34,778 bases of DNA, taken from positions 1 through 34,778 of the forward strand of contig JAGWBT010000006.1 of the NCBI GenBank assembly GCA_021295755.1. Direction: 5' to 3'. Source of the stretch: Candidatus Poribacteria bacterium (GTDB lineage: Bacteria > Poribacteria > WGA-4E > PCPOR2b). Positions within the stretch are counted from its first letter, which is position 1. Every line of letters starts with the position of its first letter. A program made the translations under genes and the position numbers. Under the pieces are notes generated by a model. The model made no database searches. It was not told the origin of the DNA and was given only the letters and a program-made list of their open reading frames with translations. Below, piece after piece: positions 1-34,778 of this stretch.

Positions 1-46
1 TCAAGATTAAACTTGCTAAAGCAATCTGTATACCAAGTATGAATAC

Positions 47-391
47 TTGGGTTTTAGACCTAAAGGTTTTTTTGATAATCCCGCCGCTACCCGTGAACAT
101 CCGTTATTATTTGAATTGTCACGTCCTCTTGATGACTTAGCCGAGATGCGGCTAACTGATTTCGCAGGCAAAAGAATAACTATGAAACAGATTTATGACC
201 AACATAATATAGGTAAACCTTATATTCCATCCAATTATAAAGATGTTTTGGCAACTCTTGAAGCTGAGGGGAAAATCCAAACGAATCCTCCTGCAGATAA
301 ACGAATTAAGCGAAAGGACAAAGTCACTGGAGAGAAAAAAGTCACGTTTGCGGATAAGGTCATCGTAACATTTCCACCGAGGAGAGAATAG
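47..391 (+). CDS. C-terminal fragment of three-Cys-motif partner protein (TcmP-like)
   Basis: This is an open frame of 114 codons from a TTG, with TAA in the same frame at 17-19, so only the C-terminal part of a longer protein is present in this frame. The visible part resembles the small winged-helix-like tail I associate with TcmP proteins: a segment with KRITMKQIYDQHN, then NYKDVLATLEAEGKI, then a basic stretch and a final beta-like run ending VIVTFPPRRE. The strongest support is the neighbour: the DUF5131 gene starts 2 bp after the stop, and TcmP is named for being partner to that family. TcmP function is not established. The fragment could be a degraded 3' end, a frameshifted gene whose 5' part lies before the window, or a stand-alone small protein. 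The family call is moderate and intactness is doubtful. Confidence 0.5.
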   Translation: MGFRPKGFFDNPAATREHPLLFELSRPLDDLAEMRLTDFAGKRITMKQIYDQHNIGKPYIPSNYKDVLATLEAEGKIQTNPPADKRIKRKDKVTGEKKVTFADKVIVTFPPRRE

Positions 392-393
392 AA

Positions 394-1167
394 ATGGCAA
401 CGAAATCAAAGATAGAGTGGACACAGTCAACGTGGAATCCAGTTCGAGGGTGCACTCGTGTTTCTGAAGGCTGCCGTTTCTGCTATGCTGAACGAATTGC
501 TGCCAGATTTTCTGGAAAGGGCATGGCATACGAAGGGTTAGTGAAAACAACCAAAACTGGACCAAAATGGACAAGTAAGATACAGACAATCCCTGAATTG
601 CTTGAAGCCCCCCTGAAATGGAAAAAATCTCAATTGATCTTTGTCAACTCTATGAGCGATCTTTTTCATGAAGATGTTTCCCTTCCTTTCATTTCTCAGG
701 TTTTTGATGTCATGGAACGGGCTCATTGGCATCAATTTCAGGTGCTTACAAAGCGTTCGCAACGGCTATCTGAGCTTAGTGACAAAATACATTGGCCCAA
801 GAATGTATGGATGGGCGTCAGTATTGAAAATCAGGATTGTACCTCCCGCATTGATTGCTTAAGGAAGACGGGAGCTGCTATCAAATTTCTATCCTTGGAG
901 CCCTTGATCGGTCCCTTAACAGATTTGAAATTGGAATCCATAGATTGGGTTATTGTGGGAGGAGAGTCTGGTTATGGGGCAAGACCTATCCAAAAAGAGT
1001 GGGTCATTGATATTCGCGAACAATGCAAAACTTATGGTGTTCCATTGTTCGTAAAACAGATGGGATCAGCTTGGGCACAAGCGTCTCAAGCCAAAGACAA
1101 AAAGGGCGGCGATATATCTGAGTGGCCAGCAGATTTACAGATACGAAACTATCCTTTTTATTTTTAG
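394..1167 (+). CDS. DUF5131 family (phage Gp37/Gp68-type) three-Cys-motif protein
   Basis: A 257-residue protein of the phage Gp37/Gp68 (DUF5131) family. The N-terminus carries the diagnostic three-cysteine block: WNPVRGC at residues 14-20, then Cys27 and Cys30 followed by YAER, a CX6CX2C arrangement that recalls iron-sulfur/radical-SAM-like proteins. Other family blocks follow in order: FVNSMSDLFHEDV, QVLTKRSQRL, WMGVSIENQ, LSLEPLIGPL, DWVIVGGESGYGARP and FVKQMG near the end. The ATG has a GAGGAGAG ribosome-binding site and lies 2 bp after the TcmP-like fragment, so the two were probably cotranscribed. The biochemical activity of the family is unknown to me. It is common on phages and mobile regions, but no other phage gene is visible here. 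Length and motifs look intact. Confidence 0.9.
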   Translation: MATKSKIEWTQSTWNPVRGCTRVSEGCRFCYAERIAARFSGKGMAYEGLVKTTKTGPKWTSKIQTIPELLEAPLKWKKSQLIFVNSMSDLFHEDVSLPFISQVFDVMERAHWHQFQVLTKRSQRLSELSDKIHWPKNVWMGVSIENQDCTSRIDCLRKTGAAIKFLSLEPLIGPLTDLKLESIDWVIVGGESGYGARPIQKEWVIDIREQCKTYGVPLFVKQMGSAWAQASQAKDKKGGDISEWPADLQIRNYPFYF

Positions 1168-1252
1168 AACATAAAATGAATAGAACTTCCAGATCAATGG
1201 AAGGACGTGCGATAAACTAGCAAAGTGTGAGCCACCAAAGAGGAAAATCATA

Positions 1253-2281
1253 ATGCAAGAAATTAAGGTTGGTATCATCGGCGCGGGTGGAATTGCCGGT
1301 GGTAAACATCTGCCAGGACACAGGAATGTCGAAGGTGTTTCAATCATTGGTGTCTGCGATATTGACCGACAGCGTGCGGAGAATTTTGCGAAGCAGCACG
1401 ACATCAAACATATCTTCACTGACTACAACGAACTCGTCGCAATGCCTGAATTGGACGCTGTCAGTGTCTGTACGCCGAATAATTTTCACGCTCCGCCATC
1501 AATCGCAGCACTTGAAGCGGGGAAGCACGTGATCTGCGAGAAGCCAATCGCCGGAAATGCAATCGATGGTCAGGCTATGGTCGATGCTCAGAAAGCATCG
1601 GGAAAAGTGCTTCAGATTGGGTTACAATCACGATTTAGCCCACAAGCGCGGACCTTGCGCAAGTTATATGACGATGGTTTCTTCGGCGATATTTACTACG
1701 CTCGCGCAATGGCAATGCGACGACGGGGTATACCTGCTACACCATCGTTCATTACAAAATCAATAGCAGGAGGCGGACCCCTGATTGACATCGGGGTGCA
1801 TATCCTCGATGTGTTGTTGTGGATGATCGGCGCACCGAAACCAATCGAAGCATTTGGATCAATCGCGCAGAAATTTGGACATCAAGCCGATGTGATTAAC
1901 GATTGGGGAACATGGATCCCTGCCCAATTCGATGTCGAAGATTTTGCGATGGGCGCTGTCCGCTTTGAAGGGGGCTTAACCGTGACGTTGGAAACCGCGT
2001 GGGCATCTCATATTGAAAATACCGGACAGACCTTCTTCATGGGCGACAGAGCCGGTGCGACATACAGTCCCACACGCATCTATATGGATAAAGAAGATGA
2101 AATGATCGACTATGAACCGGAATTCCTTACCGGTTTGCTGGGGGAATTTGAGTCCTTCCATAAAGCGATTCGTGAAGGGTTGCCGTCACCTGTGCCGGCA
2201 GAAGAGGTGCTACTTGTTGCAAAAATCTTCGATGCCCTCTACGAATCTGCCCGAATCGGTCGGTCCGTACCGATCCGATGA
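1253..2281 (+). CDS. Gfo/Idh/MocA family NAD(P)-dependent oxidoreductase
   Basis: A 342-residue cytoplasmic dehydrogenase of the Gfo/Idh/MocA family, which oxidises or reduces sugars, inositols and related polyols with NAD(P). The Rossmann nucleotide-binding loop is GAGGIAG at residues 10-16, and the family EKP motif is at 96-98 with the expected catalytic Lys97. The substrate-domain motif GGGPLIDIGVHILD at about 173-186 supplies the Asp179/His183 pair typical of active members. The start ATG follows GAGGAAAATCATA. It lies 85 bp after the DUF5131 gene and 90 bp before a glycosyltransferase on the same strand, so it may be the first gene of a sugar-related cluster. The true substrate cannot be assigned from sequence. 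Confidence 0.93.
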   Translation: MQEIKVGIIGAGGIAGGKHLPGHRNVEGVSIIGVCDIDRQRAENFAKQHDIKHIFTDYNELVAMPELDAVSVCTPNNFHAPPSIAALEAGKHVICEKPIAGNAIDGQAMVDAQKASGKVLQIGLQSRFSPQARTLRKLYDDGFFGDIYYARAMAMRRRGIPATPSFITKSIAGGGPLIDIGVHILDVLLWMIGAPKPIEAFGSIAQKFGHQADVINDWGTWIPAQFDVEDFAMGAVRFEGGLTVTLETAWASHIENTGQTFFMGDRAGATYSPTRIYMDKEDEMIDYEPEFLTGLLGEFESFHKAIREGLPSPVPAEEVLLVAKIFDALYESARIGRSVPIR

Positions 2282-2371
2282 GTCCTCCGAGATCCCCCGG
2301 CTCCCCGTGTCAAGTTCTTGTAGCAAAAGCAAGATCATAATCGAACAATCAACGCGGTAAGGGGAAATTCG

Positions 2372-3391
2372 TTGAGAAATCGAATTCTTGTCATCCAAAC
2401 CGGCGGTTGGGTCGGAGATATGGTGCTGCTCACACCGGCATTAAGAGCACTGAAAATCGCGTATCCCCAATCCCACTTAGCACTGCTAATTCGCCCACTC
2501 GTTGCGGACTTGATGGCGACCCACCCATATATCGATGAAGTGATGGTTGATAATAAGGGGAAGGGGCTCAACCTTTTGCCATCTTTCTATAAATCAGTGA
2601 ACGAGATGCGCCGGTCAGACTTCGATCTTGCGGTCGTCCTTCACCCAACCTCCTTTCGTAACGCATTGATCCCATTTTTGGCGGATATTCCTGAACGGAT
2701 TGGCTCAAATGTAAGTGGGCGGGGTATCCTCCTAACGCGAACTTGCGTGGACCGGACGGACCGCCACGAAGTCCACCGTTATCTGCGCGTGCTGAAGTTA
2801 ATCGATATCCACGAACCAAACGCAAAATTGGAGTTTTGGCACATGGACGCAGACCGTCATGCGGCGCGTCAGATACTTGCAACGCACGGTATCTCTCTCA
2901 AGGAAAACCTGATTGGAGTAAATCTCGGCACGACATGGCGTACAAAACGCTGGGCCCTAGAGAAGTTTGCGGAAGTGATAGCACAAGTACAAAAACGTTT
3001 CGGTGCGCGAATACTGCTCACCGGCTCAACCGCCGAAATCCCACTCGGCGAAGCGTTAGCACAAATTACAAAAGTGGAAACAATTAACCTGATTGGAAAA
3101 ACAACGCTGATGCAGCTCGGTGCCCTGATCGAAAGTTGCACCTTTTACCTGACCTGCGACAGCGGTCCGATGCACATCGCGGCAGCTGTGGGGACACCGA
3201 CGATCGCGCTCTTTGGTCCCACTAGCCCGATCCGTCACGGTCCCTATGGCGAAAACCACGAAGTTATTGAGAAGCCGGTAGAATGTCGTCCCTGCTATAA
3301 GCGGAAGTGTATGCGAAAGGATCAACCACATCTGTGTATGACAGAAATTCATCCCAATGAGGTAGTCGCTCAAGTTCTAAAGGAGACCTGA
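2372..3391 (+). CDS. waaF: Glycosyltransferase family 9, LPS heptosyltransferase II-like
   Basis: A 339-residue family 9 glycosyltransferase, most like ADP-heptose:LPS heptosyltransferase II, which adds heptose to the lipopolysaccharide inner core at the cytoplasmic face of the inner membrane. Visible hallmarks are GGWVGDMVLLTPALRALK at residues 11-28, the KRW of the donor site at 192-194, DSGPMHIAAAVGTPTIALFG at 263-282, and the C-terminal cysteine cluster (Cys305, 308, 313, 322) seen in many WaaF/RfaF-type proteins. It begins with TTG after an AAGGGGA-like site. The ribokinase gene starts 14 bp after its stop. It implies an outer membrane with LPS-like glycolipid, although the acceptor and the exact heptose are inferred. 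The symbol is given at family level only. Confidence 0.82.
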   Translation: MRNRILVIQTGGWVGDMVLLTPALRALKIAYPQSHLALLIRPLVADLMATHPYIDEVMVDNKGKGLNLLPSFYKSVNEMRRSDFDLAVVLHPTSFRNALIPFLADIPERIGSNVSGRGILLTRTCVDRTDRHEVHRYLRVLKLIDIHEPNAKLEFWHMDADRHAARQILATHGISLKENLIGVNLGTTWRTKRWALEKFAEVIAQVQKRFGARILLTGSTAEIPLGEALAQITKVETINLIGKTTLMQLGALIESCTFYLTCDSGPMHIAAAVGTPTIALFGPTSPIRHGPYGENHEVIEKPVECRPCYKRKCMRKDQPHLCMTEIHPNEVVAQVLKET

Positions 3392-3405
3392 CGGGAGATA
3401 AGCGC

Positions 3406-4335
3406 ATGAAACAGATCGCTGTCATCGGTAGCGTTGTCATAGATTTGGCGGTGCAAACACCACGCCTTCCCACTAGGGGAGAAACGCTGTTGGCGGACAA
3501 TTTTAAAATTGGTCCCGGTGGTAAAGGGGCTAACGCCGCGGTCGCTGTACAAAGGGCAGGAGGGGCAGCGGTGCTGCTCGGCTGCATCGGGGCCGACGAC
3601 TTTGGGCGTATGGAAATAGCTGCCTTGCAAGCGGAAGGTGTTGATGTGGATGCCGTCACGGTCCACCCACAAGCCTCGACAGGTGTGGGCATCGCAATGA
3701 TCGATGCCGACGGCGAAAACACCATCTTAGGGATCTTAGGCGCTAACGACTGCTTGAGTTCTGATGATGTGAAACAAGCCTTGGCACTGCATCGCGACAC
3801 GTTGGACGGTATCTTGGTCAACTTTGAAGTTCCCGAACCCGCCGTGGCGACTGCTGTACAACTAGGAGTAGATTATGGCGTTCCGGTGATTGTGGACGCC
3901 GGTCCCGCCCGCCCCTACAGTCCTGAAACTTGGTGCAACTGCACAATCCTAACACCCAACGAACAGGAAACAGAGACCTTGGTGGGTTATTCCGTTTCGG
4001 ATGACACAACAGCAGAGCGAGCTGCACGTGAACTTCTCGGAATGGGGCCCAGTGCCGTGGTACTACATCGGGGAGCACATGGTGCTCTTCTTGTAATGCC
4101 GGATGATACAATTCACATTCCGAGTTTCCCAGTGGATGTGGTGGACACAACCGGAGCAGGAGACGCTTTCTCAGGCGCATTATCTGTCGCCGTAGCGGAA
4201 GGGCTGCCGCTTGTGGACGCTATCCGTCGTGCCAACGCCGCAGGTGCGTTAGCTGTCACCCGTTTGGGAACGCTGCCCGTCATGCCTACTCGTCAGGAAG
4301 TAGATACGTTTTTGAAAAATCAAAGTGAACATTAG
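3406..4335 (+). CDS. rbsK: Ribokinase (PfkB family carbohydrate kinase)
   Basis: A 309-residue PfkB-family sugar kinase that best fits ribokinase, which phosphorylates D-ribose to ribose 5-phosphate using ATP. It has the first PfkB signature around GPGGKGANAAVAVQRAGG (residues 36-53), the substrate-region TGVGIAMIDADGENTI, the NEQET stretch of ribokinases, and the second signature DTTGAGDAFSGAL beginning at residue 247 with catalytic Asp253. Length equals that of bacterial RbsK. The ATG is preceded by GGGAG, and the gap to the glycosyltransferase is 14 bp, so the two are probably cotranscribed. An alternative is a kinase for another sugar of the same subfamily. A composite repeat begins 9 bp after the stop codon. 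Confidence 0.85.
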   Translation: MKQIAVIGSVVIDLAVQTPRLPTRGETLLADNFKIGPGGKGANAAVAVQRAGGAAVLLGCIGADDFGRMEIAALQAEGVDVDAVTVHPQASTGVGIAMIDADGENTILGILGANDCLSSDDVKQALALHRDTLDGILVNFEVPEPAVATAVQLGVDYGVPVIVDAGPARPYSPETWCNCTILTPNEQETETLVGYSVSDDTTAERAARELLGMGPSAVVLHRGAHGALLVMPDDTIHIPSFPVDVVDTTGAGDAFSGALSVAVAEGLPLVDAIRRANAAGALAVTRLGTLPVMPTRQEVDTFLKNQSEH

Positions 4336-4343
4336 ACTATTGA

Positions 4344-4588
4344 AACGCAAGTTGCTAGTGATGTACCGTGCGATCAAATTGACCCCTATACCCGTAGGTC
4401 GGGCCTCCCCGATAAATCGGGATTCAAAGTGACTTACCCGACCCAAAGCAGCCCCAGAGGGGCGATATGTGTATAGCATATCAATAAACCAATACCCCCA
4501 AGCCCCAGAGGGGCGACATGTGTGTCGTAAATTTGGTTATTTCTGATAGGTATCGGGTATCAAAACTTGACCTATATAGCAACTTGCG
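4344..4588. repeat. MITE-like composite repeat, copy 1, with inverted ends
   Basis: This 245-bp intergenic element is bounded by AACGCAAGTTGCTAG (4344-4358) and TAGCAACTTGCG (4577-4588); the 12 bases CGCAAGTTGCTA are a perfect terminal inverted repeat. Inside are a GTAGGTCGGGC segment, a palindromic CCCGATAAATCGGG, and two GCCCCAGAGGGGC hairpin units starting at 4451 and 4502. No obvious target-site duplication flanks it. It contains no gene and fills almost all of the gap between the ribokinase gene and the gene at 4618. Confidence 0.7.
4451..4529. repeat. Paired GCCCCAGAGGGGC hairpin units, copy 1
   Basis: Two units start 51 bp apart (4451 and 4502). Each begins with GCCCCAGAGGGGC, a 5-bp stem with an AGA loop. 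This is followed by a second small palindromic arm: GATATGTGTATAG in the first unit, and CGACATGTGTGTCG in the second, which is a 5-bp stem closed on TGTG. The same pairing is found at 26558-26635 and 32828-32906. Confidence 0.75.
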
Positions 4589-4617
4589 CTAGTTAAGCAC
4601 AACGAGGAGAAAGCAGG

Positions 4618-5892
4618 ATGGATCGAACCCATCAATACGCAGGCTTGCACAATGCAACACAGCAGGGATTCAGCGTCGATCAATGCGCCGCCCGAATCCA
4701 TCGATTCGCCTACGTGGCAGAACGATTGATGTTTCTGCAAGCTGCCCACATCATCAGTACACCAGAGCGAGATGTCAAGGTACTGTTGGCAAGGCTGCAA
4801 TACGAAGACTCCCAGCACGCGTCTCAATTCAAAGCCCGATTGCCTGAGCTGCGCATCTCTAAAACAAAAGCGTATCAAGTCCCCGATACATCCTTGCAAA
4901 TCGTGTTCGATGAAGCGATGTACGCGGCGAATACCGTTGAACTGTTGGCGGGATTAACAAAAGTGTTCAAACCCGCGCTTTTGGACGCATACCAAAGGTA
5001 TGTCAGCGAAACCAACGGTTTGGCGGACTATCCTACCGTGCGCATCCTGAAAACCGTCATCGCCGAAGTAGAAGAAGGCTTGGGTCTGCTAGAAGCCGCC
5101 TACCACGATGTCGTTGATACGCCGGAAAAAGAAGCAGAAGCGGAGACTTGGAGCAGGACGCTTCACAACCTGCTTGCAGCTGCGGGGGGCATTGATGGTA
5201 CAGGCGAAGTGAACCTTGACGCGCTCCAACCCATCCGAGCGGCAACCCCATATCTGATTCCGAAGCAGCTCACCCGCGATGATACTTTTCCGCGTGTGTG
5301 GGATATTATCCATGTCGACAACGAGCGGGTAGAAGAGCGATTGATGCAGATGATTGCAACCCGTCTCGGAGAAACCACGATTGCCGAAGCATTGGGATTT
5401 GTGCTGTACGAAATGAAAGGGCAGCAGTGGGAATTTTATGCCGATATTTCCCGTCACCTCTGGGACGAAATGCGCCATTCCGTCTTTGGTGAAGCAGCGA
5501 CAGAGGACATCTTTGATAAACGTTCCGTGATGCCAATACGCGATTGGGAATCTGCCTATCTCTTTAAGATGCCGCCCCTCGAATTATATGCCATGCTTTT
5601 CGGCGTCGAAGCAGGTCTCATGAAATACCCACCCGGCAAGCGCGAAGAGTTCGAGTTTTGCCGCGATACCGCTCGCCATCCCCTAATGACAACCCTTCAG
5701 GATTTCGACTGGGCAGACGAGGTGTTGCATGTCCACATCGCCCGCCAACGCCTAAAGGAATGGTTTGACGGCAGTCCAGAAGAATTGCAAGCACTAGGTC
5801 AAAAAGGGTTAGACTTCCGGGCGCAAGCGCGAGCGATGCATCCGCAATCCCCCTTGCCCGACGCAAGCAGAAAAATCAGAAACCCGAAATAA
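4618..5892 (+). CDS. Ferritin-like (putative diiron) domain protein
   Basis: A 424-residue, mainly helical protein that I do not recognise by name. Its C-terminal half has the spacing of a ferritin-like diiron protein: Glu265 on one helix, then DEMRH at 283-287, Glu331, and DEVLH at 367-371, i.e. repeated E/ExxH helices. The N-terminal half shows a weaker set (Glu35, EDSQH at 63-67, Glu108, EVEEGLGLLEAA), suggesting two four-helix units, perhaps only one of which binds metal. No signal peptide or membrane segment is visible. The ATG follows ACGAGGAGAAAG. The ThDP enzyme gene lies 138 bp downstream on the same strand, separated by a hairpin. A role in metal-dependent oxidation or iron handling is inference; the metal-site pattern is what is actually seen. 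Confidence 0.6.
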   Translation: MDRTHQYAGLHNATQQGFSVDQCAARIHRFAYVAERLMFLQAAHIISTPERDVKVLLARLQYEDSQHASQFKARLPELRISKTKAYQVPDTSLQIVFDEAMYAANTVELLAGLTKVFKPALLDAYQRYVSETNGLADYPTVRILKTVIAEVEEGLGLLEAAYHDVVDTPEKEAEAETWSRTLHNLLAAAGGIDGTGEVNLDALQPIRAATPYLIPKQLTRDDTFPRVWDIIHVDNERVEERLMQMIATRLGETTIAEALGFVLYEMKGQQWEFYADISRHLWDEMRHSVFGEAATEDIFDKRSVMPIRDWESAYLFKMPPLELYAMLFGVEAGLMKYPPGKREEFEFCRDTARHPLMTTLQDFDWADEVLHVHIARQRLKEWFDGSPEELQALGQKGLDFRAQARAMHPQSPLPDASRKIRNPK

Positions 5893-5924
5893 TTGAAATA
5901 AACTTCCTGGTTCATATCAAAAAA

Positions 5925-5979
5925 GTGTAAAGCGCGAAGAGAAACCGAGTTTTTTTTGAAAACTTGGTTTCTGTTACAC
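5925..5979 (+). terminator. Long hairpin between the ferritin-like and ThDP genes
   Basis: GAAACCGAGTTTT (5941-5953) pairs with AAAACTTGGTTTC (5959-5971), a 13-bp stem with one G-T wobble. An outer arm GTGTAA (5925-5930) pairs with TTACAC (5974-5979) and is followed by CATTTTT. It could terminate transcription after the upstream gene, or it could be a dispersed palindromic repeat, since the T-run after the stem is short. Confidence 0.45.
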
Positions 5980-6030
5980 CATTTTTCAACATAAGTGACC
6001 CCGCTTTAGACATACAAATAAGGAGACTTT

Positions 6031-7665
6031 ATGAAAGTTGCTGATGCTGTTGCTCACATTTTGAAGGCAGAGGGTGTAGAATACCTATTTGCTTATCCGG
6101 TCAATCCAATCATTGATGCCGCAGCCGCTGTGGGAATCCGCCCGATCATCGTCCGCCAAGAACGCATTGGCCTCCATATGGCGGATGCGTTCAGTCGGGT
6201 GTCTTCCGGTGAACGGATCGGGGTGTTTTGTATGCAGAGTGGTCCCGGTTCGGAGAACGCCTTTGGTGGTGTCGCACAGGCTTATGGCGATTCAGTGCCA
6301 ATCGTGGTGTTACCGATGGGTTACTCGCGTTCCTTGACCAACGTTCCCCCTAATTTCAATTCCTTCCTCAACTTCCAGAATGTTACCAAGTCCTGCGAGC
6401 AGGTTATTCTACCTCAAGCAGCGCCCGATGCTCTGAGACGCGCCTTTACTCAGGTAAGGAACGGCAGACCCCGTCCGGCGTTGGTGGAATTTCCCAACGA
6501 TGTGTTTCAGGAGGAGATCTCTGAACCTCTGAATTACCAACCCACCCCGGTCTCCCGCCCTGCGCCAGACCCCAACGAGATTCCAAAAATCGCTGATGTC
6601 TTGCTAGAGGCGGAACGACCTGTGTTTTACGCAGGTCAAGGAGTCCACTATGCCAAAGGATGGAACGCTTTAAGGGAACTCGCCGAACTTCTGGAGGCAC
6701 CCACGACCACCAGTCTCGGCGGCAAGAGTGCTTTCCCTGAAAACCATCCCCTCTCTCTCGGCTCCGGCGGTCGATCTCTGCCAAAACCAGTGCATCACTT
6801 CCTGCAAAATGCGGACGTTATTTTCGGAATCGGGTGCAGCTTCAGCATCACCAACTACGCACCAACCATACCAAAAGGCAAAACAATTATTCATGCCACG
6901 TTGGATGCAGCAGATCTCAACAAAGATGTAGCCGTGGAACACGCTCTAATTGGGGATGCTCGCTTGACTCTAGAGGCGTTAGTCAATGAAATTCGTGGGC
7001 GTCTAAACGGCAACCCACGAGGTCGCCTTGAGAGCGTGACGCGGGAGATTCAAACGGTCAGGCAGGAATGGCTAGCACAGTGGAATCCCAAATTGACCTC
7101 CAACGAAGTTCCCCTTTCCCCTTACCGAGTGATTCAGGATCTGATGAACACGGTAGATGTGGCAAACACTATTATCACCCACGATGCCGGAAGTCCGCGT
7201 GATCAGCTTTCACCCTTCTGGGAATCGGTCACACCGCTGTCCTATATCGGCTGGGGCAAAACCACACAACTGGGGTACGGACTTGGGCTGATGATGGGCG
7301 CGAAGTTAGCAGAACCGGACAAGCTGTGCATCAACATCTGGGGCGATGCCGCCATCGGTTTCACAGGCATGGATTTCGAGACCGCCGTCAGAGCGGGTAT
7401 CCCCATCCTGTCAGTGCTGTTTAACAACTTCTCCATGGCAATCGAATTGCCGATTATGCAGCTGTCCACTGAGAAATATCGCAGCACAGACATATCTGGA
7501 AACTACGCCGACATGGCAAAGGCATTCGGCGGCTACGGCGAGCGAATAGAAACGCCGGATCAGATTATCCCTGCTATCAAACGCGGAATTCAGAAAACAG
7601 AAGAAGGAGTTCCGACCTTGTTGGAATTCATCACGGCAAAGGAAATCGACTTCTCCATGTTCTAG
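6031..7665 (+). CDS. Thiamine diphosphate-dependent enzyme, acetolactate synthase-like
   Basis: A 544-residue member of the ThDP-dependent acetolactate synthase/benzoylformate decarboxylase superfamily, cytoplasmic, with the usual PYR, central and PP domains. The catalytic cofactor-activating Glu is Glu44 in VRQERIGLHMADAFSR. The PP-domain metal motif begins at Gly438-Asp439 and ends in FNN (Asn465-466); it reads GDA where GDG is usual. The FAD/central-domain sequence does not let me name a substrate. Length matches the superfamily, and the start has AAGGAGACTTT before ATG. It follows the ferritin-like gene and precedes an HD-domain gene on the same strand. It is more divergent than a housekeeping IlvB, and no small regulatory subunit (ilvN) is next to it, so a catabolic decarboxylase or lyase role is more likely than branched-chain amino acid synthesis. 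Confidence 0.87.
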   Translation: MKVADAVAHILKAEGVEYLFAYPVNPIIDAAAAVGIRPIIVRQERIGLHMADAFSRVSSGERIGVFCMQSGPGSENAFGGVAQAYGDSVPIVVLPMGYSRSLTNVPPNFNSFLNFQNVTKSCEQVILPQAAPDALRRAFTQVRNGRPRPALVEFPNDVFQEEISEPLNYQPTPVSRPAPDPNEIPKIADVLLEAERPVFYAGQGVHYAKGWNALRELAELLEAPTTTSLGGKSAFPENHPLSLGSGGRSLPKPVHHFLQNADVIFGIGCSFSITNYAPTIPKGKTIIHATLDAADLNKDVAVEHALIGDARLTLEALVNEIRGRLNGNPRGRLESVTREIQTVRQEWLAQWNPKLTSNEVPLSPYRVIQDLMNTVDVANTIITHDAGSPRDQLSPFWESVTPLSYIGWGKTTQLGYGLGLMMGAKLAEPDKLCINIWGDAAIGFTGMDFETAVRAGIPILSVLFNNFSMAIELPIMQLSTEKYRSTDISGNYADMAKAFGGYGERIETPDQIIPAIKRGIQKTEEGVPTLLEFITAKEIDFSMF

Positions 7666-7906
7666 AACTCCGTAGGAGTTACGCATCTCAGATTGTAGTT
7701 GCCCGATTTATCGGGCGTCGAGGGACATGTTCAGACTCCACACCCATCGTAGGCGGGGCATCTTGCCCCGCTCTTACATCACTCAACCCGATAAAAACTC
7801 GGTGTTTCTCTCATTTGCACTTTCTTTTTATATGAATCCCATAAGTCAGACACCAACGAACTAATGAACCAAATGGTTTTCACGTTTCACGTTCTAGGAG
7901 AAAATT
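7666..7906. repeat. Intergenic cluster of short palindromic repeats
   Basis: No gene is visible in this gap. It contains a CCCGATTTATCGGG-type palindrome near 7703, the GCGGGGCATCTTGCCCCGC hairpin (7753-7771), and an AATGAACCAAATGG plus TTTTCACGTTTCACG unit (about 7863-7891). Variants of the last recur at about 22336-22416 and 34172-34216. Confidence 0.6.
7749..7771. repeat. GTAGG-GCGGGGCATCTTGCCCCGC hairpin, copy 1
   Basis: An 8-bp perfect stem, GCGGGGCA/TGCCCCGC, around a TCT loop, preceded by GTAG. The same unit recurs at 15665-15687 (one arm base changed) and 20295-20317. There is no T-run after it, so it behaves as a dispersed repeat rather than a classical terminator. Confidence 0.75.
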
Positions 7907-8491
7907 ATGCAAATTTCTGAAGAGTTACGACAATCGGTCATCCGTTCACTGCCCGAAGTGAACGAAATCGGCAACGAAACATTGCGGAATAAGGTCATCG
8001 ATGCGTGGGCTTACTCCCTAGGAAAAAGCTCATTCAAATCCATTGACGAAATTCGTGCGTCGGGCAATCCGGACACACCGCCACTCAAGCGGGGTACACA
8101 GACCCACCATATCCGTGGCGTCACGCTGCTTGCAATGCGAACCTACGACGAACTGACAGCGATGTTTCCCGAACTTGGCGTAGACCGTGACCTCCTAATC
8201 GCCTGCGCGTTATGCCACGATGTGGGCAAGCCGTGGGAATTCGATCCAGAAAACCAAGCCCGCTGGCGAGAATCGCCAAGTGCTGCTGGATTTCCGTCGA
8301 TTCGGCATCCGGGCTACGGCGTCCACGTCTGCCTGACCGTCGGACTGCCAGAAGCCGTCGCGCACACAGCCGGTGCCCATTCGGGCGAAGGTGAGTTAGT
8401 CGTCCGCAGCTTGGAGAACACAATCGTCCACCACGCAGACTACACCTTCTGGCGCGTACTGGACGCCGGTGGTCTCTTAGAACACGCCTAA
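7907..8491 (+). CDS. HD-domain metal-dependent phosphohydrolase
   Basis: A 194-residue HD-superfamily protein. The core metal-binding residues can be followed: His67/His68 in THHIRG, the defining His104-Asp105 in ALCHDVGKPWEFD, His140, His153 in HTAGAHSGEGE, and the distal HHADY at 175-179. HD proteins hydrolyse phosphomonoester or phosphodiester bonds, often of nucleotides; the substrate here is unknown. No partner domain such as a RelA or nucleotidyltransferase domain is attached. The ATG follows CTAGGAG. The gene runs in the same direction as the ThDP enzyme gene and ends 3 bp from the convergent dioxygenase gene, so there is no room for a separate terminator. Confidence 0.85.
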   Translation: MQISEELRQSVIRSLPEVNEIGNETLRNKVIDAWAYSLGKSSFKSIDEIRASGNPDTPPLKRGTQTHHIRGVTLLAMRTYDELTAMFPELGVDRDLLIACALCHDVGKPWEFDPENQARWRESPSAAGFPSIRHPGYGVHVCLTVGLPEAVAHTAGAHSGEGELVVRSLENTIVHHADYTFWRVLDAGGLLEHA

Positions 8492-8494
8492 TTA

Positions 8495-9907
8495 TTAGTG
8501 TGTGGATCCCATCTCCTCTAACGCAGCAATCGCGTACTCGCGGATGATAGCGTATTCATCGTCATACATCACCGTCGATAGCGCACGGCTAGCGGCGTCA
8601 ATGCTTTCATCGGTCCCTTTGCATGTCCTTGCCAGTGCATTCACCGCATTGCAGCGAACCAATGGGTGATCATCCTTTGAAGCGGCTATCAATGCGTCCA
8701 TCTCCCCACCGATAGTCCCCAACGCATTCACGGAATTACGACGCACCCATTCGGACGGATCATCCAGAGCCTGAATCAACGCGGGAACCGCTTCTGCGGC
8801 AGGTGTGCCGATGTCTCCCAAGATATCCGCTGCGGTCGCACGCACCCACCACGCCGTATCCTCATTTAGGACAGAAGTTAAAGCGGGAACAGCGGCTGCA
8901 CCAATCGCGCTCAAGGCGTATGCTGCATGAGTTAAGATCGGCTCATCCGTAATCTCAACGGGTTCAGCGGTTTGACGCAGCACCTCTATCAGTTGATCCA
9001 CAGCAGGTTCACCAACCGCTCCGAGGGCATAGACAGCATTCAGACGAGCAGACGCAGAGGCATCACGCAACGCGGCAATCAACTCAGAAACGTGATTCCC
9101 ATTCACGCTTCCATTGTTTGCCATCGCCTCATTATCTCCGTTTAACCAGCTCCACACATGATTCCACACCGCTTCCTGACCGGGTATCGGTGTGTCATCG
9201 GTGAGTGATTTGGTATCTGTCGCAGTAATACCATTGGCACCCCAAGAAGGCTGCTGCGGCTCCTCTGTGCGGGTGAGAAGAAACTTAATCATGTAACGAT
9301 TCTTATTACTGTGATTTGTCCCCCAGCTGCTGTGCCACTGATGGTAATGACCAATCGTTATCGTTCCCGCCTTTCCACAAAGCAGCGCACCAATCTCCGG
9401 ATCGCTGTAGGCACTGTTGTAGTGTCTCATACTCTCCAGATCGTAATACTGCACACCCGGTATAACCGCCGTCGGTCCCATATCTTCGGTAACCTCCTGC
9501 GGATAATACCATGCCCAAACAGATCGGAAGTAATGGTGCCGTCTCCATTCAAAAAGCCACCCATGGTCTTTCGTTGTGAAATGTTTCGATCTGCCGTCCT
9601 GATGCCACGCACCACCTTTTTGGCCCGGCTGCTTCATGTGTGCATGGCGATGTGGATGCATCATGTAATTCGGTCCCAAAAGACTGGTCAGGACACCCCG
9701 AACAGTCGGATGGGCAAACACCTGATACAGCGCGGGAACTTTTTGTAGGATATGATTCCGCGGGTCTCCCTCTTTCTCAAAGATTGCTGCAGTCGCCCGG
9801 TAGATTTCTTCGTGGAGGTCGGGTAAATCGGGGTGGACTGTGATATACCCATTTTTGATGAAGTTCTGTATCCCTTCGTCATCGAGAAGGTACTGCTGAT
9901 TGACCAT
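8495..9907 (-). CDS. Phytanoyl-CoA dioxygenase (PhyH) domain fused to HEAT repeats
   Basis: A 470-residue protein in two parts. Residues 1-215 are an Fe(II)/2-oxoglutarate dioxygenase of the PhyH family: HQDG supplies His102 and Asp104 of the metal facial triad, the distal His is probably in GHYHQWHSSW (187-195, best candidate His192), and Arg204 in NRYMIKF is a candidate for binding 2-oxoglutarate. From about residue 274 to the end are HEAT/PBS-lyase-type helical repeats, with units reading like LIAALRDASASARLNAVYAL and VPALIQALDDPSEWVRRNSV. I chose the ATG at 9907 because AAAGGAG lies just upstream and MVNQQYLLDDEG is a normal PhyH start; the frame stays open 29 codons further. PhyH enzymes hydroxylate lipophilic or other small molecules. 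The HEAT tail suggests protein binding or regulation (inference). Confidence 0.88.
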   Translation of the reverse strand: MVNQQYLLDDEGIQNFIKNGYITVHPDLPDLHEEIYRATAAIFEKEGDPRNHILQKVPALYQVFAHPTVRGVLTSLLGPNYMMHPHRHAHMKQPGQKGGAWHQDGRSKHFTTKDHGWLFEWRRHHYFRSVWAWYYPQEVTEDMGPTAVIPGVQYYDLESMRHYNSAYSDPEIGALLCGKAGTITIGHYHQWHSSWGTNHSNKNRYMIKFLLTRTEEPQQPSWGANGITATDTKSLTDDTPIPGQEAVWNHVWSWLNGDNEAMANNGSVNGNHVSELIAALRDASASARLNAVYALGAVGEPAVDQLIEVLRQTAEPVEITDEPILTHAAYALSAIGAAAVPALTSVLNEDTAWWVRATAADILGDIGTPAAEAVPALIQALDDPSEWVRRNSVNALGTIGGEMDALIAASKDDHPLVRCNAVNALARTCKGTDESIDAASRALSTVMYDDEYAIIREYAIAALEEMGSTH

Positions 9908-10173
9908 GATAACGCTCCTTTCGCCCATATAGTTCGGCAGACTCACAATAGTGCTGTATTCCTTCAGGTTCCATTCTACTTTGCCTCTCACCAATGTAAA
10001 GTAAATTATAGCAGGAATTACTCAAAAAAGAGAGTCAAAAAAAAGAGAATAATTCACTATTTCCTGCCGAATCCGATACGAGTATCTTCTTGACTTTCGG
10101 AAGAACATCGTGGCAAAATAGAAGTCCATAATCATGACCCCAAAATCGGTTATCTTAAACGAAGGAATCCGCT

Positions 10174-11748
10174 ATGCAAAAACCACGCATCATGTTCTAT
10201 CACGATGGACGCCATCCGCTGCTCTACATGTACGAGCCTGCAATGCAGAAAGAAGAGTGCGAGGCAGCAGTTGACGAACTTGCTGGCACTCCTGTCGAGG
10301 CATTAATGTTTTGCTTGGGGGACGGGCGAACAGTCCTACATGATACGGAAGTCGGCGAACTATGGGGACATAATGTCCAAAAATGGGATCACCTCATCTT
10401 CCGTCGGACCTACCAAAATGCGCTGCACCTAATCCAAGAAGGCAACGATCCCTTGCGGGTAATCTGTGATCGCGCCCATGATGTGGGATTACTGTTTTAT
10501 CCCACGCTATTGATGCAGTTAGAGAGCGGCGAGCGAGGAGGACCGGGGTACGATATTCGCAGCTCGGATTTTCGATTGGATAACAAGCATCTGGAGATCG
10601 GCGCAAAGGGTAACATAGACCCTGATTTCCCCGGTATCCACTGTGCTGATTTCATGAACCAAGCTGTCCGTGACGAACGATTCGCACTCATTTCAGAGGT
10701 GCTTACCAATTATGAGGTCAATGGATTCGAGCTCCAATTTAATTTCTGGCCCTACTACTTCCACCCGGATGAAGTAGAGGACGGGTGTCAAATCATGACC
10801 GAATGGGTTGGACAAGTCTATGCAACAGTAAAGGAGAGTGGCTCCGAGCGGGAATTGGCAATCAGCATCCCGTCGAATGTCGAGACCTGTCTGTCCCGTG
10901 GTTTGGACCCACAGGAGTGGATGCGGCAAGGCATCGTGGATGTTCTCATCGCTCAAGCACTTGCAAGACCTGAGCTGCGAGATCCAAACGGCACTTCTCT
11001 GACCTATGAAGCACCCCTGCTTGATGATCTCCGCTCCTTGGTAGAGTCTGCCAAAGGAACACAGTGCCGCATCCACGCCGCTATTGATAGCAACGTGGAC
11101 TCCGACCGCTTGGGTGAAGCGTCGATTGAAATGATTCGTGCCGCGGCTTGCAACTACTGGGCACAGGGCATTGACGGACTCTATATCAGCCAGTGGTTCA
11201 CGAACTGGCCCTACGAAGCGTCGTTCTATGAAAAACTCCGTGAGTTGCCCCATCCGGATATTATGGCACCCAAGGATAAATTCTATCATATCCCCACAGT
11301 GAGCGGTCGCTTTCCGAGTCCAGAACTCACATCGCAACTGCCCGCCGACTTGGAGGTGAACGTACCTGTCCAGTTGGAAGTGACAATCAGTGACGATCTG
11401 CCCCGTTGGGAGCAAGTGGGGCGAGTCCACGAGGTTCTCCTGCGCGTGCGAATCATGAATACCACCGAAAACGACCAGATACGCTTTCAACTGAACAGCA
11501 TAGAACTACCAACACATCTGCTGCGTAAAATTAACGAGATGTACCGGATGCGCGCACCGCGTTACCGCACCGGTTCAGGCTACTGGTTCATCTACCAACT
11601 TGACCCACACCACTGGCCCCAAACAGGTGAGAATATCCTCGAAGTCACACTACTGGAACGCGATCCTGACGTCATCCCCCAATGCTACGTCCGTGATGTC
11701 GAATTGGAGATTAAGTATCTGCCCGGCAAGCATTTCAATCGCGATTAG
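10174..11748 (+). CDS. Putative TIM-barrel glycoside hydrolase-like protein
   Basis: A 524-residue protein without a signal peptide. I cannot name its family with certainty. The first 370 or so residues read like a (beta/alpha)8 barrel of the GH10-like or DUF187-like kind: VEALMFCLGD, GLLFYPTLLMQ, then VNGFELQFNFWPYYFH (a typical strand-4 place for an acidic catalytic residue), LAISIPSNVETCLSRG, and the late strand IDGLYISQWFTNWPYE. The last 140 residues are beta-rich (LEVNVPVQLEVTISDDL) and look like an all-beta accessory domain. The ATG follows ACGAAGGAAT. A sugar isomerase gene starts 42 bp after its stop, consistent with a carbohydrate catabolic pair. No export signal argues for an intracellular substrate or for a non-hydrolytic role. 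Confidence 0.55.
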   Translation: MQKPRIMFYHDGRHPLLYMYEPAMQKEECEAAVDELAGTPVEALMFCLGDGRTVLHDTEVGELWGHNVQKWDHLIFRRTYQNALHLIQEGNDPLRVICDRAHDVGLLFYPTLLMQLESGERGGPGYDIRSSDFRLDNKHLEIGAKGNIDPDFPGIHCADFMNQAVRDERFALISEVLTNYEVNGFELQFNFWPYYFHPDEVEDGCQIMTEWVGQVYATVKESGSERELAISIPSNVETCLSRGLDPQEWMRQGIVDVLIAQALARPELRDPNGTSLTYEAPLLDDLRSLVESAKGTQCRIHAAIDSNVDSDRLGEASIEMIRAAACNYWAQGIDGLYISQWFTNWPYEASFYEKLRELPHPDIMAPKDKFYHIPTVSGRFPSPELTSQLPADLEVNVPVQLEVTISDDLPRWEQVGRVHEVLLRVRIMNTTENDQIRFQLNSIELPTHLLRKINEMYRMRAPRYRTGSGYWFIYQLDPHHWPQTGENILEVTLLERDPDVIPQCYVRDVELEIKYLPGKHFNRD

Positions 11749-11790
11749 ATTGCCTTATATCATAAACTACTCCGCTAGGAGGAACCCTAA

Positions 11791-12651
11791 ATGGAAATTG
11801 TACTCAATTCTAAGTTCTTTACGGAGCTATCTGTCGAGCAACTCGGCGAGAAAACCATCGAACTCGGCTACGACGGGGTGGATATCTGCGTCCGTCCGGG
11901 ACACCCGATTCACGTCGATAACGTCGTTGAAGCACTGCCCAAAGCGATGAAGGTTTGGGAGGGGCAAAACCTCACCTGTCCGTTGGCGACAGCGGCTACG
12001 GATATAACGAATCCGAATGCACCGGCGGTGGAGGGGCTATACGCTGCGTGTGCAGAAGCGGGCATCCCGCGTCTCAAAATCGGGTTCTGGCGGTTTAACG
12101 AGGAGGACGATTATTGGCAGGCGATTGATGCCGCGCGTAGGGAACTTGAGGGGTTTAGCGCGTTCAGTGAGAAATATGGGGTGCAAACCTGTTACCAGAT
12201 TCACAGCGGTGCCTGTATTGGATCCAACTGCGCAGGACTGATGCATCTCATCAAAGGTTTCGATCCGCAGCACATCGGTGCCTATCCCGATCCCGGGCAT
12301 CTCCTTCTTGATGGCGAGGATTGGGCAATGGGATTGGCGATGATTGGGGATTATCTGTCCGTTATCGGAATCAAAGATGCCCTCTACCTCTCGCAGCCCG
12401 ATCGTACTCCTCCTTATGTTCCCTGTTTTGTAAAGCTAGGAGACGGAGGTGTCGATTGGAGGCGTTATCTGGGGCTTCTGTGCAAAAGCGGTTTTGACGG
12501 ACCCCTAACGGTGCATACCGAGTACCGCTTCGATGAATCGATTATTCGTCAGGTAGGGTATGCCGAGACCACGCCGCCGAATCTGGAGCAGTGGGCGAAA
12601 GAGGATGCTGTTTATCTTCGGAATGTGCTATCCAGTTTGGGTGCGAAATAG
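11791..12651 (+). CDS. Sugar phosphate isomerase/epimerase (AP endonuclease family 2 fold)
   Basis: A 286-residue xylose-isomerase-like TIM-barrel protein. Features typical of the sugar phosphate isomerase/epimerase family are the N-terminal YDGVDICVRPGHP, the metal and substrate motifs YQIHSG, then GAYPDPGHLLLDG, then VIGIKDALY, and the C-terminal GFDGPLTVHTEYRF whose Glu usually binds metal. Such enzymes interconvert ketoses, aldoses or inosose derivatives. The start has GGAGGAACCCTAA before ATG, and the gene lies 42 bp after the barrel hydrolase-like gene, presumably in one transcript. It converges on yraN, with 23 bp between the stops. The substrate is not predictable from sequence. Confidence 0.87.
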   Translation: MEIVLNSKFFTELSVEQLGEKTIELGYDGVDICVRPGHPIHVDNVVEALPKAMKVWEGQNLTCPLATAATDITNPNAPAVEGLYAACAEAGIPRLKIGFWRFNEEDDYWQAIDAARRELEGFSAFSEKYGVQTCYQIHSGACIGSNCAGLMHLIKGFDPQHIGAYPDPGHLLLDGEDWAMGLAMIGDYLSVIGIKDALYLSQPDRTPPYVPCFVKLGDGGVDWRRYLGLLCKSGFDGPLTVHTEYRFDESIIRQVGYAETTPPNLEQWAKEDAVYLRNVLSSLGAK

Positions 12652-12674
12652 CTTCGTCAATGTGCGGGGGTTCA

Positions 12675-13055
12675 TCACCCATCAGTACAAAACGCAAACG
12701 CATTTTCAATGTGCTGAAGCCTGATGAGTTCAAATTTCCACGATAGCATGATTGCAACAACGTCGAACTGGCAGGGGACATCTAGGAGATTGTGCACTTG
12801 TAGATAATTCAGTGCAATTTTAGAGATTTGCTTCTGCTTGGCAGGAGTAACAGCCGCCTGTGGTAGGCCAAATTTGCTGCTCCGACGCGTCTTGACTTCA
12901 ACGAACGCAATCCGTTTTCCACGTTGAACGATGAGGTCAATCTCACCTGAGCGCGTGCGGTAGTTCTGTGCGCGAATTTCATACCCTTGCGCTTTGAAGT
13001 GCTCTATAGCAAGGGCTTCGCCGATCTTGCCTACCTTAATTCTGGAATCGCTCAT
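12675..13055 (-). CDS. yraN: YraN/UPF0102 family putative endonuclease
   Basis: A 126-residue protein of the UPF0102 (YraN) family, which has a restriction-endonuclease-like fold. The nuclease core is visible: SGEIDLI (Glu38, Asp40), then FVEVKTRRSSKFG with Glu53 and Lys55, the D-E-x-K pattern. The start at 13055 was chosen because family members begin near MxxxxxxKxGKxGEALA, and because it follows the rnhB stop codon by one base, a tight operonic junction. The frame is open further upstream but that part lies inside rnhB. Neighbourhood rnhB-yraN is common in bacteria. The physiological role of YraN is not established. Confidence 0.92.
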   Translation of the reverse strand: MSDSRIKVGKIGEALAIEHFKAQGYEIRAQNYRTRSGEIDLIVQRGKRIAFVEVKTRRSSKFGLPQAAVTPAKQKQISKIALNYLQVHNLLDVPCQFDVVAIMLSWKFELIRLQHIENAFAFCTDG

Positions 13056-13056
13056 C

Positions 13057-13692
13057 TTACTGTAGCTTAAAACTGCGCCGATGGATAGGGCAGGGACCGA
13101 GTTGGGCAATTGCCTGACGATGTAGAAGCGTACCGTATCCTTTGTGGGCCCGGAAACCGTAGCCCGAATAGGTTTCATTAAGTTCAATCATCAGGCGATC
13201 TCGCGTGACTTTTGCGATAATCGAAGCAGCGGCAATAGACTGGATAAGGGTATCTCCCTTGGGGATCGCTCTGGCGGGTAGAGAAATTGCCGGAAGATGT
13301 GTACCATCCACAAGTGCGTAATCTGGAGCAGGCGTGATTTGTACAATAGCTTGAGCCATTGCAATCATTGTTGCTTGGAGAATATTGATCTGATCAATCT
13401 CCTTGTTATCAACACAACCAACACCAACCGCTACGGCTGTACGGTGGATCTCGTCGAACAATCCAGCCCGTTTTTTAGGGGTCAACTGCTTTGAGTCCGT
13501 CACACCTGAAAGCTGACAGTCAGTAGGAAGAATAACAGCTGCTGCGACAACAGGACCGGCTAATGCCCCTCGTCCAGCCTCGTCAATTCCTGCGATACGC
13601 TGATAGCCCTGCTGTCGTAGGGTTTGTTCAAACTGTTGTATCTCCGTTGGATTACTCCCTCTATGCGTTATCGGTGGTTTGCCGTCTCTCAC
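13057..13692 (-). CDS. rnhB: Ribonuclease HII
   Basis: Ribonuclease HII cleaves the RNA strand of RNA-DNA hybrids and single ribonucleotides in DNA. The signature is [20 protein letters not shown] with the Asp-Glu catalytic pair, followed by [20 protein letters not shown] and [12 protein letters not shown]. The start is awkward: between the rplS stop (13661-13663) and the AGIDEAGRG motif there is no in-frame ATG, GTG or TTG. The nearest is GTG at 13692, which follows AAAGGTG and overlaps the end of rplS by about 30 bp, giving 211 residues, close to the usual 200. Another GTG lies at 13704. The gene is translated within the ffh-rpsP-trmD-rplS operon and ends one base before yraN. Confidence 0.9.
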
Positions 13693-14020
13693 GGATTCGT
13701 ACACCTTTTCCGGTTCGGTCTCGTAGGTAGTACAACTTTGCTCGGCGGATGGCACCGTATCGAATAATTTGGATACTTTCAATATTTGGTGAATGTGCAG
13801 GAAAGGTTCTTTCACTCCCTTCGCCATAAGCAACACGGCGGACAGTAAATGTCTCACGCAGCCCACCATTCGATCGTCGAATGACCGTTCCTTCATAGGC
13901 TTGGATACGTTCTTTTGAACCCTCTCGGATACGGGTGTTGACCCGTACGAGATCTCCGGGTCCAAAATCAGGAATATCGGCTTTTACATGTTCGCTCTCA
14001 ACAGATTCAATAAGATTCAT
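13661..14020 (-). CDS. rplS: 50S ribosomal protein bL19
   Basis: Ribosomal protein bL19, a 119-residue component of the large subunit at the interface with 30S. Family blocks are clear: [80 protein letters not shown]. The ATG at 14020 has an excellent AAAGGAGG site 7 bases upstream and gives the normal length; the frame is open another 35 codons but without family similarity. It lies 145 bp downstream of trmD, as in most bacteria, and its end overlaps the start chosen for rnhB. Confidence 0.97.
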
Positions 14021-14165
14021 CGTTTGGTTCCTCCTTTCATTCGGGTGTTTATAGTCTCGACACTGCCCATGATATAAACAGGAGATAGAGAAAATTAGGA
14101 AAACGAGAGAATGAGAAGGCTTCATGTCCCGTTTTCTGGCTTTTCCGTTTTCCGGGCTTCACCTT

Positions 14166-14909
14166 TTACGCATGACTCGTTACATCCGAATTTTTCAGAG
14201 AACTCAGATACGCAACGTCTTCAGCCGAGAGTTCAACGTTTTTGAGCAAGTCTGGACGGCGTTCAGCAGTCCGCTTGAGAGACTGTTCCCGTTGCCAATG
14301 CGTAATGTTTTCGTGGTGCCCGCTCACCAAGATATCGGGGACCTTCAGCCCCTCAAACTCAGCGGGTCGCGTATAATGTGGGCAATCTAGTAAGCCCTGA
14401 CTAAATGAATCCTCCTGTGCTGATTCGTAATTTCCCAGCGCATGCGGCAAAACTCGACCAATCGCATCAACCAATACCAGCGCAGGAATTTCTCCACCGC
14501 TCAGGACATAATCGCCTATCGAAATCTCATCCGTAACCAGTTTAATACGTACTCGCTCGTCAATTCCTTTGTAGCGTCCGCAGATCAAGATCAGGTGCGA
14601 TTCAAGGGAAAGAGCTTCAGCACATGCCTGGTTAAAGGGAGCTCCTTGTGGGGTCAGGTAGATAACACGCGCAGTTGACTCCGGTTGTATTGCCCTGATC
14701 GCGGCGAAAAGCGGCTCCGGTTTCAAAATCATGCCTGCGCCGCCCCCGTAAGGATAGTCATCAACCGTTTGATGACGGTCTGTCGTAAAATCGCGCAGGT
14801 TGTGAACGCTGACCGTCAATATGTCTCTAGCTTGCGCACGCCTTAAGATACCGGCTTGCAATACAGGTAGGATGACCTCTGGAAAAATGGTAATGATGTC
14901 AATTCTCAT
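14166..14909 (-). CDS. trmD: tRNA (guanine-N1)-methyltransferase TrmD
   Basis: TrmD makes m1G at position 37 of tRNAs reading codons with C in the first anticodon-adjacent position, preventing +1 frameshifting. This 247-residue copy has all expected motifs: [11 protein letters not shown] at the start, [17 protein letters not shown], the SPOUT trefoil-knot region [13 protein letters not shown] and [19 protein letters not shown], then LDCPHYTRP and LVSGHHENI. Its ATG overlaps the stop of the ylqD-like gene by four bases (ATGA), so translation is coupled. In many operons rimM lies immediately before trmD; here it does not. Confidence 0.97.
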
Positions 14910-15313
14910 TCAATAACTTGGACGACAACTCCATCTTTGACGATAATCTCTGCCTGAGACAGTTTGGCGCGGATGTCATCCCCTACCTCAATTTTGACAG
15001 GCGCATCATATGTTCCGCTGGTAAAAAGGGTATCAATCTCAAGTTCCTTAACCTGCAATAACTTCTGGCTGAGATTGCTCTTCACCTGCTCCTGTTTTTC
15101 ACGTTCTTGGTGAATCTCTTCGCGCAACTGATTAACACGACGTGGATCTCGCTTTTGAGCTTCTGCAATCAAACGTCGACTTTGGAATTCCTCTTGCTGC
15201 AGCCATGTTTCAATCTGGCGAATCGTGTGCTCTAACTCCTTCGTGAGTTGCTCCTTGAAAGCAGGGGTCACAATATTTTTCAAAATAACAGGTCTTTTGA
15301 CAATAACAGCCAT
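14906..15313 (-). CDS. ylqD: YlqD-like coiled-coil protein
   Basis: A 135-residue protein resembling YlqD, a family of unknown function found in the Bacillus rpsP-ylqC-ylqD-rimM-trmD operon. It starts [14 protein letters not shown], has a long charged central helix (about residues 20-75, rich in E, Q, R and K, likely coiled coil), and ends with the YlqD-type beta segment [15 protein letters not shown] and [13 protein letters not shown]. The start at 15313 is preferred because GGGAG lies 5 bases upstream; an ATG five codons earlier lacks this. It overlaps trmD by ATGA and follows khpA by 47 bp. Position and C-terminus agree on the assignment, although pairwise similarity cannot be measured here. 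Confidence 0.78.
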
Positions 15314-15360
15314 ATCTCTCCCACTCATTCGTCATAGTGAGTCGGTAGGATTGCAAATGC

Positions 15361-15612
15361 TTACTCTACCGCTTGACGGTATTCGACAATCTCAAGTATT
15401 GCCTTTTTACGTGCTTTGACTCCCGTAGCAAGTAGCAGAGATCGCATTGCCTTGGCTGTGCGCCCCTGTTTCCCAATGACTTTTCCTAAATCTTCAGGGA
15501 CAACGCTCAGTTCAAGAATAGTCACAGTGTTGCCTTCGACTTCATTGACGCTGACCTGATCTGGGTGATCAACGAGGGATTTTGCGAGGTATTCGATCAA
15601 ATCCTTGAGCAT
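15361..15612 (-). CDS. khpA: KH-domain RNA-binding protein KhpA
   Basis: An 83-residue single KH-domain protein, the KhpA (YlqC) family, which binds RNA with KhpB in many bacteria and lies after rpsP. The domain is complete: an N-terminal helix LKDLIEYLAKSLVDHP, the beta strand VTILELSVVPEDLGKVIG, the RNA-binding GxxG loop GKQG at residues 47-50, then the helix TAKAMRSLLLATGVKARKKA. Length equals the family norm. It is separated from rpsP by a 114-bp gap that holds a copy of the GTAGG hairpin repeat, so the repeat has been tolerated inside the operon. No KhpB gene is seen in the window. Confidence 0.93.
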   Translation of the reverse strand: MLKDLIEYLAKSLVDHPDQVSVNEVEGNTVTILELSVVPEDLGKVIGKQGRTAKAMRSLLLATGVKARKKAILEIVEYRQAVE

Positions 15613-15664
15613 GGGATTCCCCTAAAAACGCGATTTTACACTAATAAGACTCACGCAGCCAACT

Positions 15665-15687
15665 GTAGGCGAGGCATCTTGCCCCGC
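15665..15687. repeat. GTAGG-GCGAGGCATCTTGCCCCGC hairpin, copy 2
   Basis: The same unit as at 7749 and 20295, with one base changed in the left arm (GCGAGGCA against TGCCCCGC, still able to pair with a wobble). It sits between rpsP and khpA within an operon, so it would be transcribed as part of the message and could act as a stabilising or attenuating hairpin. Confidence 0.7.
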
Positions 15688-15726
15688 ATCAACTGTGCTG
15701 AAATGCGTAAGTCTGTACGCGGGACA

Positions 15727-16104
15727 CTAATTTGCTTCTTCTGCTGATTCTTCTGCAGGAGCAGATTCTTCTGCTGCTGCGTCCGAATCCTCTTCTGAAG
15801 CAGGCATCGACTCTGTTTCTGGAGTTGGGGTAGGCTGACCCTGTTTTTCATTTATGAATTGTTCCCAAACGCCAGCTTTTGACATGAGATCTTTGGCTGT
15901 GTCAGAAGGTTGTGCACCAGTTCTCAACCATTTTAATGCCTTTTCCGCGTCAATTACGATGTTTGCCGGATCGGTCATCGGATCATAATGCCCAATCCGT
16001 TCGATAAAACGTCCATCTCTTTGGCTTCGAGAGTCAACGGCCACCAACCGATAAAAAGGACGTCTTTTCTTTCCATGCCGCTGAAGTCTAATTCGTACTG
16101 CCAA
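15727..16104 (-). CDS. rpsP: 30S ribosomal protein bS16 with acidic tail
   Basis: Ribosomal protein bS16 of the small subunit. The first 83 residues are canonical: AVRIRLQRHGKKRRPFYRLV, DSRSQRDGRFIERIGHYDP, then DAEKALKWLRTGAQPSDT and LMSKAGVW. The protein is 125 residues instead of the more usual 75-90. The extra 40 residues form a low-complexity acidic tail of Glu, Ala, Ser and Asp. Extended bS16 tails occur in several phyla, and no function is assigned. The ATG lies downstream of a GGAGGTAA site. It follows ffh by 113 bp in the operon. Confidence 0.97.
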   Translation of the reverse strand: MAVRIRLQRHGKKRRPFYRLVAVDSRSQRDGRFIERIGHYDPMTDPANIVIDAEKALKWLRTGAQPSDTAKDLMSKAGVWEQFINEKQGQPTPTPETESMPASEEDSDAAAEESAPAEESAEEAN

Positions 16105-16217
16105 ATGTTACCTCCTATTTCGTGAAAGCTGCTCCTACCACTTAATTCTGGCTGTAGTCATCGCCCAAATTGCAACGACTAATAGTGATAGTCAATAAGA
16201 TAAATCGCATCCAAAAT

Positions 16218-17606
16218 TTAGCGTGACTTACGTCTTTTCCTTTTTTTACGTTTCTTCGGCTTCCTTTTAATTGCAACGGAACCACCACCGCCAAGTTGCG
16301 GCACGTCCACCATCGGGTGTTGCTGCATCATGCGGTTCATGAGTTTGAGTTGATCAACCAATTGATTGACTTGACGCACCGTTGTCCCACTTCCTTTGGC
16401 AATGCGCAGCCGACGACTACTATCAAGGAGACGCGAATTCCGGCGCTCCATCGACGTCATCGACTGAATCATCGCTTTGGTATACTTCAACTGCGATTCG
16501 TCAACCTGCATGTTTTTCATCGGAAGCTTATTGACACCGGGGATCATCTCGACGAGTTGGTCCAATGGCCCCATGTTCTTGATCTGTTCGAGCTGCATCA
16601 ACAGATCATTGAAATCTAACCCCTCCTGATCAAGCAGCTTGCGTTCTAACTCGTCGGCCTGATCTTGGCTAAAAACAGATTCAGCCCTTTCAAGCAGGGT
16701 TGCAAAGTCCCCTTCCCCAAGTATCCGAGAAGCCATCCGATCTGGATGGAACTCCTCCAATGTTGTCGCATCAATCTTCTCACCAACACCAACAAACTTG
16801 ATCGGTTTCTGCGTAACTGCACGGATGGATAGCGCTGCGCCGCCGCGTGCATCACCATCCAACTTGGTCAGAATAACGCCATCAATGTCCAAATTGCCAT
16901 TAAAATGCTGGGCAACATTGACAGCGTCTTGCCCTGTCATCGCATCGACAACAAGCAAAATTTCCGTCGGATTGACAGCGGACTTAACTTCCCGCAATTC
17001 ATCCATCAGCGCTTCGTCAACATGCAACCGACCTGCTGTATCAATGATGACAAAATTATTCCCACGATTCAACGCCTGCTTGACAGCAGCTTGAATGATA
17101 GTCGCAGGAGAGACCTCAGTTCCCATTGAGAACACAGGCACATCAATCTGCTCTCCAAGCACTTGCAGCTGTTTAATAGCTGCGGGACGATAAATATCTG
17201 CCGCAACCAAAAGGGGATTTTGACCCTCTGATTTGTATCTCAGCGCAAGTTTGGCTGAAGCGGTCGTTTTTCCACCGCCCTGCAGACCAACCATCATAAT
17301 GATTGTCGGACCACTTGGTGCTATGGTGACTGGTACGGCTTCCTCCCCCATCAATTTGGCGAGTTCATCGCCGATAATCTTCGCTATCTGAAGATCTGAG
17401 GTGAAGCTGCCGAGCACCTCCTGACCGATAGATCTTGCCCTGACACCGTTGATAAAGTCACGGACCGTTTTGTAATCCACATCCGCCTCAAGCAATGCGA
17501 GACGAACCTCTCGGAGCGCATCAGATATGTTTTTCTCGGTCAGTTTGCCTTGACCGCGTAGCGATTTGAGAACGCCTTGCAACTTGCCCGATAAACTTTC
17601 AAACAT
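16218..17606 (-). CDS. ffh: Signal recognition particle protein Ffh
   Basis: Ffh, the 54-kDa GTPase subunit of the signal recognition particle, which binds signal sequences of nascent membrane proteins together with 4.5S/6S RNA and delivers them to FtsY. This 462-residue copy has the N helical domain (1-90), the GTPase P-loop GLQGGGKTT at 107-115, DTAGRLHVD, TKLDGDARGG, and a methionine-rich M domain (about 330-440) with SSRRLRIAKGSGT for SRP RNA binding. It ends in a strongly basic KRK/RR-rich tail. It is the first gene of the ribosomal operon and has its own upstream promoter candidate. Confidence 0.98.
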   Translation of the reverse strand: MFESLSGKLQGVLKSLRGQGKLTEKNISDALREVRLALLEADVDYKTVRDFINGVRARSIGQEVLGSFTSDLQIAKIIGDELAKLMGEEAVPVTIAPSGPTIIMMVGLQGGGKTTASAKLALRYKSEGQNPLLVAADIYRPAAIKQLQVLGEQIDVPVFSMGTEVSPATIIQAAVKQALNRGNNFVIIDTAGRLHVDEALMDELREVKSAVNPTEILLVVDAMTGQDAVNVAQHFNGNLDIDGVILTKLDGDARGGAALSIRAVTQKPIKFVGVGEKIDATTLEEFHPDRMASRILGEGDFATLLERAESVFSQDQADELERKLLDQEGLDFNDLLMQLEQIKNMGPLDQLVEMIPGVNKLPMKNMQVDESQLKYTKAMIQSMTSMERRNSRLLDSSRRLRIAKGSGTTVRQVNQLVDQLKLMNRMMQQHPMVDVPQLGGGGSVAIKRKPKKRKKRKRRKSR

Positions 17607-17705
17607 GACGTTTCCTCTGCCTGAGACGTAATGTGTAAAACTCAGATGAATTCCTGAGTGCGTTCCTGACTATCATCTACATGAAAACAGGCTTGCGAAT
17701 CAATT

Positions 17706-17735
17706 AAGATACACCATTTGCCTCCTGATTGTCAA
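17706..17735 (-). promoter_or_regulatory. Candidate sigma70-type promoter for the ffh operon
   Basis: On the minus strand TTGACA (17735-17730) is followed after 18 bp by TATCTT (17711-17706), a perfect -35 and a 4/6 -10 match. It points into ffh with a leader of roughly 90 bases. Its -35 is 21 bp from the -35 of the divergent promoter at 17757. Confidence 0.5.
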
Positions 17736-17756
17736 TAGAAAAATGATTGAAAGCCC

Positions 17757-17785
17757 TTGACACCCATACTAGCGATTGCTATAAT
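17757..17785 (+). promoter_or_regulatory. Consensus sigma70 promoter for the LysM/TPR gene
   Basis: TTGACA (17757-17762), a 17-bp spacer and TATAAT (17780-17785) form an exact consensus promoter. The expected start is about 40 bp before the GTG at 17833, leaving a short leader with a GGAGGGGG ribosome-binding site. Confidence 0.8.
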
Positions 17786-17832
17786 CTATCAGATGCCGCC
17801 AATCGCCAACTCTTTGACTTGGAGGGGGACGC

Positions 17833-19140
17833 GTGAAAAAAGATAGAGTGAATAACCGTAATCAAAATGAGGCTCGTGTGTTGCCCTTTCCACCATTACC
17901 GGTGCAGCTACACCCTTTTCCACAACCCCGATCAACAAACCGAGTCCCCCTAATAATAGGGATCTTTGCGGGTATTGGATTGATCGCACTCCTAATCTAT
18001 GTTGTCCCTTGGAGTTTAGTGTCACAGACATTAACGGGCGCTTTCGATTCATTGTCGGGCCAAGTCAAACAGGTCCAGCTTGCCCAAGTTAAACAACCGA
18101 AACAGGCAGCTGTCCCGCCAGAAACTTCAACACCCGCGACATCGACAGTTCAAAACACGCCGGAGCCTGAGACCGCCGCGCTGGCAACACCAACAGTTGA
18201 AAGTACACCGACTCCAGCGGCTTCAGAACCAGAGACACCGATAGTAGAGACATCATCTAACCCAGAAGTTCCAGCACCTGCGACACCGGTAGGCGAGACC
18301 TCGCCTGTACCAGAGCTTTCAACACCCGGTACGCCGCCAATCGAAGTCGCACCGACAATCCCAATTCCCGAGCCGGATCCGCGGATGCTTATTGGGCGGT
18401 ATCCGGTGAGGCAATACACTGATACTCGGCATAAGATCGCCCCCGGTGAGACACTCTATAGTTTCATTCGGATATATAAAAACCAGATTTTTCCGAAAAA
18501 ATATCGAGACTGGAAGCTATTGGCACAGCATAACAACATACGTCCACCCCAATACGTATTGAAACCCGGTAAGGAGTTTCTTATTCCAACATTGGTGCAC
18601 ACCGTTCTGCCCAAGACCGGCTATGAAACTGAGCTTAAGGGGATCCAATCCGAACTTGCAAAGCAGCCCAGCAATCCAGAACTGCTGAATCAGCAAGCGA
18701 TTATCCATTTTAAGCGCAACGAATTAAATCAGGCACGTTCAACACTACGACGGGGGATCCGGTCTTCACCAAATGACAGCATACTACACAACAACCTCGG
18801 TTTTATCTACCTGATCATCGAAGATGACGAGTATGCCCAAAGTGAATTTGAACTTGCAATAACACACGCCGAGAAACCTGCAATCCCACACTGTAATCTG
18901 GGTACGTTACACATGACAACGAACAAACTTAATCTAGCAATTAAGGCTTTTGAAAGCGCTCTAGAAGCAGATGAGAGCCTACTTGATGCAAAGTATAATC
19001 TTGCCCTTGCAAATGAAAAGGTGGGGAATGTGAATGCAGCGCAGGAACAGCTTCGTGAACTCAACCAGCTCTTATCCGATGACCCTGAAATAGCATCGGC
19101 GCTTGAACGTTTGACTACACCCCAAGTGACAGGTGAGTAA
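17833..19140 (+). CDS. Membrane-anchored LysM and TPR-repeat protein
   Basis: A 435-residue protein with a clear order of parts: a basic Pro-rich N-terminus; one membrane segment at about residues 37-57 (VPLIIGIFAGIGLIALLIYV); a linker rich in Thr, Pro, Glu and Ala repeated in TP-xx-ET style units to about residue 190; a LysM-like domain (HKIAPGETLYSFIRIY through FLIPT, about 200-255); and about four TPR units to the end. The topology suggests an inner-membrane anchor with the rest in the periplasm, binding peptidoglycan by LysM and partner proteins by TPR. The GTG start has GGAGGGGG upstream and a consensus promoter. No family name is recognised. A scaffold for envelope assembly is inference. 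Confidence 0.75.
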   Translation: MKKDRVNNRNQNEARVLPFPPLPVQLHPFPQPRSTNRVPLIIGIFAGIGLIALLIYVVPWSLVSQTLTGAFDSLSGQVKQVQLAQVKQPKQAAVPPETSTPATSTVQNTPEPETAALATPTVESTPTPAASEPETPIVETSSNPEVPAPATPVGETSPVPELSTPGTPPIEVAPTIPIPEPDPRMLIGRYPVRQYTDTRHKIAPGETLYSFIRIYKNQIFPKKYRDWKLLAQHNNIRPPQYVLKPGKEFLIPTLVHTVLPKTGYETELKGIQSELAKQPSNPELLNQQAIIHFKRNELNQARSTLRRGIRSSPNDSILHNNLGFIYLIIEDDEYAQSEFELAITHAEKPAIPHCNLGTLHMTTNKLNLAIKAFESALEADESLLDAKYNLALANEKVGNVNAAQEQLRELNQLLSDDPEIASALERLTTPQVTGE

Positions 19141-19178
19141 ATGGAGCTCCTTATTAAATAATGATGATGGAGAAGACC

Positions 19179-20198
19179 ATGAACCGCAGAAAATTCATTC
19201 AAGTCGCCGCAGTGAGCGTAGGTGGTTTAACGCTGCCGCTCCGTTCTCTGCCCGCTGAAAATGACATTCCTAAAGAAATATTAACGCCAGCATCAATGAT
19301 CACGCCAAACGATAAGTTTTACGTCCTTCAAATTGGAGATGTGCCAACCCTCAAGGCTGAACACTGGAGGATGGGAGTAGTCGGATTGGTCGAAAAACCG
19401 ACTATATTGAATTACAGTGACATAACGAGTATGGAGTCCGTGACGACGATGCGGACGCTCAAGTGCATCGGCGATCCGATTGGTTCGGAGCAGATGAGCA
19501 ATGCGATGTGGACCGGTGTTCCTCTGCGGGATGTCCTTGATAAAGCAGGTGTCAAGGCGGAGGCAAAGGTTGTCGTATTCCGCTGTGCCGACACCTATCA
19601 TACGGCGGTTCCCATAGATCGCGCCCTTCGTGAGGAGGTGCTCTTAGCGTACAAAATGAACGGCGAACCCCTCCCAGCCAAGCACGGCTTTCCGGTCCGT
19701 TTGCTCAACCCCGGCCACTACGGCACAAAAAATCCAAAATGGATTATGAGCATTATGTTAGCAGAATCGCACGTAGGCTATTGGGAGAAAGAAGGTTGGG
19801 ACCCCGTTGCGCGTGTCAAATTGGCAACCCTAATCGGCACACCCAGTAATGACGAGGTTCTTCAAGCCGGCAAGACATATACAATTAGCGGCGCCGCCTT
19901 TGATAGTGGAAACCATGGAGGAATTGAGCGGGTCGAAGTGAGTATCGATGACGGCATCACCACAAGTGTCGATGATGTCAGCACGTGGGAGGCAGCGGAT
20001 ATTTGGGGTAGCGATTCACCACTGGCATGGTATCTCTGGAAATATAAGTGGAGGGTGCCTGACAACCCGGGGGAGGTGGAGATCTCCGCCAGAGCCATCG
20101 CTAATGATGGACTGACACAAAAGGAAGCAGGCTTCGATGCAGATCCTGCCGGTGCGGTCGGTTATCACTTTGTTCGTGCAGAAATCGTGAAAGGATAG
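19179..20198 (+). CDS. Tat-exported molybdopterin-dependent oxidoreductase (sulfite oxidase family)
   Basis: A 339-residue enzyme of the sulfite oxidase/YedY superfamily, probably periplasmic. The N-terminus MNRRKFIQVAAVSVGG is a compact twin-arginine signal. The oxidoreductase molybdopterin domain follows, with the Mo-ligating cysteine as Cys96 in TLKCIGDP and the family block SNAMWTGVPLRDVL, then GFPVRLLNPGHYGTKNPKW. The C-terminal part (about 220-335) is the immunoglobulin-like dimerisation domain found in sulfite oxidases. I chose the ATG at 19179 because GGAG sits six bases upstream and it places RR at the N-terminus; an in-frame ATG lies at 19161. The natural electron acceptor is not encoded nearby: no cytochrome is seen. 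The substrate could be sulfite or another oxyanion or oxidised residue. Confidence 0.85.
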   Translation: MNRRKFIQVAAVSVGGLTLPLRSLPAENDIPKEILTPASMITPNDKFYVLQIGDVPTLKAEHWRMGVVGLVEKPTILNYSDITSMESVTTMRTLKCIGDPIGSEQMSNAMWTGVPLRDVLDKAGVKAEAKVVVFRCADTYHTAVPIDRALREEVLLAYKMNGEPLPAKHGFPVRLLNPGHYGTKNPKWIMSIMLAESHVGYWEKEGWDPVARVKLATLIGTPSNDEVLQAGKTYTISGAAFDSGNHGGIERVEVSIDDGITTSVDDVSTWEAADIWGSDSPLAWYLWKYKWRVPDNPGEVEISARAIANDGLTQKEAGFDADPAGAVGYHFVRAEIVKG

Positions 20199-20554
20199 TT
20201 TTGTGCATTTCTCGTATGTCCTTAATAGGGTCATTTAGTTTTCCGTTTTGGCTCATGCCCCGCTAGTTGTGCTCGCACGTTCTCTTTCCACCCGGTAGGC
20301 GGGGCATCTTGCCCCGCCGGTCGTAATAGCATGTTCATTGCACCTTGTTATGCTAGTTGTCGAGGTCTTTTTTTATCCGTGTAATCCATCAATCTGTGTT
20401 TATCCGCGATTCAGACAATCGCATAGGAGCATTAAATGCCCCTAATGTCCTTAATTTTTCTGTTGATTTTCAACTTAACACTGTGATAGAGTGTCAACCT
20501 GTTAGAAAGTTTTGAGATTCCGTACCCCAAACGAAGATCAAAAGGAGAAAACAA
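20199..20554. repeat. Gene-free gap with dispersed repeats
   Basis: No gene is visible in this 356-bp gap. It holds the GCGGGGCATCTTGCCCCGC hairpin (20299-20317) and a stretch near 20373-20414 with TATCCGTGTAATCCATC and a later CTGTGTTTATCCGCG, a motif I recognise as a dispersed repeat in many environmental genomes. Near 20424 an imperfect GGAGCATTAAATGCCCC palindrome is present. Confidence 0.55.
20295..20317. repeat. GTAGG-GCGGGGCATCTTGCCCCGC hairpin, copy 3
   Basis: An exact repeat of the unit at 7749-7771, with an 8-bp stem around TCT. It lies between the molybdopterin oxidoreductase gene and the DUF350 gene. Confidence 0.75.
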
Positions 20555-20890
20555 ATGGCGAAGAAAATTGTGCTGCTCAGTTTTTGTATCGCGATTGGCT
20601 GCATCGTTGCTGCCTCAATGTGGTCAACACCAGCCAATGCACAGGAAACAGGTGAAGCAGCGGACGCGGCGTTCATTGATTTCAAGCATCTTGCGCTGCT
20701 TGTCATCGAAAGTGTTGTTTTCAGCATCGTCGGGGTGATTGTTTTGATGGTCGGCTATAAAATTTTCGACCTAGTTACCCCCTTTGACCTCGATCATCAG
20801 ATTGCAGAAGATAACAATACGGCAGCGGGAATTGCTGTTGCCGGTGTAATCATCGCATTGGGACTCATTGTCGCTGCGGCCGTCGGTTAA
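20555..20890 (+). CDS. DUF350 family small membrane protein
   Basis: A 111-residue protein with an N-terminal hydrophobic segment ending at ANA-QE (a plausible signal peptide cut), then two membrane helices at about 46-68 and 89-110. The loop between them reads FDLVTPFDLDHQIAEDNNTAAGIAVAG, the DUF350 signature in which a conserved Asp and the NN-rich stretch lead into the second helix. DUF350 proteins are inner-membrane proteins of unknown function. The ATG has AAAAGGAGAAAACAA upstream. It stands alone between repeat-filled gaps, downstream of the molybdopterin enzyme on the same strand, and is not obviously part of its operon. Confidence 0.82.
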   Translation: MAKKIVLLSFCIAIGCIVAASMWSTPANAQETGEAADAAFIDFKHLALLVIESVVFSIVGVIVLMVGYKIFDLVTPFDLDHQIAEDNNTAAGIAVAGVIIALGLIVAAAVG

Positions 20891-20987
20891 GCCATACGTA
20901 AGATGAACATCACAGAAATGAAACCGGCAGATGTCCCAGTTCTTTCCCTCATTACACAATAAACTGCTACAAACCTTCCTGAATTGA

Positions 20988-21050
20988 CGCAGAGAACGCA
21001 GAGAAGCATAGATAAGATTTTTCTCCGTGCTCTCTGTGCCTCTGCGGCTC
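20988..21050. repeat. Imperfect inverted repeat (ACGCAGAGAACGCAGAG type)
   Basis: ACGCAGAGAACGCAGAG pairs imperfectly with CTCTGTGCCTCTGCGG about 28 bp further on. It is a dispersed inverted repeat lying between the converging DUF350 and enolase-superfamily genes, where it could also stop transcription. Confidence 0.5.
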
Positions 21051-21082
21051 AGTTCTATTACGATTTTACCATTCGCTGCTCA

Positions 21083-22267
21083 TTAATCCCAATACGGCTC
21101 ACCCTCAATTAGATTCTCGCGCAACACCTCTGGAACCAATGTAATCCCCAGCCCAGGTCCATTCGGCACCACCAATTTCCCGTCAGCAACCTGAACCTTT
21201 TCCTCAGCCATTTCGTCGATGAGTGCATCTTGACTAATTCGCGTCTCTGTTATGACAAAGTTCCTAACCGACGCGCCGAAATGCGCTGTCGCCATATTCT
21301 GCACCAAACTACCGACATTATGTGTTGCAATGGGGATATAGAACATCTCTGCAAGGTCAGCAATCTTCCGACAACCCGTCAACCCACCCGCAAAAACAAG
21401 GTCTGGATGGATAGCGTCCAACGCCTCGTTCAGAAGAAATGGTAGAAATTCACGCGGTAGCTCTAGCTTCTCTCCAGTAATAATCCGCACCGGAGATGCC
21501 TGCTTCAGTGCCTTCCACGAATCTGAGTACCATACCGGCAGCGCATCCTCTACCCAGAGCGGGTTACTGGAGGCAACCGCCTGCGTCAACCCAATCGCAG
21601 TGGCAAGATCCCATTCGTTGTGACAATGGACAATGAAATCGGTTTCGTCTCCCAACGCCTCCCGACAGTTTTCATAGCCCCGACGAATCAAGTCTAATTC
21701 GGTTGCCCGCAGCGTTTGGGACATCTGTCCGGTACTGTATCTGCCTTTGGGAAGGCCATTTCCCATCAAACGTTCAAACCCAAATTTTAAGGTACTCCAA
21801 CCTTGCGGCGCTTCCTTCATCCGTTGCGACCAGTCTCGACACGAAACAAGATCAAACCAGTCATCAGGACCGGGGGTATTGATATAGAGCGGAATCTCGT
21901 CCCTAAACCTTCCGGAAATTAACGTTGAGATCGGTCGATTCAGCAGCTTACCCACCACATCCCAGAGCGCAATATCCACACCGCTGACCGTTGGGATGTT
22001 CGATCTGTACGGATGTTGCAGGTTTACCATGCGGGTGTACAGCTTATCAATTTCAAACACATCCTGACCGATGAGCGTCGCTCGCAGATGCTGCAGATGC
22101 GCCCTCACCATCGGTCCAGAAGCCCCCGCCTCGCCGATACCGTAAACACCGGCATCGGTTTCAACCTTTACTAAGGACTGACCCACTTGGTTCAACTGCA
22201 TGGCTTTCACATCCGTGATCCGCACACGGTTTTTCTCGGATTCCGAAAGCACTTCTAAGGTTGTCAT
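21083..22267 (-). CDS. Enolase-superfamily (mandelate racemase/muconate lactonizing) sugar-acid dehydratase-like
   Basis: A 394-residue enolase-superfamily enzyme. The N-terminal capping domain contains GVYGIGEAG and VDIALWDVVGKLLNRP. The barrel has the Lys of the second strand (LKFGF, Lys161), ligand Glu240 in WVEDALP, Glu266 in ITGEKLE, Asp289 in HPDLVFAGGLT, and His316 in ATHNVG, the general His of the galactonate-dehydratase group. At the first metal-ligand position, where Asp is usual (D-x-H), the sequence is HCH with His214. The ATG has AAAGGAG upstream. The product would act on a sugar acid in the cytoplasm. The neighbouring gene at 22450 is a second member of the superfamily. Activity is uncertain because of the ligand change. 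Confidence 0.85.
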   Translation of the reverse strand: MTTLEVLSESEKNRVRITDVKAMQLNQVGQSLVKVETDAGVYGIGEAGASGPMVRAHLQHLRATLIGQDVFEIDKLYTRMVNLQHPYRSNIPTVSGVDIALWDVVGKLLNRPISTLISGRFRDEIPLYINTPGPDDWFDLVSCRDWSQRMKEAPQGWSTLKFGFERLMGNGLPKGRYSTGQMSQTLRATELDLIRRGYENCREALGDETDFIVHCHNEWDLATAIGLTQAVASSNPLWVEDALPVWYSDSWKALKQASPVRIITGEKLELPREFLPFLLNEALDAIHPDLVFAGGLTGCRKIADLAEMFYIPIATHNVGSLVQNMATAHFGASVRNFVITETRISQDALIDEMAEEKVQVADGKLVVPNGPGLGITLVPEVLRENLIEGEPYWD

Positions 22268-22449
22268 AGAAACTCCTTTACCTCTCTTTTACAAACAGAT
22301 ATATTAACCTTTGATGCGAGTTGACGAGGACATTGAGTTCATTGGTTCATTAGTTCATTAATGTACTAGTGAACCAAATGGTTTTCACGTTTCACGCATT
22401 ACGTTTCACGTTTCGTATCAACAGTTGCAAACTATGGCACCGTTGGTTA
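22268..22449. repeat. Palindromic and GTTTCACG-type repeats between two paralogous genes
   Basis: The gap contains GGTTCATTAGT pairing with ACTAGTGAACC (one mismatch), and then tandem ACGTTTCACG units near 22386-22416. The AACCAAATGG plus TTTTCACGTTTCACG part matches the repeat at about 7868-7891, and a weaker form is at 34172-34216. No gene is visible. Confidence 0.6.
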
Positions 22450-23577
22450 TTAAGCCTGAACTCTATGCTGAGCGAGAACCTCCTCATTCAGCTCAGCGCC
22501 TAGCCCCGGTGTGGTTGGTGGGGCAATGTAGCCATTGTCAAACACGAGAGGCTCCTGAAAGATGTCGGCGTGAAGATCTGTCCGATTAAACTCCAGTATC
22601 AGGAAATTTGGACTGCATGTCGCTACCTGAACCGCGGCGGCTGCTGCGACGGGACCACAGTACATGTGAGGCGCGATGCTTGCATAGTGTGCCTCCGCCA
22701 TGCTTGCAATCTTCTTAGACTCCAGAATCCCGCCACAGTGACCCACATCCAACTGTATGATCTGCGCTGCCTGCTTCTGAAAGATCTCGACGAACTCATA
22801 CTTGGTCAATAGACGTTCACCAGTCGCAATTGGAATACTGGTATGTGATGCCACCCGCGCCATCTCATCGACATTTTCCAGCGACACCGGTTCCTCAAAC
22901 CAGAAAGGATAGTACGGCTCTAGCATCTGTGCAATCCGAATCGCACTGGAAGTCGTCAATTGTCCATGCGTGCCAAGTCCAACTTCTACCCCATAACCGA
23001 CCGCATCCCGGATGCACTTGAAAATTTCTCCCACACGCGCTATATCTTTCAACTGAATATCGCGTGGTGCGGGAAAAATCGGGAATGGGTCAAACTTCAT
23101 TGCGGTGTTACCCTTCTCCATCAAGTCGGCGGCAATTTCGCCCGCTTTCTCGGGGTTCTCCCATATCCCTCCGTGCGGCATGTAAGCATACGCTCTCAAC
23201 TTTTCATGGTATTGACCACCGAGCAGATTATAGACCGGTTGATTCAGTGCTTTACCAACGATGTCCCAACACGCCATCTCAATCGCACTCAACGCCGGTG
23301 TCAAAGCCAAACTGGGATGCCTATAGTCATGGTCGGTAGCATAGATCTTCTGCCACAACAGCTCAATTTTGAACGGGTCGGCACCAATGACAAACTGAGT
23401 TGCCAAATCATTGATGATCTCAATCGACGATTTTTCTCTGCCAGTCTGACCAGTTGACCACTCTCCAATCCCTTCAATTCCCTCATCAGTAATCAGTTTT
23501 ACGAACAGCCAACGGCGTCCACCCTGATACGGGGGAATGTTATCGACCAGGAACGTCTGTACATCAACAATTTTCAT
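22450..23577 (-). CDS. Enolase-superfamily (mandelate racemase/muconate lactonizing) enzyme
   Basis: A 375-residue enolase-superfamily enzyme of the galactonate-dehydratase-like branch. Seen features are GIEGIGEW, ALSAIEMACWDIVGKALNQPVYNLLGG in the capping part, Lys161 of MKFDPFP, Glu228 in FWFEEPVS, Glu254 in ATGERLL, Asp277 in IQLDVGHCGG and His304 in APHMY. At the strand-3 ligand site the sequence is GLGTHGQ: Gly202-Thr-His204 where D-x-H is usual, so the Asp is missing while the His remains. The ATG has GAAGGAG upstream. It precedes the other family member on the minus strand with a 182-bp gap containing repeats, so separate transcription is possible. A cycloisomerase or dehydratase acting on a sugar acid is likely. 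Confidence 0.87.
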   Translation of the reverse strand: MKIVDVQTFLVDNIPPYQGGRRWLFVKLITDEGIEGIGEWSTGQTGREKSSIEIINDLATQFVIGADPFKIELLWQKIYATDHDYRHPSLALTPALSAIEMACWDIVGKALNQPVYNLLGGQYHEKLRAYAYMPHGGIWENPEKAGEIAADLMEKGNTAMKFDPFPIFPAPRDIQLKDIARVGEIFKCIRDAVGYGVEVGLGTHGQLTTSSAIRIAQMLEPYYPFWFEEPVSLENVDEMARVASHTSIPIATGERLLTKYEFVEIFQKQAAQIIQLDVGHCGGILESKKIASMAEAHYASIAPHMYCGPVAAAAAVQVATCSPNFLILEFNRTDLHADIFQEPLVFDNGYIAPPTTPGLGAELNEEVLAQHRVQA

Positions 23578-23887
23578 CTGTTAGTCTCCTTCCGTTGATT
23601 AAAGAATTGCTTGTTTCATCGTGGATGATTTCCTCATTATACGCATTAACAATCCGCTGTCAACGATAAAAGGGTAGACTCACAGCTGCAGTCAAGTCAA
23701 ACTTTTGCTTGATTTAGATTGAACTTAAGTGTTAAACTGAAGTGTATGCTTGCCGCAGTGCAAGACACATAAATGTAGACGAATTCCATCGTTGATGAAA
23801 CGAACCAATTTGTCACTAGGCAGCCGCAAAGTTGGGTATGACAAGGCGGTTGACCTTTTCAAACATCTCAACTCAAGGAGAACTTCT

Positions 23888-24295
23888 ATGGCACTGAACA
23901 ATCCAATTCTTGACGCAACGCTTAACAGTATTAGCCTCGAAGAGATTAAGAAGGAAATGGGCCCGCCCCCTTGGTCCCATGCAGTTGTCCTAGCTGACCA
24001 TGTAGCGGGAGTAGTGATTTATCAAAATTCAGGTCAAATCAATGATAATCATTGTCACAACTACGATGAATGGTGGGTTGTACTTGAAGGGGAAATCGAC
24101 TGGGTAATTGAGGGGCGTGAAGATAAACCGGTCCAAGCAAAGGCAGGGGATTTCGTTTATGTACCCGCAATGACCTTCCATCACATTTTTCCCAAGGGCG
24201 GCAAACCGTCTGTGCGTTTAGGCATCGCACTCCCCGGAACGGGCGGACATCTACACGAAAGACCGGATCGGAAGGTGAAGGTTACAGTTGAGTAG
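23888..24295 (+). CDS. Cupin-domain protein
   Basis: A 135-residue single-domain cupin. Motif 1 is seen as NDNHCHNYDEWWVVLEGEID, with His-x-His-x(n)-Glu metal ligands, and motif 2 as AGDFVYVPAMTFHHI. The start at 23888 was chosen because AAGGAG lies eight bases upstream and the family domain begins soon after; the frame is open another 46 codons upstream without similarity to anything. Small cupins act as isomerases, dioxygenases or ligand sensors; the role here is unknown. The gene is divergent from the enolase-superfamily genes, and a sugar-acid function alongside them is possible but not shown. Confidence 0.85.
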   Translation: MALNNPILDATLNSISLEEIKKEMGPPPWSHAVVLADHVAGVVIYQNSGQINDNHCHNYDEWWVVLEGEIDWVIEGREDKPVQAKAGDFVYVPAMTFHHIFPKGGKPSVRLGIALPGTGGHLHERPDRKVKVTVE

Positions 24296-24330
24296 TGGTG
24301 CGCTTCTAAGAATAATGCGCCTCCGTCAGA

Positions 24331-24825
24331 TTACCCAAATTTTTGCTCACTGTCTGCAATAGCGGCAATTTGGGGGGCAGCAGTATTGATTAAGTCTTGG
24401 GTTTTAAGCTCTAGACCTGCTGCGAGGTCACCGCTGCTGATATTGACCTTTTGGCAGCGCGTGATCCCTACATCAAAAATGACCGGCACGTTATCGGGCA
24501 GGCCCAACGGCGCAACGGCACCTTGGACGCAGCCGGTCACAGATAAAATCTCCTCCGCTGTCGCGAAACTCAAGCGTCTCCATTCTGTGGGGACGTAGGC
24601 ACGCACAGCCTTCGGGTTGACGCGTGAGTAACCCAGCACACACGCCATGACGTAGTGCTCATCTTTGTCACGAAGCAGGATGGATTTAACCATTTCGTCT
24701 TTCGACACACCACGTTGGGCTGCCGCTTCCTCGACGGTGAAAACAGGTTCACTGTGCTGTAACAGTCGATAGGAGACCTTGCGTGCATCAAGCAGGTCGA
24801 TAATCTTCGTTCTAATGGTTGTCAT
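24331..24825 (-). CDS. YbaK/ProX-type aminoacyl-tRNA editing protein
   Basis: A 164-residue YbaK/EbsC-family protein, free-standing deacylases that clear mischarged tRNA such as Cys-tRNA(Pro) or Ala-tRNA(Pro). Signature elements are the N-terminal VSYRLLQHSEPVFTVEEAA, the catalytic Lys47 in EMVKSILL, and the CVQGAVAPLGLPDNVPVIFD block around residues 99-118. Length is normal. No strong ribosome-binding site precedes the ATG. Its 3' neighbour is the convergent cupin gene, and it lies downstream of argG on the same strand across a hairpin-containing gap. Confidence 0.88.
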   Translation of the reverse strand: MTTIRTKIIDLLDARKVSYRLLQHSEPVFTVEEAAAQRGVSKDEMVKSILLRDKDEHYVMACVLGYSRVNPKAVRAYVPTEWRRLSFATAEEILSVTGCVQGAVAPLGLPDNVPVIFDVGITRCQKVNISSGDLAAGLELKTQDLINTAAPQIAAIADSEQKFG

Positions 24826-24903
24826 TTGGTCTGTTAATACACATAAATTCGTGGGTTAAACAGGTAAACACGGTCAGAAAGTCGTGGAGATACGTTTGAT
24901 CGA

Positions 24904-24943
24904 GAAGCAAAGAAGGGAGGAAAAATCGCCTCCATCCTTTGCT
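24904..24943 (-). terminator. Hairpin just downstream of argG
   Basis: AAGCAAAG (24904-24911) pairs with CTTTGCTT (24936-24943), and inside it GGAGG (24915-24919) pairs with CCTCC (24928-24932). It begins a few bases after the argG stop on the minus strand. No T-run follows in that direction, so it may stabilise the mRNA end or act as a weak terminator. Confidence 0.45.
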
Positions 24944-24948
24944 TGATG

Positions 24949-26184
24949 CTACTTCGTCTGGCCCGCAGCAGATAACGCCTTCGCACTGACACCGAGAACC
25001 GACAGGAACCCCTCTGAATCCGCGTGGTTGAAGTCGCCGATTGCTTCCATTGAGGAGGTCTCCTCTGAATAGAGTGAGTGCATCACGCCGCCAGCAGAGT
25101 GGAATGCAATGTTTCCTTTATACAGCGCTACGGTAATATCCCCAGAAGCCATGCGGGTGAAAGGTTCAATGGAGGCGAGCATTGATTGGGTAGCGGTATC
25201 GAACCAATAACCTTGATAGATCTGTTCAGCCACATCGACTGATACTCGATCGAAAACCCGACGCGCCCGTCGATCCAAAATGAGTTGAAGCAGGAATTCG
25301 TAACACCGACCGAGCAGCTCCATCCCCGGCGATTCATAAACCCCTCGGCTCTTAATCCCTACGAACCGATTTTCGACGGTGTGAATCCCAATGCCAACGC
25401 CGTTTCTTCCGGCGATGCGATTGGCTTCTGCAAGGGCTTGGAAGGGAATCACCGGACTCCCGTTGACCTCCAACGGTATTCCTCTATCAAACGTGACCGT
25501 GAAGTGTTCAACCTCATCGGGGGCGTCCTTCGGGTGAACACCCATGCCCGGTGTAATAAAGCCAGCAGGCGTTTTGAGGGATTCTAATCTACCCGCTTCA
25601 TGGGTTAAACCGAGCATGTTCGCGTCGGTTGAATACGGTTTCTCATGGGTCGCTCGGATCGGCAGACCGTGTGCATTACAGAAATCGATCATCTCTTTTC
25701 TGCCGCCAAACTGTTTAAGAAACACCGGATCGCGCCACGGGGCATAGACCTCAAAATCGGGATTCAACATATTGGTTGCAATCTGAAACCGGACCTGATC
25801 GTTGCCTCGACCGGTGCAACCGTGTCCCAATATATTGATGCCACGCTTTTCCATTTCAGGCAGGAGTGCCTCAACGGTGATATGTCGAGCGATGCCGGTC
25901 GTATTCCAATATCCCCCTTCATATTTCGCTTGGGATTGGATGACCTTGATTCCCGCCATCGCTAGTTCATCCTTCGCGTCAACGATAACCGCCTCTTGTG
26001 CGCCACATGCCAGCATTCGCTCGCAAATTTCGTCCATGTTTTTTTCATCGGGTTGCCCGAGATCAGCAGTAAAGCAGACAACATTAACCCCGTTATCGAC
26101 TAGCCACCGTGTGATCGTACAGCTATCAAGTCCACCCGAAACCGCTGCGCCAACAGTTTTGCCTTTTAATTGATCAACTGTCAT
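24949..26184 (-). CDS. argG: Argininosuccinate synthase
   Basis: Argininosuccinate synthase joins citrulline and aspartate with ATP, the penultimate step of arginine biosynthesis. The 411-residue protein has the N-type ATP pyrophosphatase loop AVSGGLDSC at residues 14-22, GHGCTGRGNDQVRF, the THEKPYSTDANMLG stretch, and the AGRNGVGIGIHTVENRFVGIKSRGVYESPG core. Length and motifs indicate an active enzyme. The ATG has AAGGAG seven bases upstream. An imperfect promoter-like pair is visible upstream on the minus strand (TTGGAC at 26246-26241 and TACAAT at 26221-26216, with a long 19-bp spacer). No argH or other arginine gene adjoins it. Confidence 0.97.
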   Translation of the reverse strand: MTVDQLKGKTVGAAVSGGLDSCTITRWLVDNGVNVVCFTADLGQPDEKNMDEICERMLACGAQEAVIVDAKDELAMAGIKVIQSQAKYEGGYWNTTGIARHITVEALLPEMEKRGINILGHGCTGRGNDQVRFQIATNMLNPDFEVYAPWRDPVFLKQFGGRKEMIDFCNAHGLPIRATHEKPYSTDANMLGLTHEAGRLESLKTPAGFITPGMGVHPKDAPDEVEHFTVTFDRGIPLEVNGSPVIPFQALAEANRIAGRNGVGIGIHTVENRFVGIKSRGVYESPGMELLGRCYEFLLQLILDRRARRVFDRVSVDVAEQIYQGYWFDTATQSMLASIEPFTRMASGDITVALYKGNIAFHSAGGVMHSLYSEETSSMEAIGDFNHADSEGFLSVLGVSAKALSAAGQTK

Positions 26185-26322
26185 TTTTGTCTCCTTATGA
26201 TAAGTTTTATGTTTAATTGTACACTACGATATAGAATAAAGTCCAATCGGATTTAACATGCGTTTCCGGAACTTCTATAATCGGCAATTCCCAATACCCA
26301 TAGGGGGCTGTCAATGTACTAT

Positions 26323-26705
26323 AACGTAAGCTGCTAGTCGTTGAAGATACATCAATTGGTTGTTATAGCCGGTTTGTTCAACCTTGCGCTCCAGTTGCTT
26401 TGAATCTCGATCTTATGCCATTGCGAGCATCTTCCGACTCGCCCCCGATTTATCGGGATTGTTGTTTGGATCCCGATCTAATCGAGACAATATTGGGGCT
26501 CGATGAAATCGGAGAGAAATGCTATGTGTATCGTCTAGGGATATTGCAAGTTTTTTAGCCCCAGAGGGGCGATATGTGTATAGAAAAGGACATTCCTACA
26601 ACCCAAAGCCCCAGAGGGGTGACATGTGTGTCGTAAATATGGTTAAGCCTAATTTAGATGTCGAGTATGGAAATTCGACCTACGAGCAAACTAGCAACTT
26701 GGGTT
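26323..26705. repeat. MITE-like composite repeat, copy 2
   Basis: This gap element has a left end AACGTAAGCTGCTAG (26323-26337) and a right end CTAGCAACTTGGGTT (26691-26705), i.e. the same inverted end as copies 1 and 3 with a few changes. It contains a CCCCGATTTATCGGG palindrome near 26452 and the paired hairpin units at 26558 and 26608. The interior left part differs from copy 1, so copies share ends and the hairpin pair rather than their whole length. Confidence 0.6.
26558..26635. repeat. Paired GCCCCAGAGGGGC hairpin units, copy 2
   Basis: Units start at 26558 and 26608, 50 bp apart. The second unit has GGGGT in place of GGGGC and is followed by GACATGTGTGTCGTA as in copy 1. A short open frame across this stretch (26519-26722) is a by-product of the repeat, not a gene. 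Confidence 0.75.
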
Positions 26706-26725
26706 ATTATGCAGTGGTATAGCGG

Positions 26726-27874
26726 ATGAAGAAAAGTGCCTTAACAATCCTATTTCTGACGATGTTTCTGGTGATGCTTAGCTTAGGCGTCATTCTCCCA
26801 CATCTAGCATATTATGCGGAAGAGTTGGGAGCAAGTGCCACACAGATCGGATTCTTGATAAGCATTTATTCAGCGATGAAATTAATTTTTGCGCCAGTGT
26901 GGGGACGCCTCTCAGATCAACATGGTCGGAAACCTGCAATCCTGATAGGGCTCATTGGTAATGCAGGTGCACTGATTCTGTTTGGTGCAGTGAAGAGTTT
27001 GCCTTGGCTATTCATCGCGCGTGGTTTATCTGGCGTATTTTCTGCAGCTATCCTGCCAACGGTAATGGCTTATGTTGCGGATGTCACAACAGAGGAGGAC
27101 CGGGGGAAAGGAATGGGCTTAATGGGTGCTGCGATGGGGTTAGGTTTTATTGCGGGACCCGGCATCGGTGGAATTATAGGCAGCCACAACCTACCATTTT
27201 TCATCGCCGGTGGGTTGTCCCTAGCCACTTTCTGTTTTGCCCTAATCCTTTTGCCGGAATCTCTCAAACTTACTGAACTTCCCAATACGCAGGAAGCAGT
27301 TATCTCTCCTTGGTCAGCGATGAATCACCCACTGACACCGCTCTTTCTCGTTGCTTTCTTCTCAGCGTTCATCTTTTCAGGATTGGAGACGATTCTTCCG
27401 CTATCTATCAAAGACCGATTGAGCTACGGGGCAAAAGAGCTAGGGATAATGTTAGTGATCATGGGAACATTTATCGCTCTGCTGCAGGGCAGTGTTTTAG
27501 GAAAAATGATTAACGTCTTCGGGGAGTTCAAACTGATTATTATCGGCTTGTTGCTTAACGCAGTGGGAATGGCACTGCTCCCTTGGCCAAAAGCATTCGC
27601 GATGCTCACCCTTTACCTGTCAATTGCTGGAATCGGCAATCAGATTATTCGCCCGACAAATGCCTCATGGATTTCTAAGCAAACCAAATTCGGTCAAGGT
27701 GCCGCGATTGGTGTGATGGACGCGTTTCTTAGTCTCGGGCGGGTATTAGGACCTCCTTTTGCCGGGAAGCTGTACACACCCGAAACCTTCCAAATCTTCT
27801 GCTGGATCTCGACTGGTATTCTTGTAGCGGTAGCTGCCTGCTTATTCTATCCGTTGCGACGGGTTGGTCAATGA
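26726..27874 (+). CDS. Major facilitator superfamily transporter (drug-efflux type)
   Basis: A 382-residue inner-membrane transporter with about 12 hydrophobic segments. The loop between helices 2 and 3 carries motif A, GRLSDQHGRKPAILIG, and helix 5 carries GPGIGGIIG, the motif C of drug:H+ antiporters in the 12-helix TetA/Bmr-like group. There is no signal peptide; the first helix begins at residue 5. The ribosome-binding site is weak (AGCGG). The gene begins 20 bp after a composite repeat and has no cotranscribed neighbour. An efflux role is favoured, but the substrate is unknown. Confidence 0.87.
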   Translation: MKKSALTILFLTMFLVMLSLGVILPHLAYYAEELGASATQIGFLISIYSAMKLIFAPVWGRLSDQHGRKPAILIGLIGNAGALILFGAVKSLPWLFIARGLSGVFSAAILPTVMAYVADVTTEEDRGKGMGLMGAAMGLGFIAGPGIGGIIGSHNLPFFIAGGLSLATFCFALILLPESLKLTELPNTQEAVISPWSAMNHPLTPLFLVAFFSAFIFSGLETILPLSIKDRLSYGAKELGIMLVIMGTFIALLQGSVLGKMINVFGEFKLIIIGLLLNAVGMALLPWPKAFAMLTLYLSIAGIGNQIIRPTNASWISKQTKFGQGAAIGVMDAFLSLGRVLGPPFAGKLYTPETFQIFCWISTGILVAVAACLFYPLRRVGQ

Positions 27875-27992
27875 GCGAGATTTTAAGGGAGCTATATTGA
27901 GGTTGGATCAAGTATGACAATGCTGAAAACCTAATCTTATCACACAGAGATGTTCTAGAAGGACAAAAGATTCGGCGCACAATAGGTTGGAT

Positions 27993-28283
27993 TTATTCAC
28001 GAGGTGTATCGGAAGGTGGTACAATCTTGTATACAACTTCACCGGGCTTAATATAGCTGAGTCGTCGTGCCAACCGCTCTTTCGTGAGTTCGTCCGTTTT
28101 CAGCTTTTCCACCCGAACTTTTAGCCGATCACGTTCGCGTTCGAGTGCTGCCAACTCATCTAAGGAACGCTGTTTGATCTGGCGGGCTTCTTGCCAATTC
28201 TGAAACCCTTCCACAAACCGATATAGGCTAATCAATAACATGATAACAGCGAGAATAGATAGCCCAGGTTGGATAAATCGCAT
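27993..28283 (-). CDS. Septum formation initiator family protein (FtsB/DivIC-like)
   Basis: A 96-residue bitopic membrane protein: a membrane segment at about residues 6-24, a basic and acidic coiled coil at about 30-70 (RSLDELAALERERDRLKVRVEKL), then the short conserved tail RRLSYIKPGEVVYKIV. This is the layout of FtsB/DivIC, which bridges FtsL and FtsQ in the division complex. The tail motif YxxPGE is shared by the family. The start follows GAGGAAG. It follows coaD on the same strand with 40 bp between them, so the two are probably cotranscribed. Confidence 0.85.
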   Translation of the reverse strand: MRFIQPGLSILAVIMLLISLYRFVEGFQNWQEARQIKQRSLDELAALERERDRLKVRVEKLKTDELTKERLARRLSYIKPGEVVYKIVPPSDTPRE

Positions 28284-28323
28284 GGTGTGGTCTTCCTCAC
28301 TCTATTGATTTAGATTGGCATTT

Positions 28324-28851
28324 TTAATCCTTCGGCGGACCATATTTCTTGCATAACATTTCAACAACAACCGGCGGTACCATCTCTAACAACTTTTCAT
28401 TACTCACTTGCATACCACCCATCTGTGCCACCTGCATGACTAGCGTTGAACTCAAATGGGCATACTTAGTATTTGCCATCATAAACAATGTATCCACTTG
28501 TGGCGCGATTTGGCGATTCATCAGCGACATTTGGAACTCATTTTCAAAATCGGAGAATGCTCGTAGCCCTCGAATGATTGCAGAGGCACCGCGCTCTTGG
28601 GCATATTGCGCCGTGAGTCCTGAATACTGATCGATGGTGACGTTCGGATAAGGTTGGATCACAGTTTCCAACATCTCAATCCGTTCTGCCAGTGTGAAGC
28701 GCGTATTCTTGGTAGGATTAATACCGATTAACACAGTCAACTCATCGAAAACGGTGAGCGCGGAAACTCGATCTATCAAATCTGCATGACCGTTGGTGAG
28801 CGGATCAAAGCTGCCAGGGTAAACGGCAATTTTTTTCGACAAGACTGTCAT
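28324..28851 (-). CDS. coaD: Pantetheine-phosphate adenylyltransferase
   Basis: CoaD transfers AMP from ATP to 4'-phosphopantetheine, the penultimate step of coenzyme A synthesis. The nucleotidyltransferase motif is YPGSFDPLTNGH (His22 the catalytic histidine), with RGLRAFSDFENEFQMSLMNR and the late LSSTLVMQVAQMGG motif. Length is 159-175 in the family, and this is 175 from the ATG. The ATG at 28851 touches its AAAGGA directly, which is poor spacing; the in-frame TTG at 28842 lies at good distance from the same AAAGGA and gives the typical start SKKIAVYPGSFDP. Either start is possible. Confidence 0.95.
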   Translation of the reverse strand: MTVLSKKIAVYPGSFDPLTNGHADLIDRVSALTVFDELTVLIGINPTKNTRFTLAERIEMLETVIQPYPNVTIDQYSGLTAQYAQERGASAIIRGLRAFSDFENEFQMSLMNRQIAPQVDTLFMMANTKYAHLSSTLVMQVAQMGGMQVSNEKLLEMVPPVVVEMLCKKYGPPKD

Positions 28852-29232
28852 TCCTTTCTTCCGAGAGTTCCATTAAACAGCACCTACTCAATTTTGTTAT
28901 TCTGAAGAATCTTAACACACCGCTGCTGTATCCGTCAACCTCAAAATCGGTCACAAATCAGACTGATTAAAACGATAAAAAGAAGAAGGATTAGGGGCAT
29001 TTATGGTGAATTAGAGAAATAAGTAGACATCTACCAATAACGCCGACCTTCGAGAGGCCTCCAAAGTCCCCCTGACAAGGGGGATTTAGGGGGTTGGCTG
29101 TGCATCGAGAGCGTTTAAGTAATTCTAAAATCTACCATAAATAGCCCTCAAAGAAGGATACTGTGTTCTACAAAGGAGGTCTAAAGTGTGGTAAAATAGG
29201 AAATATCATCCTCAAATGAGAAAGGAAGCTAG
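28852..29232. repeat. Gene-free gap with inverted repeats
   Basis: No gene is visible in these 381 bp. The gap contains a TCCCCCT/AGGGGGA hairpin (29067-29084) within a wider AAAGTCCCCCTGACAAGG unit that continues to a GATTTAGGGGGTT half, a repeat type found in many bacterial genomes. It also holds imperfect inverted ATTTATGGTGAATTAG-like and AATTCTAAAATCTACC arms on either side of that hairpin. A possible -10 TAAAAT is at 29192-29197 before the CoA-transferase gene, but with no clear -35. Confidence 0.55.
29067..29084. repeat. TCCCCCT-GACA-AGGGGGA hairpin
   Basis: A perfect 7-bp stem with a GACA loop, followed by TTTAGGGGGTT. It is not followed by a T-run, so it is more likely a dispersed repeat than a terminator of either flanking gene. 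Confidence 0.65.
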
Positions 29233-30420
29233 ATGGCAGGACCATTAAAAGGAATACGAGTTTTAGATCTCACGCGTATTTTAGCAGGTCCCTACGCAAC
29301 GATGATCTTGCGGGACCTTGGCGCGGAGGTCATCAAGATCGAGCAGCCCGGGACCGGAGATGAGGCAAGGGATTTCGGTCCCTTCAAAAATGACTTCAGT
29401 CTCTACTTTATGAGCGTCAATCGAGGGAAAAAAAGTGTTACCTTGAACTTGAAGTCTCGGCGCGGTAAAGAACTCTTCCTGCAGTTGGTCAAGGGTTCGG
29501 ATATCCTTGTTGAGAATTTTCGACCCGGGACGATGGAAAAACTTGGCTTGGATTACGAATCGCTCAAGGAGCACCATCCGTCTCTGCTCTATGCTGCCTG
29601 CTCAGGATTCGGGCAAACAGGACCGTATGCAATGCGGGGAGCATACGATATGATTATTCAGGGAATGGGAGGAATTATTAGTATAACCGGTGAGCCGGAG
29701 CGCCCGCCTGTGCGGGTGGGAACTTCGATTGGTGATATAACATCAGCGTTGTTCACCGCTATCGGGATCCTCTCCGCACTTCGGCATCGCGATCAAACCG
29801 GCGAAGGACAACTCATTGACGTTGGGATGCTCGATTGTCAGGTAGCAATCTTGGAAAACGCAATGGTTCGCTATTTCTCTACCGGCGACATTCCACGTCC
29901 GCTAGGCAGGCGACATCCAGCGATAACGCCGTTTGAGGTCTTTGAATCCGCTGATGGTTATGTGGTTATCGCAATCGGAAACAACGATCTGTGGCGGAAG
30001 TTTTGTGAACATGTCGGTCATCCCGAGTTAATCGACGATGAGCGGTTCTACACGAATGCGCTGCGCACCGAGAACCACGAATCCCTTTTTCCAATTCTCG
30101 CTGAAATCATGTGCCGCCGCACCACCGATGCGTGGGTTGAAGCGTTGGAGGAAATTGGCGTACCGTGCGGTCCAGTAAACACCGTTGATAAGGTGGCAAA
30201 TGACCCTCAAGTATTGGCGCGAGACATGATCGCTGAAGTTGAACATGACACAACCGGCACCGTTCAGGTTCCGGGGATTCCGATCAAACTCTCAGAAACA
30301 CCCGGTCAGATCGATGCACCCGCGCCAAATCTCGGAGAGCATACGTCGGAAGTGTTGACCGGCTTGTTGGGACTGGAAACAGAGGAAGTTAATCAATTGA
30401 AGCAAGATGGCACTGTGTAA
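29233..30420 (+). CDS. Family III CoA-transferase (CaiB/BaiF/Frc type)
   Basis: A 395-residue family III CoA-transferase that moves CoA between carboxylic acids. Hallmarks are the N-terminal LKGIRVLDLTRILAGPYATM and DLGAEVIKIEQPGTGD, NFRPGTMEKLGLDYE, the catalytic Asp139 in RGAYDMIIQGMGG, and GVPCGPVNTVDKVANDPQV near residue 315. Typical substrates are carnitine, formyl, mesaconyl or aromatic acyl-CoAs, which cannot be chosen from sequence. The ATG follows AAAGGAAGC. The two-domain hydrolase gene starts 20 bp downstream, so the pair is probably cotranscribed. Confidence 0.93.
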   Translation: MAGPLKGIRVLDLTRILAGPYATMILRDLGAEVIKIEQPGTGDEARDFGPFKNDFSLYFMSVNRGKKSVTLNLKSRRGKELFLQLVKGSDILVENFRPGTMEKLGLDYESLKEHHPSLLYAACSGFGQTGPYAMRGAYDMIIQGMGGIISITGEPERPPVRVGTSIGDITSALFTAIGILSALRHRDQTGEGQLIDVGMLDCQVAILENAMVRYFSTGDIPRPLGRRHPAITPFEVFESADGYVVIAIGNNDLWRKFCEHVGHPELIDDERFYTNALRTENHESLFPILAEIMCRRTTDAWVEALEEIGVPCGPVNTVDKVANDPQVLARDMIAEVEHDTTGTVQVPGIPIKLSETPGQIDAPAPNLGEHTSEVLTGLLGLETEEVNQLKQDGTV

Positions 30421-30440
30421 AACGTGGGGGAAAGTTTGCT

Positions 30441-32738
30441 ATGAATACTTCTACATTTGGTCTTGGGTTTTTGGCTTCAGCGGCATCAGCAGAAACTGAC
30501 ACCTTACCGGGGACAAACCCGCTAACAATGGGTGGCGATCTCGCCGCTCAAATGGTAACGAGTTTGGATGAGTTTGTCGCGCAAGCAGTAGCGGACTCTG
30601 TCGAATCGCGTCAGGAGCTGTGGAATCGGGACTATCGTTCCCACGCGGCTTATGCCGATTCGATCGCACCAAATCGTGAACGCTTCAGACAATATATCGG
30701 CTGTGTGGATGAGAGAGTCCCGATTGACGCCCTCCACTATATTGCAACAACAGCGCAAACAGCCGAAATTGCAAAAGCAGAAGGGTATACCGTGTACGCT
30801 GTGCGGTGGCACGTATTCGACGGTGTGGACGGAGAAGGGCTCCTGTTAGAACCGGAGGGTGAGCCCGTCGCCCAAGTAATCGCACTCCCCGATGCGGACT
30901 GGACGCCGGAGATGCTTGCAGGGTTCAACAACGGAATACCGCAGGAGGCACAGTTTGCCCGCCGTTTAGCTGAACAGGGCTGCCGGATTGTCGTGCCTAC
31001 GCTGATAGATCGAGACGATAGATGGTCGGGCAACCCGAAAATCGAGCGTATGACCAACCAGACCCACCGTGAATTTATCTATCGCATGGCGTTTGAATTG
31101 GGACGACACATCATCGGTTACGAGATACAGAAGGTGCTCGCGTTAGTAGATTGGATGAGCCGTGCCGAAAATCACCCGCCGATTGGAGTCATCGGCTATG
31201 GCGAGGGAGGGTTGTTGGCACTTTATAGTGCTGCTGTGGACACACGGATCGATGCAGCGGTTGTCAGCGGCTATTTTCAGGCGCGTGAAGAGGTCTGGCA
31301 AGAACCTATTTATCGGAATGTTTGGGCGTTGTTACACGAATTCGGCGATGCGGAGATAGCAAGCCTCATCGCACCACGAACACTGATCGTTGAAGCTAGC
31401 CACGGCGTTGAGGTGGAGGGACCACCGCCAGTACGTAATGGACGCGCTGGCGCTGCGCCGGGGAGATTGATTACACCGCCGCTAGCATCGGTGAAAGCGG
31501 AATTTGATCGAGCCCATGCGTCGTATGAGCAATTGGGGGTTGGGCAGAATCTTAGCCTTGTGGAGCCAGACAACGGCGGTGATTCACCCGGATCTGACGC
31601 TGCGCTGACGGGTTTCCTTAACGCACTCGGTCAGAATCAACCGCTTGTTCCATCGGGGACCCCACCACAGGATAAGCGCACAGGGTTTTCGCCTGAAGCA
31701 CGGCAACACCACCAATTTCATCAACTGATCGCATTCACACAAGACGCCCTACGCCAAGCCGCATCTCGGCGTGAAACTCTTTGGTCAAAAGCGGATCGAT
31801 CTTCAATTGAACGGTGGCAGGACACCTGTCAATACTATCGTGACTATCTCTGGGATGAAGTTATCGGCAGATGTCCATCACCGAGTGTCCTAGCCAATCC
31901 CCGGACCCGGCTGATTTACGATGAACCGGGCTTTAAGGGGTATGAAGTTGTCCTTGATGTTTGGGAGGAAACGTTTGCGTACGGCATCTTACTAGTTCCC
32001 AAGGGAATTGAGCCGGACGAACGCCGTCCGGTGGTGGTCTGTCAGCATGGGTTGGAGGGTAGATCGCAGGACGTAGTCGATCCGAAAATCGAATCTCCTT
32101 ACAACGCCTACGGTGCTGAGTTAGCGAATCAAGGGTTCATTGTCTATGCCCCGCAAAACGCCTACATCGGTCAGGATGCCTTCCGCGTCATCCAACGCAA
32201 AGCAAACCCCGTTAAGTGGTCGCTCTTTTCGCTAATCACCCGCCAGCACGAGCGGACGCTTGAATGGCTTGCGGAACAACCCTTTGTGAACGCTGAACGG
32301 ATCGGATTCTACGGATTATCTTACGGCGGCAAGACTGCGATGCGCGTTCCTGCCCTACTCGACGGTTATGCCTTGTCTATCTGTTCAGCAGATTTCAACG
32401 AGTGGATCGTCAAAAATGCGACATACGATTCTCGCTACAGCTATATGTTTACCGGCGAATACGAGATGCCAGAGTTCAATCTTGGCAACACCTTCAACTA
32501 CGCGGAGATGGCGTGGTTGATTGCACCCAGACCGTTTATGGTTGAGCGCGGACATTACGACGGCGTGGCACCGGACGAATGGGTCGCTTACGAATACGCA
32601 ATTGTGCGGCACCTTTATGCCAATCTTGGCATCCCCGATCGGACAGAGATTGAGTTCTTTGACAGCGGACACGAGATTAACGGACAGGGGACATTTCGCT
32701 TCTTGCACCACCATCTAACCGAAGGAAACTCATCATAA
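30441..32738 (+). CDS. Tandem alpha/beta-hydrolase (dienelactone hydrolase-like), N-terminal copy degenerate
   Basis: A 765-residue protein built from two similar hydrolase halves. The C-terminal half (about 420-765) has the complete nucleophile elbow GLSYGG with Ser627, an oxyanion-type VVVCQHGLEG, an acid region ERGHYDGVAPDEW (about 702-714), and His744 in DSGHE, as in large dienelactone hydrolase/acetyl xylan esterase-like proteins. The N-terminal half (about 45-400) has the equivalent elbow as GYGEGG, with Gly254 where Ser should be, and is probably non-catalytic. Both halves share features such as a RQELW/RETLW start segment and a closing PR-F/L-VE strand. A leading LASAASA could be a weak signal, but it lacks basic residues. 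Cotranscribed with the CoA-transferase; the substrate is unknown. Confidence 0.75.
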   Translation: MNTSTFGLGFLASAASAETDTLPGTNPLTMGGDLAAQMVTSLDEFVAQAVADSVESRQELWNRDYRSHAAYADSIAPNRERFRQYIGCVDERVPIDALHYIATTAQTAEIAKAEGYTVYAVRWHVFDGVDGEGLLLEPEGEPVAQVIALPDADWTPEMLAGFNNGIPQEAQFARRLAEQGCRIVVPTLIDRDDRWSGNPKIERMTNQTHREFIYRMAFELGRHIIGYEIQKVLALVDWMSRAENHPPIGVIGYGEGGLLALYSAAVDTRIDAAVVSGYFQAREEVWQEPIYRNVWALLHEFGDAEIASLIAPRTLIVEASHGVEVEGPPPVRNGRAGAAPGRLITPPLASVKAEFDRAHASYEQLGVGQNLSLVEPDNGGDSPGSDAALTGFLNALGQNQPLVPSGTPPQDKRTGFSPEARQHHQFHQLIAFTQDALRQAASRRETLWSKADRSSIERWQDTCQYYRDYLWDEVIGRCPSPSVLANPRTRLIYDEPGFKGYEVVLDVWEETFAYGILLVPKGIEPDERRPVVVCQHGLEGRSQDVVDPKIESPYNAYGAELANQGFIVYAPQNAYIGQDAFRVIQRKANPVKWSLFSLITRQHERTLEWLAEQPFVNAERIGFYGLSYGGKTAMRVPALLDGYALSICSADFNEWIVKNATYDSRYSYMFTGEYEMPEFNLGNTFNYAEMAWLIAPRPFMVERGHYDGVAPDEWVAYEYAIVRHLYANLGIPDRTEIEFFDSGHEINGQGTFRFLHHHLTEGNSS

Positions 32739-32827
32739 TTATAGAGTAACCCAAGTTCTAGTGTATGTGTGGCGCGATAAAATCGACTCCTATCCCCGTA
32801 GGTCGGGCATATTGCCCGATCTACAAA

Positions 32828-32906
32828 GCCCCAGAGGGGCGATATGTATATAGAACATCAACAAACCAATTCTCTCAAGCCCCAGAGGGGCGACATGTGT
32901 ATCGTC
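32828..32906. repeat. Paired GCCCCAGAGGGGC hairpin units, copy 3
   Basis: Units start at 32828 and 32879, again 51 bp apart. The first is followed by GATATGTATATAG and the second by GACATGTGTATCGT, the same small secondary arms as in copies 1 and 2 with single-base changes that keep most of the pairing. Confidence 0.75.
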
Positions 32907-33098
32907 CATTTGGTTATTTCTAATGGCTGTCGGGCATGAAAACTCGACCTACACCAGATTTATCGGGGTTGTCTAGATTCTGTTGACATTTGAAAATTGA
33001 GCCAATATTGATGTTCTTTGGACGTATTACCCTATCGGTTTAGAAAAATGGAAGTTTCCTACGAATTAGGCTTGCTTCTATGTCCTAGTGGGGCTATC

Positions 33099-33126
33099 GT
33101 AGGGAACAACGATCGTTGTTCCCTAC
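33099..33126. repeat. 28-bp perfect palindrome
   Basis: GTAGGGAACAACGA followed directly by its exact reverse complement. A second copy with one mismatch is at 34107-34134, on the other side of the methyltransferase gene. Confidence 0.8.
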
Positions 33127-33282
33127 ACCCCATTCACGGTGGCAGCGTCTTTGAGCGTTTACGGAATTGGGAACATCAAAATGTCAACACGCCCTAGCAA
33201 CTTGCGTTAGGATAGTTAAATCTCCTTAATTCGAGACTCAGACACAGTTATGAATCACCCACACTAATTTCAAAGGAATACA

Positions 33283-34032
33283 ATGGATCAAATTCACGAT
33301 GCTGTACGTCAACAGTTCAGCCAACATGCCAAGTATTATGCCCAGAGCAAGGTTCATTCGGAGGGAGAAACGCTGGGGGTGCTAGTCGATTTTGCAGAAC
33401 CGAATGGCGCCGAAAAAGCCCTCGACATCGCGACCGGAACAGGGTTCACAGCTTTTGCTTTCGCGCCAAAGGTCGCACACGTCATCGCAACAGATTTGAC
33501 CCCTGCGATGCTGGATCAGGCGAAAACACTCGCTGATGAACGCGGGCTAAAAAACATAGATTTCCAAGTCGCCTCGGCGGAGGCGTTGCCCTTTGAAGCA
33601 GCGCACCATTTCCAAGATGTGCCGCAATTTCTGTTGGAAACTTATCGAGTGTTGTGTCCGGGCGGATTGTTCTGCATGGTAGATTCCGTCTGCCCAGAGT
33701 CAGAGCGACTCATCGAATGGCAAAACCGCGTCGAAAAATTGCGGGACCATTCGCATGTATGGGGCTATCCCCCTTCACAGTGGCAGAACATGATTGAGGA
33801 GACCGGATTCACGATCGAGAAAGAGGTGCATACACATAATGCGCTTCAGCCATTTTCGTGGTGGGCTGACCGTCCCGGTAACTCGCCTGAGCTAGTTCGG
33901 CAGCTTCGCGCCGCCTTTGATGAGCTAACACCGGAGGAGGAACCGATCTTTGCCATTCAGCGAGAGCCAGAGGAATTTTACTTCGCATGGCCCATGTACT
34001 GCGTCAAAGCGCGAAAACTGGATGCACCATGA
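33283..34032 (+). CDS. Class I SAM-dependent methyltransferase, internally shortened
   Basis: A 249-residue methyltransferase of the UbiE/Methyltransf_11 type. The SAM-binding motif is ALDIATGTGFTAFAF at about residues 46-60, followed by VIATDLTPAMLDQA and the ASAEALPFE motif II region. In related proteins about a dozen residues forming motif III (typically D-S-F-D-x-V-T-C-R-x-A) sit between LPFE and AHHF; here the sequence passes directly from LPFEA to AHHFQDVPQFL at residues 103-113. Everything downstream (YRVLCPGGLFCMVDSV) is normal and in frame, so an in-frame loss of about 12 codons near base 33597 is likely. The ATG follows AAAGGA. Whether the product folds and binds SAM is doubtful. 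Repeats flank it on both sides. Confidence 0.8.
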   Translation: MDQIHDAVRQQFSQHAKYYAQSKVHSEGETLGVLVDFAEPNGAEKALDIATGTGFTAFAFAPKVAHVIATDLTPAMLDQAKTLADERGLKNIDFQVASAEALPFEAAHHFQDVPQFLLETYRVLCPGGLFCMVDSVCPESERLIEWQNRVEKLRDHSHVWGYPPSQWQNMIEETGFTIEKEVHTHNALQPFSWWADRPGNSPELVRQLRAAFDELTPEEEPIFAIQREPEEFYFAWPMYCVKARKLDAP

Positions 34033-34106
34033 TCCACCAGCAACCTACAATACGGTCATAATTAGCTTCTAACTGCAACCCATGTTAAGCAATGGTGGAA
34101 CGAACC

Positions 34107-34134
34107 GTAGGGAACAACGATCGTTGTTCCTTAC
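34107..34134. repeat. 28-bp palindrome, second copy
   Basis: The same GTAGGGAACAACGA plus reverse complement as at 33099-33126, with one base changed in the right arm (TTAC for CTAC). Confidence 0.78.
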
Positions 34135-34239
34135 TGCTTTTCTTTTGGATGAACCCTGTAGGCCGGGCACCAATGAACCAATGAACAATTTGTTTTCACG
34201 TTTCACGCATCACGTTTTATCAAAATCTTCCGTTCTAAA

Positions 34240-34260
34240 CCCCTGTCATTTATGGCGGGG
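34240..34260 (+). repeat. Bulged hairpin, candidate IS200/IS605 left-end structure
   Basis: CCCC, a lone T, then GTCAT, a TT loop region, then ATGGC and GGGG fold as a stem with a bulged T (one G-T wobble). Subterminal hairpins with a bulged T are the recognition sites of Y1 transposases in IS608-like elements. A TTAT at 34217-34220 lies 19 bases before the hairpin, resembling a left cleavage tetranucleotide. Confidence 0.4.
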
Positions 34261-34298
34261 ATACAGAACGGTAAACCCTGTTAGTCAGTCAAACAAGG

Positions 34299-34327
34299 TT
34301 GAAATTGCAGGCAAAAAATGGTATAAT
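34299..34327 (+). promoter_or_regulatory. Sigma70-type promoter for tnpB
   Basis: TTGAAA (34299-34304), a 17-bp spacer and TATAAT (34322-34327) make a strong promoter pointing at tnpB. The transcript would start near 34335 and include the inverted repeat at 34349-34394 in its leader. Confidence 0.65.
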
Positions 34328-34348
34328 TCTTCTGTCTTTCGTGGGGGA

Positions 34349-34394
34349 GTTTCAGCCCTATCGCACGATAGGGTCCCTCACAATCCACTGAAAC
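34349..34394 (+). repeat. Nested inverted repeat in the tnpB leader
   Basis: GTTTCAG (34349-34355) pairs with CTGAAAC (34388-34394). Directly inside the left arm CCCTATCG (34356-34363) pairs with CGATAGGG (34366-34373). The structure ends 26 bases before the tnpB ATG. It could be part of the element's end or control translation. Confidence 0.6.
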
Positions 34395-34420
34395 GGATAT
34401 GAAAGCCAGAAAGACAATCC

Positions 34421-34778
34421 ATGATGAAAACCTACAAGTTTAAGATGTATAGCAATCACGGCAATCGTGAGTGGAATCACTGCGTTGCCCTTCAGCGTCG
34501 TTACTACGCTATCTATGGCAAGTATATCAGCAAGTTTCGGTTGATAAATCATATATCTAAACTGAAACGTTTGCCTAAGTTCGCCCACTGGCATCAACTC
34601 CCCAGCCAAGCGATACAAGACGTGGCAGCTCGTATAGATAAAGGCTACAAGTCAATGTTTGAAGCCCGTGCATCAGGTAAGAAATGGGGTCGTCCCCGTT
34701 TCAAGCCACGTCGTAAGTATAAATCGTTCACACTGCTTCAAGCGGGTTGGAAACTTCTGCCCGGTAACAAGATTCGTA
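34421..34778 (+). mobile_element. tnpB: IS200/IS605 family TnpB (IS1341-type) coding start, cut by window end
   Basis: An open frame starting MMKTYKFKMYSNHGNREWN and continuing for 119 codons to the window edge. The order CVALQRRYYAIYGKYIS, LPKFAHWHQLPSQAIQDVAARIDKGYKSMFEAR and KKWGRPRFKPRRKYKSFTLLQAGWKL is the N-terminal helix-turn-helix and wedge region of TnpB (OrfB_IS605) proteins, the RNA-guided nucleases from which Cas12 derives. No tnpA (Y1 transposase) lies between the candidate left end and this gene, so it may be a tnpB-only element. The RuvC-like catalytic residues and the omega-RNA region lie beyond the window, so activity cannot be judged. Translation may start at 34421 or the next ATG, 34424. 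Confidence 0.85.

What the first reader, a model, noticed from the sequence alone, without database searches (positions are those of the whole stretch)
34217..34778. Likely tnpB-only element with its own promoter and a bulged-T end hairpin
A TTAT tetranucleotide, 19 bases, then a hairpin with a bulged T resembles the left end of IS608-type elements. A TTGAAA-17-TATAAT promoter and a nested inverted repeat precede a TnpB N-terminus. No tnpA is in between. If real, the element is a domesticated or tnpA-dependent RNA-guided nuclease locus in this phylum.
Basis: partly seen in the sequence, partly recalled or inferred. Interest (0 to 1): 0.5.

Follow-up and report, generated by a model that had tools for sequence, protein, structure and literature searches.

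The report
Two-state RNA switch before tnpB genes
A jumping gene in a bacterium related to Candidatus Poribacteria starts its message with a folded RNA that can close in two alternative ways right before the start codon, and many related genes carry the same RNA, so it probably controls how much of the RNA-guided DNA-cutting protein is made.

Summary
It is a tnpB-only IS200/IS605 element (IS1341 group) from a relative of Candidatus Poribacteria: multicopy and perhaps tnpA-dependent; I found no sign of domestication. This copy runs off the contig, and its TnpB lacks 11 N-terminal residues present in relatives.

The surprise is the "nested inverted repeat" (34334-34416). It is the 5' leader of tnpB: a covarying three-way-junction RNA with a bulge-loop pseudoknot. 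Its closing strand has two tandem 3' partners, the second just before the AUG. Both change in step with the 5' strand: 41 of 42 distinct leaders of one group have both, against 34 of 794 swapped controls. The two forms are often close in computed energy. A covariance model finds it in 59 of 84 genomes of the phylum, all in one order, before TnpB-like proteins only 12-41% identical. The tnpA loci tested lack it. Rfam has no credible match.

Most likely it is a translational switch for stand-alone tnpB. The structure is well supported; the function is inferred and its trigger unknown.

The parts
34217..34220 (+). TTAT target tetranucleotide flanking the left end; the element proper starts at 34221
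   Evidence: 15 other left ends start here +-1 nt with different flanks; empty sites of two other copies rejoin exactly after TTAT
34230..34271 (+). Left-end structure: outer stem CCGTTCT/AGAACGG around the hairpin 34240-34260 with unpaired T
   Evidence: sequence; other copies have CCAATCT/AGATTGG, a paired change
34299..34327 (+). tnpB promoter, TTGAAA-17-TATAAT
   Evidence: -10 box with at most 1 mismatch in 78 of 88 leaders against 117 of 1743 control windows; -35 with at most 2 mismatches in 56 of 88
34333..34340 (+). Leader RNA: 5' strand of closing helix P0 (+1 inferred near 34334)
   Evidence: covariation with both partner strands
34341..34381 (+). Stem A (34341-34348/34374-34381), bulge B (34349-34355), hairpin C (34356-34373, loop GCAC)
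   Evidence: helices A and C: 98.7 and 97.9% of cells paired over 67 leaders, 13 of 15 pairs with double changes
34383..34398 (+). Hairpin P4; its loop B' (34388-34394, CTGAAAC) pairs with bulge B (GTTTCAG): pseudoknot
   Evidence: B/B': 42 distinct complementary pairs of at least 6 bp; 99.2% of cells paired in A8, not modelled in the CMs. P4 itself seen by eye and in the fold, not counted
34399..34405 (+). P0 3' strand, copy 1 (ATGAAAG)
   Evidence: weaker partner in this copy
34409..34416 (+). P0 3' strand, copy 2 (GAAAGACA), 4 or 7 nt before the start codon
34421..34778 (+). tnpB 5' part; continues to the contig end 35435 (zinc finger TNB at C6:35249-35431); lacks 11 residues (33 bp, in frame) present in relatives

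Best explanation
The window ends in a tnpB-only IS200/IS605 (IS1341-group) element of a relative of Candidatus Poribacteria. In place of tnpA it carries its own promoter and a structured 5' leader. The transcript starts at the leader, which folds into a closing helix P0, stem A with hairpin C, and hairpin P4 whose loop locks into the bulge of A. P0 has one 5' strand but two tandem 3' partners, often of similar strength. Pairing with copy 1 leaves the stretch before the AUG free (ON). Pairing with copy 2 ties the 5' end onto that stretch and blocks the ribosome (OFF). Shown by sequence and covariation: the element, the leader, the pseudoknot, both alternative pairings and their location. Inferred: the transcript start, that the exchange controls translation, which state is ON, and that something (TnpB or its RNP, a small molecule, temperature, or co-transcriptional timing) biases it.
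For: Covariation over 67 leaders: 97.2% of cells paired and 314 double-change cells (0 of 500 shuffles reach either); 20 of 22 pairs with double changes (10 of 500 shuffles reach that). In A8 (35 sequences, MAFFT alignment not fitted to a model) 98.1% paired with the pseudoknot, 0 of 500; copy 2 alone 90.9%, 0 of 500. Both partner strands in 41 of 42 distinct f3-type leaders with 20 different 5' strands, against 34 of 794 swapped; in f1-type 43 of 70, against 3.7% of 700 across-group swaps. G-U 85 against A-C 12 cells, so sense-strand RNA. The -10 box lies 13-14 nt before stem A in 67 of 87 leaders. SD-like sites in 9 of 55 leader-bearing ORFs, against 14 of 21 window ORFs. The two closed forms lie within 2 kcal/mol in 40 of 70 evaluated leaders. 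In G040 30 of 33 leaders precede a TnpB. No leader in 15 tnpA loci.
Against: No expression or probing data. 27 of 70 f1-type leaders fail the two-partner threshold, this window's copy among them (second score 5, threshold 5.4); several are decayed. The within-group swap control for f1 is weak (21.7% of 2514), because the 5' strand varies little there. The copy-2 count has one high slid control: 72.2% paired at +2. Some measures are reached by shuffles (further pair types 38 of 500; pairs with double change 10 of 500, and 8 of 500). 18 of 48 TnpBs in G040 and 3 of 17 in G000 lack the leader. In this copy the copy-2 form is favoured by 6.3 kcal/mol. The energies leave out the pseudoknot and P4. 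No trigger is known.
Confidence: 0.55

Rival explanations
1. The leader mainly protects or processes RNA: a stable 5' end that blocks decay, or a self-cleaving or maturation element; the tandem copies are a by-product.
For: The structure starts at the inferred 5' end and is very stable (z -4.1). The order of stems and pseudoknot resembles that of HDV-like ribozymes (recalled).
Against: No ribozyme among the Rfam matches at E<=1. A by-product would hardly be kept in step with the 5' strand in 41 of 42 leaders. Hairpin C is long, unlike HDV P3 (recalled).
Confidence: 0.2
2. It is a ligand-sensing riboswitch: the three-way junction with bulge-loop kissing is an aptamer and the two P0 pairings are its expression platform.
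For: Compact junction, conserved loop and linker nucleotides, mutually exclusive helices near the start codon, shared by very different TnpBs, which fits an outside signal better than binding by each TnpB.
Against: Tied to tnpB, not to a metabolic pathway: 30 of 33 leaders in G040. No riboswitch family among the Rfam matches at E<=1.
Confidence: 0.2
3. It is a DNA-level transposition signal, such as a subterminal structure read by TnpA on single-stranded DNA.
For: It lies near the left end of an element that moves as single-stranded DNA (recalled for the family).
Against: G-U cells outnumber A-C 85 to 12. Its place is fixed relative to the promoter. No leader in the 15 tnpA loci tested. It persists before a host gene in G001.
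Confidence: 0.05

Closest known systems
IS1341-group (tnpB-only) IS200/IS605 elements, surveyed in PMC9956272 (passages seen)
   Same: One tnpB between left and right ends, no tnpA; five complete copies here are 1.34-1.44 kb
   Different: Carries a conserved structured 5' leader with a pseudoknot and two alternative closing helices; the passages seen mention none
IS200 tnpA 5' UTR in Salmonella (PMC12594629, passages seen)
   Same: A 5' leader structure of an IS200/IS605-family gene; there a stem-loop sequesters the ribosome-binding site and inhibits translation
   Different: Different gene (tnpA), an inverted repeat as described there; here tnpB, a three-way junction with pseudoknot and two exchangeable 3' strands
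omega-RNA of TnpB, and cis-inhibition by AmaTnpB mRNA (PMC10278001, passages seen)
   Same: RNA structure within the tnpB transcript; mRNA-borne regulation of TnpB is proposed there
   Different: The inhibitory region there is at nt 825-875 of the mRNA; this is the 5' leader. The leader model gave a second hit in only 2 of 90 loci, both on the other strand at the same place
RAGATH-18-derived RNAs of IS607 TnpBs (PMC11061315, abstract start in a search listing only)
   Same: A structured RNA found beside tnpB by comparative genomics
   Different: By that abstract the TnpB lies upstream of the RNA; here the RNA is upstream of tnpB

Membership tests
IS200/IS605 family, IS1341 group | TnpB with OrfB_IS605 and TNB zinc-ribbon domains | tested here: met
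   TNB at C6:35249-35431; complete relative L033 hits PF01385 and PF07282; the OrfB part of this copy is largely N
IS200/IS605 family, IS1341 group | Subterminal hairpin at both ends | tested here: met
   Left end in the window; right end only in complete relatives; this copy's right end is off the contig
IS200/IS605 family, IS1341 group | Insertion 3' of a short target, no target duplication | tested here: met
   Empty sites for two relatives of this copy; not testable for this copy itself
IS200/IS605 family, IS1341 group | No tnpA inside the element | tested here: met
   none between left end and tnpB; beyond the contig end not testable
IS200/IS605 family, IS1341 group | omega-RNA made from the 3' end | tested here: inconclusive
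   3' ends of five related copies are conserved and foldable (40 predicted pairs, 9 with double changes); no RNA data
Rfam 15 families (riboswitches, ribozymes, IS605-orfB, group I intron) | Covariance-model match | tested here: not met
   18 loci at E<=1 gave three weak matches, none near its gathering score: HgcC at a tnpB 3' end (E 0.021), UCA1 overlapping the leader of L047 (E 0.9, 19.8 of 80 bits), MIR6151 (E 0.58)
Riboswitch (functional sense) | Ligand-dependent structural change | not testable with these tools
   needs probing or binding assays
IStron (intron-bearing IS605) | Group I intron in the element | tested here: not met
   No group I intron among the Rfam matches at E<=1 in the 18 loci searched

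The most novel reading that the evidence does not exclude
A new class of riboregulator: a three-way-junction core with a kissing pseudoknot toggles one 5' strand between two near-identical 3' strands, and it senses the element's own products (TnpB, its RNP, or leaders of sister copies pairing in trans with the free strand), so that each stand-alone tnpB family limits its own nuclease by copy number.
Probability: 0.25. Interest if true: 0.85.

Novelty: new variant of a known kind. Interest (0 to 1): 0.7.

Why it matters
How stand-alone tnpB genes, relatives of Cas12 nucleases, are kept in check when no tnpA precedes them is, as far as I know, little studied. About 630 model matches in one bacterial order (my sum of the table) give a ready test set. 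The one-strand, two-partner design is a simple natural template for a translational switch, and no Rfam 15 family matched it credibly in the 18 loci searched.

Tried and rejected
Rejected: group I intron/IStron and known ribozymes or riboswitches (no such Rfam match); a DNA-only signal; a second copy of the leader at the 3' end; long-range pairing of the P0 strand with downstream sequence (isolated 7-mer hits in 5 of 18 f3 rows); domestication. No cognate tnpA was proven in the own genome: C74 is a small IS200/IS605-type TnpA, C22 and C149 look like REP-associated types (recalled naming). Literature: the listed papers include none on a tnpB 5' leader RNA by title and abstract start, but several lists were capped (for example 20 of 119, 10 of 132, 8 of 517, 12 of 127), and only open-licence PMC papers are held; 0 papers hold both Poribacteria and TnpB. 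Own errors: model R1 had one mistyped pair (column 1 with 99), corrected in R2; two of 72 rows of the energy comparison failed and count as no difference in its printed median; the first two-partner count merged neighbouring matches (two partners in 28 of 70 and 9 of 18) and was redone with another rule.

Full report
What was reported and whether it is there. The window is the first 34778 of 35435 bases of contig C6 of a 5.03-Mb draft genome. 34779-35109 reads N. The named genomes with the closest TnpB are Candidatus Poribacteria or uncultured Poribacteria; all 14 loci found carry that name.

The element. 34 places in the own genome, the window itself included, match the finding's stretch. Fifteen other left ends, picked from the BLAST hits that begin there, start within one base of 34217 with unrelated flanks. 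The outer left-end stem changes in a paired way between copies (CCGTTCT/AGAACGG, CCAATCT/AGATTGG). Five complete copies, two of them with stretches of N, are 1.34-1.44 kb and end in a hairpin and GTCAA. Joined flanks of three copies were searched in the six genomes of the genus. The alignments I looked at show uninterrupted empty sites for the C102 copy in G005, G004 and G003, and for the C39 copy in G001, each rejoining exactly after TTAT. Further hits span these joins at 74-80% identity (G002:C59, G002:C26, G003:C83, G005:C10) and were not inspected. For the third copy (C75) one hit reaches only 12 bases across the join (G002:C109). This is the IS200/IS605 pattern, in a tnpB-only element. 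This copy's TnpB lacks 11 residues; of 61 frames matched by a motif over the loci then held, 4 are short and all 4 are this same copy. It may be a mobilizable copy with an impaired nuclease (inference).

tnpA. Three Y1 domains were found in the own genome. None is shown to be the partner. In relatives, three tnpA-tnpB elements that I read (L197, L198, L204) have ends that look similar, and tnpB starts at or overlaps the tnpA stop. The leader model found nothing in 15 Y1 loci, a part of the Y1 matches listed.

The leader. It was first noticed because several matches covered only promoter plus repeat. A first covariance model found 23 hits with E below 1e-6 in the own genome and matches in 20 of 58 genomes, the own one included. 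R2 found it in 59 of 84 genomes of the phylum: 59 of 72 in the same order and 0 of 12 outside it, about 630 matches by my sum of the table. The models were built from some of these same loci. Helices P0, A and C over 67 leaders show 97.2% paired cells and double changes in 20 of 22 pairs; slid controls pair 40-50%. For that count I had left out 23 of the 90 loci (partial, degenerate or near-duplicate), and the alignment is fitted to the model, so it leans towards the structure. The pseudoknot was not part of any model. It shows 42 different complementary pairs of at least 6 bp, and 65 of 88 leaders reach the threshold against 78 of 1069 swapped; in A8 99.2% of its cells pair. The 88 are the 92 hits less L115, L152 and two reverse-strand second hits.

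Two partners. In the f3-type leaders (mostly from family f3) that were fetched, the 5' strand takes 20 different forms, and 41 of 42 distinct leaders hold two matching 3' strands; swapped controls do so in 34 of 794. For A8 I left out 7 divergent ones of those 42 (L108, L109, L113, L114, L123, L181, L185); there P0 pairs with copy 1 in 94.2% and with copy 2 in 90.9% of cells, but copy 2 slid by +2 still pairs in 72.2% of cells. Of the f1-type leaders (the other loci, one of them, L097, from family f3) 43 of 70 pass, against 3.7% of 700 across-group swaps, 3.4% of 1400 shuffles and 21.7% of 2514 within-group swaps; on the first f3 set 17 of 18 pass. Among leaders with two partners by the script's rule (72 of 88, two of which failed), the two forms differ by a median of 0.4 kcal/mol, and 40 of 70 are within 2.

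Context. The -10 box lies 13-14 nt before stem A in 67 of 87 leaders, which puts +1 near the P0 5' strand. Copy 2 lies just before the AUG, where SD-like sites are rarer than before other ORFs (9 of 55, the host gene of L137 among the 9; 14 of 21 window ORFs of at least 200 aa, not checked as genes). The 34 long leader-bearing TnpB-like proteins compared fall into seven clusters whose representatives are 12-41% identical; Pfam was run on members of two of them and on L088, which looks like the type of a third. In G000, 14 of 17 TnpBs with enough upstream sequence have the leader (19 found; 2 are cut by contig ends; C36, C86 and C28 lack it). In G001, 15 of 17 have it (3 further TNB hits below the cut-off were dropped), while 17 of 32 leaders have no TNB hit after them. 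In G040, 30 of 48 have it. In G001 one leader sits before a 614-aa host gene; 0 of 5 homologues in the genus have it. There copy 2 is replaced by an SD-like AGGAG.

Mechanism and status. The structure is strongly supported. That it switches translation is the best reading, at about 0.55, because the one helix with two partners ends near the start codon and its two forms are often balanced. What drives it is open. In this window's copy, copy 1 is the weaker partner.

Noticed in passing
L049:825-1100 (G000:C168); similar left ends followed by N in L048 and L050: A short copy keeps the left end and, after a stretch reading N, the 3' end of the tnpB region plus the right end, without room for tnpB: a MITE-like element that may still carry an omega-RNA scaffold. 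Only L049 was read to its right end.
   Followed up: partly
L056 (G000:C36 near 9313-9260): A micro-element of about 50 bases in which the left end is fused directly to the right end GGGCGGGGAGTATGTCAA.
   Followed up: no
L054:836-1011 (G000:C39:43135-43310): The same left end followed by another promoter, a good SD and an ORF start MKVETPDLKYK at the contig end; could be the missing tnpA partner, not shown.
   Followed up: partly
L137 (G001:C1:2207941-2208032): Leader and promoter directly before a host gene, in one of the six genomes of the genus: a possible exapted transposon leader.
   Followed up: partly
window 33098-33126 and 34106-34134: A 28-29-base palindromic repeat (AACAACGATCGTTGTT core), also in L067; a REP-like intergenic repeat.
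   Followed up: no
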